Part shown: in pieces, positions 1 through 64,000 of the stretch
Layout of the letters: each line of letters opens with the position of its first letter
Numbering within the stretch: the stretch's first letter is position 1
Assembly (NCBI RefSeq): GCF_947495625.1
Contig: NZ_CANLZW010000002.1
Span: forward strand, 124,001 to 188,000
Source of the DNA: an uncultured Cocleimonas sp.
Lineage (GTDB): Bacteria; Pseudomonadota; Gammaproteobacteria; Thiotrichales; Thiotrichaceae
Direction of reading: 5' to 3'
Length of the DNA stretch: 64,000 bases
The notes under the pieces: model-generated
Database searches by the model: none
What the model saw: the letters and a program-made list of their open reading frames with translations, nothing else
What the model was told of the DNA's origin: nothing
Made by a program: the position numbers and the translations under genes

Positions 1-77
1 TAATCCATATCCATGCCGTCATCTAAATAGTGATCGTCAAACTCGATATTATCTTGCTGGTCTTCCTTATTAGACAT
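1..77 (-). CDS. N-terminal fragment of an acidic hypothetical protein
   Basis: The window starts inside a minus-strand gene. Its ATG lies at 77 and the first 25 residues (MSNKEDQQDNIEFDDHYLDD and on) are strongly acidic, with no signal peptide. The rest lies outside the window, so no function can be proposed. It runs in the same direction as the vWA gene upstream, separated by a 214-base gap that holds copy 1 of the dispersed repeat. Confidence 0.45.
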   Translation of the reverse strand, partial: MSNKEDQQDNIEFDDHYLDDGMDMD

Positions 78-215
78 TGCTTAGTCCACACCTTATGAAA
101 AAATAATAGGTGAAGCATATATCGCCAATGTGACAGAATTATTTAATGAATATGACAGTTATGTTTAAAACGTATGCTTAAAAAGGCGGCTAACAGAAAG
201 AGCGTAACGTCAAAT

Positions 216-245
216 GTCACCCCCCTACTTTCAGGTCGTTTTTTT
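216..245 (+). repeat. Dispersed C6-TACTT repeat, copy 1
   Basis: GTCAC form with six C, TACTT, then a T run ending at 245. It lies 46 bp beyond the stop of the minus-strand vWA gene, antisense to that gene. Confidence 0.9.
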
Positions 246-291
246 AGTCATTTTTTAATGGATTTATCTACAAAAAGTTTAACGAATCCTT

Positions 292-1413
292 TTATAAGCC
301 CTTCCAGATAGAACCTTTTTTCATGTTTTCTAAGGCTTTTTCCTGATGTGCCCGAATTTCTTTATTTTTCTCAAGAAGCCATCGTCCATCTTTGACTTGC
401 TGCTGGTAGGCAAGTGATTTAGTTTTACTGGCGCATTCTTTGCTGATTGTTCCGTCGGCAACCATCGCCTTTAAAGTTTTTTGCAAAGCGCTAAATGGCT
501 TGGTGATTTCCCGAGTTTGACACTTAATCGCATCAAGCAAAGCGTTGTTATGGACCCCAACCGTATGCGATAAATTTGAGAATAAGCAACGTTCATAGTG
601 CAATAAAGACATTTCGGTATCGTGCGCCGCGTTGAGTTGTTTGCGTAATGCTTTCGCATCTTTCGCGGGAAAATACTTTCCTCCTCCCGCTTCAGAAATT
701 GCCTCTAACTGCTGGCGCGTTTCCTTTCCCACATCAAAACCAATAACATTCACCACCGCACGCACGCCAGATTCATGCAATGCTTTGGCTGATGCAACAG
801 GGTCGCCACCACAGGTTTCTTTTCCGTCAGATAACAAATAAACAATGGGAACAGACTCCTTATTCTTTTTTGATTTGCGCACCTTTTTCAACTCGTCCAG
901 TGTGTAATCCAGCGCATCACCCATTGGCGTGTAACCAACTGGTTTCAATGATTTGATACTCTTTTTCAGGGTATGCATGCCGGCTCCGAGCTTATGTACC
1001 CATTCAACCGAACTGCACGATTCCGCTTTCCCAGATTTAGTATTATTGCCCTTGTGCCCATAAACAATCATCCCGACCGGTACATCTTTTTGTAGGGCGC
1101 CGAGAAAGCGCAAAGATTCACGCTTAGCAATCGACATCTTCGACTTACCACCCAACTTGCCAGCCATTGAGCCAGACGCATCAATCAGTAACACCACATG
1201 GGATGCCGGACGTTCCCCACCGCTAAAGGTTTTGGGCAAAGGGCAATCTTCGATTTTAGGATCTTTAATCTGAATATCACAACGGGAAGTATCACCCGGG
1301 TTTTCAGCATCTAACTTCTCGTACAGCGCCTGAGAATCACACACCTCATCAGCCTGCACCTGAAACATACACACACAAAAAGCCAGTAACGACGTCGTAA
1401 CTAATAATTTCAT
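292..1413 (-). CDS. Secreted von Willebrand factor A (vWA) domain protein
   Basis: A 373-residue protein with an N-terminal signal peptide (hydrophobic LLVTTSLLAFCVCMF, likely cleaved after VQA near residue 21). The vWA domain covers about residues 70-270. The metal-ion adhesion site (MIDAS) is visible as LLIDASGSMAGK (D-x-S-x-S), followed by a TPMGD threonine loop and the LSDGKETCGG strand. The C-terminal hundred residues are helical and basic with no recognised domain. Cysteines near both ends suggest disulfides in the periplasm or outside the cell. vWA domains of this kind mediate metal-dependent protein contacts; the partner here is unknown. The gene stands alone between two direct copies of the dispersed repeat. 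Confidence 0.85.
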   Translation of the reverse strand: MKLLVTTSLLAFCVCMFQVQADEVCDSQALYEKLDAENPGDTSRCDIQIKDPKIEDCPLPKTFSGGERPASHVVLLIDASGSMAGKLGGKSKMSIAKRESLRFLGALQKDVPVGMIVYGHKGNNTKSGKAESCSSVEWVHKLGAGMHTLKKSIKSLKPVGYTPMGDALDYTLDELKKVRKSKKNKESVPIVYLLSDGKETCGGDPVASAKALHESGVRAVVNVIGFDVGKETRQQLEAISEAGGGKYFPAKDAKALRKQLNAAHDTEMSLLHYERCLFSNLSHTVGVHNNALLDAIKCQTREITKPFSALQKTLKAMVADGTISKECASKTKSLAYQQQVKDGRWLLEKNKEIRAHQEKALENMKKGSIWKGL

Positions 1414-1725
1414 AGAGCACCCATGCCTTAAAAACGTAGAGTCAGCCTTTAATATAGACTAAAAGTCACCCCCCTACTTTGAAGCAGTTTTTAGCGGCTA
1501 TGTCTTTCCTTATAATAAACCTTAAAAATCTATTGAGAAATCTATGCAAACTTAGGTAGTTTTTAAAAGCATTGAGTTTTTAAATATACTTGATATGATT
1601 TCCCATTGGGTATCGATATTTCGTGGGTAGCAATTTAGCAACTGAGTCACTCCCCCGTTATCCTGCCCAAAAAATAATATGTTGGTTTTAACACATTTTA
1701 ATCTTATGAATTCTGGGAGGATCAT
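1414..1725. other. Divergent intergenic region between vWA and DsrE-like genes
   Basis: 312 bp without a gene, between divergently transcribed genes. It contains repeat copy 2 and a degenerate look-alike near 1645 (GTCACTCCCCCGTTATC). Promoters for both genes must lie here, but I see no convincing -35/-10 pair. Confidence 0.5.
1465..1492 (+). repeat. Dispersed C6-TACTT repeat, copy 2
   Basis: GTCAC form, six C, TACTT, GAAGCAG, T5. It sits between two divergent genes, so this copy cannot be a transcription terminator for either. Confidence 0.9.
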
Positions 1726-2257
1726 ATGAATAAATTAATACCTGCACTTTTGTTAGTTGGAAGCTTATCTATTAGTTACAGCTAGTTACAGCACGGCAAT
1801 GGCTGAAGATTTCGCACCTTACGGAACCGCCAAAGTTGATATGCATGAATATCCAAAAATTGATGCCGTATTTGATGTTAACTACGAAGATCCAAAAAAA
1901 TTAAACATACTTTATAATTTTATGAAGAACACCGCTAAACCACTTAAAGGAGACATGGTGGTTGTAACACATGGCCCTGAATTACGTGTATTTGCCAAAG
2001 AAAACTATGAAAAATACCAAGGCATAGTCGACAAGATGGCCGAGCTTTCTGAAATGGGTGTTAAGTTCAGCATGTGTAACAATGCGATGACAGCCGCCGG
2101 CTTTAAATCTGATGATATGCATGGATTTATTACTGTAGTACCCGCAGGTTTCCCTGAGATTGCTTACCTACAATCAAAAGGCTACAAATACGTTAATCCA
2201 CTGCCGCTATCGGTAAAAGATGTACGCTATCTTGATCAGCCAGATCTCAAAAAATAA
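1726..2257 (+). pseudogene. Exported DsrE-like protein, signal peptide frameshifted by a 10-bp duplication
   Basis: Reading from the ATG at 1726 (GGAGG at about 1716-1720) gives a signal-peptide start, MNKLIPALLLVGSLSISYS, and then a TAG. The cause is a perfect tandem 10-mer, TAGTTACAGC at 1773-1782 and 1783-1792. Removing one copy restores MNKLIPALLLVGSLSISYS joined to TAMAEDFAPYG, a normal Sec signal with an AMA cleavage site, continuous to the stop at 2257. The mature part (about 150 residues) resembles DsrE/DsrF-like small proteins, with a conserved-looking single cysteine in MCNNAMTAAG and a C-terminal GYKYVNP. An alternative TTG start at 1757 avoids the TAG but lacks a normal signal peptide. 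It could be a true mutation, a phase-variable state or an assembly error. The homology call is moderate. Confidence 0.75.
1773..1792 (+). repeat. Perfect 10-bp tandem duplication inside a signal peptide
   Basis: TAGTTACAGC occurs twice head to tail and is the direct cause of the frameshift in the DsrE-like gene. A 10-bp unit is not a multiple of three, so gain or loss of one unit switches the frame. Confidence 0.9.
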
Positions 2258-2266
2258 AAATAATAT

Positions 2267-2316
2267 GCTAACCACCGACTGTTATTAACCTTTATCAGTT
2301 AGTGGTTAGCTTTTTT
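2267..2316 (+). terminator. Intrinsic terminator after the DsrE-like gene
   Basis: Stem GCTAACCAC (2267-2275) pairs with GTGGTTAGC (2302-2310) and is followed directly by TTTTTT. It lies 10 bp after the stop codon. Confidence 0.88.
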
Positions 2317-2593
2317 ACTTTTGGCTCTTAGTTTAAAAATGAAAGGCTATAAACCTCATCTACTCACAAAAACTCTTATTCATAGAGATCCACCGCCTCC
2401 TTATAGACCGTTTTTTATTAAGATTATTAAGATTAAAATAAAACATAAATTATAGTTATCACATGTCATTCAAATGAATACTGATTTATCCTACTTTCTC
2501 TCACTTAATTTTCATAAATACCAGATCAAAGCCAACACATCTTTTTTCAATATGACAAATTAAACATTGTATTGAATTGACCCCTCGTAATAT

Positions 2594-2621
2594 TTGACTT
2601 GGAACTTTTACACGTTATAAC
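2594..2621 (+). promoter_or_regulatory. Candidate sigma-70 promoter of the beta-helix lipoprotein gene
   Basis: TTGACT (2594-2599), a 16-bp spacer, then TATAAC (2616-2621), about 115 bp upstream of the start codon. The match is good, but the region is AT-rich, so chance matches are possible. Confidence 0.45.
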
Positions 2622-2737
2622 TGGTCTGAATCTTAGTAGTTGTTTGGCAATGTCTTTACATAGATCAATATGGGCTATAAAAAGTTTTTTTGTTATCCAT
2701 AATTCTACATAAGAAGTACTAACATAAGGAATTAACT

Positions 2738-4189
2738 ATGCGCGAGAATGAAATATCATCGTTTAGAATTATGAAATATAGCCTAACATTTTTTTTGTTT
2801 TTTTTTGTAATTACGCAATTTTTAGGATGCAACACGGATGATATAAAAGACGCGATAGAAGAAGAGTTTGTTGATTTTGCTGAACCTCTCGATGAAACAA
2901 CTTCAAAGCCTTCTGATCCTGCAAGAGTTTTACCTCCTAATCCAACAGGATGTCCGAATTGGGAAAAGAACATACTTAATAGAGTGACTGAGAGTTTGAC
3001 ATTACCAGAAGGTTGTAAGTACGACCGCGTGAGAATTCTTATTGAAAATGAATCTGATCTGACTCTTGATTGTAATGGTGCAGAACTTAATGGATTAGAC
3101 AAAGAATTTAGGCAGGCCGTTGGGGTTCCATATAGTGCTTCAGATGCACCATCTGATATTGGTATCAGAATTCTATCTCTTGAAACCATTCCTAGTGGAA
3201 ATGTAACTGTAAAAAACTGTGTAATTACAAACTTTCTAACAGGTATATCTGTTCAAACTGTTTTCATCGATGAAACAATCGCAGATTTAAAAAATAATAT
3301 AAACGCTGAAGTTGTGGAAGACCATTTGAGAAACAGTTCACTTAAGAATGTAAGACTTGAAAATAATATTATAAATTATAGCCACAGAAATGGGCTTTTT
3401 ATAAACCGTTATATTACTGGTTTAGTCGTTGATAATACGACTATAAAGTATACGAGTGGCGCTGGTCTTTATTTAGAATCAGGCTCACAGAGCAATATTA
3501 TTCAAAATTCAGTAATCTCAGAGAATGGTCATTCTATTTACGATAGTGGTGAGCGCGTTAGAAAAAGAATTTTGGAAAAGGATGCTAGAGAGGGCATAGC
3601 TATAGATTCCTCAGCCATGAACACAATTCAGAATAATACTTTTGCCAAGAATTCAGGTGGTGGAATCTTTTTATATAAAAACTGTTATGAATATCACACT
3701 AGTCCTACATCTTTACCTCGATATCAGTCTGCAAATAATAATGTAATTACTGGAAATAAATTTGAAGATCAAAGAGTGGGGGTGTGGATAGCTTCTAGAC
3801 AAAGTAAAGATTTAGAAGCTTTCAATTGTGGCATCCCTAAGATTGCAACTGATACCGTAAGATATGGGCCTGTTGAAGAAGATATTTTTATTTATGAAGA
3901 CTTTGCAAAGTTTAACAATGTAAATTCAAATACTTTTATTGATGTTATAAAAGGTATCATAGTAGAAGATGATAACAATACAATTAATGGGAATAAATTT
4001 AGCGGTGATGTAGATTATGATGTTCAGATTGGTACGAAATATAGAACTGAAGCACTGTCTAAGCCCGTAACTGATACAAAAATCACCAATAATGAATTTA
4101 ATTCCTCAGCAAGTGAACATGTTAGGGTCATATATGACTCTGTTAATACCGTAATTACTGGAAATATCCCCGCAACTGTTAACAACTAA
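2738..4189 (+). CDS. Predicted lipoprotein with right-handed beta-helix repeats
   Basis: The 483-residue product begins with a hydrophobic segment ending in the lipobox FLGC (Cys31), so it should be a lipoprotein. AAGGA lies 7 bp before the ATG at 2738; an internal ATG at 2771 would give a shorter, more typical signal. From about residue 85 the sequence carries irregular parallel beta-helix repeats rich in Asn (patterns such as NNIINYSHRNGLFI, NIIQNSVISENGHSIY and NNTFAKNSGGGIFLY), as in NosD/pectate-lyase-like proteins. No catalytic residues of a known enzyme class are evident, so carbohydrate or surface binding is only inferred. It is more AT-rich than the housekeeping blocks, which may reflect acquisition. 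Confidence 0.75.
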   Translation: MRENEISSFRIMKYSLTFFLFFFVITQFLGCNTDDIKDAIEEEFVDFAEPLDETTSKPSDPARVLPPNPTGCPNWEKNILNRVTESLTLPEGCKYDRVRILIENESDLTLDCNGAELNGLDKEFRQAVGVPYSASDAPSDIGIRILSLETIPSGNVTVKNCVITNFLTGISVQTVFIDETIADLKNNINAEVVEDHLRNSSLKNVRLENNIINYSHRNGLFINRYITGLVVDNTTIKYTSGAGLYLESGSQSNIIQNSVISENGHSIYDSGERVRKRILEKDAREGIAIDSSAMNTIQNNTFAKNSGGGIFLYKNCYEYHTSPTSLPRYQSANNNVITGNKFEDQRVGVWIASRQSKDLEAFNCGIPKIATDTVRYGPVEEDIFIYEDFAKFNNVNSNTFIDVIKGIIVEDDNNTINGNKFSGDVDYDVQIGTKYRTEALSKPVTDTKITNNEFNSSASEHVRVIYDSVNTVITGNIPATVNN

Positions 4190-4198
4190 GGTTGCGGG
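4169..4198 (+). terminator. Hairpin overlapping the 3' end of the beta-helix gene
   Basis: CCCGCAAC (4169-4176) pairs with GTTGCGGG (4191-4198), spanning the stop codon. No T tract follows, so it is an imperfect intrinsic terminator or an mRNA-stabilising hairpin. Confidence 0.4.
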
Positions 4199-4329
4199 CT
4201 TGATAAACAAAATGCCATTCGCCCTGTTTCACTCATTTTAAAAGAACGCTAACTATAAGAGTTATTTATGGAAGTGTTAGGATAAGCTTGTACAAATCAT
4301 TCCATAATCACAGCTAGCGAGAAGATTCG

Positions 4330-5163
4330 ATGTCCGATTTGACCGATGAACTGACTTATCCAGCGGCATACCAACTAACTAAGCAACAACAAAAAATACT
4401 ATCCGTCGTTCTGATGGAATATTTAAACATGGGTGACTGGAAAGGGTTGTTTAAAAAGACCGATAGCGAAGCATTCGCAAAACAACAGACACAATTTTAT
4501 GATGATGACAGTTGGGATACTGGCAGCATAGAAGACACTCTGGAAAAGGATTGTGCCGAAGCTGTGGCTTTTATCTTAAACAAAGACAGCAGACATTTGA
4601 AAGTGATCTGGGAAATGCCGGGTGTAAAAACCATGAGCCTCAGAAAAGATGAAAACTTCCATGCGGAAATTGAAGCAATCATCGAGGACGCATTAGACCA
4701 AAGTACAGACAATAAAATCATTGCTACTTCTGACAAAGATAATAATTCTAACCTTCCTGATGAAAATCAAAATCCTTATGAAACTCTAGATGCTGCTCAA
4801 GAACTTTTAGATTCAAATAACACAACCCAATCGATGCGCTTAATGCATGCGGCTTTAAAAAACTTTCTACAACAAACATGCAAAAATTTAGAAATCACTA
4901 CGGATGACAAAGACTCCGTTTCTATTTTGCAGGCTAAGGTTAATGAGCATTTAAAACAAAAAAATAGCGCCAGCCAAAAAAGTATTAACCTAAACGATTC
5001 ATCTCTCTCAATATTGCGGACTTCAACTCTGCTGATAGAAACGATTGATGATTTAAGTTATCAGAATACAAATGAAAAACACGTCAATAACTCCGATGTT
5101 AAATATGCAATTAACATAACCCGCTCAGTTATGATTTATATTGATGAGCTAGTGGTGGGTTAA
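4330..5163 (+). CDS. Hypothetical protein, two-part, acidic
   Basis: I do not recognise this 277-residue cytoplasmic protein. The N-terminal part (about 1-135) is mixed alpha/beta and acidic. A polar linker with NNSNLPDENQNPYE follows, and then a helical C-terminal domain (about 155-275) containing SMRLMHAALKNFLQQTCK and ending with ITRSVMIYIDEL. The all-helical C-terminal half is loosely similar in layout to the C-terminal domain of some abortive-infection proteins (helix with a conserved Cys, variable loop, final helix), but the match is weak. There is no strong Shine-Dalgarno; the start is supported only by position. It stands alone between the beta-helix lipoprotein and a convergent carbonic anhydrase gene. 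Confidence 0.6.
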   Translation: MSDLTDELTYPAAYQLTKQQQKILSVVLMEYLNMGDWKGLFKKTDSEAFAKQQTQFYDDDSWDTGSIEDTLEKDCAEAVAFILNKDSRHLKVIWEMPGVKTMSLRKDENFHAEIEAIIEDALDQSTDNKIIATSDKDNNSNLPDENQNPYETLDAAQELLDSNNTTQSMRLMHAALKNFLQQTCKNLEITTDDKDSVSILQAKVNEHLKQKNSASQKSINLNDSSLSILRTSTLLIETIDDLSYQNTNEKHVNNSDVKYAINITRSVMIYIDELVVG

Positions 5164-5217
5164 ACAAACGAATAAATAGCAATAGGACAATGCAACTGGG
5201 TGGTTATATTTTTATAA

Positions 5218-5245
5218 GTCACCCCCCTACTTATAGGCACTTTTT
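5218..5245 (+). repeat. Dispersed C6-TACTT repeat, copy 3
   Basis: GTCAC form followed by ATAGGCAC and T5. It lies between convergent genes. Confidence 0.9.
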
Positions 5246-5298
5246 AGAGGATTACTTCTAATCAAACACGATATATTGACAATTCTTCATACTAATTA

Positions 5299-5322
5299 GT
5301 GGCTTTGTGATTACAAAGCCAC
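5299..5322 (-). terminator. Hairpin downstream of the first carbonic anhydrase gene
   Basis: A perfect 10-bp stem, GTGGCTTTGT with ACAAAGCCAC, and a 4-nt loop, 17 bp past the stop of the minus-strand gene. There is no clear T run, so termination is inferred from position. Confidence 0.45.
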
Positions 5323-5338
5323 CATAAACTGACCAATG

Positions 5339-5920
5339 CTAACTCGCTTTCCCTGCTGCTGTAGCATCGGGTATTTCAACTAATTCACCCGTTTTGCAAT
5401 CATAGATGTATCCGTAAATTGGGATGTCTGAAGGCACCATTGAGTTGCTGCGAATTCGTTCTACATCTTCAACCACACTTTTTGCATTATCACTGATGGT
5501 TAACCAGTTGATGTATTTGCCATCTGTTGTTCCGCCACCCGCATTGCTGTCATGCCAGCCTGTGGCATCAACGTTTGCAGTTTTCAAACTGCCTGATAAT
5601 AAATCACCCATTATTTCAGTGGTGAATGTCTCCATTCCACAATCGGTGTGATGTATAACGAACCATTCTCTGGTACCCAGTAATTTATAGGAAATTACCA
5701 GGGAGCGAATCGCATCGTCGCTTGCTCTGCCTCCGGCATTTCGAATCACATGCGCATCACCTTCTGCCAGCCCGGCGTATTTTGCAGGATCCAGACGCGC
5801 ATCCATACAAGTCAGAATTGCAAACTGTCGGCCGGGAGGCATGGGTAAATCTCCCTTATCACCGAAATTAGATACATATTCGGCATTTGCTGATTTTACT
5901 TCATCGACTATTTTACTCAT
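5339..5920 (-). CDS. Beta-class carbonic anhydrase (Rv1284-like subclass)
   Basis: This 193-residue enzyme should interconvert CO2 and bicarbonate with a zinc ion. The first zinc Cys and the Asp/Arg dyad are in CMDARLDP (Cys38); the His and second Cys are in IHHTDCGM. The layout [31 protein letters not shown] and [17 protein letters not shown] matches the short Rv1284-type branch. It is not the Can branch represented by the second beta enzyme at 59668. There is no signal peptide, so it is cytoplasmic. AAGGAGAG precedes the ATG. The start overlaps the end of a tiny upstream ORF by ATGA, and a heptanucleotide tract lies about 80 bp upstream; both may affect expression. Confidence 0.9.
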
Positions 5921-5943
5921 TTTCTCTCTCCTTTTTTACTCAT
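5917..5943 (-). CDS. Possible 8-residue leader peptide (uORF) of the carbonic anhydrase gene
   Basis: An ATG at 5943 opens an [11 protein letters not shown], whose TGA overlaps the carbonic anhydrase start as ATGA. It arises from a partial direct repeat: AAAATGAGTAAAA occurs at both starts, with AAGGAGAG between them. The arrangement would allow translational coupling. I see no strong ribosome binding site for the uORF itself. Confidence 0.35.
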
Positions 5944-6275
5944 TTTCTGTGCCGCTTAATATATAGAAAAGGTTTTCATTACGGCAAAGATGGAAACCTT
6001 TATTCTTTATTCTTTATTCTTTATTCTTTATTCTTTATTATCTCTCTCGTTTTTCTCTCTGGTTGTTAGACCTTAGATACCTATACATTTGTCTTTTATT
6101 AAATCTATCTAAGTATAGTAAAGACTCATCAACTCATTTTTTCTTCTTTCAAACTACTCATAAACTTCTGATAATATGAGTTTTTTCCTGATAAATACTT
6201 GTAACTTATGCTGTTTCACACTTACATTTTTTAGGCTGTTATACTCAATACTACTTAAAACCTGTTGGTATTATT
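5921..6275. other. Divergent intergenic region with heptanucleotide tract
   Basis: 355 bp between the divergent carbonic anhydrase and NnrU genes. It holds the uORF and a TATTCTT tandem tract at 6001-6039. The remainder is AT-rich with no other supported feature. Confidence 0.5.
6001..6039 (+). repeat. Heptanucleotide tandem repeat (TATTCTT)5
   Basis: Five perfect TATTCTT units plus TATT. A seven-base unit in an intergenic promoter region is a typical slippage-prone tract and could alter promoter spacing for the minus-strand carbonic anhydrase gene (81-119 bp upstream of its start). Confidence 0.92.
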
Positions 6276-6845
6276 ATGATCTGGCTAATTCTTGGCGTGG
6301 CTCTGTGGAGTGTTGTTCATCTTTACCCTAGCGTTGCGGTTTCGCATCGTAATCAATTATCTGAGAAATTCGGCAATGGCTATCAAGGTGCTTATGCGCT
6401 GCTGATTGTTGGCTCGATTGTGTTGATGGTGATCGGCTGGAAAAATACGATACCGACTGCGGTTTATAATCCTCCTGCGTGGGGAAGGCATGCAACCATG
6501 CTATTGATTTTGATAGCGATTATTTTATTCGGTGCGGCGAATACTAAAACAAAAATTCGTGAATGGGTACGTCACCCGATGCTGACAGGTATGATAGTGT
6601 GGAGTATTGGCCATTTACTCGCGAATGGTGATATCCGTTCTGTAATTTTATTTGGTGGCTTAGGCCTTTGGGCAATTATCTCGCAAATCACCATTAACAA
6701 ACGCGAAAGCGCTAGAGTGATGCCGACCGATTCAAAAGGCATGAAATCGCTGGTGATTCTATTTGTGGTGAGTGTAGTGTTGTATCTGATTCTGATGTTT
6801 TTACATCCTTACTTTGCAGGTGTACCGATCATGACGCGTGGTTAA
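6276..6845 (+). CDS. NnrU family integral membrane protein
   Basis: A 189-residue protein with five or six hydrophobic segments (about residues 1-13, 38-56, 69-86, 95-112, 117-134 and 155-176) and short polar loops. The family signature is visible at the start (WLILGVALWSVVHLYPS) and in the middle (WVRHPMLTGMIVWSIGHLLANGD). NnrU proteins are linked by context to nitric oxide and nitrite metabolism in denitrifiers, but their biochemical role is not settled, and no denitrification genes are in this window. It is located in the inner membrane. The upstream region contains no clear Shine-Dalgarno. Repeat copy 4 follows 31 bp after the stop. Confidence 0.85.
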   Translation: MIWLILGVALWSVVHLYPSVAVSHRNQLSEKFGNGYQGAYALLIVGSIVLMVIGWKNTIPTAVYNPPAWGRHATMLLILIAIILFGAANTKTKIREWVRHPMLTGMIVWSIGHLLANGDIRSVILFGGLGLWAIISQITINKRESARVMPTDSKGMKSLVILFVVSVVLYLILMFLHPYFAGVPIMTRG

Positions 6846-6876
6846 TGAATCGGTCTTAGGGTGATATTCAATGAAT

Positions 6877-6904
6877 GTCACCCCCCTACTTTTAAGTGAT
6901 TTTT
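6877..6904 (+). repeat. Dispersed C6-TACTT repeat, copy 4
   Basis: GTCAC form with TTAAGTGA before T4. It lies between two co-directional plus-strand genes, with its T run facing the ecotin start. Confidence 0.88.
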
Positions 6905-6964
6905 CATTTCGTTGCTTGAAATGACTAAAAGAACTTATGCAGAGCTCAGGCATTTTTTGAACCT

Positions 6965-7486
6965 ATGTTAGATTCAACAGACAAACTCAGCATGAATAAT
7001 ATAATCTCCTTTTTACTTTTATCTTTTGGACTTTTTCTTATTATTCCTCAAGTCATGTCACAAACTCCTGAGCATAAAGAACTCAAAGCCTTCCCTGCAG
7101 CAGCAGAGGGTATGCAACGCTTTGTAATCACTTTGCCGCATAAAGAACGTGGCGAGGAAGATGCGTTTAAAGTTGAGTTGATGCCAGGAAAAATGATGAT
7201 GACAGATGGCGTGAATCGCGTTCGACTGGGGACTCGTATCGAACCTCGCCCGTTAAAAGGCTGGGGTTATACGTATTACGAGATAACAGGCAAAGATGTG
7301 GGCATGAGTACCATGATGGGAGTTCCCGCTGGTACGCAATCGATAAAAACTTTTGTGTCGGGTCAACCATTAACAATTCGTTACAATAGCCGTTTACCGA
7401 TAGTGATTTATGCGCCGCAAGGACAGTCAGTGAGATATCGTATCTGGAGAGCCGATGATAAATTCACATCAACGAAGCAGGGTTAA
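6965..7486 (+). CDS. eco: Ecotin-like periplasmic serine protease inhibitor
   Basis: The mature part aligns well with ecotin: FPAAAEGMQRFVITL, the GWGYTYYE strand, the reactive loop MSTMMGVPAG, and RYNSRLPIVIYAPQG followed by RYRIWRA. Ecotin inhibits trypsin-fold proteases through a Met at P1; the STMM segment here keeps it. The two cysteines that form the loop-bracing disulfide in E. coli ecotin are both absent (DGVNRV and MMGVP at those places). A signal peptide precedes it; the ATG at 6992 (MNNIISFLLLSFG) is an alternative start that fits a signal peptide better than 6965. The product is periplasmic and probably protects against host, predator or neighbour proteases. Single gene. Confidence 0.92.
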   Translation: MLDSTDKLSMNNIISFLLLSFGLFLIIPQVMSQTPEHKELKAFPAAAEGMQRFVITLPHKERGEEDAFKVELMPGKMMMTDGVNRVRLGTRIEPRPLKGWGYTYYEITGKDVGMSTMMGVPAGTQSIKTFVSGQPLTIRYNSRLPIVIYAPQGQSVRYRIWRADDKFTSTKQG

Positions 7487-7518
7487 GTTACTTCCAATAA
7501 GTAAGTAGTAACAGAAAA

Positions 7519-8301
7519 TTACTCGCCCAATCGACCGTAGAACGTCATCCGCGCAGATCCTGAAAGCGCAATATTGGGTTGAGAGTTATACGCCAAAACA
7601 ACTAACATTCTGGTGCGATCACCTTCATTTGGCGTAACCCGATGTATCGCATTACGGCCTCTGAATAAAACCAGCGCTCCAGCATCCATTGATAACTGTT
7701 GTGGGGTTTCTTTACCGTCGAGAACGCTATTTACTTTATCGAAATTCATCTCGCCCGCATCAGCATCTCGGACTTCTTTGATGTATTCGAACTGACCACC
7801 TTTTTCGGTTGGTTGAATCATCAAGGTAATCGCGAATGAGGAATTATCAAAATGCCATCCGAGTTCCTGACCTTTTTTCGCGTAGTGTAGATTGATCGAA
7901 GAAAGCGGATCGGCATAAGGATACAACGCGTCTTCACCAAACACGTAACTCAAAAAGTCTTTGAATGATTGTGCGTTGTACAACTCGCGCAATGCTGATT
8001 CATCACCAACGATATCATCGGTAATACAACCTTTAGATGAAACTACCTGACGATTAAATGCGTGATCGTCTGCAAACTCTGGATTGTTGTCGGTAAGATA
8101 GACATTATGAAACTGTCGACTGAAAAACGCCTGATCTTGTTTCTGCTCGCCTTCTTTACGAATTGCTTCCAAAGCTGCCCCGGTTAAAAATTCAGGCATC
8201 GCTAGCGCGCCTTTTTCTGCCACCGTTTGACGTGATTGCTCTTTAAATGCGTCATCCGTAATCGGATAACGCTTTAAATCGATAATCTCTTCAAGTTTCA
8301 A
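7519..8301 (-). CDS. Fe(II)/2-oxoglutarate-dependent dioxygenase (ArpA/HalD-like fold)
   Basis: A 260-residue enzyme with a 2OG-oxygenase core. The facial triad is visible as WHFDNSSFAITLMIQ (H-x-D) and the distal His in HRVTPNEGDRTRMLVV, whose Arg would bind 2-oxoglutarate. The overall pattern resembles the ArpA/HalD group. Related amino acid halogenases replace the Asp with Gly or Ala, so the intact HxD points to hydroxylation rather than halogenation. The substrate cannot be read from the sequence; a small amino acid-like molecule is a guess. No signal peptide. The minus-strand neighbour upstream is a DUF3144 gene, separated by repeat copy 5, so the two may not form one operon. Confidence 0.8.
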   Translation of the reverse strand: MKLEEIIDLKRYPITDDAFKEQSRQTVAEKGALAMPEFLTGAALEAIRKEGEQKQDQAFFSRQFHNVYLTDNNPEFADDHAFNRQVVSSKGCITDDIVGDESALRELYNAQSFKDFLSYVFGEDALYPYADPLSSINLHYAKKGQELGWHFDNSSFAITLMIQPTEKGGQFEYIKEVRDADAGEMNFDKVNSVLDGKETPQQLSMDAGALVLFRGRNAIHRVTPNEGDRTRMLVVLAYNSQPNIALSGSARMTFYGRLGE

Positions 8302-8328
8302 TCTGTTGTTCCAATTTTTATAGCTTAA

Positions 8329-8358
8329 GTCACCCCCCTACTTATAGGGTGTTTTTTT
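8329..8358 (+). repeat. Dispersed C6-TACTT repeat, copy 5
   Basis: GTCAC form, ATAGGGTG, T7. Its T run ends 5 bp from the stop of the minus-strand DUF3144 gene. Confidence 0.9.
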
Positions 8359-8362
8359 AAGG

Positions 8363-8704
8363 CTAATCCTTTTTCTTTAGGTGTTCGTAGCGTGGCTCAT
8401 CTTCATGAGCTTTAAACGCTGTTTTATAGTCATCAAGGTTTTGCGTCAGCATGCGTTTGAATTCTTTGGTAAAAAATTCAGTTGCTGTTTCTATTTCTGC
8501 TTCATATGCATCTTTGTCGGGTGATTGTGATGCGACAACAAATGAGCTGAATCTGGCAGTCGCAAAAAGCATCGCGGAACCTACGTGGTTGGTTTCTTTG
8601 TTATCACAATGACTATTTGCCACATCGATAAATGTATCTGCCATTGCGTAAAATTCTTTGCTTTCTTGTTCGTTTAATTGATCGTCTGCCATATCTAAAG
8701 CCAT
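8363..8704 (-). CDS. DUF3144 family protein
   Basis: A small, acidic, soluble protein of 113 residues (109 if the second Met at 8692 is used). The segment FYAMADTFIDVANSHCD followed by VGSAMLFATARFSSFVVA matches the DUF3144 family, a helical domain of unknown function common in gammaproteobacteria. There are no catalytic motifs or membrane segments. It lies between the dioxygenase gene and the ndk promoter region. No function can be given. Confidence 0.75.
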   Translation of the reverse strand: MALDMADDQLNEQESKEFYAMADTFIDVANSHCDNKETNHVGSAMLFATARFSSFVVASQSPDKDAYEAEIETATEFFTKEFKRMLTQNLDDYKTAFKAHEDEPRYEHLKKKD

Positions 8705-8946
8705 GTAATAATAAATGAGGGGGAAAATATAACCGCGAGAGGCTCTTAATCCAACTACTTTATTGTTTATTTATGCACTGATTAACCCTTTATTTTTAAT
8801 CTTTTAAAGTGAACCTACCCTTTACTGATCCCCAACACAACAGTACAATAGCGCGGTTTTGACCCTCACTTCAGGAATTTCCGCTGTGAGCCTTATTTAA
8901 ATGAAATTCGCAAATACGCGAATTCAAGTTTTTGGAGTATAATACC

Positions 8947-9378
8947 GTGGCTATTGAACGCACTATTTCTATCATCAAACCTGACGCAATCGGTAAAGAC
9001 GTTATTGGTGAAATCTATTCTCGCTTTGAAAAAGGCGGACTTAAAATCGTTGCAGCTAAAATGAAGCACCTTTCTAAAGCTGACGCAGAAGGTTTTTACG
9101 CAGTACACAAAGAGCGTCCTTTCTTTGGTGATCTAGTTGAGTTCATGACTTCTGGTCCTGTAATGATTCAGGTTCTTGAAGGCGAAAATGCAGTGAGCAA
9201 AAACCGTGAGCTTATGGGTGCAACTAACCCTGCTGAAGCTGATGCTGGAACTATCCGTGCTGATTTCGCTCAAAGCATCGATGAGAATGCAGTTCATGGT
9301 TCTGATAGTCTTGAGAATGCACAAATTGAAACTGATTACTTCTTCTCAGCAGACGAAATCTGCCCACGTACTCGTTAA
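8947..9378 (+). CDS. ndk: Nucleoside diphosphate kinase
   Basis: Transfers the gamma phosphate of ATP to nucleoside diphosphates through a phospho-histidine, balancing NTP and dNTP pools in the cytoplasm. The start is GTG at 8947, with GGAG at 8934-8937 upstream, giving [17 protein letters not shown], the usual family N-terminus; a longer TTG start at 8932 is less likely. The product is 143 residues, the normal length. The active site is in [12 protein letters not shown], with [14 protein letters not shown] before it. It is the first gene of the ndk-rlmN-pilF-rodZ-hisS block. Confidence 0.97.
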
Positions 9379-9426
9379 TAATTTGATCTTAAAATTGTTA
9401 GCGCAATTTAAGAGTAAAAATATAAA

Positions 9427-10524
9427 ATGACTACAACAAAGAAAATCAACCTTCTGGATTATACCTCAGAAGACTTAAAAGCTTTTTTCCTCGAACGGGG
9501 AGAAAAGCCTTTTCGTGCCACGCAGATAATCAAGTGGATTCATCAGCATGGCGTTGATAACTTTGATGATATGAGCAATGTCAGCAAAGCACTTCGTGAA
9601 GATTTACAAAGTATCGCTGAGATACGCGCTCCTGAAGTCGCTATTGATGAAAAGTCTGAAGATGGCACACACAAGTGGTTGCTCCGTCTGGATGATGGCA
9701 ACTGTATTGAAGCAGTATTCATCCCCGAAGATGGCCGCGGAACCTTGTGTATTTCTTCTCAAGTCGGTTGTGCACTCGATTGCACATTTTGTTCGACCGC
9801 ACGACAAGGCTTTAACCGTAATTTGACCGTTGGCGAAATTATCGGACAATTATGGCTTGCCAAAAAAATTCTACAACCCGATCCAGAATCAGACCGCGTT
9901 ATTAGTAACGTAGTGATGATGGGTATGGGCGAGCCATTGCTTAACTTCGAAAAAGTAGTAAAAGCGATGGAGTTAATGCTCGATGATAATGCCTACGGCT
10001 TAAGTAAACGCCGCGTTACATTGAGTACATCAGGTGTTGTGCCCGCACTAGACAAATTACGTGACCGGGTTGATGTAAGTTTAGCGATTTCACTGCATGC
10101 ACCTAATGATGCATTACGTGACCAATTGGTACCTGTCAATCGCAAGTACCCAATCAAACAACTACTCGAATCGTGCATGCGCTTTATGGACGGCAAAGCT
10201 GCCAGAGAAAAAATCACTATAGAATATGTGATGTTAGATAAGGTCAATGACAGTGATGAAAATGCGCGTGAATTGATTACCTTATTAAAGGATGTACCTG
10301 TAAAGGTGAATTTGATACCATTTAACCCGTTCCCTGAAACACGTTATAAACGTTCTTCAAATAATAGAATTTACAGATTCAGGGAAATTCTGGAAAGCGG
10401 TGGGCTAATCGTGATGACCAGAAAAACAAGGGGTGAAGATATTGACGCAGCTTGTGGGCAGTTAGCTGGAAAAGTTAATGACAAAAGTCGCAGAGAAATT
10501 CATTTTGCGCGGATAGAATCTTAA
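9427..10524 (+). CDS. rlmN: Dual-specificity 23S rRNA/tRNA methyltransferase RlmN (radical SAM)
   Basis: Methylates C2 of A2503 in 23S rRNA and of A37 in some tRNAs. The 365-residue protein has the radical-SAM cluster motif [11 protein letters not shown] near residue 117, the [11 protein letters not shown] strand that binds [13 protein letters not shown] and the C-terminal region [13 protein letters not shown] whose Cys is the methyl-transfer residue. The N-terminal helical part ([20 protein letters not shown]) is the expected accessory domain. It lies 48 bp after ndk, in the common gammaproteobacterial order. Confidence 0.97.
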
Positions 10525-10672
10525 TTCTGAACCTTCTATCGAAACTTTGATCCTAGTCTATAGTTTGGCTTTTAATAACTTAGGATTTAAAAAAACAAGA
10601 AAAGTTTGATGATTGATTGCTAATCAGCATAACTTAGAATGCTTAAGATGCTTACTCTAAAGGGGAATTTCA

Positions 10673-11479
10673 ATGAGCACCATTTACAGCTCCGTGATTA
10701 ATAACATTAAGACTTCGGTTGCCGATGTAAGCTCTTTTAAACCGATTAAGACCAAGACGCTTCTCACGACCGCTTTTATTGCGAGTACTCTATTTCTAAG
10801 TGCTTGTTCTTCAACCAGTGTTAAATCAAACGAAGCATCAAACTACAATTCTGACCTGGGTATTCGCTATCTACAGAAAGGTCGTTTGAATCTTGCCAAT
10901 GAAAAGTTATTAAAAGCACTTGAACAGAATCCGAGCTCTGCTCAATCGAATCATTACTACGCGATTTTGCAACAGAAATTAGGTAACAATAAAAAAGCTG
11001 AACAATATTTTTTAAAAGCGATTAACTTAAATCCTAAAGATCCAGAAATTAGAAATAACTATGGTTCTTTTTTGTGTGATTCAGGACGTCCACGAGCAGC
11101 GGTTAAACAATTCACTGTTGCCATAAACGACCCACTATATCGCACCCCAGAATTTGCCTATACTAACGCCGGAATTTGTTTGAGAAAAACCAATGACGAT
11201 GCGAAAGCTGAGACTTATTTTCGCCAGGCATTAAAGAAAAAATCAGCCTTTCCTTCAGCGTTGTTAGAAATGGCGAAACTTTACAGTGATCGAGGGAATT
11301 ACCCTAGAGCACAAGCATTCATGTTACGCTATGAAAGTGTGGGACAATCTTCTCCTGAAGCATTGGATTTATGTAATAAAATCAACACCAAGATGGGCGA
11401 TCATGCGAAAGCCAGTAGTTGTAAAGCAGCATTATTAAGACTTTTCCCTGCTAGTAAAGAAGCACAACAAGCAAATTAA
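10673..11479 (+). CDS. pilF: Type IV pilus biogenesis/stability lipoprotein PilF/PilW-like (TPR)
   Basis: Pilotin that helps the PilQ secretin reach and assemble in the outer membrane. The protein has a long N-terminus, a hydrophobic segment and the lipobox LSAC (Cys45), followed by TPR helices from about residue 60 to 250 (LGIRYLQKGRLNLANEKLLK, HYYAILQQKLGNNKKAEQYF and DPEIRNNYGSFLCDSGRPRA). The last pattern, with Cys in the TPR groove, is typical of PilF/PilW. A GGGG-rich site precedes the ATG. Position between rlmN and rodZ is the usual one. No other pilus genes are in the window. Confidence 0.92.
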   Translation: MSTIYSSVINNIKTSVADVSSFKPIKTKTLLTTAFIASTLFLSACSSTSVKSNEASNYNSDLGIRYLQKGRLNLANEKLLKALEQNPSSAQSNHYYAILQQKLGNNKKAEQYFLKAINLNPKDPEIRNNYGSFLCDSGRPRAAVKQFTVAINDPLYRTPEFAYTNAGICLRKTNDDAKAETYFRQALKKKSAFPSALLEMAKLYSDRGNYPRAQAFMLRYESVGQSSPEALDLCNKINTKMGDHAKASSCKAALLRLFPASKEAQQAN

Positions 11480-11534
11480 CATTCCATCTACCCTGACCTA
11501 TACAACTGCAAAACCAACCAGACACGAACATCAA

Positions 11535-12599
11535 ATGGCTAAAGAAAAAAATAAAACTGAGCAACCTGTCGTCCTAGAAGGTGAACTACAGGCGCGCCTG
11601 ATTCAACTTCGTGAAGATGCAGGATTTTCAACTTCACAACTCGCGGACGCGATGTGTTTATCAGAAGAAGTCATCCTTCACCTAGAAAACGAAGACTTCG
11701 ACCAGTTAGCAGAGCCACCATATATACGCGGCTATTTACGCAACTACGCAAAACTTGGTGATACTGACCCAAATGAACTGATTAGCCGTTATGAATCTTT
11801 ACGTGGCGCCGACGCGAATGAACTCCATTACCAGATTAAGACTTCCGCCAATATAAATTTAAGCAAACGTAAAAGCATGTCCCCAATTTGGGCGCAGCTA
11901 ATTTTGCTAGCGTTGTTAATTGGTGGCATCACTTTATTAGCCATGATCCCAGGGGTTAACCAATGGTTCAAAACCACCTGGAGTAGCTTATCAACCCAAT
12001 TACAATCACCGAATGGTGAGTCAGGAAGTAATCCATTATTAACAGGGTCTTTACCAGTACCCGTTCCCTTGCCTGATTCTGATGTTTCTGAGAACAACAC
12101 TACTAGTCTGCCACTGAATAATGGCAATACTCAATCAAATATTAATTCAGCAGATCAAAATAATACAGACGATACAAACTCAGCGGGAACTCAAACAGAT
12201 TCCTCAACTGACAATACTGTAAATGCAGAAGCCACTACAGAAGATACTCAACAGACAGCTAATACCGAAACAACCTCTTCAGATGACCCAAGCATCACTG
12301 AGCAAACAGCGGAACAAGCAGCCGCAGAGCAAGAAACTCCGGCAACCAGTTCTAGCAGTGATCAGCTTAAGATTAAATTAGTGTTTAACAAAGATGTTTG
12401 GTTAAGAATCAGAAACAAAGACAACAAAACAGTTTTTGAAGGCTTAAATAAACTGGGTACTAATAAAGATCTAACCATCGAAAAACCTTTAACATTTAGA
12501 GTAGGAAATGCTCAGGGTTTATCGCTATTTGTTGATGACAAAGCAGTTGATATCAGCCAGTATATCAATGGCAGTATTGCCAATTTCACCTTAGAATAA
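11535..12599 (+). CDS. rodZ: RodZ-like cytoskeletal protein (HTH, one membrane segment, DUF4115)
   Basis: Links the MreB cytoskeleton to the cell wall machinery. Domains in order: a cytoplasmic helix-turn-helix of the Xre/HTH_25 type (about 15-90; [20 protein letters not shown], then [15 protein letters not shown]), one transmembrane segment (about 116-138), a long Asn/Thr/Ser/Gln-rich periplasmic linker (about 150-275) and a C-terminal DUF4115 beta domain ([14 protein letters not shown] onward). At 354 residues it is normal in length. ispG usually follows this gene in gammaproteobacteria but hisS does so here. Confidence 0.93.
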
Positions 12600-12636
12600 A
12601 CGTTTAATAGTTTCAGGAAAAAGTTCGGTACATATA

Positions 12637-13929
12637 ATGGCAAAAAATCTGCAATCAGTTCGCGGAATGCGAGACATTCTCCCTGAACAATCTTCTTCCT
12701 GGCAATATATCGAAAACACCGCACGCCAGCTTTTTAACAGCTATGGCTATAGCGAGTTACGCACTCCAATTATTGAGTCTACTGACCTTTTCAAACGCTC
12801 AATTGGTGATGCCACTGATATCGTTGAAAAAGAAATGTACACCTTCGAAGATAGAAATGGTGATAGCCTCACATTACGCCCTGAAGGCACTGCTGGTTGT
12901 GTAAGAGCTGGAATTCAGCACGGTATTTTTCACAACCAACAACAACGCATCTGGTATATCGGCCCCATGTTCCGTCACGAGCGCCCTCAAAAAGGACGTT
13001 ATCGAGGATTTTATCAGGCAGGCATTGAAACCTACGGCATTGATGGCCCAGAAATAGACGCAGAAGTGATAGCGATTGCTGCGCGCTTTTGGAAGAAACT
13101 TGGTTTCAAAAACGTAAGACTTGAAATCAATTCGCTGGGAAGTAATGAAGCACGCCAAGATTATCGTAACGTATTAATCGAATACTTTAGTAAGCATCAA
13201 GAACTATTAGATGAAGATTCTCAAAGACGCTTACACAAAAACCCACTAAGAATTCTGGATACAAAAAATCCAGCGATGAAAGAGCTGGTTGAGAACGCCC
13301 CTAACCTTCTTGACTATTTAGATGAAGAATCAAAGGTACACTTTGAAAGCTTGAAGCAACGTTTAGACCAAATCAGAATTAGCTACGAAGTTAACCCTCG
13401 TTTAGTACGTGGTATTGATTACTATAACCGCACAGTGTTCGAATGGATTACTGAAGATCTTGGAGCCCAAGGCACTATTTGTGCGGGCGGTAGATACGAT
13501 GGTTTAGTAAAGCAATTAGGTGGGAGAGAAACCTCAGCCTGTGGTTTTGGCATCGGCTTAGATCGACTTCAACTATTGGTTGAAGAGCAAGGCCTTAATA
13601 AGAATGAAACACTGCCACACGCTTACCTAGTGATGGCTGGAGAACAGGCTGAATTAGCGGGTACTGCTTTGGCTGAGTCATTACGTGATTCAAACCCTGA
13701 ATTACGCTTAATGTGCAATGCGGGATCAGGGAGCTTTAAATCACAACTCAAACGAGCAGATAAATCTGGCGCAGCCTTTGCCTTAATTCTTGGTGAAAAT
13801 GAGCTAGCTGATAACGAAATTACGGTTAAACCTTTACTAAAAAGCTTACAAGATAATTTTCAACAACAAACCTTATCACAACAAGCACTTAGTGAATTCG
13901 TAGCAGAACATATTATCAACATGGTATAG
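12637..13929 (+). CDS. hisS: Histidyl-tRNA synthetase
   Basis: Class II aminoacyl-tRNA synthetase that charges tRNA-His. The 430-residue protein starts with the conserved RGMRDILP, then motif 2 ([16 protein letters not shown]), the histidine-binding signatures [14 protein letters not shown] and [13 protein letters not shown], motif 3 ([11 protein letters not shown]) and a C-terminal anticodon-binding domain (about 330-430). It lies 37 bp after rodZ and upstream of the yfgM-bamB pair. Confidence 0.98.
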
Positions 13930-13991
13930 TCGCACCACCTTAAGAATTACCATATTGAAAGACACAATTTATTTATAGGACAGTAGCAGAA

Positions 13992-14621
13992 ATGGCAGAT
14001 TACGATCTTAAATCAGATGAAGAAAAAGCAGAAGAACTGAAAGCCTGGTGGCGTTCAAACGGAACCTCTGTAATTGCAGGCGTTGCACTTACCGTTGGCG
14101 GCATGTTTGGCTGGAATTACTGGAAAGAACACAAAGTTACTCAGTCTGAAGGCGCTTCAAAGTTATATTCCCAATTAGACCAGGTGGGAGCCGATTCTAC
14201 TGATGTCTTAAAAAAGCTGGAAGATGAATATGGAAGTACATCTTACGCATATCTTGCTGCACTTAGCTCCGCCAAAACAAGTTGCGAAGCGGGTAAAACA
14301 GAGGAATGTATTGCTGAATTAAAAAAAGCCACTGAGAGCCCACAAGACAGCCTAGCAAATCTCGCTAAACTTCGTCTCGCTCGAACGCTAGTGAGCACTG
14401 GTAAACTAGATGAAGCTAAATCGATTCTTTCTGGAAAAATGCCTGTTTCTTATCAATCCCTGATTAGTGAACTGAATGGTGACATCCATTTTGCTAAAAA
14501 AGAATTTAAACAAGCGTACGAAGCATATGATAAAGCTATTTTGAGCGCAGGCGATCAAAATACACAGTTGTTAAAAATGAAGCGCGATGATCTGGGTAAC
14601 CAACTAAAAAGCGGAGCTTAA
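13992..14621 (+). CDS. yfgM: YfgM-type membrane-anchored TPR protein
   Basis: A 209-residue inner-membrane protein. A short cytoplasmic acidic N-terminus (DYDLKSDEEKAEELKAWW) is followed by one transmembrane segment (about 22-42, VIAGVALTVGGMFGWNYW) and a periplasmic TPR-like domain (about 60-205). In E. coli YfgM associates with the PpiD chaperone and the Sec translocon. AGGA lies upstream of the ATG. The stop is immediately followed by bamB with 2 bp between, a tight operon link to outer membrane assembly. Confidence 0.9.
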   Translation: MADYDLKSDEEKAEELKAWWRSNGTSVIAGVALTVGGMFGWNYWKEHKVTQSEGASKLYSQLDQVGADSTDVLKKLEDEYGSTSYAYLAALSSAKTSCEAGKTEECIAELKKATESPQDSLANLAKLRLARTLVSTGKLDEAKSILSGKMPVSYQSLISELNGDIHFAKKEFKQAYEAYDKAILSAGDQNTQLLKMKRDDLGNQLKSGA

Positions 14622-14623
14622 TA

Positions 14624-15796
14624 GTGACTTTAAAACCTTACGTACTGCTTTTGATTGGATTATTCGCTTTTCAAAGTGGATGTAGCCAAATTAGCGGCAA
14701 GAAATCTCGCCCTGCTCCATTAAAAACACTAAAAGCAGTTACCCCTACCATTAACGTCAAGACCGATTGGCAAGTTGCTACCGGTAGTGCAATGGGGGAA
14801 AACAAGGTTCACCCATTTATAGATAACAAGCTGGTATATATTGCTGGCGGCACAACTGCCAGCGCATGGCAAAAAAGTAATGGCAAAATGCTGTGGAAAA
14901 CAGCTATTGATGAAACAATTAGTGCGGGTGTAAATGGCAACCTCAGTACGTCAAACAATGCTAGCGCTAGCAAAGTATTCCTTGGCACCACAAATGGCAA
15001 CGCTATATCACTGGATGCCGCAACCGGCAAAATTCTGTGGATTGAAAGACTCAGCAGCGAAATACTTTCCGTCTCAGCAAGTGCTAATAATCGGGTAATC
15101 TTCAGAACCGTTGATGGAAAACTTCATGGCTTACTTGAAAGTACTGGAGAATTAATCTGGCAACGTTCTCAACGCCCTCCCGCTCTTAGTCAATTGGGCG
15201 GTGGTGTTCCTCTGGTAGTTCCGCCATTAGTAATCGCAGGTTTTGATAATGGCAAAGTAGCTGCTTACAATATTGCAAATGGACAGGGAATTTGGGAAGC
15301 AATTCTAGCCTTACCTCGCGCCAGTACGGAGCCTGAGCAAATCACTGATGTCGACGGAAAAATCAAACAGCTCGGTAACGCCTTATTTGCTGCATCAATG
15401 AATGGTAGCTCCGCTGGAATCAATATTGAGAATGGTAAAAAAGCCTGGTCTCGAGCTTATTCAACACCAACAGGTGTTAACGCCAATAGATTAGGACTTT
15501 ACAGCAGCGACGATAAAGGCAACATCTGGAAATATGATCCACAAACTGGTGAACCAGTATGGAGTATGGACGACCTTCAAAGACGATTACCTTCTGTTCC
15601 GGCTATCATTGGAAACTCTGACATTGCTGTTACTGACAAACAAGGCAATATCCATTGGATAAATTCGGCCAACGGGAAGTTCAGCGCTAGAATTAAAGGC
15701 GATCCGCTTGGTTATTCTATAGAGCCGGAAGTAGATGGAAGCAGTATCTTTGTTTTAGGCAAAAGCGGAATTCTCTCTAAAGTGACTAAACGCTAG
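14624..15796 (+). CDS. bamB: Outer membrane protein assembly factor BamB
   Basis: Lipoprotein subunit of the BAM complex that inserts beta-barrel proteins into the outer membrane. It starts with GTG at 14624. The signal peptide ends at the lipobox FQSGC (Cys20). The rest is an eight-bladed beta-propeller with PQQ-like repeats (for example LVYIAGGTTASAWQKSNGKM, ISLDAATGKILWIERL and GKVAAYNIANGQGIWE). The length of 390 residues is normal. It ends the ndk-to-bamB block; der, which normally follows, is absent. Confidence 0.95.
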   Translation: MTLKPYVLLLIGLFAFQSGCSQISGKKSRPAPLKTLKAVTPTINVKTDWQVATGSAMGENKVHPFIDNKLVYIAGGTTASAWQKSNGKMLWKTAIDETISAGVNGNLSTSNNASASKVFLGTTNGNAISLDAATGKILWIERLSSEILSVSASANNRVIFRTVDGKLHGLLESTGELIWQRSQRPPALSQLGGGVPLVVPPLVIAGFDNGKVAAYNIANGQGIWEAILALPRASTEPEQITDVDGKIKQLGNALFAASMNGSSAGINIENGKKAWSRAYSTPTGVNANRLGLYSSDDKGNIWKYDPQTGEPVWSMDDLQRRLPSVPAIIGNSDIAVTDKQGNIHWINSANGKFSARIKGDPLGYSIEPEVDGSSIFVLGKSGILSKVTKR

Positions 15797-15840
15797 CGTT
15801 TGCTTTTATTTAGCAAAACAAAGATCTATAAAGAACAAAA

Positions 15841-15868
15841 CACACCCCCCTACTTATAGGGGTTTTTT
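15841..15868 (+). repeat. Dispersed C6-TACTT repeat, copy 6
   Basis: CACAC form, ATAGGGG, T6. It lies between convergent bamB and pgi, with its T run ending 7 bp from the pgi stop. Confidence 0.9.
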
Positions 15869-15874
15869 ATATAT

Positions 15875-17557
15875 TTAATCTCTACTGTTCTTTCTAAACC
15901 AATCGAGTAGACCCTGCGTTGAACTGTCATGTTCATACAGGTCTTCACCGTCTTCGAGCTCTTCAAGAATATTTTTTGCTAACTTCTTACCTAACTCAAC
16001 CCCCCACTGATCGTAAGAATTTAGGTTCCATACGATACCCTGCACAAAAATTTTGTGCTCATACATAGCCAAAAGAGAACCTAAAGCTTTTGGCGTTAGT
16101 TTCTTGATAACAATTGAGTTACTCGGCTGATTTCCACTGAAAATCATGTGGGGTAAACGTTTTTCCGCCTTATGCAACTCGATATCAGCTTCCTTTAACT
16201 GTTCTCGCGTCTTCTCCATCGTCCTTCCTTTCATCAACGCTTCTGTTTGAGCGAGGAAGTTAGAAGCAAGAATGTCACAATGTTCTTTATGATTGCCGTG
16301 AGATTGGATGGAAGCAATAAAATCCGTCGGGATTAAACGCGTACCTTGATGCAACAACTGATAGAAAGCATGCTGACCATTGATACCTTCAGCACCCCAA
16401 ATAATTTTTCCTGTGGAATACGTTGCCTGTCTGCCTTCACGATCTACAGACTTTCCATTACTTTCCATATCTGCCTGCTCAAGATAAGCGGGTAGCATAC
16501 GCAAATTATGATCGTAAGGAAGAACAGCGCTGGATTCGGCATGGAAGAAGTTACCATACCAGATTCCTAGCATTGCCAGAATCACCGGAATATTCTGATC
16601 AAGTGGTTGCTCTTGAAAATGATTATCCATTTCATGAGCGCCTTCCAGCATTTCGATGAAGTTATCCATGCCAACATAAATCGCACTAGCCAGACCTACG
16701 GCAGACCATAATGAATAACGACCACCCACCCAATCCCAGAAACGGAACATATTGACCGGGTCTATTCCAAACTTTTCTACTTCTTTCTCATTCGTTGATA
16801 CTGCGACAAAATGTTTTGCAATATCACCTTCAGTAACACGCCCAGCGCCTTCTAAAAACCACTTCTTTGCGGTGTTGGCGTTGGTGAGTGTCTCTTGTGT
16901 GGTGAATGTTTTGGAAGCCACGATAAATAATGTCGTTTCAGGTCGAAGCTGACTAAGAATCTGGTCGATATGTGAGCCATCAACATTTGAAACAAAATGT
17001 ACACGTAAGCTTTTATGCGAATAAGGCTCTAATGCCCTACAAACCATATGTGGACCCAAATCAGAACCACCAATACCTATATTTACAACATTGGTAATAG
17101 GCAGGCCCGCATAACCAATCCACTGTCCATTTCGCACTTTTTCTGAGAAAACACGCATTTTCTCTAGTTCTGTTTCAACCAGGGGCATGACGTTTTCATC
17201 GTCCACAAAAACAGGTTTACCTGATCTGTTTCTTAGTGCGGTATGCAAAACTGCTCTGCCTTCAGTATTATTGATTTTCTCACCAGAAAACATTCTATCG
17301 CGCCACTTTTCCACACCTGCTTGTTCAGCTAATGAAAAAAGTAATTTCATCGTGACATCAGTAACGCGGTTTTTTGAATAGTCCAAAAGCATGTCATTGA
17401 ACTGGATAGAATATTTCTTGAATCTTTCAGGATCTTGGTCGAAAAGTTCAACCATATGAACTTTCTTTACACGCTCAAAGTGTTCAAGCAGTGCAACCCA
17501 GGCGGGTGTATTGATTAACGGTGATTTAGCATTCAGAACGACTCTTGCAGGTCTCAT
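15875..17557 (-). CDS. pgi: Glucose-6-phosphate isomerase
   Basis: Interconverts glucose 6-phosphate and fructose 6-phosphate in glycolysis and gluconeogenesis. The 560-residue protein carries the usual signatures: [44 protein letters not shown] (catalytic Glu/Arg region), and the C-terminal [19 protein letters not shown] with the conserved Lys. The ATG at 17557 is followed by the expected N-terminal helix ([16 protein letters not shown]). Single gene with no obvious operon partner. Confidence 0.97.
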
Positions 17558-17792
17558 ATTTATTCTCTGATAACTTTTTAGTAATTATTTTTGTGCTTTT
17601 TCAACAACTCTTTTTTATCTATTTGACTAAGCTTCTTATTTACCAACTTAAATATGTGCTTATCAAGCCCAGAAAAGCACATTTATGGCGCACTATTATA
17701 ACTTATGTAGATAAGTATTTCCTTACCGTTCATTCTTAAAATCTATTGAGCAAAAAATGAGCTCGTTAATTTTGCTAAGTACAAATTTATTA

Positions 17793-18692
17793 TTACCTGC
17801 ACTCCCACAATAACAATCTTTGTCCTCTGCGAAGCCTGGTATTGGAACGTAAATTATTCATTAGTTTAATTTTAGCTTTATTGACTCCTGTTTTACGCAT
17901 AACCTTCATCAAGGTATCGCCTTTTTTTGCAAAATAAAGCCTTTGCTTTATCTTGCCTCTTTTTACGTATCGAGTTGCCCTTTTAAGACGAGATGTTGTT
18001 TTAAAACAGCTACTACGCGCATAATTTCGTTTGCCGTTTTTATAAGGACTTAGGCGAGATTTCGTCGTTTTAAAAGGACGATAGGATCGAGATTTACCTT
18101 GCCGAAACACCGCATGAACCTTAACCCCTTTAGCATAGATCTTATGTAACTGCGATACCTTCGAAACATAGTTAATCGTTTCTTTGTATGGAGGAATACC
18201 CTGATACTTATCTACAGCACCTTCTCCTGCATTGTAGGCAGCAACCGCTTTCTGGATATACTGATCATAATAAGACAGTAGAAATTTCAGGTATTTGGTT
18301 CCACCCTGGATATTTTGCTCTGGATCAAAACTGTCGAGAACACCAAAACGTGCTGCTGTGGCAGGCATCAACTGCATTAAACCTTGGGCGCCCACTGGAG
18401 AAACAGCCGATGAATTAAAGCAACTTTCCGCAGTAATAACAGCTTTAATCAGGGATTCTGACACCCCATACTTTTGACTGTATTTTGAAATTAACTGATT
18501 ATAAGTCTTCAACTTTTTCTTAAAGCTTTCTATCTTCCCTACACTACAATACTTTTCCGGATGAGACTCTGTGTCTATGGCACTCGCAGTTACTCCATAG
18601 CCAAACAGGACAATCAGAAGACATGACTTTAAAAGAGCCACACCAGATCTTGGGGAAAACAAGCGAAATGAAAACAATCGAAGATAATACAT
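17793..18692 (-). CDS. Lytic transglycosylase (SLT domain) with C-terminal LysM
   Basis: Cleaves the peptidoglycan glycan strand with formation of 1,6-anhydroMurNAc. After an N-terminal signal segment (about 18-39) comes the SLT domain (about 70-185) with the catalytic Glu in AVITAESCFN, and then SPVGAQGLMQLMPATAARFG and AVAAYNAGEGAVDKY. A very basic Arg/Lys-rich linker (about 195-250) follows, and a LysM-like module (YFAKKGDTLMKVMRKTGV, ending RRGQRLLLWECR) that should bind peptidoglycan. It is a small MltE/Slt-type enzyme exported to the periplasm. The neighbouring DUF455 gene runs the same way but is 84 bp away. Confidence 0.88.
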   Translation of the reverse strand: MYYLRLFSFRLFSPRSGVALLKSCLLIVLFGYGVTASAIDTESHPEKYCSVGKIESFKKKLKTYNQLISKYSQKYGVSESLIKAVITAESCFNSSAVSPVGAQGLMQLMPATAARFGVLDSFDPEQNIQGGTKYLKFLLSYYDQYIQKAVAAYNAGEGAVDKYQGIPPYKETINYVSKVSQLHKIYAKGVKVHAVFRQGKSRSYRPFKTTKSRLSPYKNGKRNYARSSCFKTTSRLKRATRYVKRGKIKQRLYFAKKGDTLMKVMRKTGVNKAKIKLMNNLRSNTRLRRGQRLLLWECR

Positions 18693-18776
18693 AGATAGTT
18701 TAAAGGGTTTCAGAAAACATATTTAAACGAAAACTTCTTTTTACTTAAAAGTGAAAATGGATAATAACGTATAAAA

Positions 18777-19568
18777 TTAGACCATTTTGACTAATTCATC
18801 GATTTCTTCCTGACTAAAGCCTGCCTGTAAACGAGCTTCTTCATGAAAAGGACCACTTAAGCCCTTACCCATATATTCGATAAGAAGATTACGGAAGGTT
18901 TCTTCTGGATTCAGTTCTTTATTTTTACAACAATATTTAAACCAGTGAGATCCTATTGCCACATGACCTATTTCATCTCGAAGGATAATACGCAGAATAT
19001 CTACCGTATCATTATCTCCGGCTTTTAATAAGCGTTCTATCATACCTGGCGTTACATCAAGGCCTCGAGCCTCTAGGACGCGAGGCACTAATGCCATTCT
19101 AATCAACACATCATGATCAGTTTTTAAAACCATTTCCCACAAACCATTATGCGCAGGGAAGTCTCCATAAGAATATCCTAAATCGGCCAGACGCTTTTCC
19201 AATAACGAGAAATGATAAGCTTCTTCTGCAGCTACTTTAAGCCAATCTGAATAGTACTGTTCGGGCATATCGCGAAAACGATAAACTGCATCAAGCGCCA
19301 AATTAATCGCATTGAATTCAATATGCAATATCGCATGAACAAGTGTTGCACGACCCAAATCCGAGCCTAATTTACGCTGCTTGAGTAATGAAGGATTTAA
19401 CAAATCTGGACTATCTGGACGACCAGGAACAGGAATCGAAACCAATGCGGAATCGTTTCGATTTAACTCTCCGTTTTGCCAGGCTTCTTGCAGTAAAGAA
19501 ACCATCTTTTTTTTCTCACTGATGTCTACTTGCATCAAACAGGCAAAAGCTTGTTCATATAAATTCAT
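18777..19568 (-). CDS. DUF455 ferritin-like protein
   Basis: A 263-residue protein when started at the ATG at 19568 (MNLYEQAFACLMQ); the longer reading from a TTG at 19595 is less likely. The central part is ferritin-like with paired Glu/His metal-ligand motifs: HAILHIEFNAINLALDAVYR, VAAEEAYHFSLLEKRL, PRVLEARGLDVTPGMI and ILRDEIGHVAIGSHWFKYCC. These fit the DUF455 family, whose fold resembles di-iron proteins including the tRNA hydroxylase MiaE, but no substrate is established. It is cytoplasmic. Confidence 0.85.
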   Translation of the reverse strand: MNLYEQAFACLMQVDISEKKKMVSLLQEAWQNGELNRNDSALVSIPVPGRPDSPDLLNPSLLKQRKLGSDLGRATLVHAILHIEFNAINLALDAVYRFRDMPEQYYSDWLKVAAEEAYHFSLLEKRLADLGYSYGDFPAHNGLWEMVLKTDHDVLIRMALVPRVLEARGLDVTPGMIERLLKAGDNDTVDILRIILRDEIGHVAIGSHWFKYCCKNKELNPEETFRNLLIEYMGKGLSGPFHEEARLQAGFSQEEIDELVKMV

Positions 19569-19618
19569 GATTAAAAACTGCGTTAAACACGCCAATTAAA
19601 GAAGAATATATATTGAAA

Positions 19619-19646
19619 CACACCCCCCCACTTTAAGCGATTTTTT
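19619..19646 (+). repeat. Dispersed C6-TACTT repeat, copy 7 (C7-ACTT variant)
   Basis: CACAC form with seven C followed by ACTT, that is, T changed to C at the seventh position; then TAAGCGA and T6. Copies 12 and 16 share this variant. Confidence 0.88.
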
Positions 19647-19688
19647 CGTGATCGATTTTAAACGGTAACGTCCATAGCTTCATTCCAC

Positions 19689-20276
19689 TTAAGAAACCCA
19701 TGGAGGAGAGGGCATCTCTGGTGGCAAAGGAGCTACTGGTGCTGGCGGCGGTACTGCGCCTGCCACTTGAACTCCTGCTGCTTGAGCTAATTGCTGATGC
19801 TGAATCCAGCTGATTTTAGCTTGTTGTTGTGCCTGGAATAACTCAAATTCTTTAGCTTGATAGGCATTGAATTGTTCGCGCTCTAATTCCTGATATTGTG
19901 CAAAGCCTTCTTGATCCTGGCGTTGCTTTATATTTAGTCCTTTGCGATCTTGTTCCTGGTGCGCTTTAAAAACTGCCCAATCGTCTTCCCACCAGTTTTC
20001 AGTAACGTCAGCTTCGGTAATCTCTACGGTAGAAGCTTCTAAATCCACCAACTTCCCTTCTAAAATATCATTACCTGGCAAAGGCGTATTCAAAATATCT
20101 TTAATTCTAGCTAACAGAGAATCATCATTCACATCAGCTTTTTCTTTAGTCTCATCATCCGGAGAAGAACCCGCAGTTGGTATAGATTCCGATTGAGTTC
20201 CGGGCAAAGGTGCGTTGAGAATTTCTCCCATACGCTCAAAAAAGCTTTTCTTATTTTCGTCCATGATTAATTTCAC
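19689..20276 (-). CDS. Hypothetical protein with repeated ILN-x-PLPG motif and Gln-rich helix
   Basis: Not recognised. The 195-residue product contains an internal duplication: FFERMGEILNAPLPG near residue 12 and LLARIKDILNTPLPG near residue 55. A predicted long charged, Gln/Glu-rich helix follows (about 105-165, with QEGFAQYQELEREQFNAYQA) and then a Pro-rich C-terminus (VAGAVPPPAPVAPLPP). There is no membrane segment. Two starts are possible, GTG at 20276 and ATG at 20264. It lies 51 bp downstream of the YeaQ-like gene on the same strand, so it may be co-expressed with that stress membrane protein. The repeat looks like a short linear binding motif. Confidence 0.65.
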   Translation of the reverse strand: MKLIMDENKKSFFERMGEILNAPLPGTQSESIPTAGSSPDDETKEKADVNDDSLLARIKDILNTPLPGNDILEGKLVDLEASTVEITEADVTENWWEDDWAVFKAHQEQDRKGLNIKQRQDQEGFAQYQELEREQFNAYQAKEFELFQAQQQAKISWIQHQQLAQAAGVQVAGAVPPPAPVAPLPPEMPSPPWVS

Positions 20277-20327
20277 CTTAAATTCGTGTATAAATATGGG
20301 TTAATTTTTCTGAAATCACTCAATAAT

Positions 20328-20588
20328 TTATGATTTTTTGATAAATCGAGTCGACCAAATCAGAATAGAAGCACCGATTATTGCAGTTATAATTGTCGCA
20401 ATTAAGCCACCTGTTGTGTTGCCTAATCCTGCAAGTGCCATCAAATAACCACCGACTACACCACCCGCAAGGCCTAAAATCATATCTCCAATTAAACCGA
20501 ATGGTGAAGTTCCGCCCATAATCTTACGGGCTAAAAAACCAGCGATTGCGCCAACGACCAACCAAACAATAAGCGTCCAAAGTGCCAT
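20328..20588 (-). CDS. GlsB/YeaQ/YmgE family stress response membrane protein
   Basis: An 86-residue inner-membrane protein with three hydrophobic, Gly-rich segments (about 4-20, 29-52 and 58-78). The family pattern is clear: IVWLVVGAIAGFLARKIMGG, GLIGDMILGLAGGVVGGYLM and ATIITAIIGASILIW. Members are often induced by acid, osmotic or stationary-phase stress; their molecular role is not known. GAGTT lies upstream of the ATG. It probably heads a two-gene unit with the ILN-x-PLPG protein. Confidence 0.9.
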   Translation of the reverse strand: MALWTLIVWLVVGAIAGFLARKIMGGTSPFGLIGDMILGLAGGVVGGYLMALAGLGNTTGGLIATIITAIIGASILIWSTRFIKKS

Positions 20589-21074
20589 ATTTAACTCCTA
20601 GTAAAATAACCAATAATATAATTAAGTATATTAGAATATAATAATATATATGCTGATTCAATTACCCCAAAAGTAATAGCTAAGCTAATCATGTCTATCA
20701 AACAATAGGGTCACCCCCCTACTTTTTGACTGTTTTTACGTTTATGCGATTTGTAATCGTTGATGAATCATATGCAGAGCTATTTTTTTTAAAACCTCTA
20801 CATAAAACTGATGTCTTACAATACCTGTTATTGCTAATAGCATGGATGACTGTAACTACTAGCATTTAGTTACTTATGTTATTTTGAATACCACTTTGAA
20901 TTTTAGAATGATGCCTTATACTCTAGAACGATTTTTTCTACTCAGGAATGACTAGCTGATATGAAAAGAGCGATCTATTATTGAATTTCTGACCTTTCTC
21001 TTTATTCATTGAAAGTTACTCATTGATAGTTCAACAAATGATAAATCACCAAATATTATGATTAGAGCAAATTT
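20589..21074. other. Divergent intergenic region upstream of trpF
   Basis: 486 bp holding repeat copy 8. A weak promoter candidate, TTGAAT (20896-20901) with TATACT (20917-20922), has a short 15-bp spacer. I find no Trp-rich leader peptide or attenuator hairpin before trpF. Otherwise nothing is supported. Confidence 0.45.
20710..20737 (+). repeat. Dispersed C6-TACTT repeat, copy 8
   Basis: GTCAC form, TTTGACTG, T5. It lies in a divergent intergenic region. Confidence 0.88.
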
Positions 21075-21755
21075 ATGGATTCTCACAACATTTCAGAAAA
21101 AACAGATCAATCACCTAGCAGAGTGCGCGTCAAAATATGCGGCATCACGTCGGTTGAAGCTGCTCAGGCAGTGGCAAATGCAGGGTGTGATTCTATTGGC
21201 CTTGTTTTTTATGAAAAAAGCCCTAGAAATGTAAGTATGGAAAAGGCAGCTGAGATTTGCGCTTCACTTCCACCGTTTGTGACTTGCGTTGGGTTGTTTC
21301 TGGATCCAACTACTGAATTTGTAGAAACTGTTCTAGCTAATGTGGGTTTAGACTTGTTACAATTTCACGGCTCTGAGACACCTGAGTTTTGCAAGTCATT
21401 TCCACGCCCTTACATCAAAGCGATAGGCATGGAATCTGTAAATACAGAAGATGATTTTAAAAAGCTCGCAGATATATACACAACCGCGAAAGGTTTTTTA
21501 GTCGATAGCCATGCATCAGGAAAAGCAGGCGGTACAGGCAAAACATTTGATTGGAGTCATGTTCCACAAAACTACGCTAAACCCATAATTTTAGCAGGTG
21601 GATTAAACCCCAAAAATGTTGCTAATGCTATGCAAGCATGCGATGTCTATGGTATTGATCTCAGCAGTGGCGTAGAAAGCCAGCCAGGAATTAAAGACAA
21701 CCAAAAAATTACACAGTTAATGAAAGAGGTACACCGTGTCCACTGTAAGAACTGA
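21075..21755 (+). CDS. trpF: Phosphoribosylanthranilate isomerase
   Basis: Third step of tryptophan synthesis from anthranilate, an Amadori rearrangement on a TIM barrel. The catalytic Cys is in [13 protein letters not shown] and the catalytic Asp is in [24 protein letters not shown] and [12 protein letters not shown] are also family signatures. The protein is 226 residues with a slightly extended N-terminus before the first strand. The trpB GTG start overlaps its end by 20 bp, so translation is coupled. Confidence 0.96.
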
Positions 21756-23034
21756 AACAGTAAATGGCCGTAAAAATAGCCAAATAAAAAATGATCTAAA
21801 CGATCACGACTTAAGCAATGTTGATTTAAGCACGATTGATTGGGACAACTTAGCAGATGAAAATGGGCATTTTGGTATCTATGGAGGTTGCTTTGCTTCA
21901 GAAACACTTATGGAAGCAATCCAGGAGCTCGATGAAGCCTATAATTCATTAAAAAATGACCCCGAATTCCAGGCTAGTTATGACAATGATTTACGAAATT
22001 ATGTTGGACGCCCTAGCCCACTCTATCATGCAGAAAGATGGTCTAAACAATTAGGTGGTGCGCAAATCTACCTTAAAAGAGAAGATTTAAACCATACCGG
22101 CGCGCATAAAATCAATAACACTATTGGCCAGGCTTTATTAGCTAAACACATGGGTAAGCCTCGTATCATCGCTGAAACAGGGGCGGGACAGCATGGCGTT
22201 GCAACAGCTACTATTGCTGCTCGCTTAGGACTTGAGTGCGTGGTTTATATGGGCGAAGTCGACGTTGAAAGACAAGCACCCAATGTTTATAGAATGAAGC
22301 TCTTAGGCGCTGAAGTTAGACCGGTTTCTTCCGGATCTAAGACACTTAAAGATGCATTAAACGAAGCGATGCGTGACTGGGTAACCAATGTAGATAATAC
22401 TTTTTACTGTATCGGTACTGTGGCAGGTCCACACCCATACCCGAGCATGGTACGTAACTTCCAAACCATTATTGGTCGTGAAGCCAAAGAGCAATGCCTC
22501 GAACAAACAGGTCGACTACCTGATGCACTGATCGCCTGTATTGGCGGTGGATCAAATGCCATCGGCTTGTTCCATGAGTTCCTCGCTGATCTGGATGTTA
22601 AAATCTATGGTGTAGAAGCTGCTGGACATGGTCTAGCAACAGGTGAACATGCCGCACCGTTGAGCATGGCAAAACCTGGCGTCTTACACGGCAATCGCAT
22701 GTACTTAATGGCAGATAAAGATGGTCAAGTCGTTGAGCCGCATTCAATTTCTGCGGGTTTGGATTATCCGGGTGTTGGACCAGAGCATTGTTTACTCAAA
22801 GATCTGGGTAGATCACATGCTGTTGCCGTGACTGATGACGAAGCGATGGAAGCGTTCCATTCATTAACACGTATTGAAGGCATTATCCCGGCACTTGAAA
22901 GCAGTCATGCACTTGCGTATGCAATGAAACTTGCACCAACCATGGACAAAGATAAAACCATTATCATCAACCTTTCAGGACGTGGTGATAAAGACATTAA
23001 TACAGTAGCAGCTTTAGAAGGTATCAAGTTATGA
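21736..23034 (+). CDS. trpB: Tryptophan synthase beta subunit
   Basis: Condenses indole with serine using PLP. It starts with GTG at 21736 inside trpF, with GAGG about 10 bp upstream. The PLP lysine lies in [32 protein letters not shown] and [13 protein letters not shown] (phosphate loop) are intact. The 432-residue length includes a 30-residue polar N-terminal extension compared with E. coli TrpB. The stop overlaps the trpA start (ATGA). Confidence 0.98.
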
Positions 23035-23837
23035 GCGGCAGATTAACCGAGTGCTTTGCCACTCTCAAAGAAGATAACCGCAAAGCCTTAATTCCCTACA
23101 TTACGGCTGGCGACTCTAATCCTACAATCACCGTACCTTTAATGCATCGCATGGTTGAAGCAGGTGCTGATATCATTGAATTAGGCGTCCCTTTTTCAGA
23201 CCCGATGGCGGATGGCCCGACGATACAACTAGCTTGCGAAAGAGCACTAGAACATCACACCAGCTTGCACGATGTTGTTGACATGGTGACTGAATTCCGT
23301 CAGACCAATACAACGACACCGATTGTATTGATGGGTTACTTAAATCCAGTTGAAGCATTTGGCTATGAAGAGTTTGCAAAAGCTGCCAAAGAATGTGGCA
23401 TCGATGGATTATTAACCGTAGACCTTCCTCCAGAAGAGAGTACACAACTGGTAGCCGTGTTGAAAAAATACGACATCGATCCTATCTTCTTGCTGTCACC
23501 AACAACTACGGAAGATCGTATTGGTAAAATTGTCCATGCCGGTTCTGGCTATTTATACTACGTTTCATTAAAAGGCGTAACTGGTTCTAGCGCATTAAAT
23601 GTTGATGAAGTGGCTACAAACGTAGCTAAAATCAAAACTCAAACCACCTTACCAGTTGGTGTGGGTTTTGGAATCAAAGACGCTGAAAGTGCCTCAGCTG
23701 TAGCAGCAGTTTCTGATGGGGTTATTGTTGGCAGTGCGATTGTTAAAATTATTGAAAATAATCCAGATGATACTGATACAATATTAGATCAAATTGGTGC
23801 ATTACTAAGTTCTATGCGCGAAGCCATGGATAAATAA
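23031..23837 (+). CDS. trpA: Tryptophan synthase alpha subunit
   Basis: Cleaves indole-3-glycerol phosphate to indole and glyceraldehyde 3-phosphate and channels indole to TrpB. The catalytic Glu and Asp are in [19 protein letters not shown] and the second Asp in [12 protein letters not shown]; the phosphate-binding end is [12 protein letters not shown] and VIVGSAIVK. 268 residues, normal length. It completes a trpFBA unit placed directly upstream of accD, an order common outside the enterics. Confidence 0.98.
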
Positions 23838-23936
23838 TACGTGGCTCGTATTGAGCTTAGGTATTACATTACAGTTACTTATAGAATATTTAGCACAAAG
23901 CAACACTGAGACAAACAAATGAGAGACGCCCTCAAT

Positions 23937-24902
23937 ATGAGCTGGTTTGAAAAACTATTACCATCACGAATTCGTACTGATGCTACTACGGCAAAAAAGA
24001 AAACCATACCTGAAGGTCTCTGGCATAAATGTCCTGCGTGTAATGCGGTTCTCTATCGTGCCGATTTAGAGCGAAATCTTGAAGTTTGCCCTAAATGCAA
24101 TCACCACGAGAGACTCAGTGGTCGTAAGCGTCTTGAAATGTTCCTCGATGAACCTAATCGTGAAGAAATTGGCGCCAATGTTGAGCCTATCGATTTCTTA
24201 AAATTCAAAGACAGCAAAAGATACAAAGACCGTCTTTCGGCAGCACAAAAAGAAACCGATGAGAAAGATGCGTTAATTGTCATTAAAGGTCAGGTGCATG
24301 GTGTTCCATTAGTTGCTGCAGCCTTTGATTTCCGCTTTCTTGGCGGCTCTATGGGATCTGTAGTCGGTGAACGTTTTGTTCAGGGTGCTAACGAAGCGTT
24401 ACGTCAAAACATCCCATATATCGTATTTTCTGCCAGTGGCGGAGCGCGTATGCAAGAGGCGCTGTCATCGCTCATGCAAATGGCTAAAACAAGTGCCGTT
24501 CTAACCAAATTGGCTGAAGCTAACATCCCTTATGTTTCGGTGCTGACTGACCCAACCATGGGTGGTGTATCAGCAAGTTTTGCAATGCTTGGAGACATAA
24601 TTGTAGCTGAACCTCGCGCATTGATTGGTTTTGCCGGACCACGAGTGATTGAACAAACTGTGGGAGAAAAACTTCCTGAAGGCTTCCAGCGTAGCGAATT
24701 CCTGATTGAAAAAGGAGCGATTGATAGAATTATCACTCGTCATAAACTTCGTGCTGATATTGTCGATATGCTATGCATGCTGACGCACAAGCCTCAACCA
24801 GCAAATATGGAAGAGATTGATGCTATCGCAAAGCCAGAAGTTATTAAACCCGTTGAAGAGGATGAGTCTGAAGCTCAAACTGAAGAGAAACCGGCAGAAT
24901 AA
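23937..24902 (+). CDS. accD: Acetyl-CoA carboxylase carboxyltransferase subunit beta
   Basis: Forms malonyl-CoA together with AccA. A zinc ribbon at the N-terminus ([20 protein letters not shown] onward) is followed by a crotonase-like fold with [19 protein letters not shown] and [16 protein letters not shown]. The family normally starts MSWFEKLLP, so I use the ATG at 23937; an in-frame ATG at 23919 with TGAG before it would add six residues. The C-terminal 25 residues are an acidic tail. It stands at the head of the accD-folC-SPOR-cvpA-purF block. Confidence 0.97.
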
Positions 24903-24971
24903 ATAATTCTGTTAGGTTTCCTTGTAATTGCGATTCTATAGCAATAAATTCAATTTGATTTAATCTATAAA

Positions 24972-24999
24972 GTCACCCCCCTACTTTTGGGCATATTTT
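24972..24999 (+). repeat. Dispersed C6-TACTT repeat, copy 9
   Basis: GTCAC form, TTGGGCATA, T4. It lies between accD and folC, interrupting an otherwise co-directional gene block. Confidence 0.88.
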
Positions 25000-25093
25000 G
25001 TGCTTACTAAACTAATGACACTTTATAAAATCCTATTTATTTAAATGCCAGATTAAATTTGAACTCTCTTCACGCGTTCCTTACTAACCACTA

Positions 25094-26410
25094 ATGAAAA
25101 AAACTTTACACGACTGGCTGACCTGGCAAGAAACACTTCATCTTTCTGAGATAGATCTTGGACTTGAAAGAATAGGACGTGTTGCAAAAGAACTGCAGCT
25201 AGTCAATCCTCCTTTTCCCATCATTACGGTTGCTGGTACAAACGGCAAAGGGTCAACAGTTGCTTTTCTGAATGAGATCTTGCAAGCACAAGGCTATAAA
25301 ACAGGTGCTTACACATCCCCACATCTGATTAACTATAATGAACGCATCACAATTAATAGCAGCGAAGCCACTGATGATCTAATTATCGAAGCCTTCGAAG
25401 CTATAGACGCAGCAAGATTCATCAATAACAAAAACAATGAGATAGAAGAAGTAAGCTTAACGTATTTCGAGTTTTCAACGCTCGCTGCAATGTGGTGTTT
25501 TCAGCAACAGAAAGTAGACGTTGCGGTACTTGAAGTGGGTTTGGGTGGAAGATTAGATGCCGCCAATCTTTGGGATACTAACTTAGCAATCATCACCAGC
25601 ATCGATATCGATCATATAGATTGGTTAGGAGATGATCGTGAAATAATAGCCAGAGAAAAAGCAGGAATCATGCGAAATTCGGTTCCCGTCATTTGTGGTG
25701 ACACAAACCCACCTGAAATGATTAGCACTGAAGCATTACGCATAGGCGCACCTTTAACCCAAATCAATACAAATTTTAGCTTTATCACTGATGATAACGA
25801 CCCAGATCAATGGACCTGGAAGAATAGAGATATTGAACTCTTTCTACCAAAACCCAAAATGCAGGGTGATTTTCAAATCAACAACGCCGCAACAGCTATC
25901 GCTGGTTTAATGGCGATCCAGAATATCCTAGCTACGACTCAAGAATCAATTTCTGCAGGCCTACAAAAGGCCCGCGTCACTGGCAGATTACAAATTATCA
26001 ATGAATCTCCAGAATGGCTATTAGATGTTGCCCACAATCCTCATTCAGCTAAAGAATTAGCAAAATATATCAATACTCACAGAGTATTGGGTAAGACTTT
26101 TGCACTTTTTTCAATGTTAGCAGACAAAGATATTGCGGAAGTGATAAATCTCATGGATCCAGTTATTGACGAATGGCATATTGTGCCTTTAGAAGGGTCA
26201 CGTGGAATAGAGTTAAATGAGTTAAAACAAAGATTTATAGATAGTTCAATAGATACAAAATTAGTCACACATAAACTCTTTTCAGATGCCTACCAAACAC
26301 TTAAAAACATCACTAAAGGTGAAGATAGAGTAGTTGCCTTTGGCTCTTTTCTGGTAGTATCGGAAGTATTAGATAATAGTAATTTTAGGAGATTTTTTAA
26401 TCATGGATAA
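25094..26410 (+). CDS. folC: Bifunctional folylpolyglutamate synthase/dihydrofolate synthase
   Basis: Adds glutamate to dihydropteroate and extends the polyglutamate tail of folates. The ATP-binding loop is VAGTNGKGSTVAFLNEIL near residue 48; YTSPHLINYNERI, LEVGLGGRLDAANLWD and SIDIDHIDWLG are the usual Mur-ligase-like motifs. The C-terminal domain holds LLDVAHNPHSAKEL. 438 residues, normal length. The next gene overlaps its end by 8 bp. Confidence 0.97.
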   Translation: MKKTLHDWLTWQETLHLSEIDLGLERIGRVAKELQLVNPPFPIITVAGTNGKGSTVAFLNEILQAQGYKTGAYTSPHLINYNERITINSSEATDDLIIEAFEAIDAARFINNKNNEIEEVSLTYFEFSTLAAMWCFQQQKVDVAVLEVGLGGRLDAANLWDTNLAIITSIDIDHIDWLGDDREIIAREKAGIMRNSVPVICGDTNPPEMISTEALRIGAPLTQINTNFSFITDDNDPDQWTWKNRDIELFLPKPKMQGDFQINNAATAIAGLMAIQNILATTQESISAGLQKARVTGRLQIINESPEWLLDVAHNPHSAKELAKYINTHRVLGKTFALFSMLADKDIAEVINLMDPVIDEWHIVPLEGSRGIELNELKQRFIDSSIDTKLVTHKLFSDAYQTLKNITKGEDRVVAFGSFLVVSEVLDNSNFRRFFNHG

Positions 26411-27326
26411 TGCAATGGTAAAACGTGGAATTGGGGCAATTGTTTTAGCAATAATTGCAGCGTTACTATTAGGGTACTTGCTTAAAGACAAAAGCCGTGA
26501 GCGACAGGAAGTGGTTGATATGAAACTTCCTGGTGCACCAGAAATCAATATACCAAGCCTTTCCGAAGCGACCAGTAAAGTCACAGACTCTGCTGCAATT
26601 TTAGTTGATGAAGCTAAGGAAAAAGTCACCTCTGCAAGCAATGCCGTTGTCGCATCTGCTACTGGAACCTTAAAGTCAGCAACGGATAGCGTTAAATCCG
26701 TGACTAACACAGCCGTTGAAAGCGTAACCTCAGCAAACACTGGAAACTCTGCAACCAACGGTAATATTAAACCCGGTTTTTCTTTTAGACCACCTAATGT
26801 TAATGAGCAGAAAGAAATCGTTGATAATGTAGGTACATCAGCTCAAAGTGTTGCTGAAACCGCAACAGCAGTAACTGCAGATCCTGTAAATAATGACACG
26901 GTAGTTGCTAGCAGTAATAATGCAAAACCAGCTAAAAAAGCATTCAAACCGACAATCGAAGAAGAACCAAAAGCAAAAGCACCTGCCAAGAAAAAAGTCG
27001 TAGCAACAAAGAAAGTAGAGAAACAACCTGCGCCAAAACAAGCAACAAAAGCCCCTGCAGCTAACACAAACCCAACCGGTGGAAAATACTCTATCCAGTT
27101 ATTAGCGACTTCAAGCCAATCTCGTGCTAACAAACTTGCCAGCACCATGAATGGCGAAGGCTATGTGGCATTTATTACACAAACTACCAGCAACAACAAA
27201 ATCCTTTACAGAGTTCGTGTCGGTGGCCACAACGATCGTAACAGCGCGATTAAAGCTCAAGAATCTATGAAAAGACGCTATAAGAAGAATTTCTTTGTAC
27301 AAAACAGCTTAGTAGTTTCAAAGTAA
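26403..27326 (+). CDS. SPOR domain protein, DedD-like
   Basis: A 307-residue inner-membrane protein: one N-terminal transmembrane segment (about 7-26), a long Ala/Lys/Thr-rich periplasmic linker (about 30-220, with an AKAPAKKKVVATKKVEKQ basic stretch) and a C-terminal SPOR domain (about 228-303, KYSIQLLATSSQSRANKLAS and NNKILYRVRVGG). SPOR domains bind denuded septal glycans and localise proteins to the division site. Position between folC and cvpA is that of dedD, so a cell division role is inferred. Its start overlaps folC. Confidence 0.9.
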   Translation: MDNAMVKRGIGAIVLAIIAALLLGYLLKDKSRERQEVVDMKLPGAPEINIPSLSEATSKVTDSAAILVDEAKEKVTSASNAVVASATGTLKSATDSVKSVTNTAVESVTSANTGNSATNGNIKPGFSFRPPNVNEQKEIVDNVGTSAQSVAETATAVTADPVNNDTVVASSNNAKPAKKAFKPTIEEEPKAKAPAKKKVVATKKVEKQPAPKQATKAPAANTNPTGGKYSIQLLATSSQSRANKLASTMNGEGYVAFITQTTSNNKILYRVRVGGHNDRNSAIKAQESMKRRYKKNFFVQNSLVVSK

Positions 27327-27406
27327 TCTTTTTACTTTACTATTTCTAATTAGAAATAAAATGTGAAGAACTCTTTAGAAACGTATTAAAGACACAGGAT
27401 ATTTAA

Positions 27407-28015
27407 ATGGATTTAAACTATTTTGATATAGGGATAGTCGTCATAATCTTGATTACTGCCTTGATTGGTTTTATGCGTGGCATTGTGTGGATGGGAATCT
27501 TCCTTGCTACCTGGGCTGCAGCTATTTTATTAGCGATAAAATATAAAGATACTGTCGCTCAAGCCTTACCAATTAAACTAAGTAGTGAAATTGCTCAAAC
27601 AGGCTTAGCCGCCCTACTGATTTTTCTTGGTGTACTTATAGTCGGGGCGATTATAAATTTCCTCTTTAGTAAAGCAGTAGATGCTGTTGGCTTGGGCGCT
27701 TTTGATAGAATTTTAGGTGCAGGACTTGGAGTAGCACTGGGTGCATTAGCTATCACTTTACTCACCATGCTATTGGGATTAACCGAGTTACCCAATCAAA
27801 AGTCATGGAGTAATTCTCTGTTGATACCAAAATTCCAGGAAGCTTCAGCATGGTTACAAACGTTGATTCCTGATAATCTTAATCAGTACATTAATGATAA
27901 CAATAGTGAGAGTGGCACAACGACATTGACACCCTCTGATGGATCTGATGCTGGCGACTCTGCCACAGATGATACAGAAATCCCCATCAACACGATCATC
28001 CCTTCTAGTAATTAA
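27407..28015 (+). CDS. cvpA: Colicin V production protein family (CvpA)
   Basis: A 202-residue inner-membrane protein with four hydrophobic segments (about 7-28, 30-46, 64-86 and 102-122) and the typical FDIGIVVIILITALIGFMRG start with GAFDRILGAGLGVALGAL later. The C-terminal 40 residues are acidic and low in complexity. CvpA homologues affect envelope integrity and colicin V production; the mechanism is unclear. It lies between the SPOR gene and purF, the standard order. Confidence 0.93.
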   Translation: MDLNYFDIGIVVIILITALIGFMRGIVWMGIFLATWAAAILLAIKYKDTVAQALPIKLSSEIAQTGLAALLIFLGVLIVGAIINFLFSKAVDAVGLGAFDRILGAGLGVALGALAITLLTMLLGLTELPNQKSWSNSLLIPKFQEASAWLQTLIPDNLNQYINDNNSESGTTTLTPSDGSDAGDSATDDTEIPINTIIPSSN

Positions 28016-28033
28016 TTTTTCAGGTCATCTTCC

Positions 28034-29536
28034 ATGTGTGGAATAATTGGTATTTTAAGTAATACACCCGTCAATCAAGAAATCTACGACGGCTTGCTCG
28101 TCCTACAACACCGAGGCCAGGACGCAGCCGGAATGGCCACCAGCGATGGCAAGCGACTCTATATTCGTCGTAAAAACGGCTTAGTAACCGATGTCTTCCG
28201 TAAAGAACATATGAAGCGCCTTGTCGGCAATATGGGCGTAGGCCACCTTCGTTACCCAACCGCGGGAGGCTCTTCCAACTCAGAAGCTCAGCCTTTTTAT
28301 GTCAACTCCCCATACGGTATTTCTTTGGCCCACAACGGCAATTTAACCAATGCCCACGAATTGAAGAAAGAACTCTACAAACAGGATCGAAGACACATCA
28401 ACACGTCGTCTGACTCTGAAATTCTGCTCAATATATTTGCTCAGGAGCTTCAGAAATACAAAGCTTACAGAGTTCACCCAGAAGAAGTTTTCGCTGCCGT
28501 AGAAGGTGTTCACAAACGCTGTGTAGGTGCTTATGCAGTTATCGCAATGATTACTCGTGATGGTATCGTTGGCTTTCGTGACCCTAATGGTATCCGCCCG
28601 CTAATTCTTGGAAAGCGCGAGGCAGAAGATGGAACTGATTACATGCTTGCTTCGGAGAGTGTTGCTCTGGTAACTCAAGGATACGAAGTGGTTCGTGATA
28701 TCGAACCTGGCGAAGCGATCTATATCACCAAAGAAGGTGAAGTTCATACCAAACAGTGTTCAGACAAAGCAACTTACAATAGCTGTATTTTCGAATATGT
28801 TTATTTCGCCCGACCAGATTCGGTGATTGATCAGGTTTATGTTCACAAGGCTCGTATGAGAATGGGACATAACCTTGCTGAAAAAGTCATGAAAGTATGG
28901 CCAGATCATGACATTGATGTCGTCATCCCTATTCCTGACACCAGCAGAACTTCTGCGCTTGAAATGGCAATTACATTAGGCGTACCTTATCGTGAAGGCT
29001 ATATCAAAAATCGTTATATTGGCCGCACCTTCATTATGCCGGGACAAAAACAACGTAAAAAATCTGTCCGTCGCAAACTGAACCCACTAGATATTGAGTT
29101 CAAAGGCAAGAACGTGATGCTTGTTGATGATTCGATCGTTCGTGGAACAACTTCAAAAGAAATCGTTCAAATGGCAAGAGATTCTGGTGCGAAGAATGTT
29201 TACTTTGCCTCTGCATCTCCGGCAATACGCTACCCAAATATCTACGGTATTGATATGCCTGCTGCCAAAGAGCTTATCGCTCATGGTAGAACAGAATCTG
29301 AAGTTGCTAAAGAAATCGGCGCAGATCGACTTATTTACCAAGAGCTCGATGATTTAATCAATGCTATTACCAAAGGAAATCCGAAACTAAAACAATTTGA
29401 TTGTTCGGTTTTCACAGGAAAATATATCACTGGCGAAACAGATAGTTACTTTACTGACTTAGAAGCGCGACGCAATGACGGTAAAAAGAAAGACAAAGCT
29501 AATATGGTTGCTATAGACATGTCAGATACTGATTAA
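28034..29536 (+). CDS. purF: Amidophosphoribosyltransferase
   Basis: First committed step of purine synthesis: PRPP plus glutamine to phosphoribosylamine. The N-terminal nucleophile Cys follows the initiator Met (CGIIGIL), with [13 protein letters not shown] and [15 protein letters not shown] in the glutaminase domain. The PRPP-binding loop [19 protein letters not shown] is intact. 500 residues, normal length. It follows cvpA by 18 bp. Confidence 0.98.
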
Positions 29537-29568
29537 TTTATCCAATAAATAATACAATGCAATAAATT

Positions 29569-30132
29569 ATGAGCGCTGCTAAGCCCGACATCCTAGCCTT
29601 CCGAGCTATGCTTGATGATCTGCAGCAGCGCTTTCCTGACTCCCTTCTAAGCACTCTCATCGTTGTTTCTGCAACCGATCAGCAATTAGTTCTAATTAAG
29701 AATAACCAGATAGTCTCACACTATTCCATATCCACTGCAGAGGCAGGTCTGGGGAATCTTTCAGGCAGCTATAAAACACCTTTAGGTGTTCACAAAATAG
29801 ATAGCAAAATTGGTGATGGCGCAGAAATTGGGGCAATTTTCAAAGCGCGTGAGAACACTCAAAACATCGTAGAAATCCTCAAAGAACCTTATGAGAAAAG
29901 CGATGCTGACAATATCACGACACGAATTCTATGGCTCGCAGGAATAGAACAAGGAGTAAATCTGGGCGGTGATGTCGATACTAAAGATCGATATATCTAT
30001 ATTCACGGCACCGACGAAGAGGGACGCTTAGGTACGCCAGCATCTCATGGCTGTATCCGCATGGGAAATCAAGAAATAATTGATCTGTTCGATCAAGTTG
30101 AAGTAGGCACTTTAGTGAATATCGTTGAATGA
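29569..30132 (+). CDS. L,D-transpeptidase (YkuD domain) family protein
   Basis: The YkuD catalytic signature is present near the C-terminus: YIYIHGTDEEGRLGTPASHG followed by CIRMGN (His and Cys of the HGT...SHGCIRM pattern). Such enzymes form 3-3 cross-links in peptidoglycan or attach lipoproteins to it. The 187-residue protein has no recognisable signal peptide: the N-terminus is MSAAKPDILAFRAMLDDLQQ, an amphipathic helix. Either the true start is elsewhere, export is unusual, or it acts on another substrate. It lies 33 bp after purF and may be cotranscribed with it. Repeat copy 10 follows by 20 bp. Confidence 0.85.
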   Translation: MSAAKPDILAFRAMLDDLQQRFPDSLLSTLIVVSATDQQLVLIKNNQIVSHYSISTAEAGLGNLSGSYKTPLGVHKIDSKIGDGAEIGAIFKARENTQNIVEILKEPYEKSDADNITTRILWLAGIEQGVNLGGDVDTKDRYIYIHGTDEEGRLGTPASHGCIRMGNQEIIDLFDQVEVGTLVNIVE

Positions 30133-30152
30133 GGGGTAATTTAATCATTTAG

Positions 30153-30181
30153 TACACCCCCCTACTTTCGGGCACTTTTTT
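30153..30181 (+). repeat. Dispersed C6-TACTT repeat, copy 10
   Basis: TACAC form, TCGGGCAC, T6. It lies between convergent genes, with its T run 7 bp from the pgsA stop. Confidence 0.9.
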
Positions 30182-30187
30182 GTTAAT

Positions 30188-30739
30188 TCACTTCTCTGTG
30201 CTATCTGACGAAAACGCCGCATGCAAATACTGAACCATTGAAATCACGGTCAATACCGTAGCGATTACCAAGAAAACTAGACCGACTTCTCTTAATGGCA
30301 AGCCCCAAAGATCCTGGTTATAGAGCAGGAATATCAGAGATAAAATCTGGGTAACGGCTTTTACTTTTCCAATATAAGCGACAGCCACTTTACTTCGCTG
30401 ACCTGTTTCGGCCATCCACTCTCTAAGTGCAGATATTGTGATTTCACGCGATATAATTAACACTGCTGCCATTGTTATCCACATCATGCCTTCGCGCTCT
30501 ACAATCAACAGTAACGCCACAGCGACTAAGAGCTTGTCTGCTACAGGATCAAGAAAAGCACCAAAACGTGATTCTTGATTATATTTTCGCGCCAAATAAC
30601 CATCAACAAAGTCAGTAAGCCCAGCTAAACCAAAAATGGTAGACGCAGTGAGCGGCATATCCAGATAGAAAAACAAAACCACCAAAGGAATCGCAAGTAT
30701 TCTTAGTATCGTAAGAAAAATAGGTAGATTAAAAGTCAC
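30188..30739 (-). CDS. pgsA: CDP-diacylglycerol-glycerol-3-phosphate 3-phosphatidyltransferase
   Basis: Commits CDP-diacylglycerol to phosphatidylglycerol synthesis. The CDP-alcohol phosphotransferase motif is complete: GLTDFVDGYLARKYNQ, then RFGAFLDPVADKLL (D-x2-DG-x2-AR-x8-G-x3-D-x3-D). Four to five membrane segments in 183 residues, the normal size. It lies 42 bp after uvrC on the same strand, the familiar uvrC-pgsA pairing. Confidence 0.96.
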   Translation of the reverse strand: MTFNLPIFLTILRILAIPLVVLFFYLDMPLTASTIFGLAGLTDFVDGYLARKYNQESRFGAFLDPVADKLLVAVALLLIVEREGMMWITMAAVLIISREITISALREWMAETGQRSKVAVAYIGKVKAVTQILSLIFLLYNQDLWGLPLREVGLVFLVIATVLTVISMVQYLHAAFSSDSTEK

Positions 30740-30781
30740 GGTTACCTTTATAAATTAGGTGTTTATTCGGTTTCATATAAA

Positions 30782-32740
30782 TCATTCAGAATGAAATACA
30801 TCATAAATCTTTTGGGCCAGTTTCGCACTAATTCCATTAACCTTGCTCAACTCTTCTACACTCGCTCGAGTGATTGCTCTAATCCCTCCAAAACGTTTTA
30901 ACAAATCTTGTCGTCGCTTTGGACCAAGCCCTTCAATACCCTCTAAAGGAGAAGTATTTCTCGTTTTTTTACGCCGCTGTCGATGCCCACTAATGGCAAA
31001 TCGATGCGCCTCATCACGCACTTGCTGTATCAAATGAAGCGCACTTGAATGTGCTGGCAACATAATCTTTTCTTTAACAGATGAAACACCGCCCTCCTGC
31101 GAAAGCACTGTCAATGTATCCATATCCTGACGTCGACCTTCACCTTTGGTCACACCAATTATATCAACACCACTAATTTGTAATTCATTGAGTACGTCAA
31201 CAGCTTGCGTAACCTGGCCTTTACCTCCATCAATAAACAAAATATCAGGTAGTTTACTGTCTTTTTCTATGGCCTTCTTATAGCGTCTTTCTAAAGCCTG
31301 GTGCATTGCGGCGTAATCATCACCACCGACAATCCCACTGATATTATAACGTCGGTATTCGGATTTAATGGCACCTTCCAAACCAAATACCACGCAAGAT
31401 GCAACTGTCGCCTCACCCATCATGTGACTGATATCAAAACACTCCATACGCGCAGGAATATAATCTAAACCCAACTCCTCCTGAAGAGCTAATACACGCT
31501 TTTGAACACCAGCTTTAGATGCCAAATGTGTAGATAAAGCATGTTGCGCATTTCTTATCGCCATATCCACCCAGCGCTGTCGATCTCCGCGAAGTTTGTA
31601 AGCTAAAGTCACCTTCTTTTCGGCTTTCAGTGACAACATCTCTTCTAGCGGTTCATTATCTTCAGGTTTGTGACTTAATAAGATCTCAGCGGGAATTTCG
31701 CGGGAAATGTAATATTGAGAAAGAAATGATGCAAGAATATTCTTTTCCGGGTTTTTGATTTCAAAGTTTTCATCTTTATTACTAGTCTCATTATCATCAC
31801 TAGTTTCTTTATTACCCACCTTCTCTTTAAAGAAAGTTGGCAACTTGGGAAAAAAATTCTTATTACCAAGATTATGACCATTTCTAATGGTTAGCACCTG
31901 AACACTGGCAATATCAGAAGCAAACTGCAGAGCAATAACATCCACACTAGACTGACCTACACTGATACTTTGCTGCTGAGACACTTGCCTCAGCTGTTCA
32001 ATCTGATCACGATAATTAGCTGCTTGTTCAAAATTTAACTGATTTGAAGCCTTGTCCATCAACTCTACCAATTCCTCAATTACCAGCTGGCTTTTACCCT
32101 GAAGAAATTTAATCGTATGACTCACACCCTGATGCTGATAATCCTCTACTGAAATCTCATTGGTACAAGGCGCAGTGCATCGTTTGATTTGATATTGCAG
32201 GCAAGGTCGAGAACGATTGCTGAAATAACTATTTTCACATTGGCGAACCTGAAAAAGCTTCTGTAATAAAGCGAGGGTTTCACGGACTGCACCTGCACTG
32301 GGGTAAGGACCAAAATACTGGCCTTTACCTTTCTTGGCGCCACGATGAAAAGTTAAACGAGGATATTTATGATTAGACAGATAGATATATGGATAACTTT
32401 TATCATCCCGCAGCAGGATATTGTAACGAGGCTGGTGCTTCTTGATCAGATTACTTTCAAGCAGCAAAGCTTCAGCTTCGGTAGCAGTAATTGTGACTTG
32501 CACATCCTGAATCTGTTTAACCATTGAATAGGTTCGAGAATTAGCAATATTGCCACGAAAGTAGCTTGATACCCTATTTCTGAGATCTTTGGCTTTACCA
32601 ACGTAGAGGATTTTTTCATCCTCCGAAATCATTCGATAAACCCCAGGTTTATGCGGAACAGTCTTTAAAAAAGACTTGCTATCAAAGTCTTGACTATCTC
32701 CATCTAGATTTTCTGCGCCTTTTTTAGAATCATTACTCAT
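30782..32740 (-). CDS. uvrC: Excinuclease ABC subunit C
   Basis: Makes both incisions in nucleotide excision repair. The GIY-YIG nuclease domain lies at about 30-110 (KPGVYRMISEDEKILYVGKA), the UvrB-binding UVR helix pair at about 230-270, the RNase H-like endonuclease domain further on (RMECFDISHMMGEATVASCV and LPDILFIDGGKGQVTQAV) and the C-terminal HhH pair (SPLEGIEGLGPKRRQDLLKR). At 652 residues it is about 40 longer than usual, mainly from an acidic insert near residues 313-340 (EKVGNKETSDDNETSNKDEN), so a disordered loop rather than a new domain is likely. Confidence 0.97.
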   Translation of the reverse strand: MSNDSKKGAENLDGDSQDFDSKSFLKTVPHKPGVYRMISEDEKILYVGKAKDLRNRVSSYFRGNIANSRTYSMVKQIQDVQVTITATEAEALLLESNLIKKHQPRYNILLRDDKSYPYIYLSNHKYPRLTFHRGAKKGKGQYFGPYPSAGAVRETLALLQKLFQVRQCENSYFSNRSRPCLQYQIKRCTAPCTNEISVEDYQHQGVSHTIKFLQGKSQLVIEELVELMDKASNQLNFEQAANYRDQIEQLRQVSQQQSISVGQSSVDVIALQFASDIASVQVLTIRNGHNLGNKNFFPKLPTFFKEKVGNKETSDDNETSNKDENFEIKNPEKNILASFLSQYYISREIPAEILLSHKPEDNEPLEEMLSLKAEKKVTLAYKLRGDRQRWVDMAIRNAQHALSTHLASKAGVQKRVLALQEELGLDYIPARMECFDISHMMGEATVASCVVFGLEGAIKSEYRRYNISGIVGGDDYAAMHQALERRYKKAIEKDSKLPDILFIDGGKGQVTQAVDVLNELQISGVDIIGVTKGEGRRQDMDTLTVLSQEGGVSSVKEKIMLPAHSSALHLIQQVRDEAHRFAISGHRQRRKKTRNTSPLEGIEGLGPKRRQDLLKRFGGIRAITRASVEELSKVNGISAKLAQKIYDVFHSE

Positions 32741-32850
32741 ATAATTTTAATGAAGATAACAGTAGCTTACTGCAAAATAATGGCAAAAAGGACCTCACGA
32801 AGCATAAATTCCAATATCGTTTTTTAGAAACAAAAACGAGTTATCATTCA

Positions 32851-32865
32851 CAAGTAGGGAGTGAC
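32851..32865 (-). repeat. Possible degenerate copy of the dispersed repeat
   Basis: On the minus strand, GTCACTCCCTACTTG begins 3 bp after the fabH stop. It matches the core except for a C to T change and one missing C, and has no T run at the usual distance. It may be a decayed copy. Confidence 0.4.
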
Positions 32866-32868
32866 TTT

Positions 32869-33837
32869 TTAGAATTTAATAAGCGCAGAACCCCAGGTAA
32901 AACCACCACCAAACGCTTCTAGAAGAATAATCTCACCACGTTTAATACGTCCATCGCGAACCGCCACATCCAATGCTAAAGGAACAGATGCAGCAGAAGT
33001 ATTGCCATGCTCATGGACAGTAACAACAACTCGATCCATTGGCATTTTTAACTTTTTTGCTGTTGCTTTTATAATGCGAATATTAGCCTGATGTGGCACC
33101 AACCAATCTATATCAGACTTTTCCATATTATTATATTCAAGTGTTTCGTCAACAATACGCCCCAGAGTATTAACCGCCACACGAAAAACTTCATTGCCTT
33201 TCATTTGCACAAAAGCCCCACCAGAATCCATCAAGGCTTTGTTTTTAGAAACGCCCGCGGTGGTATTTAATAAATTTTCGTATTGTCCATCAGCATGCAA
33301 ATGCGTGGAAAGAATTCCGTCTTCCTCTTCAGTTGCCTCGAGCACCACTGCTCCAGCGCCATCCGCAAACAAGATACAGGTTCCTCTGTCAGTCCAGTCG
33401 ATAATATTAGAGAATTTTTCTGCCCCAATGACTAGTGCACATTTGTGCGAACCACTTTTGATAAATTTATCAGCAACACCCAATGCATAAACGAAGCCTG
33501 TACAAACAGCCTGTATATCAAAAGCAGCACAGCCGCTAATACCTAATTTTTTTTGTAACAGACATGCAGTACTGGGGAAAATAAGATCGGGAGTTGTTGT
33601 AGCAAAGACAATAAGATCAATATCATCAACGGTTTTACCGGCCATTTCCATGGCTTTTAAGACGGCTTTTTCAGCAAGATCACAAGTCGTTTCATCAGCT
33701 GCTGCAATATGACGTTTTTCGATACCTGTGCGCTCTACAATCCAGTCATGAGTAGTATCAACCATTTTTTCAAGATCATGGTTGGTTAATACCTTTTCAG
33801 GTAAGTAACTACCTGTGCCTGTGATTTTAGAATTCAT
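32869..33837 (-). CDS. fabH: Beta-ketoacyl-ACP synthase III
   Basis: Starts fatty acid elongation by condensing acetyl-CoA with malonyl-ACP. The triad is present: Cys in [16 protein letters not shown], His in [15 protein letters not shown] and Asn in [16 protein letters not shown]. 322 residues, normal length. It follows plsX, but fabD, fabG, acpP and fabF, which normally come next, are absent; uvrC follows instead. Confidence 0.97.
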
Positions 33838-33900
33838 CCTGTATCCTATTATTTTCTCTATTATATTTGGTTACTATATTACTACAGACATACTACAGAA

Positions 33901-34917
33901 CTAATCGACCAAATGTTTTTGCAATTGTTCTTCTATTTTATCCGGTACTTTTTCAATAACTGCTTTACGCGCAATGCCTATCGCATTTGCAAAAGCCACG
34001 TCATCTGCACCACCGTGACTTTTAATCACAATACCTTTCAAACCTAAAAAGCTGGCTCCATTATAACGACGATGATCAAACCGTTGACGAAAAGCTTTAA
34101 GTACAGGGTAAGAAACTAACGCTGCAATCTTGGTAAAGATAGACTTGGTATATCCCGCTTTAATTTCTTCTGAGAGCATTTTAGCTAAACCCTCTGACGT
34201 TTTTAATGCAACATTACCCACAAAGCCATCACAAACAATTACATCTACTTCGCCATGAAAGATATCATTACCTTCCACGAAACCAATATAATTAAAGCCG
34301 CCATCCTGCAATTGTTTATGTGCAGCTTTTACCTGCTCATTGCCCTTCATGTCCTCAGAACCGATATTGAGTAAACCAACACGTGGCTTTTCAACTCCAT
34401 CAATAGCTGTCGCCAGCTCTGAACCCATAATAGCAAACTGATATAAATGTTCTGATGTCGAATCTATATTTGCACCTAGATCTAGCACATAAGTATGACC
34501 AGTGGCAGCAGGGATTGGTGCACAAATTGCGGGTCTATCAATACCTTTAAGAGTACGTAGCACAAAACGCCCTGTTGCCATCAAGGCTCCAGTATTACCA
34601 GCGCTTACTGCTGCATCTGCTTCTTCAGCTTTAACAAGATTTATTGCGACGCGCATTGAAGAGTCTTTCTTACCCCGTAAGGCCAATGCTGGAGACTCAT
34701 TCATTAACACGACTTCAGATGCGTGCTGAACTTTAAGACGATCGTTTGGTTGTTGATTATGCTTTTTTAACTCATCTAATATCTTAGATTCATCACCAAC
34801 CAGGATTAGAGCGGTATCGTTGTATTCTTTTAGAAATGACAATGCTGCTGGTATCGCAGCTGATAAGCCGTTGTCTCCACTCATTGTATCTATAGCAATA
34901 CGATGTAACTCTGTCAT
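33901..34917 (-). CDS. plsX: Phosphate acyltransferase PlsX
   Basis: Makes acyl-phosphate from acyl-ACP for phospholipid synthesis. The ATG at 34917 gives MTELHRIAIDTMSGDNG, the usual N-terminus; a TTG reading from 34950 adds 11 unlikely residues and runs back into a terminator hairpin. Conserved segments: VSAGNTGALMATG, AICAPIPA and VCDGFVGNVALKTSEG. 338 residues. An intrinsic terminator separates it from rpmF, so transcription of plsX may depend on readthrough or an own promoter. Confidence 0.96.
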   Translation of the reverse strand: MTELHRIAIDTMSGDNGLSAAIPAALSFLKEYNDTALILVGDESKILDELKKHNQQPNDRLKVQHASEVVLMNESPALALRGKKDSSMRVAINLVKAEEADAAVSAGNTGALMATGRFVLRTLKGIDRPAICAPIPAATGHTYVLDLGANIDSTSEHLYQFAIMGSELATAIDGVEKPRVGLLNIGSEDMKGNEQVKAAHKQLQDGGFNYIGFVEGNDIFHGEVDVIVCDGFVGNVALKTSEGLAKMLSEEIKAGYTKSIFTKIAALVSYPVLKAFRQRFDHRRYNGASFLGLKGIVIKSHGGADDVAFANAIGIARKAVIEKVPDKIEEQLQKHLVD

Positions 34918-34944
34918 TAACGTGCAAACCTTTTTATGTTTTAT

Positions 34945-34978
34945 ATACAAAAAATCGCGAGTCTATGCCCGCGATTTT
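34945..34978 (-). terminator. Intrinsic terminator between rpmF and plsX
   Basis: On the minus strand, AAAATCGCG, a 10-nt loop, CGCGATTTT, then more T. It lies 27 bp past the rpmF stop and 28 bp before the plsX start, so it may attenuate plsX-fabH transcription relative to the ribosomal protein gene. Confidence 0.8.
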
Positions 34979-35005
34979 ATTGATCAATATAGTAAAACAA
35001 TAATT

Positions 35006-35209
35006 TTACTCGTCATCATCCTCTTCATCAACTTCTACTGCAGAAGCGATAACTTGACGACCACGATAAAACCCGTCAGGAGTCATGTGATGACGTAAAT
35101 GAGTTTCACCAGATACTGGATCAACAGATAATGTAGGATTCGATAAAGAATCGTGTGAGCGACGCTGCCCTCTTCTAGAACGCGTTACTTTACTTTTTTG
35201 TACTGCCAT
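35006..35209 (-). CDS. rpmF: 50S ribosomal protein L32
   Basis: Small structural protein of the large ribosomal subunit. The sequence [19 protein letters not shown] followed by [20 protein letters not shown] and GFYRGRQVI is diagnostic. 67 residues, with an acidic tail (VDEEDDDE) slightly longer than in E. coli. The zinc cysteines of some L32 types are absent, as in other gammaproteobacteria. It lies between yceD and plsX. Confidence 0.98.
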
Positions 35210-35266
35210 GGGTTACTCCAATGCGTTAGAAATTAACAAATATTATATTTATCAATTCAAGTTTTC

Positions 35267-35815
35267 TTAATTAAGTTTTAAATCTTTTAAAGCAGCAAAA
35301 GGATTTTCTTTCTCTTGCTGCTCGTCACTGTATTCATCAGGTAAAGCTTCGATCAACTTTCTTGCTGGCTCACATTCATCGTGCGCAATCACTAGAGGCA
35401 TTGCCAATAATAATTCATCTTCGATGAAATCTTTTAAAACCAGTGTCTGGTCTTCTACCAACCAGATATCAAAACTATCCTGCAATCTTTCTGCCTGCGC
35501 ATCGCTTCCAACCAGAACTACTTCAGTCTGGGTTTCAACGTTTAACGTAGTAGCATCAAGACATCGATTACATATCATCTGCATTTCTGCTGCAATCTGT
35601 CCTTTGATAACAGGCAAGCCTGTTTCGTTACGAGCAAATTCTAAACTTACCTTAACTAACTTATCGTTTTCCGTGGATTCACTTTTAAAAAGTAAGTCCT
35701 TGAGGCGAGGAAAATCACTTAAAGGCATTCTTCCTTCGAATTGACGACCCTGTTCTACTAGCTTGAATGGGTCTACCTCAACCGGTAAACGCTGTATTTG
35801 ACTGTTATCCGACAT
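35267..35815 (-). CDS. yceD: YceD/DUF177 family protein
   Basis: A 182-residue acidic protein with the DUF177 signature around a CxxC pair (MQMICNRCLDATTLNV) and a C-terminal GNPF-like region (ENPFAALKDLKLN). Plant and bacterial members affect 23S rRNA accumulation, but the mechanism is not clear. The gene is nearly always just upstream of rpmF, as here (57 bp apart), implying co-expression. Confidence 0.93.
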   Translation of the reverse strand: MSDNSQIQRLPVEVDPFKLVEQGRQFEGRMPLSDFPRLKDLLFKSESTENDKLVKVSLEFARNETGLPVIKGQIAAEMQMICNRCLDATTLNVETQTEVVLVGSDAQAERLQDSFDIWLVEDQTLVLKDFIEDELLLAMPLVIAHDECEPARKLIEALPDEYSDEQQEKENPFAALKDLKLN

Positions 35816-35970
35816 AAGAGCGGAATTATATTAAGCATATACCCCTGCTGTAAAGTATTATTAATATTATTAGGGTGTTTTTATTTACTTCTTTATTCTA
35901 TTAGCTAAAGCTAGAATACTATTCAAGCCGTATTTATCATAGATTTTACATCAGAGCCAATTAAACAATC

Positions 35971-36564
35971 ATGCCAGATATCCAACAAAAACACCTCATT
36001 TTAGGTTCTACCTCAGCCTTCCGCAAAGAACTACTGGAAAGGTTAAGACTCGATTTTACCACTGACTCACCTGATATTGACGAGACTCCACTACAAAACG
36101 AGACTCCGGAAGACTATGTGATTCGCCTATCTCTGGAAAAAGCGAAAGCAGTAGCAGCAAGACATGACGATGCTTTGATCATTGCTTCAGATCAATGCTC
36201 AGTTTTGAATGGTAAAATAAGAGGCAAGCCAGGTAATCATCTTAACGCAGTCCAACAATTGACAGAAAGCTCCGGAAATCGCGTGAGCTTTCTTACAGGT
36301 CTATGCCTTTATGATTGCAGCGACCAAAGCTATCAACTAGAGATGGTCCCTTTTCATGTTGATTTTCGTGATTTATCTGCAAGAGAAATAGAATCGTATC
36401 TTCAGGTAGAGCAACCCTATGGTTGCGCCGGCAGTTTTAAATCTGAAGGCCTAGGTGTAACTTTATTTAAACGATTAGAAGGAGATGACCCCTCATCGTT
36501 AATCGGTCTTCCATTAATTAAACTTTCCGAGATGCTCCGACTCAAAGGATACCACCTACCCTAA
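35971..36564 (+). CDS. yceF: Maf-family nucleotide pyrophosphatase (YceF type)
   Basis: House-cleaning enzyme; the YceF subgroup hydrolyses 7-methyl-GTP. The Maf signature is LILGSTSAFRKELLERL, followed by EDYVIRLSLEKAKAVA and IASDQCSVLNGKIRGKPGN. The catalytic Asp lies in ASDQ. 197 residues, normal length. It is divergent from the yceD-rpmF-plsX-fabH unit, the order seen in many gammaproteobacteria. Confidence 0.94.
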   Translation: MPDIQQKHLILGSTSAFRKELLERLRLDFTTDSPDIDETPLQNETPEDYVIRLSLEKAKAVAARHDDALIIASDQCSVLNGKIRGKPGNHLNAVQQLTESSGNRVSFLTGLCLYDCSDQSYQLEMVPFHVDFRDLSAREIESYLQVEQPYGCAGSFKSEGLGVTLFKRLEGDDPSSLIGLPLIKLSEMLRLKGYHLP

Positions 36565-36698
36565 TTAACAAAGACATATCACTTAAATTAAAGCTATTCC
36601 GATAAACTGAACAGCTTATTAAGGTATTGTTCAGCTAAATTCAGATAAGGTTTAGGCATATAAATTTGGCAACCCACCAAATAATACTAATAATGATA

Positions 36699-37205
36699 AT
36701 GAAATTAAACAAACCCTTAAATACAGCAATAGCTTTACTATTAACTGTATCTGCATTTTCTACGGCTCACGCAGCGTCGGATAATACAGAAATAACACTA
36801 TCTCATACTTACGCCCCTTATGTGAATTTCACAGGGACAGCACCTGGTGCGTCACGTTTTTACGACAATGGCGATGTATTGAATTTTATCTTTCCAGTTC
36901 AGGTAAATCTGGGAACGATGGGACTTGCATCAAATGTATCGGGAGATTGTGATTTAGAGTTTTCTACACAGAATGATTTTAAACTTCGTCACACAGTAAA
37001 CAATGATGATTTAGCTAATTATAGGATCATTTATAGAACTGTGACTTTTGAAGAGACAAGCAATCCCCAGCTAAGCATTCCATGTAATACAAACCCTACT
37101 GATTTAGATTTTATTCTTGTCGGATGGTCTTTGGCTGGATTTGATGCTTTTATTCCGGCTGGAATTTATAGAGATGTCGTGACCGTAACGGTAACAACAC
37201 AATAG
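36699..37205 (+). CDS. Secreted hypothetical protein, beta-rich
   Basis: I start at the ATG at 36699, which gives MKLNKPLNTAIALLLTVSAF and a likely cleavage after AHA; ATG 36693 and TTG 36666 are alternatives, and no good Shine-Dalgarno helps. The mature part (about 145 residues) is beta-rich, with two Cys (GDCDLEF and SIPCNTN) that could form a disulfide. It ends with AGIYRDVVTVTVTTQ, a closing strand pattern like those of spore-coat-U or chaperone-usher-like subunits. No usher or chaperone gene is adjacent. Function unknown; the fold guess is weak. Confidence 0.6.
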   Translation: MKLNKPLNTAIALLLTVSAFSTAHAASDNTEITLSHTYAPYVNFTGTAPGASRFYDNGDVLNFIFPVQVNLGTMGLASNVSGDCDLEFSTQNDFKLRHTVNNDDLANYRIIYRTVTFEETSNPQLSIPCNTNPTDLDFILVGWSLAGFDAFIPAGIYRDVVTVTVTTQ

Positions 37206-37228
37206 AACATTTATAATAGAACATTTAT
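37201..37228 (+). repeat. 14-bp perfect tandem duplication at a gene end
   Basis: AATAGAACATTTAT occurs twice in tandem. The first copy contains the TAG stop of the secreted hypothetical gene. A recent slippage product is likely. Confidence 0.85.
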
Positions 37229-37275
37229 AAACATATCCGAGTTAGATCAGATACTTCTACCAAACAATTCTATAA

Positions 37276-37303
37276 GTCACCCCCCTACTTTTAGGCGTTT
37301 TTT
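37276..37303 (+). repeat. Dispersed C6-TACTT repeat, copy 11
   Basis: GTCAC form, TTAGGCG, T6. The T run overlaps the stop codon of the minus-strand Nif3-like gene at 37302-37304. Confidence 0.92.
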
Positions 37304-38051
37304 AAGCAGGGTTATCGATATCCACAAATTCATAGAGTAAGCCAAATTTAGCGGCAACATGTTCTCCTAACGCCTGTACACCATAACGTTCGGTCGCATG
37401 ATGACCTGCCGCTATATAATGCACACCATTTTCACGCGCTGTATGCGTGGTATGTTCTGAAATCTCTCCACTGATATAAGCATCAACACCTGCTTTAGCT
37501 GCTTTATCAATATATCCCTGAGCGCCGCCGGTACACCAGGCAACTCTTCTGATAGCATGGTCACCTGCATTTATCAGCATTGGCTTACGCCCCAGTTTCT
37601 TTTCGATACTTTGCCCCAGTTCTTCAAGGCTCATATATTCATCTAAACGACCATAATTACCCACGCCTTGTCCATCCATCACATCTTCCATGTGAATATC
37701 CAATACTTTGGCTAGCTGAGCATTATTCCCAAGCTCAGGATGAGCATCTAAAGGCAAATGATACGCGAGTAGATTGATATCATGCTCCATCAATAACTGG
37801 AGTCGTTTATGCTTCATACCGATTATTCTTGGGTCTTCTTTATCCCAGAACCAACCATGATGAACGAGTATGGCATCGGCTTCTTTTTCAATGGCAGCTT
37901 CAATGAATGCCTGAGTCGCAGAAACACCCATGACTATTTTCTTCAGTTTTTCTTTGCCTTGAACTTGCAGGCCATTTGGTGCGTAATCTTTAAATGCATC
38001 AACGTCTAGTAATTCATGAATATATTGAGCGACATTCTTTATCGTAGCCAT
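37302..38051 (-). CDS. Nif3-like dinuclear metal centre hexameric protein
   Basis: A 249-residue protein of the Nif3/YbgI (DUF34) family. Metal-ligand His/Glu motifs are visible: ADAILVHHGWFWDKEDPRI, NLLAYHLPLDAHPELGNNAQ and HYIAAGHHATERYGVQALGE. Members form toroidal hexamers with a di-metal site; related proteins are annotated as GTP cyclohydrolase 1 type 2, but the function is not proven for most. The stop codon is partly made of the T run of repeat copy 11. It lies next to lnt on the same strand, 3 bp away. Confidence 0.93.
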   Translation of the reverse strand: MATIKNVAQYIHELLDVDAFKDYAPNGLQVQGKEKLKKIVMGVSATQAFIEAAIEKEADAILVHHGWFWDKEDPRIIGMKHKRLQLLMEHDINLLAYHLPLDAHPELGNNAQLAKVLDIHMEDVMDGQGVGNYGRLDEYMSLEELGQSIEKKLGRKPMLINAGDHAIRRVAWCTGGAQGYIDKAAKAGVDAYISGEISEHTTHTARENGVHYIAAGHHATERYGVQALGEHVAAKFGLLYEFVDIDNPA

Positions 38052-38054
38052 TGT

Positions 38055-39647
38055 TTAACTTTCCCTTTTCCAGCTTATACCAAGTAGTAAAATGACACTT
38101 AAGATGCCAATAATCAACCAATTTCCCCAACGCACATAAGGCGTCACGCCAACAAATGGCTGAACTTTGCCTGTGATAATACTTTTAGTGTTTAATGGCG
38201 CAGTTTCAATCAACTCACCTTTTTCATTTATTATTCCCGATGGTCCCGTGGTTGTAGCACGCACCATATAACGCCCTGTTTCCAACGCTCTCATTCTGGC
38301 TATTTGCATGTGTTGTTGCGGCTCTAAAGACCCCGTAAACCAGCCATCGTGCGTTACATTAATTAGCAAAGTCGCAAGCGGCAAGGATTGAATAATCTCA
38401 GAACCAAACGCATCTTCGTAACAAATTGTCATTTGGGCAATCTGGTCACCAATATTGAGTGTGCCGTCATTCACGCCAGCGGTAATATTATCGTAAGGCA
38501 ATTGAATCCATTTACTCAACCAACGGATGTACTCTAATAATGGTGTGTATTCACCAAAGGGCACCAGGTGTCGTTTGGAATATATTTCCCGATTATCCGC
38601 AGAAACTGCCAACACACTATTCTCTACTCCTTGATTTTCATTGATATAAAAGCCACCGATCAATATTGTTTTATTGGTATTAGCAATTGATTTTTGTAAT
38701 GGCTGAATGAGTGATTCCATGTGCCGATCAAATGAATCAAATAAACCTGTTTCCGGCCAAACGATCAAATCACTGCTCATGCTTTTAAGCGTCATACTGC
38801 GATAAAGATCTATCGAGGGTATCAAGTTATCCCGATTCAATTTTTCAAGCTGGGCAATATTCGACTGAAGCACACTCACTTTCAATGGCTTATCAACTTT
38901 CTCTGTCCAGTTTATGTTTTGTAATGCAAACGCACTACTCACCAACAGTACAATAATTAGCGCCGATAAAATACGAATAGACGAGCCAAAACGCTCTTCC
39001 ACCAAGGCATTATCACTGACAGATTGATGCACAGGATCAGGTTTAATATGCACTTGTCGTTGCACAGAATTACCCAAGACGAAACTCAATAAGGCACCAG
39101 CGATGATGACACTCGATAGACTCACCGCAAACACACCCGCCAGTGGTGCAAAAGCCGCAAAAAAGGTATCAATCTGACTATTCCCTAAATACAACCACGG
39201 GAATCCCGTGAGAAACCATGAGCGAAACCATTCAGCGATCACCCATGATACCGGATAGAAAATCAGCAATTTTAAAAATAACGGTCTGTACCTAAATAAT
39301 GAGGCGAGCAAACCAAAAGAGCCGAGACTCAACAAAGAAACAATCAAGACAAATGCCGTTGTAGCCAATAGCGCGACCAACAAAGGAGCATGCGCAAAGA
39401 AGTATAAACTATAGAAAGGCCAGGATGCACCTGCACCAAACATGCCGATGCCGTAAACCCAGGACAGCATAAAATACTGCTTTTTTGTTTGTGCTTTGCT
39501 TAAGGAATAAAACAAGATGGCAGGACTAAACCACGCCAATGGATAAATATTAAAAGGGGAAAACGCAAAAACCAGCATCGCGCCAGCAATCAATAAGAGC
39601 AAGTAATTCCATTTAGATAAATGTGATTGAATCCCGGGCAGTTTCAT
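38055..39647 (-). CDS. lnt: Apolipoprotein N-acyltransferase
   Basis: Adds the third acyl chain to lipoproteins in the inner membrane. About six N-terminal transmembrane segments (residues 15-200) are followed by a periplasmic nitrilase-like domain. The Glu-Lys-Cys triad is visible: VWPETGLFD, SKRHLVPFGEY and MTICYEDAFGSE. A last transmembrane segment lies near residue 510. 530 residues, normal length. It belongs to the lnt-corC-ybeY-phoH block. Confidence 0.96.
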   Translation of the reverse strand: MKLPGIQSHLSKWNYLLLLIAGAMLVFAFSPFNIYPLAWFSPAILFYSLSKAQTKKQYFMLSWVYGIGMFGAGASWPFYSLYFFAHAPLLVALLATTAFVLIVSLLSLGSFGLLASLFRYRPLFLKLLIFYPVSWVIAEWFRSWFLTGFPWLYLGNSQIDTFFAAFAPLAGVFAVSLSSVIIAGALLSFVLGNSVQRQVHIKPDPVHQSVSDNALVEERFGSSIRILSALIIVLLVSSAFALQNINWTEKVDKPLKVSVLQSNIAQLEKLNRDNLIPSIDLYRSMTLKSMSSDLIVWPETGLFDSFDRHMESLIQPLQKSIANTNKTILIGGFYINENQGVENSVLAVSADNREIYSKRHLVPFGEYTPLLEYIRWLSKWIQLPYDNITAGVNDGTLNIGDQIAQMTICYEDAFGSEIIQSLPLATLLINVTHDGWFTGSLEPQQHMQIARMRALETGRYMVRATTTGPSGIINEKGELIETAPLNTKSIITGKVQPFVGVTPYVRWGNWLIIGILSVILLLGISWKRES

Positions 39648-39657
39648 ACTTTTATTC

Positions 39658-40500
39658 TTATAATTTCTCTAATCTTCGTACTTCAACCAACTGAATCCTG
39701 CGACCATCACTGCGTAATATTTTGAAGGAGAATTTATTCATTTTAATTTCTTCTCCCTGCCCCGGTATCTTGCCCGCTTTTTGTGAAATCAATCCGCCCA
39801 AGGTGTCATATTTATCCAATGGCATATCACATTTAAAATACTCATTGAACTCTTCAAGCTCAGTGCTTGCCTGAATCGTATATCGGCCATCACTTTGCGC
39901 AAGGATATTCTTCTTTTCATCGACGTCATCATGTTCGTCATCGATATCACCGACGATCTGCTCCAGAACATCTTCGATAGTTACCAATCCAGAAGTCCCT
40001 GAATACTCATCAACCACCATCGCCATGTGGTTTCGACTATTTCTGAACTGGCTTAGCAGTGTATTGAGTTTTTGGCTTTCCGGCACAAACGAAGGCGGCC
40101 TGATGATGTCATCGATATCGAAACTATTTTCATTACCGACATACTTGAGTAAGTCCTTAGCGAGTAGAATGCCTTCCACATCATCTTTATTTTCGTCAAA
40201 AACAGGATAGCGTGAATGCCCTGCTTTCATTACCATTTTTAAAATATCGTGATAGCTATCGTTTAGATGCAAAAATCCAATATTAGCGCGGGGAATCATA
40301 ATATCCCGCACCTGAAGATTATCTACCTGCATCACACCTTCAAGCATTCCCAGCGATTCAGATGAAATGATATTGTTCTTCTGAGACTGCCTTAACTCCG
40401 CAACCAATTCCTCCTGATCTAGCACACTGGTGTCTATGGTGTTTCTTATCCATTTATGGAGCCACGGTCTGGTTTTGACTTGTTTATCTTCTTGATTCAT
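39658..40500 (-). CDS. corC: CorC/YbeX-type CBS domain transporter-associated protein
   Basis: A 280-residue cytoplasmic protein with two CBS domains (about 65-125 and 130-185; VRDIMIPRANIGFLHLND and HMAMVVDEYSGTSGLVTIED) and a C-terminal CorC_HlyC domain (SFKILRSDGRRIQLVEV). It is linked by family to magnesium and cobalt efflux and, in E. coli, to ribosome-related stress functions. It overlaps ybeY by 4 bp, a sign of coupled translation. Confidence 0.94.
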   Translation of the reverse strand: MNQEDKQVKTRPWLHKWIRNTIDTSVLDQEELVAELRQSQKNNIISSESLGMLEGVMQVDNLQVRDIMIPRANIGFLHLNDSYHDILKMVMKAGHSRYPVFDENKDDVEGILLAKDLLKYVGNENSFDIDDIIRPPSFVPESQKLNTLLSQFRNSRNHMAMVVDEYSGTSGLVTIEDVLEQIVGDIDDEHDDVDEKKNILAQSDGRYTIQASTELEEFNEYFKCDMPLDKYDTLGGLISQKAGKIPGQGEEIKMNKFSFKILRSDGRRIQLVEVRRLEKL

Positions 40501-41042
40501 TTGTACGGGTTCTTAAATCCCAATTTATCTAACGTTTCTATTTCCAAAGCTTCCATCTGCTCAGCTTCATCATCTTCAATGTGATCATATCCTTGCAGGT
40601 GAAGTACCCCATGAATAATCAGATGAGCCCAATGCTGTTGCAGTGTTTTGTTTTGCTCTTCGGCCTCTTTATTTACGACACTGTCGCAAACAACCAGGTC
40701 CCCTAAATGGGCTGGTTGCTCTTGGAGCTCAGGAATTGCCAAGAGTTCCTCTGGTAATTCATAAGGGAATGAAAGAATATTCGTCGTACTTGGTTTTTGC
40801 CGATATGTCTGATTTAACGCCAACCCCTCTTCATCATCAACTACGCGCACAACAATAGTCACCCCCCCACTTTCAGGCAGTTTTTTTTGTTTGATGTATT
40901 GCGTTTGTAATGCAGCCGAACACCAGATTTTAAAGTCTTCTTCAGAGGGCAACGATTGAAAATCACAAGGATTTTGTAGCTCCACAACTACAGTGACTAA
41001 ATGCTCGCTAAGAACATCTGACAATTGTTTTGAAATATTCAT
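40497..41042 (-). CDS. ybeY: Endoribonuclease YbeY with a repeat-encoded insertion
   Basis: Zinc-dependent RNase involved in 16S rRNA 3' maturation and ribosome quality control. The zinc motif is complete: IIHGVLHLQGYDHIEDDEAE (H-x3-H-x5-H). The 181-residue protein is longer than E. coli YbeY partly because copy 12 of the dispersed repeat lies inside the reading frame, encoding residues 52-62 (QKKLPESGGVT) just before the VTIVVRVVDDEEG strand. The insert falls between an N-terminal helix and a beta strand and keeps the frame, so the enzyme is probably active. It overlaps corC by 4 bp. Confidence 0.95.
   Translation of the reverse strand: MNISKQLSDVLSEHLVTVVVELQNPCDFQSLPSEEDFKIWCSAALQTQYIKQKKLPESGGVTIVVRVVDDEEGLALNQTYRQKPSTTNILSFPYELPEELLAIPELQEQPAHLGDLVVCDSVVNKEAEEQNKTLQQHWAHLIIHGVLHLQGYDHIEDDEAEQMEALEIETLDKLGFKNPYK
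40858..40888 (+). repeat. Dispersed C6-TACTT repeat, copy 12, inside ybeY
   Basis: GTCAC form with seven C and ACTT, TCAGGCAG, T8. Read from the minus strand it encodes KKLPESGGVT. This is the only full copy in the interior of a conserved gene. Confidence 0.93.
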
Positions 41043-41087
41043 GACTTAACTTTCTAACTTATGTAGATAAAACCATTAGCAGGAGTC

Positions 41088-42116
41088 TTAATTGTCTTCG
41101 TACTTTTCATATAAATCAACAATACGTTGGACCAGACTATGTCTGACAACATCTTTAGATTCAAAAAAAGCAAAACGTATTTCTTTAACACCTTGAAGAA
41201 TATCGAGCACATGCTTTAAACCAGAACGCTGATTATTCGGTAAATCAATCTGAGTAATATCACCCGTAACAACCACAGTAGAACCAAATCCAATACGAGT
41301 TAAAAACATCTTCATCTGTTCGGCGGTGGTGTTCTGCGCTTCATCCATAATGATAAAAGAATCATTTAAGGTACGGCCACGCATATAGGCTAACGGCGCA
41401 ACTTCGATGACATTTTTTTCAATCAGCTTATCGACTTTTTCAAAGCCCAGCATCTCATAAAGCGCGTCATACATAGGGCGCAAATAGGGATCTACTTTCT
41501 GCGATAAATCACCCGGTAAAAAACCAAGTTTCTCTCCCGCTTCAACCGCAGGTCTAACCAACACGATACGTCTGACTTCATCGCGCTCTAATGCTTCTAC
41601 TGCACAGGCAACTGCAAGATATGTTTTACCCGTTCCTGCAGGACCAATACCAAAGGTTAAATCATGAGTTTGAATACTGCGGATATAGAAATTCTGATTT
41701 GGACCACGGCCACGTAATAAACCGCGTTTGGTTCTTATTGTCGCAGTAACACTGGCATCTTTAATATCCCCATTCTCATCTTTTTCAGAGACGGCATGAT
41801 TAGATTCTTGCAAAAATAAATGAATTTTTTCAGGAGCCAATTGCTCAGTCGCGGTCAAATCATACAATTCTTGTAACAAGTTGATGGTTTTTTGAATCTG
41901 TAACGGCAAGCCAGAAATAGTGAAATCAAACGCACGATTGCTCACAGTCACATCAAAATGTTTTTCTATTTGATGCAAATGCTGATCAAACTGACCACAT
42001 AAATTTGTCAGTCGTTGATTATCTTCTGGTTCAAGGTGTAAAGAAAGAGAGTGACGATTAGAGTCAACGACGTGCTTTGAGCCGTCTGCAGGTGAAGCTG
42101 CTTTTGTGATATTCAA
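41088..42116 (-). CDS. ybeZ: PhoH-like ATPase (YbeZ)
   Basis: A 342-residue P-loop ATPase related to helicase superfamily 1. Walker A is FGIGPAGTGKTYLAVACAVE and Walker B is DSFIIMDEAQNTTAEQMKMF; VVVTGDITQIDLP is the third motif. An N-terminal domain of about 110 residues precedes it. YbeZ works with YbeY in rRNA maturation, which agrees with the neighbouring position (45 bp). Confidence 0.95.
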   Translation of the reverse strand: MNITKAASPADGSKHVVDSNRHSLSLHLEPEDNQRLTNLCGQFDQHLHQIEKHFDVTVSNRAFDFTISGLPLQIQKTINLLQELYDLTATEQLAPEKIHLFLQESNHAVSEKDENGDIKDASVTATIRTKRGLLRGRGPNQNFYIRSIQTHDLTFGIGPAGTGKTYLAVACAVEALERDEVRRIVLVRPAVEAGEKLGFLPGDLSQKVDPYLRPMYDALYEMLGFEKVDKLIEKNVIEVAPLAYMRGRTLNDSFIIMDEAQNTTAEQMKMFLTRIGFGSTVVVTGDITQIDLPNNQRSGLKHVLDILQGVKEIRFAFFESKDVVRHSLVQRIVDLYEKYEDN

Positions 42117-42255
42117 ATGTGGTTATGTTTCCGTTTCATAGTTGTCTTTAATAAATTTATTCTAGCATGAATATTCAAGGGCAAAGAAATTTAACAGGGA
42201 GAATTACAAAAAATCTTACAGCGTTTAACTTAACACTTCACTAAACACCATGACT

Positions 42256-42284
42256 AAAAAAAGGCCCATAAGTAGGGGGGTGTG
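42256..42284 (-). repeat. Dispersed C6-TACTT repeat, copy 13 (reverse orientation)
   Basis: One of only two reversed copies. On the minus strand it reads CACACCCCCCTACTTATGGG, CC, T7. It lies upstream of phoH and downstream of ypfJ. Confidence 0.9.
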
Positions 42285-42341
42285 TTTTTTTATCATGACT
42301 AGATCATAACTAGGCACGTAAACAAATACACCCGACTAAGC

Positions 42342-42375
42342 ATTATCGAACTCCAGATAGCTGGAGTTCGATAAT
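42342..42375. terminator. 15-bp perfect hairpin downstream of ypfJ
   Basis: ATTATCGAACTCCAG (42342-42356) pairs perfectly with CTGGAGTTCGATAAT (42361-42375) over a 4-nt loop. It is 26 bp past the ypfJ stop. No T run follows on the minus strand, so it may be a Rho-protected 3' end or an operator-like inverted repeat. Confidence 0.6.
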
Positions 42376-42401
42376 GATTTTCAATTTTTAAAGTAGCTAA
42401 T

Positions 42402-43277
42402 TTAACTGCCGAATGTTTGGCAATCTTGTACACGACCATTTTTCACACCGCGAGCAAACCATTCAGCACGTTGCTTTGAACTACCGTGGGTAAATGTATG
42501 CGGTATCGCAAAACCCTGAGCTTGTTTCTGCAAACGATCATCACCAATGGATGCAGCTGCTGTAAGCGCTTCTTCCAGATCGCCTGGCTCTAACGCTTTA
42601 AATTGCTTTTGTACATGATGCGCCCAAACACCGGCATAGCAATCGGCTTGAAGCTCTACCCGAACCTGCAATTGATTCTTGTCATTTCCGGTTACTCGAT
42701 GTTTAGCCGTTTCAACTTTATCCAGCGTTCCTTCCAGATTTTGAATGTGATGCCCTACTTCATGTGCTAATACATAAGCGCGGGCAAAATCTCCACCGGC
42801 TCCATGTTTATGCTCTAAGTCTTCAAAGAAGCCCATATCTACATAAATTTTTGTATCCGCTGGACAATAGAAAGGCCCCATACGTGAACTCGCAGGTCCA
42901 CAGCCACTAGTGGTCGAACCTGTATATAAAACAAGTTCCGGCACCGGATAACGCTGTCCTGCTTCTGCGAATATTTTCGCCCAAACAGTTTCTATATCAC
43001 CGTGCACAGTTTTAATAAAAGCGACATCTTCACTGTTTGGATCAACATCTTTTGAACTTGAAGCGCCACCCATACCCAATAATGATGGACCGATGAAATA
43101 AGCAGCAGCGCCTATACCGACAACCGCAATACCCAATTTAGAACGCAATAATGGCTTAACTAATGGCCATAAAAACATTAATGTCCCGATTGAAGGTAAA
43201 CCTCTACCACCTCCGCCGCCGCTACGTCCACGTCTATCATCAACATTTGTGCTTTGTTTTCTATCACGCCACTTCAT
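42402..43277 (-). CDS. ypfJ: YpfJ-type neutral zinc metallopeptidase
   Basis: A 291-residue protein with one transmembrane segment (about 49-70) after a basic Gly-rich N-terminus (GRSGGGGGRGLPS). The zinc motif is AYVLAHEVGHHIQNLEGTLD (HExxH); GCGPASSRMGPFYCPAD and QLQVRVELQADCYAGVWAHH are family hallmarks. The substrate is unknown. It sits between miaB and phoH, which are usually adjacent, and so interrupts the standard order. Confidence 0.93.
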   Translation of the reverse strand: MKWRDRKQSTNVDDRRGRSGGGGGRGLPSIGTLMFLWPLVKPLLRSKLGIAVVGIGAAAYFIGPSLLGMGGASSSKDVDPNSEDVAFIKTVHGDIETVWAKIFAEAGQRYPVPELVLYTGSTTSGCGPASSRMGPFYCPADTKIYVDMGFFEDLEHKHGAGGDFARAYVLAHEVGHHIQNLEGTLDKVETAKHRVTGNDKNQLQVRVELQADCYAGVWAHHVQKQFKALEPGDLEEALTAAASIGDDRLQKQAQGFAIPHTFTHGSSKQRAEWFARGVKNGRVQDCQTFGS

Positions 43278-43381
43278 ATTTAAAACCTTTTTTACTTGTA
43301 AAGAATGCTTGTAAAGATACTGCTTTTTAAATTACTTGTTATAACTCTAAACAGAACTCTAAAAAAATTCTAAAGAGAGCC

Positions 43382-44845
43382 CTAAACAAGCTTACCTCTT
43401 AGAGAATTGGGTTGTGCTTCAGTAATTTCAACCTCGGCAAAATTACCAATCAATGACTCATCGCCATCAAAATTAACAATACGATTATTTTCAGTTCGGC
43501 CAGCAACCTGTCCTTCACCTCTTTTAGAGACCCGTTCAACCAATAATTTCTGAACAGTTCCAACCATCTTTTGGCTGATTTCTTGCTCCATTTCAGTAAT
43601 CCGTTGCTGTAAACGATATAAACGCGTTTTCTTCACTGCATCTGGCACATTATCTTCAAACGATGCCGCAGGCGTACCTGGTCGAGCGCTATAGATAAAG
43701 CTAAAGCTTTTATCAAATCCGACATCTTCGATCAGTTTCATCGTGTCTTCGTAGTCTTTATCGGTTTCACCCGGGAAGCCAATAATGAAATCAGACGATA
43801 AACTGATATTTGGACGAATCTCACGCAGCTTGCGGATTTTCTGTTTGTATTCAACAGCCATATGCCCACGCTTCATTGCAGCCAAAATTCTATCAGAGCC
43901 ACTTTGAATTGGTAGATGTAAATGATCAACAAGTTCAGGGACTTCTGCATACGCTTGAATCAAACTGTCGCTGAATTCAACGGGATGAGATGTGGTGTAA
44001 CGAATTCTATCAATACCTTCAACTGCTGCAACATAGTGAATCAACATCGCTAAATCCGCAATTTCACCATCATGCATGGGACCACGGAATGCATTTACAT
44101 TTTGACCCAGTAAATTAATCTCACGCACACCCTGACTAGCAAGCTCTGCTACTTCAACAATGATGTCATCAAAAGGACGGGAAATCTCGGTACCACGCGT
44201 ATAAGGAACTACGCAGAACGTACAGTATTTACTGCAACCTTCCATAATCGAAACAAACGCACTCACACCATCAGCTTTAGGCTCTGGCAAATTGTCGAAT
44301 TTTTCGATTTCTGGAAATGTAGTATCAATAACAAACGTTTTATCTCTTTTTGCTTCAGCGACCATTTCAGGTAAACGGTGTAAGGTTTGAGGGCCAAACA
44401 CCACATCCACTACTGGTGCACGATCATGCAAGGCTTTACCTTCCTGACTCGCCACACAACCACCTACCCCGATAATCACATTAGGGTTTTTCTCTTTGAT
44501 TTTTCGCCAGCGACCCAGTTGGTGGAATACTTTCTCTTGTGCTTTTTCTCGAATCGAGCAGGTATTCAATAACAGCACATCGGCTTCTTCAGCGTTATCT
44601 GTCAATTCCATGCCATTGGCATCATTGAGTACGTCAGCCATTTTCGCTGAATCATACTCATTCATCTGACAACCATGTGTCTGGATAAAAATCTTACCGG
44701 CTTTCTTGCCTGAAGTATTACTGGTGTCTATGGTTTGTGAATCGACTTGTGCGTCGACTTTTCTTCCGACATCCTTGCCTAGGTTTACACCAGTACTTTC
44801 TTTAATGTTTGTATCTGCCATTTCATTTGGCTCTTTAACGGACAT
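43382..44845 (-). CDS. miaB: tRNA-2-methylthio-N6-dimethylallyladenosine synthase MiaB
   Basis: Radical-SAM methylthiotransferase that modifies A37 of tRNAs reading UNN codons. The N-terminal domain has its cluster cysteines in [28 protein letters not shown] and [11 protein letters not shown]; the radical-SAM cluster is [23 protein letters not shown] domain ends the protein ([20 protein letters not shown]). At 487 residues it has about 45 extra polar N-terminal residues; a second Met at 44821 would remove eight of them. It is upstream of ypfJ and the phoH block. Confidence 0.97.
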
Positions 44846-45060
44846 AACTATTTACTATCTAACAAATTGGACGCCTATTATCCGCGATGTTAGCGTTATT
44901 GTCATCAAAACCCTAAAAAGCCAAATTTCCTATAATTAGCAATACCTTAGACCTTATCACTTAAAGTAAACTGTTTGATATATCCTATAGTTTGCGCTAA
45001 TATAGCCACGGGCTGTATAAATCTTAAGTAGATATGTACATAAAAAAAGGGGAATTAGCT

Positions 45061-45927
45061 ATGAAGCGCGTATCAATATCGACGCTCATTGTGTTTGCAT
45101 TAATCACTGTTGATGCTTCCATCACAATGGCTCATGCAAAAACTACAGATAAAAAAATTACAATATTTAAAGTCAATAAAGTCTCACCAAGTAACACACT
45201 TAAACTTCGTGCGTGGCCAAGCACCAAATCTCGAATCAAACAAAGATTACCTTACAATGCTATCGATCTTACTGAAACAGGCAAGCAGCGTGTAATCAAT
45301 GGCACTAAATGGGTGGAAGTTAACTGGAGAAAAGATAAAGGCTGGGTAAATTCTAATTACCTCGTAAAAACGGGCGTTTTATTAAGACCAAATCAACCAA
45401 ACACGAACGTTGCCGCAGCTTCTAGAAACAATAAATCTATCAATGCACCGCAAAGAACAGCTAAAGTCTTAGCAGCTCCTGTGGAGTCACTTGATGTTAT
45501 GCCTGTTGAAGATCAGGAAGGGTATGCAGGGGATCGTTATGATCAGACCTTAGAAGGTGCTGCCACTGAAATGAAAACAGCTTTTGACATTAACGAATCG
45601 AATCAGCCTAATGCGAAAATGCTGCTTTGTAACGGCAAAAGCCCTAAGTTATGGAACATTAAAATGAATGTTGCTAATCGCAATATGAATATCAAATTTG
45701 GCAAAAACAAAGCCTTTAATGTACCAATTAACTATCACGCTTGGGCAACACCCAATCAGGTGCGTATGAATATTGGAGGCAACCAGGGGCGTAACAACGT
45801 AGAAGTTAATCTGGAAAAGACCAATGCTTGTTACAACGGTTTATCAAAAACTCGGTTCACCTACGAAGTAAATGCAACGGTAAATCGTGAGTTTTATACG
45901 GGATGTTGTGAGGTTGTTGGACAGTAA
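45061..45927 (+). CDS. Exported SH3-like domain protein
   Basis: The ATG at 45061 has AAGGGGAA 6-14 bp upstream, giving MKRVSISTLIVFALITVDAS with likely cleavage after AHA; an upstream in-frame ATG at 45034 is less likely. The mature protein has an N-terminal bacterial SH3 domain (about 30-105, TLKLRAWPSTKSRIKQRLP and KWVEVNWRKDKGWVNSNYLV). A C-terminal domain of about 110 residues with several Cys (LLCNGKSPKLWNIKMNV, and TGCCEVVGQ at the end) is not recognised. Such SH3 domains bind peptidoglycan or other envelope ligands. Single gene facing ssb. Confidence 0.8.
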   Translation: MKRVSISTLIVFALITVDASITMAHAKTTDKKITIFKVNKVSPSNTLKLRAWPSTKSRIKQRLPYNAIDLTETGKQRVINGTKWVEVNWRKDKGWVNSNYLVKTGVLLRPNQPNTNVAAASRNNKSINAPQRTAKVLAAPVESLDVMPVEDQEGYAGDRYDQTLEGAATEMKTAFDINESNQPNAKMLLCNGKSPKLWNIKMNVANRNMNIKFGKNKAFNVPINYHAWATPNQVRMNIGGNQGRNNVEVNLEKTNACYNGLSKTRFTYEVNATVNREFYTGCCEVVGQ

Positions 45928-45978
45928 TCAATAACTCAACAAGATCCAAATTCTCTGGATATACTTTAAAAACAATTC

Positions 45979-46020
45979 AGACAATAAAAAACCCGCTTTA
46001 AAGCGGGTTTTTTATTGTCT
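45979..46020. terminator. 42-bp perfect palindrome, bidirectional terminator
   Basis: Two perfect 21-nt arms meet at 45999/46000: the core is ACCCGCTTT with AAAGCGGGT, flanked by A and T runs on both sides. It lies between the convergent SH3 gene and ssb and should end transcription from both directions. Confidence 0.93.
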
Positions 46021-46079
46021 GTTTATTTAAATTACAGAAATTTCCATTCAATCACTGCAATCACACTACAAGGTGTCGC

Positions 46080-46586
46080 TTAAAACGGAATATCATCATC
46101 AAAGTTATCAAAATTCTGTGGTGGTGGAGGCGTATTATCTCGTGCAGGAGATTTTTGTGGAGCTCTTTGCCCGCCTCTTTCTCCACCTTCGCTACTTTGC
46201 TGTGGACGAGATTCTCTTTGTGGAGCTTGATTAAAATCGCTGCTTCCACCTGTTCTGCCACCTAACATTTGCATTTCACGTGCTACGATCTCAGTCGTGT
46301 ACTTATCAACACCGTTTTGATCTTGCCATTTGCGCGTTCTTAAGTTGCCTTCGATATAAACCTGAGAACCTTTACGTAAATATTCGCCAACAATTTCCGC
46401 AAGACGATTGAAGAATACCACTCGGTGCCACTCTGTATTTTCTTTCTTCTCGCCACTCGCCTTATCTTTCCACGAATCCGTCGTTGCAATACTAATATTA
46501 GTTACCGCACCGCCGCTTGGCATGTATTTTACTTCTGGATCTTGCCCCAAATTACCGACAAGAATGACTTTATTTATGCTGGCCAT
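46080..46586 (-). CDS. ssb: Single-stranded DNA-binding protein
   Basis: Coats single-stranded DNA in replication, repair and recombination. The OB fold occupies residues 1-110 ([20 protein letters not shown] and [20 protein letters not shown]). A Gln/Pro/Gly-rich linker and the acidic tip DDDIPF, which recruits partner proteins, end the 168-residue protein. ssb and uvrA are often neighbours; here tpx lies between them and all three run the same way. Confidence 0.98.
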
Positions 46587-46739
46587 ATTATTTCTTTCCT
46601 TTTCTAATTAACATCTAAGAATCCAAAATCTGGATAGTTCTTGGTACTTCTAAAACTTTGCGTAAAGTATCGTAAACTTCACTTTTAAGCTATTGGTTTT
46701 AACACTAATCTGAATATTCTACGCTAAGGGGATGTAAAA

Positions 46740-46767
46740 CACACCCCCCTACTTTTAGGCTATTTTT
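46740..46767 (+). repeat. Dispersed C6-TACTT repeat, copy 14
   Basis: CACAC form, TTAGGCTA, T5. Its T run is 22 bp from the tpx stop. With copy 15 it frames tpx. Confidence 0.9.
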
Positions 46768-46788
46768 CGTAATTTCTGAAACAAAAAA

Positions 46789-47286
46789 TTAAAGCGCAGC
46801 TAAAGCCTTATCATAGTCAGGCTCGTCACCGATTTCAGGAACCATTTCGTTATAGACAACATTATTGTTCTCATCCATAACAACAATCGCTCTGCTAGTA
46901 ATACCAGCCAATGGACCATCAACAATTTTAACGCCGTAATCTTCAGAGAAAGCCTGTGAACGCATAATAGATAATGGCTTGATTACATTTAAGCTTTCAG
47001 CTTCGCAAAAACGACCTTGAGCAAACGGCAAATCAGCGGAAACGGTTAAGAAAACCGTATCATCGTGTTTTGCGGCAGACTCGTTAAATTTCTTGGTAGA
47101 CAGCGCACACGTTGGCGTATCTAAACTCGGAACAATATTCAGTAATTTTTTCTTGCCCGCAAAATCAGCCAATGACACATCTGAAAGATCTCCTGCCGTT
47201 AAAACGAAATCAGGCGCTTGTGAACCAACCGCTGGTAATTCTCCATTAGTATTGCTTGCATTGCCGTGCAATGTAACTGTAGCCAT
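46789..47286 (-). CDS. tpx: Thiol peroxidase (atypical 2-Cys peroxiredoxin)
   Basis: Reduces hydroperoxides with thioredoxin. The peroxidatic Cys is in [16 protein letters not shown] (about residue 61) and the resolving Cys in [10 protein letters not shown] (about residue 94). The TPTC-x-x-S pattern and 165-residue length fit Tpx. Cytoplasmic or periplasmic placement cannot be fixed, but no signal peptide is present. It is framed by direct repeat copies 14 and 15. Confidence 0.96.
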
Positions 47287-47404
47287 TTTTAAAACTCCTT
47301 AATTTAGTGATTATATTTATATAACTGATGAATTATGAATAACTAACTAAACGTAGTCCTAATTATGCAAATAGGCAAATAAAGCACAAAAATATAAGTT
47401 TAAT

Positions 47405-47433
47405 GTCACCCCCCTACTTATAGGCACTTTTTT
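47405..47433 (+). repeat. Dispersed C6-TACTT repeat, copy 15
   Basis: GTCAC form, ATAGGCAC, T6. Its T run ends 9 bp from the uvrA stop. Confidence 0.92.
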
Positions 47434-47441
47434 AGATACCT

Positions 47442-50270
47442 CTACAACATCGGCTTCAAATATTCACCCGTAAACGAACCCTTAACTTTAACCACATCTT
47501 CTGGTGTTCCTGTGGCGATTATCTGTCCGCCTCGGCTTCCACCTTCAGGGCCTAAATCGATAATCCAGTCTGCGGTTTTTATAACATCGAGATTGTGTTC
47601 GATAACGATGATGGTGTTACCTTCGTCACGTAGGCGGTGTAATACCGATAACAATACTTTCACATCGTGGAAATGTAATCCGGTTGTTGGCTCATCCAAT
47701 ATATAGATGGTTTTTCCGGTACTGCGTTTAGATAATTCTTTTGCGAGTTTAACGCGTTGTGCTTCACCGCCTGAAATGGTTGTCGCATTTTGACCCAGGG
47801 TGATATACGACAAACCAACATCTAATAAGGTTTGCAGCTTAGTTTTGATGCCTGGTATCGCATCGAAAAAGACTCGGGCTTCTTCGACGGTCATTTCCAG
47901 AACTTCGTAGATATTTTTACCTTTGTAATGAACGTTTAAGGTTTCTCGGTTATAACGCTTACCGTGACAGACATCGCACTGAACATAAACATCAGGCAGA
48001 AAGTGCATCTCGACTTTAGTTACGCCATCACCACGACAGGCTTCACAGCGTCCGCCTTTAACGTTAAAACTGAAACGTCCCGGCAAATAACCACGAGATC
48101 GTGCTTCGGCAGTTGCCGCGAACAACTCTCTAATTGGCGTGAATACGCCCGTATACGTTGCTGGATTTGAGCGTGGAGTTCTCCCGATTGGGCTTTGATT
48201 AACATCCACAACCTTGTCGAAAAAGTCTAAGCCTTCAATTTTTTCAACGGGCGCACGACGCAGCGAGCTGTTATTTAAAAAGTGAGCGATATTTGGATAC
48301 AAGGTTGCATTGATTAAGGTCGATTTACCCGAACCAGAAACACCTGTAATACACGTCATAAGGCCAACGGGAATAGCCGCAGAAACTGATTGCAAGTTAT
48401 TACCCGTTGCACCAATCACCTTAAGCATTTTCTTCTTATCAGCTTTTACGCGTTTTTTCGGTACATCTATTTTCTGCACACCGGATAAAAACTGACCTGT
48501 AACAGAATCTTTATTATGCTCGATTTCTTCTGGCTTACCCTGCGCCACAATATAGCCGCCATGAGCGCCTGCACCAGGTCCAATATCGACGACATAATCA
48601 GCGAGTCGGATTGCGTCTTCATCATGCTCAACCACTATCACGGTATTGCCAAGATCACGCAGATGCCTGAGTGTTTTCAGTAGGCGATCATTATCGCGCT
48701 GATGTAATCCAATTGACGGCTCATCCAAAACATACATGACGCCAACCAGGCCAGCGCCTATTTGAGACGCCAGACGTATACGTTGTGCCTCTCCACCCGA
48801 TAGGGTTTCTGAGCTACGACTTAAGGTTAGGTAATCAAGACCCACATTCACTAAAAATTCTAAACGTAGTTTGATTTCACGGATGATTTTGTCAGCGATT
48901 TTCCCCTGCTTTCCAGGTAGGTTAAGCGTTTCGAAAAACTCAAAACATTCTCCGATCGCTTTATCCGTTATTGTTGGTAAATTTAAATCGGTGATAAATA
49001 CATTGCGTGCCGCTTCGTTCAAACGCAAGCCATGACAACTCGAACAGGCATGCACCGACATGTACTTGACTAACTCTTCACGCACGCCATTTGAATCGGT
49101 TTCTTTGTAACGGCGCTCTAGATTATGGATGATTCCTTCGAAAGGATGGGTGCGGATAAAACGCTGCCCTTTCTTACCTTCGTAAGTGAAATCAACTTTG
49201 GTTCTACCGCTACCATAAAGCACGATTTTCTGAATTTTTGCAGGTAGATCCTGAAACGGCGTTTCGATATCAAAATCATAATGTTCCGCTAACGATGTAA
49301 TCATTTGAAAGTAGTAATTATTGCGCTTATCCCAACTGCGAATTGCACCTTCTGCAAGACTCAATTGAGGTTTACTAACCACTTGGTCTTCAGCAAAGAC
49401 TTGCTCTACCCCTAAACCATCACAAGTAGGGCACGCACCACTTGGGCTATTGAATGAGAACAAACGAGGTTCTAACTCTTGAAGAGAGTAACCACATATT
49501 TTGCAGGCGTAGTTTGCAGAAAATAGGATCTGTTCATTAGCTTCAGCATCGTCTTCATCCATCCAGGCAATTACCGCCAAGTCATCGGCAAGACGTAAGG
49601 TTGTCTCTAATGATTCAGCCAAACGCTGCTGCATATCATCTTTCACTTTAAAGCGGTCTACAACGACTTCAACCGTATGTTTAGTGCGTAGCTCTAGTTC
49701 AGGCACATCATCTAAATCATAGACAACGCCATCGATTCTTACACGTAGAAAACCCTGGCTTTTAAAGTCTTCAAACAACTGTAAATGCTCACCTTTACGA
49801 TTACGAATAACAGGTGCCAGCATCATTAGCTTACTGCCTTCAGGCAAAGCCATTATTTGATCAACCATTTCGCTGACTGTCTGAGCATCAAGCGCTGTAC
49901 CGTGCTCCGGACAACGAGGCTCACCCGCACGCGCATACAATAGACGCAGGTAATCGTAAATTTCGGTAATCGTACCCACAGTTGAACGTGGATTATGCGA
50001 AGTGGTTTTTTGCTCGATAGAAATCGCAGGAGATAAGCCTTCGATATGATCTAGATCGGGCTTTTCCATCATCGATAAAAATTGACGCGCATAGGCAGAG
50101 AGTGATTCCACATAACGACGCTGGCCTTCAGCGAAAATCGTATCAAACGCTAGCGAAGATTTACCCGAACCGGATAGCCCTGTAATGACGATGAGTTTAT
50201 CGCGTGGTAAGTCTAAATCTATGTTTTTGAGATTATGTGTCCGTGCGCCGCGTAAAGATATCGTATCCAT
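47442..50270 (-). CDS. uvrA: Excinuclease ABC subunit A
   Basis: Damage sensor of nucleotide excision repair. Two ABC ATPase modules: Walker A motifs [18 protein letters not shown] (N-terminal) and [18 protein letters not shown] (C-terminal), with [16 protein letters not shown] and [16 protein letters not shown] signatures. Zinc fingers [20 protein letters not shown] (continuing to CPTCDGLG) and [16 protein letters not shown] (continuing to CDVCHGKRY) are intact. 942 residues, normal length. A divergent YajR-like transporter gene starts 190 bp upstream. Confidence 0.98.
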
Positions 50271-50460
50271 TCTTACCTTAAATTAGTATCGTATAGTTAA
50301 ATTCAGTGAAATGACTTTATGATGATTGTCAGGTACCAAATTCTATTAATCTGTTATTATCGCCGCCTTGATAAATTATTAGCAACCTTTTAGTTGTTAG
50401 AAACTTACTAGAACTAACCTAATCTTTAAAAATTTTGTTAAGGATAACTTTTCTGATTTT

Positions 50461-51813
50461 ATGAATAAGCTCGAAACCCGCACTGCACTATCATTAGCAG
50501 CTGTTTTTGCAGCGCGCATGCTTGGCTTATTTATGATCCTTCCGATCCTGCCTTTGTTTGCCAAAGAGCTTCAAAATTCCACACCTTTTCTAATAGGATT
50601 ATGTATAGGCATTTATGGTTTAACTCAAGCTGCCTTGCAAATTCCTCTTGGACTTCTATCAGACAAAATTGGTCGCAAGCCGGTGATTATAGGAGGCTTA
50701 GTAGTATTCGCACTGGGAAGTGTTCTTGCTGCGCTTACAGATGACATCTATATCATCATTTTAGCTCGTGCGATTCAAGGCAGTGGCGCGATTGCAGCCA
50801 CAACAATGGCTTTAGCCGCTGATTTAAGTCGTGAAGATCACCGTGCAAAAGTCATGGCATTTATCGGCATGAGTATCGGTATAGCCTTTGCAGTAGCGAT
50901 GGTCGTGGGGCCTTTGATTAGCCAGATTGCAGGGCTTTCGGGCGTATTCTGGGTAACTGCAGTGCTCGCTATTATTGGCATACTGTTAATTCAATTTGTT
51001 GTACCAACACCGAAGCTGACAAAAACACATCGTGATGCCGGAATTATTGGTGATTTTATAAAGCCGGTATTACAGCAAAGTACCCTATTACGCATGAATC
51101 TAAGCGTGTTTTTATTGCACCTTTTGATGACTGCTAACTTTACCGTTCTACCTCTGATATTCAGAGATTATCTTCATCTTGAAACGACCCAGCACTGGAA
51201 GATTTATCTGCCGGTACTTGTGATTTCAATCATCTTTTCATTACCGATGATTATCATTGCAGAGAAATATCGAAAGATTAAAGTAATGTTTGTTATTGCC
51301 GTGGTTTTACTGGTGCTTTCTCAAGGCTTATTAGGTATTAGCCAGACTAGTTTTTACCCTTTAATGTTTGCCTTTTTATTATTCTTTATTGGTTTTAACT
51401 TTCTTGAAGCCGTGCAACCATCACTGGTAGCGAAATACTCTGATGTCAGCACCAAAGGTACTGCTATGGGGGTATATTCCAGCGCTCAGTTTTTAGGTAT
51501 CTTCTTCGGAGGCACAGTCGGTGGTTTAGTGATGCAGTCCTGGGGCATTTCGGGTGTGTTTATTTTTGGCGCTATTGTTGCTATTGCATTTTTAATCGTG
51601 GCGATAAGCTTACCAAAGCCGGACTTTTTCAAGAGCCAGGTTTTTAAATTAAATTCAAACGCGTTAAAGAATATCGATAAAACAACTGAAGAATTGTTAG
51701 CAATTAAAGGCGTGATGCAAGCCGCCATCTCAAGCGAAGAACGTGTAGCCTATTTAAAAATTGATAAGTTGGTTTTTGATGAAAGTAAACTCATCAACTT
51801 TAAAAGTGAGTAA
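50461..51813 (+). CDS. MFS transporter, YajR-like
   Basis: A 450-residue major facilitator with twelve predicted membrane helices. Motif A is GLLSDKIGRKPVIIGGL between helices 2 and 3, and FAARMLGLFMILPILPLFAK is the typical YajR/bicyclomycin-type first helix. A soluble C-terminal part (about 395-450, LAIKGVMQAAISSEERVAYL) resembles the ferredoxin-like YAM domain of E. coli YajR. The substrate is unknown. The HPP-family gene starts at the base after its stop, so the two are translationally linked. Confidence 0.9.
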   Translation: MNKLETRTALSLAAVFAARMLGLFMILPILPLFAKELQNSTPFLIGLCIGIYGLTQAALQIPLGLLSDKIGRKPVIIGGLVVFALGSVLAALTDDIYIIILARAIQGSGAIAATTMALAADLSREDHRAKVMAFIGMSIGIAFAVAMVVGPLISQIAGLSGVFWVTAVLAIIGILLIQFVVPTPKLTKTHRDAGIIGDFIKPVLQQSTLLRMNLSVFLLHLLMTANFTVLPLIFRDYLHLETTQHWKIYLPVLVISIIFSLPMIIIAEKYRKIKVMFVIAVVLLVLSQGLLGISQTSFYPLMFAFLLFFIGFNFLEAVQPSLVAKYSDVSTKGTAMGVYSSAQFLGIFFGGTVGGLVMQSWGISGVFIFGAIVAIAFLIVAISLPKPDFFKSQVFKLNSNALKNIDKTTEELLAIKGVMQAAISSEERVAYLKIDKLVFDESKLINFKSE

Positions 51814-52800
51814 ATGACCAAACTGAAATCATTCTTCGGAATTGCTCTGTCCCCCGTCAGCCACATTGAGAAAGTCGTATCCGCAATTGGCGGATTTACC
51901 GCTATTTTCTTCATTATTATCATTAGCCAATCGATGCTTAGTGGCAGTGGCGGCATAAACAGCGCTGCGCTGATCATTGCTTCGATGGGCGCTTCTGCGG
52001 TATTACTGTTTGCCGTTCCACACGGACCGTTATCTCAACCCTGGCCAGTTTTGGGTGGGCATTTAATCTCTGCATTGATTGGGGTTAGCTGTGCCAAATT
52101 GATACCTAATGACTTAATTGCCGCTAGTCTGGCTGTGGGTTTGGCAATTGGTGCAATGTATTACCTCAAGTGTATTCATCCCCCCGGCGGTGCGACTGCG
52201 CTATCTGCGGTGATTGGTGGAAGCGCGACTCATGATTTGGGCTATCAGTTTATTCTCACCCCTATTCTACTCAATGTTATCGTGATTCTGCTTATTGGTA
52301 TTTTATTCAACTACCCATTTGCATGGCGAAGATATCCGGTTTTTTTACATCGTAAACAGAATCAGGTTACACCCCCTAACGCTAGCACTGAAGTGATTCC
52401 ATCAATAACACACGAAGATTTCGTCTATGCACTGAGTGAAATAGATTCATTCATTGATGTCAGTGAATATGATTTGATTCGAATCTATAACCTCGCGACT
52501 AAAAAATCGCAGCAGGCATCTTTTGATCCAAAGAAAATGATCGTAGGCAGTTATTACAGCAGCGCGACGCATGGCGAAAACTGGACGGTACGCCAAATAG
52601 TGGATGAATCTTCTGGTATTGCTGAAGGCTCTAAAAGTAAAGATCCAGATAAAGATATCGTGATATATAAAGTCATCGCAGGGAAAAACAAACGTAGCTC
52701 GGGTTATTCAACCCGTACCGAGTTTTTAGAATGGGCTAAACATCAGGTTGAGCCAGATGGTAATGCCTGGAAAATACTTGAACACACCCCCCCACTTTAA
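51814..52800 (+). CDS. HPP family membrane protein with repeat-derived C-terminus
   Basis: A 328-residue protein with an N-terminal HPP domain of four to five membrane segments (about 22-165) that includes the signature KCIHPPGGATALSAVIGG. A soluble C-terminal part of unknown fold (about 185-328) follows. HPP proteins are linked to nitrite transport in cyanobacteria and plants; that role is not established here. The ATG directly follows the stop of the YajR-like gene. The last five codons (HTPPL) and the TAA stop are supplied by repeat copy 16, so the native C-terminus may have been replaced. Confidence 0.88.
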   Translation: MTKLKSFFGIALSPVSHIEKVVSAIGGFTAIFFIIIISQSMLSGSGGINSAALIIASMGASAVLLFAVPHGPLSQPWPVLGGHLISALIGVSCAKLIPNDLIAASLAVGLAIGAMYYLKCIHPPGGATALSAVIGGSATHDLGYQFILTPILLNVIVILLIGILFNYPFAWRRYPVFLHRKQNQVTPPNASTEVIPSITHEDFVYALSEIDSFIDVSEYDLIRIYNLATKKSQQASFDPKKMIVGSYYSSATHGENWTVRQIVDESSGIAEGSKSKDPDKDIVIYKVIAGKNKRSSGYSTRTEFLEWAKHQVEPDGNAWKILEHTPPL

Positions 52801-52811
52801 GGCTGTTTTTT
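52783..52811 (+). repeat. Dispersed C6-TACTT repeat, copy 16, forms the HPP gene end
   Basis: CACAC form with seven C and ACTT, then TAAGGCTG and T6. The codons CAC ACC CCC CCA CTT TAA lie within or just at its 5' edge. Confidence 0.92.
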
Positions 52812-52837
52812 CAAAAATCGATTCGATCAACCCTTGC

Positions 52838-54121
52838 CTAAAACATCGAGCATTTACCAAACATCAAACCCATAGATTCATTAAGAATATATTCTTTTAG
52901 ATTTTTAGCCTTTCTCTTATCTTTAACCAGCTTTTTAGTTTTGTAATCAATTTTAAGGTCTGGACTGACTTCTTTGCTAAACTCCCATTCCTTTGCTTTG
53001 TTAAAGAGGTAAGCCTTTCGCGTACACGTCTTTTCGTTGTTTTCTAATACCGTAATATTGGCTGTGCATAAGCCGATCTCTTTTGTGCTTCTGCAACGAA
53101 TGCTTGAATCAATGTGATTGTAGAGTTTTTTCTCTTCAAGAAAACGTTCGACTTTCTCATACGTTGCCACTTTCATTTGGTCCGTTTCTCGCTTTTTGCC
53201 CTTTCTAGAAACGTGGATCAGCTCTGTTGGCGTCAGTATTCTATCAGCGACCCACCCATCGGCTTGTTTAAGCATGTGCACGCGTGTGAGTACAGGTTCT
53301 TTTTCTGCCGTTTTGTGACTGAAAACCAGCAATCCTGCTACGCCTTCACTTTTACCTTTGGCGTTTTTATCACTGCTGAATTGAACGTGTTTCAAACTTA
53401 ATGCCGAAACACCTATTTTTTGTTTAAGGTAATCTCTAGTAATAAGATCCAGTGTGCGAAAACTGTCGTAACTCGCATCAAGCTTTCCATCCTTAACACG
53501 AATATCTCCTATGGTTGCGAATGATTTCCCTTGAACACGATAAATACCGTCCTTTGCATCACCCGTTTTAACATCAACGTGAATGGTCATTCCCAAGTTG
53601 GATAACTTGCCTGTTGTTATTACCCCATTGGTATTCCTTAAAAAAGTCGATTTAGGCAGTTTTTCTCCTGCTGGTGTTATTTGTAGTGTCGCCGTTTGGT
53701 TACTTAAGCGAATAATAGAATCGGGTTTTAGGTTTTCAGCATCGATATCTATCGCCCACTCAGGAAAGAAGTCCTTACCCTTTCTGAATTCTATTTTTCC
53801 ATTTTTAGCCAGATAATCGATTAAGGGAATATCATCATCCTTAACCATTTTCCCACCAACAAAAGACATAGAAGAAGACGGGTCTGATAGACGTACATCA
53901 TCAGGGATTCGCTTTTCACCGTTGTTCCATATAAGCGATAACGGTTGATTGCTTATGGATTTAGATGCTGACTTGTGTGTTTCTGCCTTTGATTTTGCAG
54001 CCCCGGCTTCAGTTGGCTCAACGTCATTTGGTGACGTACTTTCATAAGATAATTCGCAAGCATTCAACATAACTGCAGATAGAAAAAGAATTGAAAGACG
54101 ACCTAATCTCTGTTTGTTCAC
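52838..54121 (-). CDS. Predicted lipoprotein of unknown function
   Basis: I start at the GTG at 54121, preceded by AAGG at 8 bp, because it gives MNKQRLGRLSILFLSAVMLN followed by the lipobox Cys (LNAC); a longer TTG reading from 54187 would put a Lys/Asn-rich stretch before the signal peptide. The 427-residue product is not recognised. It contains a short vWA-like SDPSSSMSF stretch that is too weak to use, several beta-rich segments (RLSNQTATLQITPAG and VQGKSFATIGDIRVKDG) and four late Cys (RCRSTKEIGLCTANI and KTCTRKAYLF, plus GKCSMF at the end). It lies between repeat copies 16 and 17. Confidence 0.7.
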   Translation of the reverse strand: MNKQRLGRLSILFLSAVMLNACELSYESTSPNDVEPTEAGAAKSKAETHKSASKSISNQPLSLIWNNGEKRIPDDVRLSDPSSSMSFVGGKMVKDDDIPLIDYLAKNGKIEFRKGKDFFPEWAIDIDAENLKPDSIIRLSNQTATLQITPAGEKLPKSTFLRNTNGVITTGKLSNLGMTIHVDVKTGDAKDGIYRVQGKSFATIGDIRVKDGKLDASYDSFRTLDLITRDYLKQKIGVSALSLKHVQFSSDKNAKGKSEGVAGLLVFSHKTAEKEPVLTRVHMLKQADGWVADRILTPTELIHVSRKGKKRETDQMKVATYEKVERFLEEKKLYNHIDSSIRCRSTKEIGLCTANITVLENNEKTCTRKAYLFNKAKEWEFSKEVSPDLKIDYKTKKLVKDKRKAKNLKEYILNESMGLMFGKCSMF

Positions 54122-54323
54122 GTTGAATACCTTGTTGTTGTTATTATTATATTTCTTATATTTCTGGAGCTTTGGTTGTTCTGACAATCTGAGTATTTTA
54201 AGTGTTACTCACTGAACTAGGTCTGAATTCGAGTCTTTTGCTCTCTGAAAGCAAAGAAAGCATATAGTGCTGATATTGTAACGATGTAAGAATAAGGGAA
54301 TCTATTATTTGTTTATAAAATAA

Positions 54324-54352
54324 TACACCCCCCTACTTTCAGGACTTTTTTT
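54324..54352 (+). repeat. Dispersed C6-TACTT repeat, copy 17
   Basis: TACAC form, TCAGGAC, T7. Its last bases overlap the stop codon of the minus-strand iron alcohol dehydrogenase gene. Confidence 0.92.
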
Positions 54353-55655
54353 ACCAATAACTGATTGCGTCACGGTAAATGTTTTCAAGATCAACGAGGT
54401 TACTTTCTCTCGGTGCATTAGCGATCGCACGCCCTTGACGAATTGAAGATTCAGCCAATCGTGTCACATCGTTTTCAGCAAAACCCACGCCACTTAAACC
54501 GTTAGGAATATTCGTGCCGCGCATCAATTCGATGATGCGTTTAGATACCACCTCTCCCGCATCTGCGGTCGTAGCTCCTTTTTGATCTGCCTGCAAAAAT
54601 GCAGCAGCTTCCAGATGTCTTTCTGGTGTTGCTTCGGCGGTATATCTGAAAGTCGCAGGAGCGGTAACAATCACGCTGATACCGTGTGGAACGAATGGTG
54701 ATTTAACATCATAACCTTCGGTGGTGATGTCATGCATTAAATGGGTTACACCATAAGACAGCGCATGCGGTAAATGTGTTCCTGAATTACCAAAAGCCAT
54801 ACCAGCTAATGATGCACCCCACATGAGTTGATCTCTGGCTTCATGATCACTCGCATCCGTAACTCCACGGACCAAGTATTCACCTGCAATTTTTAAGGCC
54901 TGAGTAGCCGCCAGATCGCTCCAGGGGTTTGCTCCCTGAGTGAGTGGTCGCGCATTCGGGTTTTTAACCTTGTCCCATTGTGTATAAGCTCTTGCGGTAT
55001 AACATTCGAGTGCATGACTGAGTAAATCAAAGCCAGTAGATGCAACTGCTTTAGGTGTGAGAGACTCACAACAGGTCGGATCAATAACAGCCTGATCGGG
55101 TAACATATACGGGCTGGCAAAAACAAATTTGGTATTAAGTTCACGAATTCGGATTACCGAAATCGACGTACATTCAGAACCCGTACCCGCAGTCGTTGGG
55201 CAAGCGATATGCGGTAATAATGGCCCTGGTATCGGCTTACCCTCACCCACAGGTGGTGCAAAGTAATCACGCACAGGAGCAGGAAACTTCGCGCAAACCA
55301 TTGCAGCTTTCGCCACATCAATGACAGAACCACCACCCACAGAAATCATCCCGTCAAAATTATGAGCGGTTAGAAATTTCGCCGCATCATCAACACACAC
55401 ATCATCTGGCTCGATACGGATATCAGAGAAAATCTGGTAATCAATCCCGGCTTTTTTAAGAGAGTTAGTTACCGTTTCAACATAAGGCCCATCTTTTAAA
55501 AAAGCATCAGTGAATAACGCAACATTGGACATTTTTAATGATTGAGCGCGCTCGCCGACTTCAGCCAGCGTTCCTCTACCAAAAGTTACTTTAGGAATTG
55601 CGATAGTAAAACTATCGGCCCCATGATCACAGGGTGCGAAATATTGACAAGCCAT
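54351..55655 (-). CDS. Iron-containing alcohol dehydrogenase, possible hydroxyacid-oxoacid transhydrogenase
   Basis: A 434-residue group III (Fe-ADH) enzyme. The NAD-binding GGGSVIDVAKAAMV and metal-ligand regions FDLLSHALECYTARAY and GTHLPHALSYGVTHLMHD and FVPHGISVIVTAPATFRYTA are intact. The N-terminus (CQYFAPCDHGADSFTIAIPK) and the long loop with RPLTQGANPWSDLAATQAL match the ADHFE1/HOT branch, which moves a hydride between gamma-hydroxybutyrate and 2-oxoglutarate; this assignment is from family resemblance only. It is divergent from an SDR gene, with repeat copies 17 and 18 on either side. Confidence 0.85.
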   Translation of the reverse strand: MACQYFAPCDHGADSFTIAIPKVTFGRGTLAEVGERAQSLKMSNVALFTDAFLKDGPYVETVTNSLKKAGIDYQIFSDIRIEPDDVCVDDAAKFLTAHNFDGMISVGGGSVIDVAKAAMVCAKFPAPVRDYFAPPVGEGKPIPGPLLPHIACPTTAGTGSECTSISVIRIRELNTKFVFASPYMLPDQAVIDPTCCESLTPKAVASTGFDLLSHALECYTARAYTQWDKVKNPNARPLTQGANPWSDLAATQALKIAGEYLVRGVTDASDHEARDQLMWGASLAGMAFGNSGTHLPHALSYGVTHLMHDITTEGYDVKSPFVPHGISVIVTAPATFRYTAEATPERHLEAAAFLQADQKGATTADAGEVVSKRIIELMRGTNIPNGLSGVGFAENDVTRLAESSIRQGRAIANAPRESNLVDLENIYRDAISYW

Positions 55656-55751
55656 TTGAATCTCCCATTTATTGGTTTTTTAAAAGGATAGATGCAAATG
55701 TCACTGCGTGCCAAAATAATCGGTGTTTTTGATTTAATGATAACTATTATT

Positions 55752-55779
55752 GTCACCCCCCTACTTTTAAGCCTTTTTT
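55752..55779 (+). repeat. Dispersed C6-TACTT repeat, copy 18
   Basis: GTCAC form, TTAAGCC, T6. It lies in a divergent intergenic region, T run facing the SDR start. Confidence 0.9.
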
Positions 55780-55840
55780 AAACTATTCTTAATTCAAAGC
55801 TAAACAAAACAAACAGAAATAAAAAGTATATGAGGGAAAA

Positions 55841-56587
55841 ATGAGCAAGGTTGCTTTAATAACTGGATCAAGTCGCGGCATAGGCGCAGCAACAGCCATT
55901 CGCCTGGCAAAAGACGGCTATGATATCTGTGTAAATTATCTTAAGGATGAAGAAGCCGCCAAGCGAGTTGTTGATGAAGTCCGCAAACACGGACGTTTGG
56001 CTATTGCTGTGAAAGCAGATGTTTCCAGGGAAGAGGATGTTGCTCATCTCTTTGACATTATCGATTTAGAGTTTGGATCACTAAACACGCTTATCAATAA
56101 TGCTGGGATTCTCATGCAACAATGTCGAGTAGAAGATTTAGACGCCGATAGAATCAATAAAATATTAACCACCAACGTTACCAGCTACTTCATCTGTTCA
56201 CGAGAAGCGATTAAACGCATGTCTTCAAAACATGGAGGCAAAGGTGGCACTATTGTGAATGTATCTTCAGCTGCGGCGCGATTAGGTTCTGGCGGCGAGT
56301 ATGTCGACTATGCGGCATCAAAAGGGGCTATTGACTCACTAACCCTAGGATTAGCCACTGAATTGGCTGATGAGGGTATTCGTGTAAATGGCGTTAGGCC
56401 GGGAGTAATCTATACCGATATTCATAGAGATGGCGGTGAGCCCAATCGAGTCGATAGAATTAAACAGAATATTCCATTGAAACGCGGTGGAGAAGCTGAG
56501 GAAGTGGCTGCTGCTATTGCCTGGTTAGTGTCAGATGAATCGAGCTATACCACAGGTACTTTTATTGAAGTTACCGGAGGTCGTTAA
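55841..56587 (+). CDS. SDR family oxidoreductase
   Basis: A 248-residue classical short-chain dehydrogenase. Cofactor motif LITGSSRGIGAATAIRLAKD (GxxxGxG), the NNAGI strand end, the active-site YVDYAASKGAIDSL (YxxxK) and the substrate-loop VNGVRPGVIYTDIH are visible. It resembles YgfF/glucose-1-dehydrogenase-like members that use NADP; the substrate is not known. GAGGG precedes the ATG. It is divergent from the Fe-ADH gene. Confidence 0.9.
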   Translation: MSKVALITGSSRGIGAATAIRLAKDGYDICVNYLKDEEAAKRVVDEVRKHGRLAIAVKADVSREEDVAHLFDIIDLEFGSLNTLINNAGILMQQCRVEDLDADRINKILTTNVTSYFICSREAIKRMSSKHGGKGGTIVNVSSAAARLGSGGEYVDYAASKGAIDSLTLGLATELADEGIRVNGVRPGVIYTDIHRDGGEPNRVDRIKQNIPLKRGGEAEEVAAAIAWLVSDESSYTTGTFIEVTGGR

Positions 56588-56673
56588 AGCTTAGAGACAA
56601 AGTACTTACAGAAACACATACTGAGTAGTTAGCAAACACTCATAAATAAGGATTAGAACATTATCAACACTAA

Positions 56674-56695
56674 ACAGGCTCTAAAAAGAGCCTGT
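56674..56695. terminator. Hairpin between convergent SDR and MarR genes
   Basis: Perfect 9-bp stem ACAGGCTCT with AGAGCCTGT around AAAA. Neither side has a strong T run, but it lies between convergent genes. Confidence 0.5.
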
Positions 56696-56731
56696 GAATG
56701 AACAATGATTGTATTTATTTAACAGATCGAA

Positions 56732-57175
56732 TTAAGACTGATCCATTAGTTTTTTATGATTTTCTGTGATTTTTCCGACAATTTCTTGAAGCTTATTGAT
56801 GTCTTCTTCAGAAATATTTTCATTAATATTGTCTGTTAACGTACCGAAGTTTTCGCGTAAGGTATCTCTTACTTTGGCACCTTCAGCCGTAAGTTGTACA
56901 TACACAGTTCGTCTGTCTTTTGTTCCGTGAGTACGTTTCACTAGCTCTTTCTTTTCCATTCTAGAAATAAGCGTAGATACCGCAGAACTATCCAGATTCA
57001 TTTTTTTCGATAGTTCATTCATGGTTAGTTTTTCTTTGGTATCAAGAATTTCTAATACATAAACTTTTTGGGGCGTTACATCCATACCTAAAGTATCTTT
57101 GTAAAACCCGGTAATCTCTCGCCAGCCGTTGTAAAAGTTGAAACATATAAATTGATTTAGATCAAAGCTCATCAT
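56732..57175 (-). CDS. MarR family transcriptional regulator
   Basis: Winged-helix DNA-binding repressor of 147 residues from the ATG at 57175 (MMSFDLNQFICFNFYNGWRE); a TTG reading from 57205 is less likely. The recognition helix region is LTMNELSKKMNLDSSAVSTL and the wing is RTHGTKDRRTVYVQLT. A Cys in the first helix (FICFNFYNGW) is placed like the redox Cys of OhrR-type members, but the sequence is not conclusive. Possible targets include the divergent prenyltransferase gene 146 bp upstream. Confidence 0.88.
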   Translation of the reverse strand: MMSFDLNQFICFNFYNGWREITGFYKDTLGMDVTPQKVYVLEILDTKEKLTMNELSKKMNLDSSAVSTLISRMEKKELVKRTHGTKDRRTVYVQLTAEGAKVRDTLRENFGTLTDNINENISEEDINKLQEIVGKITENHKKLMDQS

Positions 57176-57302
57176 TGTTATCTCTGTTAGTGGTTTGTTA
57201 AACAAGTGTAGTTTAAAATACTTATCTAAGTTGGTTAGAAATTAATCACAAAGCTTTTGTGTGCAAATTTCTGCTATTTGTATTCTAACACTTTTTTACC
57301 CT

Positions 57303-57321
57303 AAATATAATAATCATTATA
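57303..57321 (+). promoter_or_regulatory. Fur-box-like inverted repeat at the prenyltransferase start
   Basis: The stretch around ATAATCATTAT just before the ATG matches about 14 of 19 positions of the classical Fur box by eye. In such AT-rich DNA this may be chance. Confidence 0.25.
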
Positions 57322-58235
57322 TGAGTGAGGTCAGCATAAAAACTCTTTTAAGATCAATGCGTTTGCCGTTTTTAGCACTAACATTTAGCAGTATTTTCCT
57401 TTCCTATTCGACGGTTTTATACAACCGCTCATCCTTTCAAGTCATCGATTTGCTGCTGGTAGCCCTCGGAGCATTGGCAGCTCATATCAGCGTAAATAGC
57501 TTTAATGAGTATTACGACTTCAAAAGTGGATTGGACGCACTGACTGAAAAAACCCCATTCAGTGGTGGCAGTGGCGCATTAATTGATAACCCCAATTCTT
57601 CCCCATTTGTTCTATCTAGTGCACTTGTGTCATTGACCATTACCATATTGGTTGGCCTATTTTTTATTATAGAATACGGTCCGAGTATACTACCTTTTGG
57701 GCTATTTGGCATAGCAATTATCGTTAGCTATACGCAGTGGTTAAACCGTAGCCCATTTTTATGCTTGATTGCGCCAGGCCTGGCTTTCGGGCCATTAATG
57801 ATTGCAGGAACATTTTTAATATTAAGCGGCGCTTTTTCATGGAATGTATTGCTGATTTCTTTGATTCCATTTTTTCTGGTAAGTAATCTATTATTGCTGA
57901 ATCAGTTACCCGATATTAAAGCCGATAAAACCGTTGGTCGCCGTCATTTCCCGATTGTTTATGGCATTGAGAATAGCTTAACGCTTTATTTGGTCATCTC
58001 AGTTATTACAGCTATGACTATCATTATTCTCGTCGGGTTGGGTGTATTACCTGTACTGGCATTGATTTCAATACTCCCCCTATTTACGAGTATCAAGGTT
58101 TTTCGTGGATTACATTCTCATGTAGATGAAATAAGACAGCAGCAATATTCTAATGTCGAACCGTTATTAGGTATGAATGTTGCAATGACTATTTTGACAC
58201 CCGTATTACTTGGTTTAACTTTGATTATCGCTTAA
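57321..58235 (+). CDS. UbiA-family prenyltransferase
   Basis: A 304-residue inner-membrane protein when started at the ATG at 57321 (MSEVSIKTLLRSMRLPFLAL); a GTG reading from 57261 adds an unlikely N-terminus. Eight to nine membrane segments. The first Asp-rich motif is SFNEYYDFKSGLDALT (N-x-x-x-D-x-x-x-x-D type) and the second LPDIKADKTVGRRHFP. This pattern is nearer to MenA than to UbiA proper, but no menaquinone genes are adjacent, so the acceptor is open. It faces the HAD gene, with repeat copy 19 between. Confidence 0.85.
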   Translation: MSEVSIKTLLRSMRLPFLALTFSSIFLSYSTVLYNRSSFQVIDLLLVALGALAAHISVNSFNEYYDFKSGLDALTEKTPFSGGSGALIDNPNSSPFVLSSALVSLTITILVGLFFIIEYGPSILPFGLFGIAIIVSYTQWLNRSPFLCLIAPGLAFGPLMIAGTFLILSGAFSWNVLLISLIPFFLVSNLLLLNQLPDIKADKTVGRRHFPIVYGIENSLTLYLVISVITAMTIIILVGLGVLPVLALISILPLFTSIKVFRGLHSHVDEIRQQQYSNVEPLLGMNVAMTILTPVLLGLTLIIA

Positions 58236-58250
58236 AGGTACAGGTCCAAG

Positions 58251-58276
58251 AAAACACCTAAAAGTAGGGGGGTGTA
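58251..58276 (-). repeat. Dispersed C6-TACTT repeat, copy 19 (reverse orientation)
   Basis: The second reversed copy: on the minus strand TACACCCCCCTACTTTTAGG, TG, T4 and a broken T run. It begins 16 bp after the prenyltransferase stop, antisense to that gene. Confidence 0.88.
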
Positions 58277-58300
58277 TTTATCAATAGCGCTTTGTATGAG

Positions 58301-58921
58301 TTACGTCATTTTTAAAGCTGATAGAGACTGAATACAAATATCGGCATGATCTTTAAATGGGAATTTACCCTGCTGATCTACATAGAGCGTGAGCGCTTGC
58401 GCATTTCGTCCTGCCAGTAAATCGTGTAAATGATCTCCCACCATCACCGCATCTTGTGAACTAGCCCGCCAATTTGAGAGCAGCTTATTAATGCCATCGG
58501 GTGCAGGTTTAGGGTTTATACAATCTCGACTGAGCAGATTTTCAGATTCAAAGTATTCGAACAAACCAGCAGCTTTTAGAGTGACTTCTATATTCAAAGC
58601 GTTATTGCGGGTAAGCAAACCCAGCTTCGAACCATTCTGCAATAAGGTTTCCAGCAAATCTGCGGCACCTTCAGCGGGTTTTGATTGATGTGCAATTTCT
58701 AGTTCTATCTGATTCAGTTTTTCATGCAATGGTTTGGATTTGGCAGTTGGTAACTTTTCTAAGGACTCTAGAATCGGTAAACCTTCCGGCAATCCCAACT
58801 CTTCCCGAATAGCATCAAAGTCATGTTGTGCGATTGTTAAAGTCCCGTCCATATCGAAAATCCAGAATGGTTTCTGCATAACTGTATGATAAGACAAAGC
58901 TGTTTGGTTTTGAAAAGACAT
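58301..58921 (-). CDS. HAD family hydrolase
   Basis: A 206-residue phosphatase of the haloacid dehalogenase superfamily, subfamily IA. Motif I is WIFDMDGTLTIAQ, motif II is LGLLTRNNALN, the Lys is in NPKPAPDGI and motif IV is AVMVGDHLHDLLAGRNA. It resembles phosphoglycolate phosphatase-like members; the real substrate is unknown. The second Met (MQKPFWIFDMDG, 14 residues in) is an alternative start. Confidence 0.88.
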   Translation of the reverse strand: MSFQNQTALSYHTVMQKPFWIFDMDGTLTIAQHDFDAIREELGLPEGLPILESLEKLPTAKSKPLHEKLNQIELEIAHQSKPAEGAADLLETLLQNGSKLGLLTRNNALNIEVTLKAAGLFEYFESENLLSRDCINPKPAPDGINKLLSNWRASSQDAVMVGDHLHDLLAGRNAQALTLYVDQQGKFPFKDHADICIQSLSALKMT

Positions 58922-59031
58922 GAAAAACCTTTTTTGATAGAGTACGCCCTATTCTACAGTTTCTACCATGATGAAAAAGAAACCTCAGAAATTATATAAA
59001 CCGCTCAATACAAAACCCAAGGCATTGCCCA

Positions 59032-59172
59032 ATGAATGAAGAACAAAGAAAAATATTAGATAAAGAATTTCGCAAAGATAAAATAAAGAAAACACTGATA
59101 ATATCAATCAGCATTATCGCGTCTATTGGTGCAGCAATTTTCATCCTTTACGGTAAAGTAGGCCACTTATAA
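59032..59172 (+). CDS. Small single-pass membrane protein (46 residues)
   Basis: A short ORF with a charged N-terminus (MNEEQRKILDKEFRKDKIKK) and one hydrophobic segment (TLIISISIIASIGAAIFILY), ending GKVGHL. AAGG lies about 10 bp upstream. The polarity of the charges fits an N-in membrane protein. It is followed after 40 bp by another membrane protein gene on the same strand. Not recognised. Confidence 0.55.
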   Translation: MNEEQRKILDKEFRKDKIKKTLIISISIIASIGAAIFILYGKVGHL

Positions 59173-59212
59173 TCAGAGCACTACATGAGTCATCACTATA
59201 TAAGTCAGTAAT

Positions 59213-59557
59213 ATGGAAATTTTAGGATCAGACATAAACTTAAAAGAAAACCTATTATTCTCTTTAAAAAGATACCGTGTTTGGTGGGCAATTTTGATTA
59301 TCACCATAATTTTCGACTATCTCACCACTTTATATTTTGTCAGTAAACTAAGCTCTGAAGCTGAAGCCAATAATGTAGTAGCATGGCTAATCGACAATCT
59401 GGGGCTTTACATTGGGGTCTTGATAGGAAAGTTATTACAACTAGTGGCTGTAATTTTAATTGTTTCATTGAGTAAAAAAGTAGGTAATTTATTTCTGCTA
59501 ATCATCATTGTGTTAAATTGCTGGGCAGTGGTTATGAATACCATTCCTAATTACTAA
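59213..59557 (+). CDS. Small integral membrane protein (DUF5658-like)
   Basis: A 114-residue protein with three hydrophobic segments (about 20-41, 60-84 and 91-110). The pattern FDYLTTLYFVSKLSSEAEAN followed by a second helix with GKLLQ resembles DUF5658-type proteins, which have no known function. It may be co-expressed with the 46-residue ORF just upstream. Confidence 0.65.
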   Translation: MEILGSDINLKENLLFSLKRYRVWWAILIITIIFDYLTTLYFVSKLSSEAEANNVVAWLIDNLGLYIGVLIGKLLQLVAVILIVSLSKKVGNLFLLIIIVLNCWAVVMNTIPNY

Positions 59558-59667
59558 GCTATTAATTAAATTTAACGCTGATCAATCAAACCTCAATTCG
59601 CTTCATTGTAAAAACACGACTATATTAACCTCAACATTTTACATAACTAAAACACGGTAATATTCGC

Positions 59668-60285
59668 TTGAAAAACTTAAACCACTTATTTGAAAACAAC
59701 CTGAAATGGGCAAATTCCATAAAGAGAAAAGACCCAGAGTTTTTCTCATCATTATCCAAACAACAAGCACCTGAAATTTTATGGATTGGTTGTTCTGATA
59801 GCCGCGTTCCAGCCAATGAAATTATCAACTTGCCGCCGGGTGAAGTATTCGTACATCGAAACATCGCCAACGTGGTGGTACATACCGATCTAAACTGCTT
59901 GTCAGTCATCCAGTTTGCGGTCGACGTGCTAAAAGTGAAACATATCATTGTCGTAGGTCACTATGGTTGTGGTGGAATAAAAGCAGCGATGGATAACAAA
60001 AGCTATGGCCTTATCGATAACTGGTTGCGCCATATTGAAGATGTCCAACGGTTTCATAAAGGTGCATTAGATGGCCTTGATGAACATGAAAAAGTAGACC
60101 GACTTTGTGAATTAAACGTCATCGAACAGGTTAAGAATGTCGCTAACACCACCATTGTTAAGAAAGCATGGAAGAATGGTGCCGAATTAACCGTTCATGG
60201 TTGGGTATATGGTATTGACGATGGCATTATTAAGGATCTAGATACCTGTCTTTCATCTAATGAAGAGGCCAGTAAAAACTTATAA
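59668..60285 (+). CDS. can: Beta-class carbonic anhydrase, Can type
   Basis: Hydrates CO2 with zinc. The start is TTG at 59668, supported by the match of MKNLNHLFENNLKWANSI to E. coli Can. Zinc ligands: Cys and Asp in WIGCSDSRVPANEI, His and Cys in VVGHYGCGGIKAA. The segments PGEVFVHRNIANVVVHTDLN and ELNVIEQVKNVANTTIV are also typical. 205 residues, cytoplasmic. It is a second, clearly different beta-carbonic anhydrase in this window; the first (5339-5920) belongs to a shorter subclass. Confidence 0.97.
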   Translation: MKNLNHLFENNLKWANSIKRKDPEFFSSLSKQQAPEILWIGCSDSRVPANEIINLPPGEVFVHRNIANVVVHTDLNCLSVIQFAVDVLKVKHIIVVGHYGCGGIKAAMDNKSYGLIDNWLRHIEDVQRFHKGALDGLDEHEKVDRLCELNVIEQVKNVANTTIVKKAWKNGAELTVHGWVYGIDDGIIKDLDTCLSSNEEASKNL

Positions 60286-60316
60286 AAACAGATGCACTCA
60301 CTAATATGATTGCCAG

Positions 60317-60400
60317 CTGTGTAAACGAAACTGTGTAAACTAAACGGTATAAACTAAACTGTGCAAACTAAACTGTCTAAACGAAACAGGTAAAAAGAAA
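60317..60400 (+). repeat. 14-bp tandem minisatellite ending at a start codon
   Basis: Six 14-bp units (consensus CTGTGTAAACTAAA): 60317, 60331, 60345, 60359, 60373 and 60387. The last, CAGGTAAAAAGAAA, ends directly before the ATG at 60401 and supplies its AGG ribosome-binding bases. Confidence 0.9.
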
Positions 60401-60646
60401 ATGTTCAACATAGAACAATTAACCGCGTTTTTCGGCTGGTGCTCCGTCATCAATATGGGATTTTTGATAGCTACCACGATCTTACTGATCGTTTTAAAAG
60501 ATCTCATAAGCACCATACACAGTCGCCTTATGGGTTTAGATAAAAACAAGCTTCAAGACTTGTATATGAACTATCTAGCCCATTATAAAATCGCGATTAT
60601 CATGCTTAATATAACGCCCTATTTTGCCCTCAAGTTAATGGCTTAA
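60401..60646 (+). CDS. Small membrane protein (DUF6868-like)
   Basis: An 81-residue protein with two hydrophobic segments (about 13-34 and 60-78). The pattern LTAFFGWCSVINMGFLIATT and LYMNYLAHYKIAIIMLNITP matches small DUF6868-type membrane proteins of unknown function. The gene begins at the base after a 14-bp minisatellite, so its 5' UTR is largely repeat. Confidence 0.7.
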   Translation: MFNIEQLTAFFGWCSVINMGFLIATTILLIVLKDLISTIHSRLMGLDKNKLQDLYMNYLAHYKIAIIMLNITPYFALKLMA

Positions 60647-60694
60647 TGATACAAAAAAACGTTAATATAAGAGCTAATAAATGAGAATGAAAAA

Positions 60695-61324
60695 ATGATT
60701 ATCCCCCTTGATACATTAATACTTTTCTTCCTCACTACCTTTGTTGTGGTACTTTCTCCCGGGCCAGCTGCGATTGCAGTTACAGCTGAAGCCGCATCCA
60801 ATGGATTCAAACGATCTCTGTTTGTGATTTTAGGAATTGCCGCTGCTAATATTGTTTACTTCGTATTATCCGCAACCGGTATTGCGGCTCTAATTGTAGC
60901 CTCCAGCACCCTGTTTTCAGTGATTAAATGGATCGGTGTAGCGTATTTGTTATATCTAGGTCTCAGCGCATTACTAAGTCGTTCAGGGCCACTTTCTATC
61001 AAGCCAGAAGAAAAACAGGTAGGACGTCATCACCGGGTATTTTTTCGGGGGTTTATCATTGAGTTTTCTAACCCTAAAGCACTGCTTTATTTCTCGGCGT
61101 TACTGCCTCAATTTATCAATATTGAGCAAGCCATCATTCCTCAATTACTGATTTTATGTGCAATCACATTCCTCCTGGATATAGTCTGTTATAGCCTTTA
61201 CGCCTATCTGGGATGGAAATCCATGAGTGTTGGACTAAAACCGCTTGCGATAAAAATCATCAACAAATCAGCCGGAGCCATGCTTATATTCGCAGGTTTG
61301 AAAATGGCGAGCGTGGAACGATAA
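60695..61324 (+). CDS. LysE/RhtB family amino acid exporter
   Basis: A 209-residue inner-membrane protein with six predicted helices. The family signature is at the N-terminus: FVVVLSPGPAAIAVTAEAAS followed by GFKRSLFVILGIAAAN. FFRGFIIEFSNPKALLYFSA is the second typical block. Members export amino acids such as lysine, homoserine or threonine; the substrate is not predictable here. Confidence 0.9.
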   Translation: MIIPLDTLILFFLTTFVVVLSPGPAAIAVTAEAASNGFKRSLFVILGIAAANIVYFVLSATGIAALIVASSTLFSVIKWIGVAYLLYLGLSALLSRSGPLSIKPEEKQVGRHHRVFFRGFIIEFSNPKALLYFSALLPQFINIEQAIIPQLLILCAITFLLDIVCYSLYAYLGWKSMSVGLKPLAIKIINKSAGAMLIFAGLKMASVER

Positions 61325-61436
61325 ACATCATTTTTGTACAAGGTAATAAGAAACATAAAAAATTCAAGCATTGAACATCAACGATTTATTCTGCAATCTA
61401 CGATGGACTTTCTTTGCTCTTAATGAGCTTAAGAAG

Positions 61437-61465
61437 GTCACCCCCCCTACTTTTAAGGAGTTTTT
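61437..61465 (+). repeat. Dispersed C6-TACTT repeat, copy 20, supplies a Shine-Dalgarno
   Basis: GTCAC form with seven C, TACTT, then TTAAGGAG and T5. AAGGAG (61455-61460) sits 5 bp before the phhB ATG at 61466, and the copy ends one base before that ATG. Confidence 0.93.
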
Positions 61466-61765
61466 ATGAGCACCAGTAAAGCGACAGATCAACAGATTCA
61501 AGAATTCCTGAATAGTCATAATCAGTGGCAATTAAAAGAACAGAAACTCCATCGCGAATTTGTGTTTAAAAACTTCATACAGGCTTTTGGGTTTATGACC
61601 CAGGCAGCAATGATTGCTGAGCGCGATAACCATCACCCAGAATGGTTTAATGTGTATAAAACCGTGAAAGTAGATTTAACGACACATGATGCTGGTGGCA
61701 TTACTGATAAGGATTTTGCTTTAGCAACAGCGATGGAAGATATAGCAAATTTAAGCGATATATAG
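61466..61765 (+). CDS. phhB: Pterin-4a-carbinolamine dehydratase
   Basis: Recycles the pterin cofactor of aromatic amino acid hydroxylases by dehydrating the 4a-carbinolamine. The active-site signature is [20 protein letters not shown] followed by [15 protein letters not shown]. 99 residues, normal length. The ORF is bounded exactly by two direct copies of the dispersed repeat: copy 20 ends at 61465 and provides the ribosome binding site, copy 21 starts at 61766 immediately after the TAG. No phenylalanine hydroxylase gene is in the window. Confidence 0.96.
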
Positions 61766-61793
61766 GTCACCCCCCTACTTTAGGGCATATTTT
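61766..61793 (+). repeat. Dispersed C6-TACTT repeat, copy 21
   Basis: GTCAC form, TAGGGCATA, T3. It begins at the base after the phhB stop. Confidence 0.9.
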
Positions 61794-61799
61794 AAAAGA

Positions 61800-61819
61800 C
61801 TGACACTTGAATGTGTCAG
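61800..61819 (+). terminator. Short hairpin after phhB
   Basis: CTGACAC pairs with GTGTCAG around TTGAAT, followed by CCTTTATT. A weak terminator candidate between convergent genes. Confidence 0.4.
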
Positions 61820-61846
61820 CCTTTATTACTATCACTATCTGAACGA

Positions 61847-62356
61847 TCAAGCGCTCTTACTGATATCTTCCAGTAATTTATCAAAGTAATCTTTTACGTC
61901 ACCAGCCGCTTTGACCGTGGCATCTTTTACTTTGTCGCCAGATTCATTTAAATCTTTGCTTATCTTTGCGCCTTTGGTTTCCATGAAATCTTCTGCTTCC
62001 ATTTCTGCTAAGTGCGCACGCAGTTTTGCTGTATCAATTTCGGTATGTGCTTTATTTGAAATTTTCTGGGTAAAATCTTCCAGCGTTTCTTTCACGCCTT
62101 CCATTTTATCGAATGCTTCCATTGTACCTAGATGGACTTGTAACTTAGCTTCATCTCCGACTTGATCCAAATTAGTAACAGCATCCTTTAGCTTTCCTTT
62201 AACACCAGAAAAACTCTTTTTTAAATCTACCCAAAGTTCACGAGCATCATCTGCCAGATCATCCGTAATGTCTTCGACTTTATTTTCAATCTTATCTTCG
62301 AGACGGTCGATCGCTTCTTCTGCGGCTTCTAATTTCTTTTTGAATTCGATATCCAT
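61847..62356 (-). CDS. Hypothetical amphipathic helical protein with internal repeat
   Basis: A 169-residue, highly charged, almost wholly helical protein without signal peptide or membrane segment. It has an internal repeat: DEAKLQVHLGTMEAFDKMEG near residue 68 and DTAKLRAHLAEMEAEDFMET near residue 107, both A/T-K-L-x-x-H-L-x-x-M-E-A. The Lys/Asp/Glu heptad-like patterns resemble LEA- or apolipoprotein-like helical stress proteins. Function unknown. GGAGAT lies upstream of the ATG. It faces phhB. Confidence 0.65.
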   Translation of the reverse strand: MDIEFKKKLEAAEEAIDRLEDKIENKVEDITDDLADDARELWVDLKKSFSGVKGKLKDAVTNLDQVGDEAKLQVHLGTMEAFDKMEGVKETLEDFTQKISNKAHTEIDTAKLRAHLAEMEAEDFMETKGAKISKDLNESGDKVKDATVKAAGDVKDYFDKLLEDISKSA

Positions 62357-62460
62357 GATTATCTCCTACAGGTTATTTCACTTTTATTATAAGCCTGAGA
62401 TGGCTGGAATGGTTGTGAATAGGAGATTTTGCTGACTTAGATCAAGTGCATTTAATAGGT

Positions 62461-63030
62461 TTACTTTAGTGCTTTTTGTACCCGAACCCGCAACTCTGGC
62501 AAAACTTCAGTCTCAAACCATTGATTCTTTTTTAACCAGATATTGTTACGCGGACTTGGATGCGGAAGGGGAATAGTCTGCTCGCCATACGCTGCCCAGT
62601 TTTTAACCGTTTCAGTCAGATTCTTTTCTGGCTTTTCTAAATGCCAGGCCAAGGCATATTGCCCTATAACGAGTGTAAGTTGTATATCTGTCATGGATGA
62701 CAAAAGTTTCTCACGCCATGTTTCTGCACAAATAGGACGAGGAGGAAGGTCGCCAGATTTACCTTTACCCGGATAACAGAATGCCATGGGTAAAATACTA
62801 ATTTTTTCTGAATCGTAAAAGGTTTCGCGATCAATCCCCATCCAATCACGCAAGCGATCTCCGCTTGGGTCATCGAAAGGAATACCTGAGGCATGTACTT
62901 TTGAACCTGGAGCTTGTCCGGCAATCAGAATTTTAGCGTTTTCACTGACTTGTAAAACAGGCCGAACGCCGTGCTTCAAATCTTTTTCGCAGAGTCTGCA
63001 GGCGCGGACTTGTTCAAGTAAAGTGGCCAT
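62461..63030 (-). CDS. Uracil-DNA glycosylase superfamily protein
   Basis: A 189-residue protein with the UDG fold. Motif A is ILIAGQAPGSKVHASGIPFD followed by DPSGDRLRDWMG, and motif B is PLPHPSPRNNIW. The N-terminal RACRLCEKDL has a CxxC pair. FCYPGKGKSGDLPPRPICAE contains two more Cys, so a small cluster or zinc site is possible but not certain. It belongs to the single-domain 'uracil-DNA glycosylase family' group, whose real activity on uracil is often unproven. No operon partner. Confidence 0.85.
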   Translation of the reverse strand: MATLLEQVRACRLCEKDLKHGVRPVLQVSENAKILIAGQAPGSKVHASGIPFDDPSGDRLRDWMGIDRETFYDSEKISILPMAFCYPGKGKSGDLPPRPICAETWREKLLSSMTDIQLTLVIGQYALAWHLEKPEKNLTETVKNWAAYGEQTIPLPHPSPRNNIWLKKNQWFETEVLPELRVRVQKALK

Positions 63031-63200
63031 AAATTGCTACCTAGTTATACCTGACATTCTGTTTAACCCAGTTAAGAGAGTTAAGGCAGTTTGTTTTGTA
63101 GAATAGACAGCTTAATCTAAGCCAAAGTTTAAAACTAGTTCTCCTGACGGGACAATCTAGTCATAAGCTTTTATAAATCGAATGTTAGATAAACTATTTG

Positions 63201-63620
63201 TTATCTTTTTTTAAGGCGTTTCGCATTAGACGTTGTTTTTGCGTGTATTGGCTCTAAGCCTTTGTTGATGATACTCAACGCTGCCATATTCATCTTTTTA
63301 GGGGTACAAATTTCAAGTTTGTTCATTTCCCACCAAGGTGTAAACATGGCTTTTACCATTGATGAATAGATTTCTTGGTTAACTATACTGGCTTGATCGG
63401 CCATAGCTTGCCAGGATTCAACAAATGCATCAGATTTTTCTGACCACATAAGATTAAATTCTTCATGATGTTCTTCATTTGGCTGATATCCGGCAAACAT
63501 AAACTGACTTAGGCGATGCGCTATCACTTCTGGAACAGACGTTGATAACTCAAGCGACTGCTGCGCTACTGACTTATTTAGATTCGAATTGATGTTTGTT
63601 TTTGGCTTATTATTTGTCAT
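63201..63620 (-). CDS. Hypothetical protein, possibly phasin-like
   Basis: A 139-residue soluble, helical protein with a basic tail (TTSNAKRLKKR). The segment PEVIAHRLSQFMFAGYQPNE followed by FNLMWSEKSDAFVESWQAMA resembles small helical proteins annotated near polyhydroxyalkanoate genes, but the match is weak and no PHA synthase gene is in the window. The start at 63620 has no strong Shine-Dalgarno. Unknown function. Confidence 0.5.
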   Translation of the reverse strand: MTNNKPKTNINSNLNKSVAQQSLELSTSVPEVIAHRLSQFMFAGYQPNEEHHEEFNLMWSEKSDAFVESWQAMADQASIVNQEIYSSMVKAMFTPWWEMNKLEICTPKKMNMAALSIINKGLEPIHAKTTSNAKRLKKR

Positions 63621-63752
63621 CTTACTTATTACACTTCAGGATTAATTAGAATATGACTATACTCTAATTGCTGCGCTGCACAAGAGAATTCTTATTGATA
63701 TGAAATTTTTGCTCAAATTTTACGATAAAACGCAGTAAATGAGCCTATTTAC

Positions 63753-64000
63753 CTAATCTAACCCCAGGACTCTTTTAATCTCGGGCAACATATTATTAAC
63801 CGCTCTTTCACCCTCTGCAATCGCTTCTTTAGCTCTATATAATTCAATGATACCAATGTGAGCCAAGTGCGGTGTAATGATAATTTCAGGAGGATCACCC
63901 ACCATTCTGCTTTTAGTGATTCTGTCTTGAGTAATATTGACTGAACTTGCGATCGTTTCAAATAACGAGGGAGAGCTTTCTTTATCTTTTTTGGTTGAAA
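63753..64000 (-). CDS. C-terminal part of a patatin-like phospholipase (RssA-like)
   Basis: The open frame that reaches the window end on the minus strand stops at TAG (63753-63755) and encodes about 82 residues. It includes KSRMVGDPPEIIITPHLAHI followed by IIELYRAKEAIAEGERAV, the typical C-terminal block of RssA/patatin-like proteins, where a dispersed strand and helix close the fold. The catalytic Ser-Asp dyad lies outside the window, so activity cannot be judged. A different frame (63758-63961) is a shadow. Confidence 0.75.
   Translation of the reverse strand, partial: STKKDKESSPSLFETIASSVNITQDRITKSRMVGDPPEIIITPHLAHIGIIELYRAKEAIAEGERAVNNMLPEIKRVLGLD

Follow-up and report, generated by a model that had tools for sequence, protein, structure and literature searches.

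A repeat copy inside the ybeY gene of an uncultured Cocleimonas sp. as a putative site of a genome-wide, uptake-type recognition motif

The systems closest to the repeat analysed here are REP elements, uptake sequences and polar chromosome signals such as KOPS and AIMS. In REP/RAYT systems, the REP core contains GTAG and RAYT transposases mobilise REP/BIME units. Uptake sequences are described in a passage of PMC1939737 as having no orientation bias, with the remark that a preferred uptake orientation would create one; the same passage places 65% of those of H. influenzae and 35% of those of N. gonorrhoeae in reading frames. Their intragenic bias is the subject of PMC2346458; a minor pilin is predicted as the USS receptor in PMC12616744; and the families named for sequence-specific uptake in a passage of PMC7811141 are Pasteurellaceae and Neisseriaceae.

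The window is a 64,000-nucleotide stretch from the genome referred to as G000, whose nearest repeat-bearing relative is G003. It holds 21 copies of a G-rich repeat, of which 19 lie on the minus strand; the core is exact in 20, and the remaining one has an additional G. Rows at 3772/3774 and 15997, which have two mismatches and no flanking match, were excluded from this count. The copies outside ybeY are:

218..230, minus strand: core of copy 1
1467..1479, minus strand: core of copy 2
5220..5232, minus strand: core of copy 3
6879..6891, minus strand: core of copy 4
8331..8343, minus strand: core of copy 5, also in G003
15843..15855, minus strand: core of copy 6, also in G003
19621..19633, minus strand: core of copy 7, in a slot common to G003
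20712..20724, minus strand: core of copy 8, sharing the slot of copy 7, which holds a single copy in G003
24974..24986, minus strand: core of copy 9, also in G003
30155..30167, minus strand: core of copy 10, also in G003
37278..37290, minus strand: core of copy 11, also in G003
42270..42282, plus strand: core of copy 13, in lagging orientation, also in G003
46742..46754, minus strand: core of copy 14, also in G003
47407..47419, minus strand: core of copy 15; G003 has two copies flanking an 8.2-kb insertion here
52785..52797, minus strand: core of copy 16, also in G003; overlaps the last codons of the plus-strand gene at 51814-52800
54326..54338, minus strand: core of copy 17, also in G003
55754..55766, minus strand: core of copy 18, also in G003
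58262..58274, plus strand: core of copy 19; the G003 version has an extra G and falls outside the stricter count
61440..61452, minus strand: copy 20, with seven Gs; none at the aligned place in G003
61768..61780, minus strand: core of copy 21

The repeat is a non-palindromic motif of ~35 bp made up of an A-tract, ~10 bp, AAAGTAGGGGGGTG and a T-tract. Aligned copies give a consensus on the G-rich strand of AAAAAA (positions -14 to -9), two free bases, GCCT, one base, AAAGTAGGGGGGTG and approximately ACTTTWW; no inverted repeat is present in the consensus of single copies. Some copies occur as inverted pairs ~41 bp apart, start to start, the middle of which is able to pair as a hairpin, and in G000 the spacing of these pairs is near-constant. 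Because AAGTRGGGGGGTG occurs 913 times in the 4.6-Mb G000 genome (89 contigs) versus once for the reversed pattern, the repeat is not a product of chance. Gene context was assigned by long-ORF proxies rather than gene calls: this measure places 78 of the 89 copies sampled in G000, and 203 of 234 (~87%) in G003, between genes, and sequence outside such long ORFs amounts to about 13-14%. In the open-licence literature, no description of the core strings in a relevant setting was found.

The related genomes, which are mostly drafts, place the repeat within the genus. Six of the 12 genus genomes are rich in the exact core (G000, 913; G003, 879; G004, 651; G011, 620; G008, 289; G007, 237); none of the remaining six, and none of 64 genomes from outside the genus, has more than four occurrences. 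In G-run contexts from sampled stretches, other genus members show the same layout in different letters: G009 and G002 carry A-tracts followed by approximately A7 G7 ATGGGT, and G010 carries ACAAATC..CGAAAAAGA G7 TGG. The string AAAAAGGGGGGG occurs 436 times in G009 and 214 times in G002, versus once each in G000 and G003. A broader pattern, AAAANNGGGGGG, occurs 20 to 1370 times and at least fivefold above its control in 9 of the 12 genus genomes; below that level are G001 (19 against 8 in the control), G005 (13 against 3) and G006 (4 against 2). The scan outside the genus covered the exact core and AAAANNGGGGGG, and neither is frequent in the 64 genomes: counts of AAAANNGGGGGG are 0-16, although a few do exceed their tiny controls (13 against 1 in G027). 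Inverted pairs account for 16 of 27 sampled elements in G010 (L084, L092, L139-L144), versus 2 of 42 in G009.

The copy in ybeY, the twelfth of the 21, lies within a gene of 181 codons with a PF02130 match. From their translations, its neighbours are taken to be lnt, ybeX and phoH. The features are:

40497..41042, minus strand: ybeY, the host gene (181 aa, PF02130), used in the comparison with 1XM5
40860..40872, minus strand: core of copy 12, the G-variant AAGTGGGGGGGTG, from the last base of codon 57 to codon 61
40881..40888, minus strand: upstream A-tract of the ybeY copy, codons 52-54
40853..40859, minus strand: downstream flank of the ybeY copy, ACTATTG, where the consensus is approximately ACTTTWW

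A sequence-only reading of this DNA had proposed that a repeat copy has become coding sequence in ybeY, and this is borne out: codons 52-62, encoding QKKLPESGGVT, are in frame with the copy. Its numbering as copy 12 also stands. Its description as antisense does not, unless the C-rich strand is taken as forward, as the G-rich core lies on the minus strand, which is the coding strand of ybeY. The AlphaFold2 model places residues 53-60 in a loop between a helix (34-52) and a strand (61-68), which agrees with the proposed position directly before a conserved strand and with the suggestion of a surface loop, the latter at low confidence (pLDDT 58 for the block, 80.6 overall). The region was also correctly described as longer than in E. 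coli YbeY, with ~9 gap positions relative to 1XM5.

The further claim, that the element entered ybeY, is not supported by the comparison. One motif-based measure gives a loop length of 29 residues in G000 and G003, 22 in G010, G002 and G005, and 26 in G011, G004, G008, G009 and G016. The excess of G000 over the genus members measured is 3-7 residues, less than the 10-12 codons of the element itself, and loop length varies without a copy; G002 and G009 have a common dialect, yet their loops differ in length (22 vs 26). The proposed alignment of relatives' YbeY for a pre-insertion site returned no empty site with clean ends among the relatives compared, and a clean insertion into ybeY was rejected on these grounds. 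When YbeY of G000 and G003 is aligned with that of 28 other relatives, none of the 28 has the residues of the copy; the core-rich genus members G004, G007, G008 and G011 are among them. No run of at least five G or C was found in ybeY of 10 other genus genomes; the genes of G010, G002, G005, G011, G004, G008, G009, G016, G001, G006, G007 and G021 are without a run of five G or C.

G003 carries the corresponding repeat copy in ybeY, at the same codons as G000. Among the ten copy codons compared, all with an identical residue in the two genomes, there are 0 of 10 synonymous differences, versus 43 of 122 for the remaining ybeY codons compared (Fisher p 0.03); in the 12 codons that precede the copy, 18 of 36 bases differ. 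The earlier view that the element is tolerated in ybeY is thus too weak: the gene provides a tolerant loop hosting a DNA site that is maintained. Judged from these alignments, its exact letters appear preserved as if the cell or a DNA-exchange machinery needs to read them. The ybeY copy is not the only coding one: the long-ORF proxy places 11 of the 89 copies sampled in G000, and 31 of 234 in G003, in overlap with an ORF. Another intra-ORF copy lies at offset 250 of a 939-bp ORF in each of the two genomes, though not at the same chromosomal location (L128 3303, L079 12217), and may represent a second coding site retained in both species.

Sites common to G000 and G003 allow the history of individual copies to be followed. 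Orthologue identity between the genomes has a median of 92.5% over 63 kept pairs, some of them outside the shared block. Within the block, 13 of the 14 slots with a copy in G000 also have one in G003, a count that covers two regions of >1,500 bases skipped by the inter-gene comparison. At the fourteenth slot, the G003 version has one G more. G003 has no counterpart at the aligned place of the seven-G copy at 61440, which is outside the slot count. All 11 one-to-one sites keep the same orientation. By ungapped identity, their core is almost unchanged (0.99), the A-tract somewhat less so (0.89), and the outer flanks have diverged (0.46-0.58). The base at -2 has become C at 6 of these 11 sites (A to C in five, T to C in one). 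In this one syntenic block, the dialect shifts site by site through substitution, not insertion, and neither terminal inverted repeats nor target duplications nor clean empty sites were seen there. At 52785-52800 of the window, in the gene at 51814-52800, the -2 change in G003 appears to move the stop from TAA to TGA.

The slot at 47407 is occupied by a single copy in G000. G003 has an 8.2-kb stretch there (L058 7080-15330; C3 ~786,080-794,330) that is absent from G000, holds a gene for a 2492-aa repeat-rich surface-type protein, and has two direct element copies and a shared GCATCT at its flanks. The element may have provided homology for this 8.2-kb exchange.

These data bear on the possibility that a mobile repeat (REP/MITE-like or IS200/IS605-related, entering the single-stranded lagging-strand template) landed in ybeY. 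High copy number, intergenic bias, replication-strand bias, the near-constant spacing of inverted pairs in G000 and the G003 insertion between two copies would all be expected of such an element. Against it, single copies have a consensus without an inverted repeat, shared sites change by substitution and in concert, and the length of the ybeY loop differs among relatives that have no copy there. In addition, a Y1 transposase was not found in G003, G004, G007, G008 or G011, which hold 237-879 copies, although one is present in G000, and the extended motif has 0 exact matches in viral contigs. A mobile origin is considered quite improbable. The repeat resembles REP/BIME in being abundant and intergenic, with GTAG inside the core and inverted pairs, but differs in that it is not palindromic, its GTAG is lost in other dialects and several copy-rich genomes are without Y1. 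A REP/RAYT assignment was rejected for the non-palindromic consensus and the absence of Y1 from five copy-rich genomes; a MITE or IS insertion was rejected for the lack of terminal inverted repeats, target duplication and clean empty sites in the shared block.

In G000 and G003, the orientation of the repeat follows replication. With the leading strand assigned from the GC skew of segments of 20 kb or less (in one case of the 64-kb window), except around dnaA, the G-rich strand is leading in 181 copies and lies on the other strand in 53 in G003 (47 sampled stretches), with a ratio of 68:21 in G000. A GC-skew artefact was rejected since isolated G5 runs show little bias (123:101 in G003; 35:39 in G000). 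Polarity is also independent of gene direction. Single copies in G003 are oriented leading:lagging 42:8 where the adjacent genes are leading, 39:10 where they are lagging, 40:10 where they converge and 24:2 where they diverge; the corresponding ratios in G000 are 20:3, 8:2, 15:3 and 12:0. Transcription-linked orientation was rejected on this basis.

The same counts argue against a transcription or nucleoid element, that is, a terminator or a site for a nucleoid-associated protein with no uptake or orientation role. Such a role would fit the intergenic placement, the terminator-like inverted pairs and the phased A-tracts. It would not account for an orientation that ignores the direction of neighbouring genes, for single copies that are not hairpins by consensus, or for dialect changes that are species-wide, and it is judged very unlikely.

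Around the origin, polarity can be fixed by dnaA, located at C1:968,678 in G003 and at C1:215 kb in G000. The sub-motif CAAAGTAGGGGGGTGAC has 88 copies in G003; on C1, 11 of 11 lie on the minus strand to the left of dnaA and 5 of 6 on the plus strand to its right (16:1), the lone exception being half of an inverted pair. Overall it is oriented 87:1 leading:lagging in G003, a ratio for which the C1 switch is fixed by dnaA and the second switch, at C2 120 kb, was set from the data together with the skew change. A second sub-motif, RTAAGTRGGGGGGTGSC, occurs 138 times in G003; among 100 listed, 43 are leading and 57 lagging (12 and 30 on C1). The split between sub-motifs was found in the sampled G003 stretches and then counted genome-wide, so that partly the same sites enter both steps. 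In sampled G003 singles, the base at -1 is A in ~122 leading and 6 lagging copies and T in ~43 and 32, counts that are rounded from frequencies. In G003, copies with A at -1 or A at +13 thus favour the leading strand, and the RT...SC form is mixed to lagging.

Bias is weaker on the contig that holds the origin. In G000, C1 gives 14:13 and C2 54:8 (p 0.0007), or 8:7 against 54:8 without inverted pairs; in G003, the origin contig gives 31:14 against 49:8 (p 0.05). No polarity is seen in G009, the densest sampled dialect (singles 22:18; window coherence 27 vs 26.9 expected), and none that is reliable in the few sites sampled in G010, G004, G007 (p 0.08) and G011 (p 0.12).

Canonical KOPS are polar in the usual sense in the same DNA (18:3 in G003; 8:1 in G000), and GCTGGTGG is polar in G003 (29:12) and not clearly so in the smaller G000 sample (9:5). 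KOPS and Chi were both rejected as identities of the repeat: the GGGNAGGG octamer is not in the core and canonical KOPS are present separately; neither the GCTGGTGG octamer nor the Haemophilus form of Chi is in the core, and GCTGGTGG is likewise present separately.

One possibility would be that the repeat is a KOPS/AIMS-like signal through which a cytoplasmic DNA-tracking or DNA-loading protein senses the origin-to-terminus direction, with the ybeY copy as a coding instance. Like AIMS and KOPS, as a part of PMC5993296 presents them, the repeat has a leading orientation that flips at the origin, a weaker bias on the origin contig and a taxon-specific distribution; more leading than lagging copies, the AIMS criterion, are found in both G000 and G003. 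The leading excess over G5 runs, the independence from gene direction in G003 and the near-complete polarity of CAAAGTAGGGGGGTGAC with its flip at dnaA all point in this direction. Unlike the AIMS/KOPS octamer, the repeat is ~35 bp long and mostly intergenic, co-exists with canonical KOPS and shows no polarity in G009; the genomes with few sampled sites show none that is reliable. With KOPS and GCTGGTGG in the same DNA, the roles look taken, and the fast dialect turnover would be unusual for a chromosome signal. This explanation, the chief alternative to the uptake reading given below, is regarded as somewhat doubtful.

Taken together, the repeat is abundant, has one architecture shared across dialects, is kept up through substitution at the sites shared in one syntenic block, prefers intergenic sequence and is polar in G000 and G003. 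The best reading of these properties is an uptake-type self-recognition watermark that has turned replication-polar; as a putative function it is assigned a probability of roughly 0.42. Like Haemophilus USS and Neisseria DUS, as parts of PMC3630211, PMC7811141 and PMC1939737 describe them, the repeat has hundreds of copies or more, a core with flanks (those of USS being AT-rich), dialects, change through point mutation, terminator-linked inverted pairs and some permissive coding copies. Copy number, dialects, point-mutation evolution and the company of ComEC and a ComP-type pilin are all found here. Unlike USS and DUS, it has strong replication-strand polarity in two species, strand-specific sub-motifs, a ~87% intergenic placement by the ORF proxy and a long bipartite A-tract/G-run motif. 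Because published uptake sequences are said to be without orientation bias, at least in the passage of PMC1939737 cited above, the repeat is not filed as a USS or DUS.

Further observations weigh against the watermark. A simple uptake model gives no reason to expect sub-motifs that differ between strands, and 203 of 234 copies are intergenic, unlike the 65% and 35% in reading frames given for H. influenzae and N. gonorrhoeae. A more specific version, in which the uptake watermark is tied to the direction of replication and each strand has a sub-motif of its own, is considered unlikely. If it held, transformation would import a defined strand, integration of that strand would favour one side of the fork, and a record of this process would be readable across the chromosome, even inside ybeY.

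The uptake reading also involves genes for the machinery. All 12 genus genomes have a ComEC-family match, 11 of them over the cut-off, as do 12 of 14 named controls. A ComP_DUS-family pilin is present in 9 of 12 genus genomes, 34 of 45 outside the genus and 0 of the 14 named controls. Both are present in G000 and G003. Since both are common outside the genus, they do not single it out, and G001, G005 and G006 have ComEC and the pilin with few or no elements.

If the repeat is an uptake-type watermark, the ybeY segment would be one site of a genus-specific, genome-wide recognition motif. Its layout would comprise two A-tracts about one helix turn apart, G6-7 and TG, and, in most dialects, a T-tract. 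A dedicated protein would read this motif, which would be maintained and rewritten in concert at hundreds of sites. The likeliest reader would be the natural-transformation machinery, in which a type IV minor pilin acts with ComEC; the ComP_DUS-family minor pilin is a candidate reader protein. The motif may have spread through biased uptake and recombination, as a DNA uptake or self-recognition sequence. In G000 and G003, the element could also determine the strand that is taken up; if that strand anneals better at one arm of the fork, the leading-strand orientation would be favoured. The ybeY site would sit in a surface loop of variable length, in which ESGGVT can be encoded, and would be kept as DNA.

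As an uptake watermark, the repeat would extend sequence-specific uptake beyond Pasteurellaceae and Neisseriaceae, and would provide a polar example, contrary to published uptake sequences as the same passage of PMC1939737 describes them. As a chromosome signal, it would be an unusually long polar signal that switches dialect within one genus. Under either reading, the many sites shared between species make genome-wide motif upkeep traceable base by base, and the ybeY copy is an instance of DNA-level upkeep within a conserved protein gene.

The ComP_DUS-family minor pilin itself (L171, L179) has 75% identity between G000 and G003, against the orthologue median of 92.5%. Across nine genus sequences, the ComP-type pilin evolves at about the rate of YbeY.
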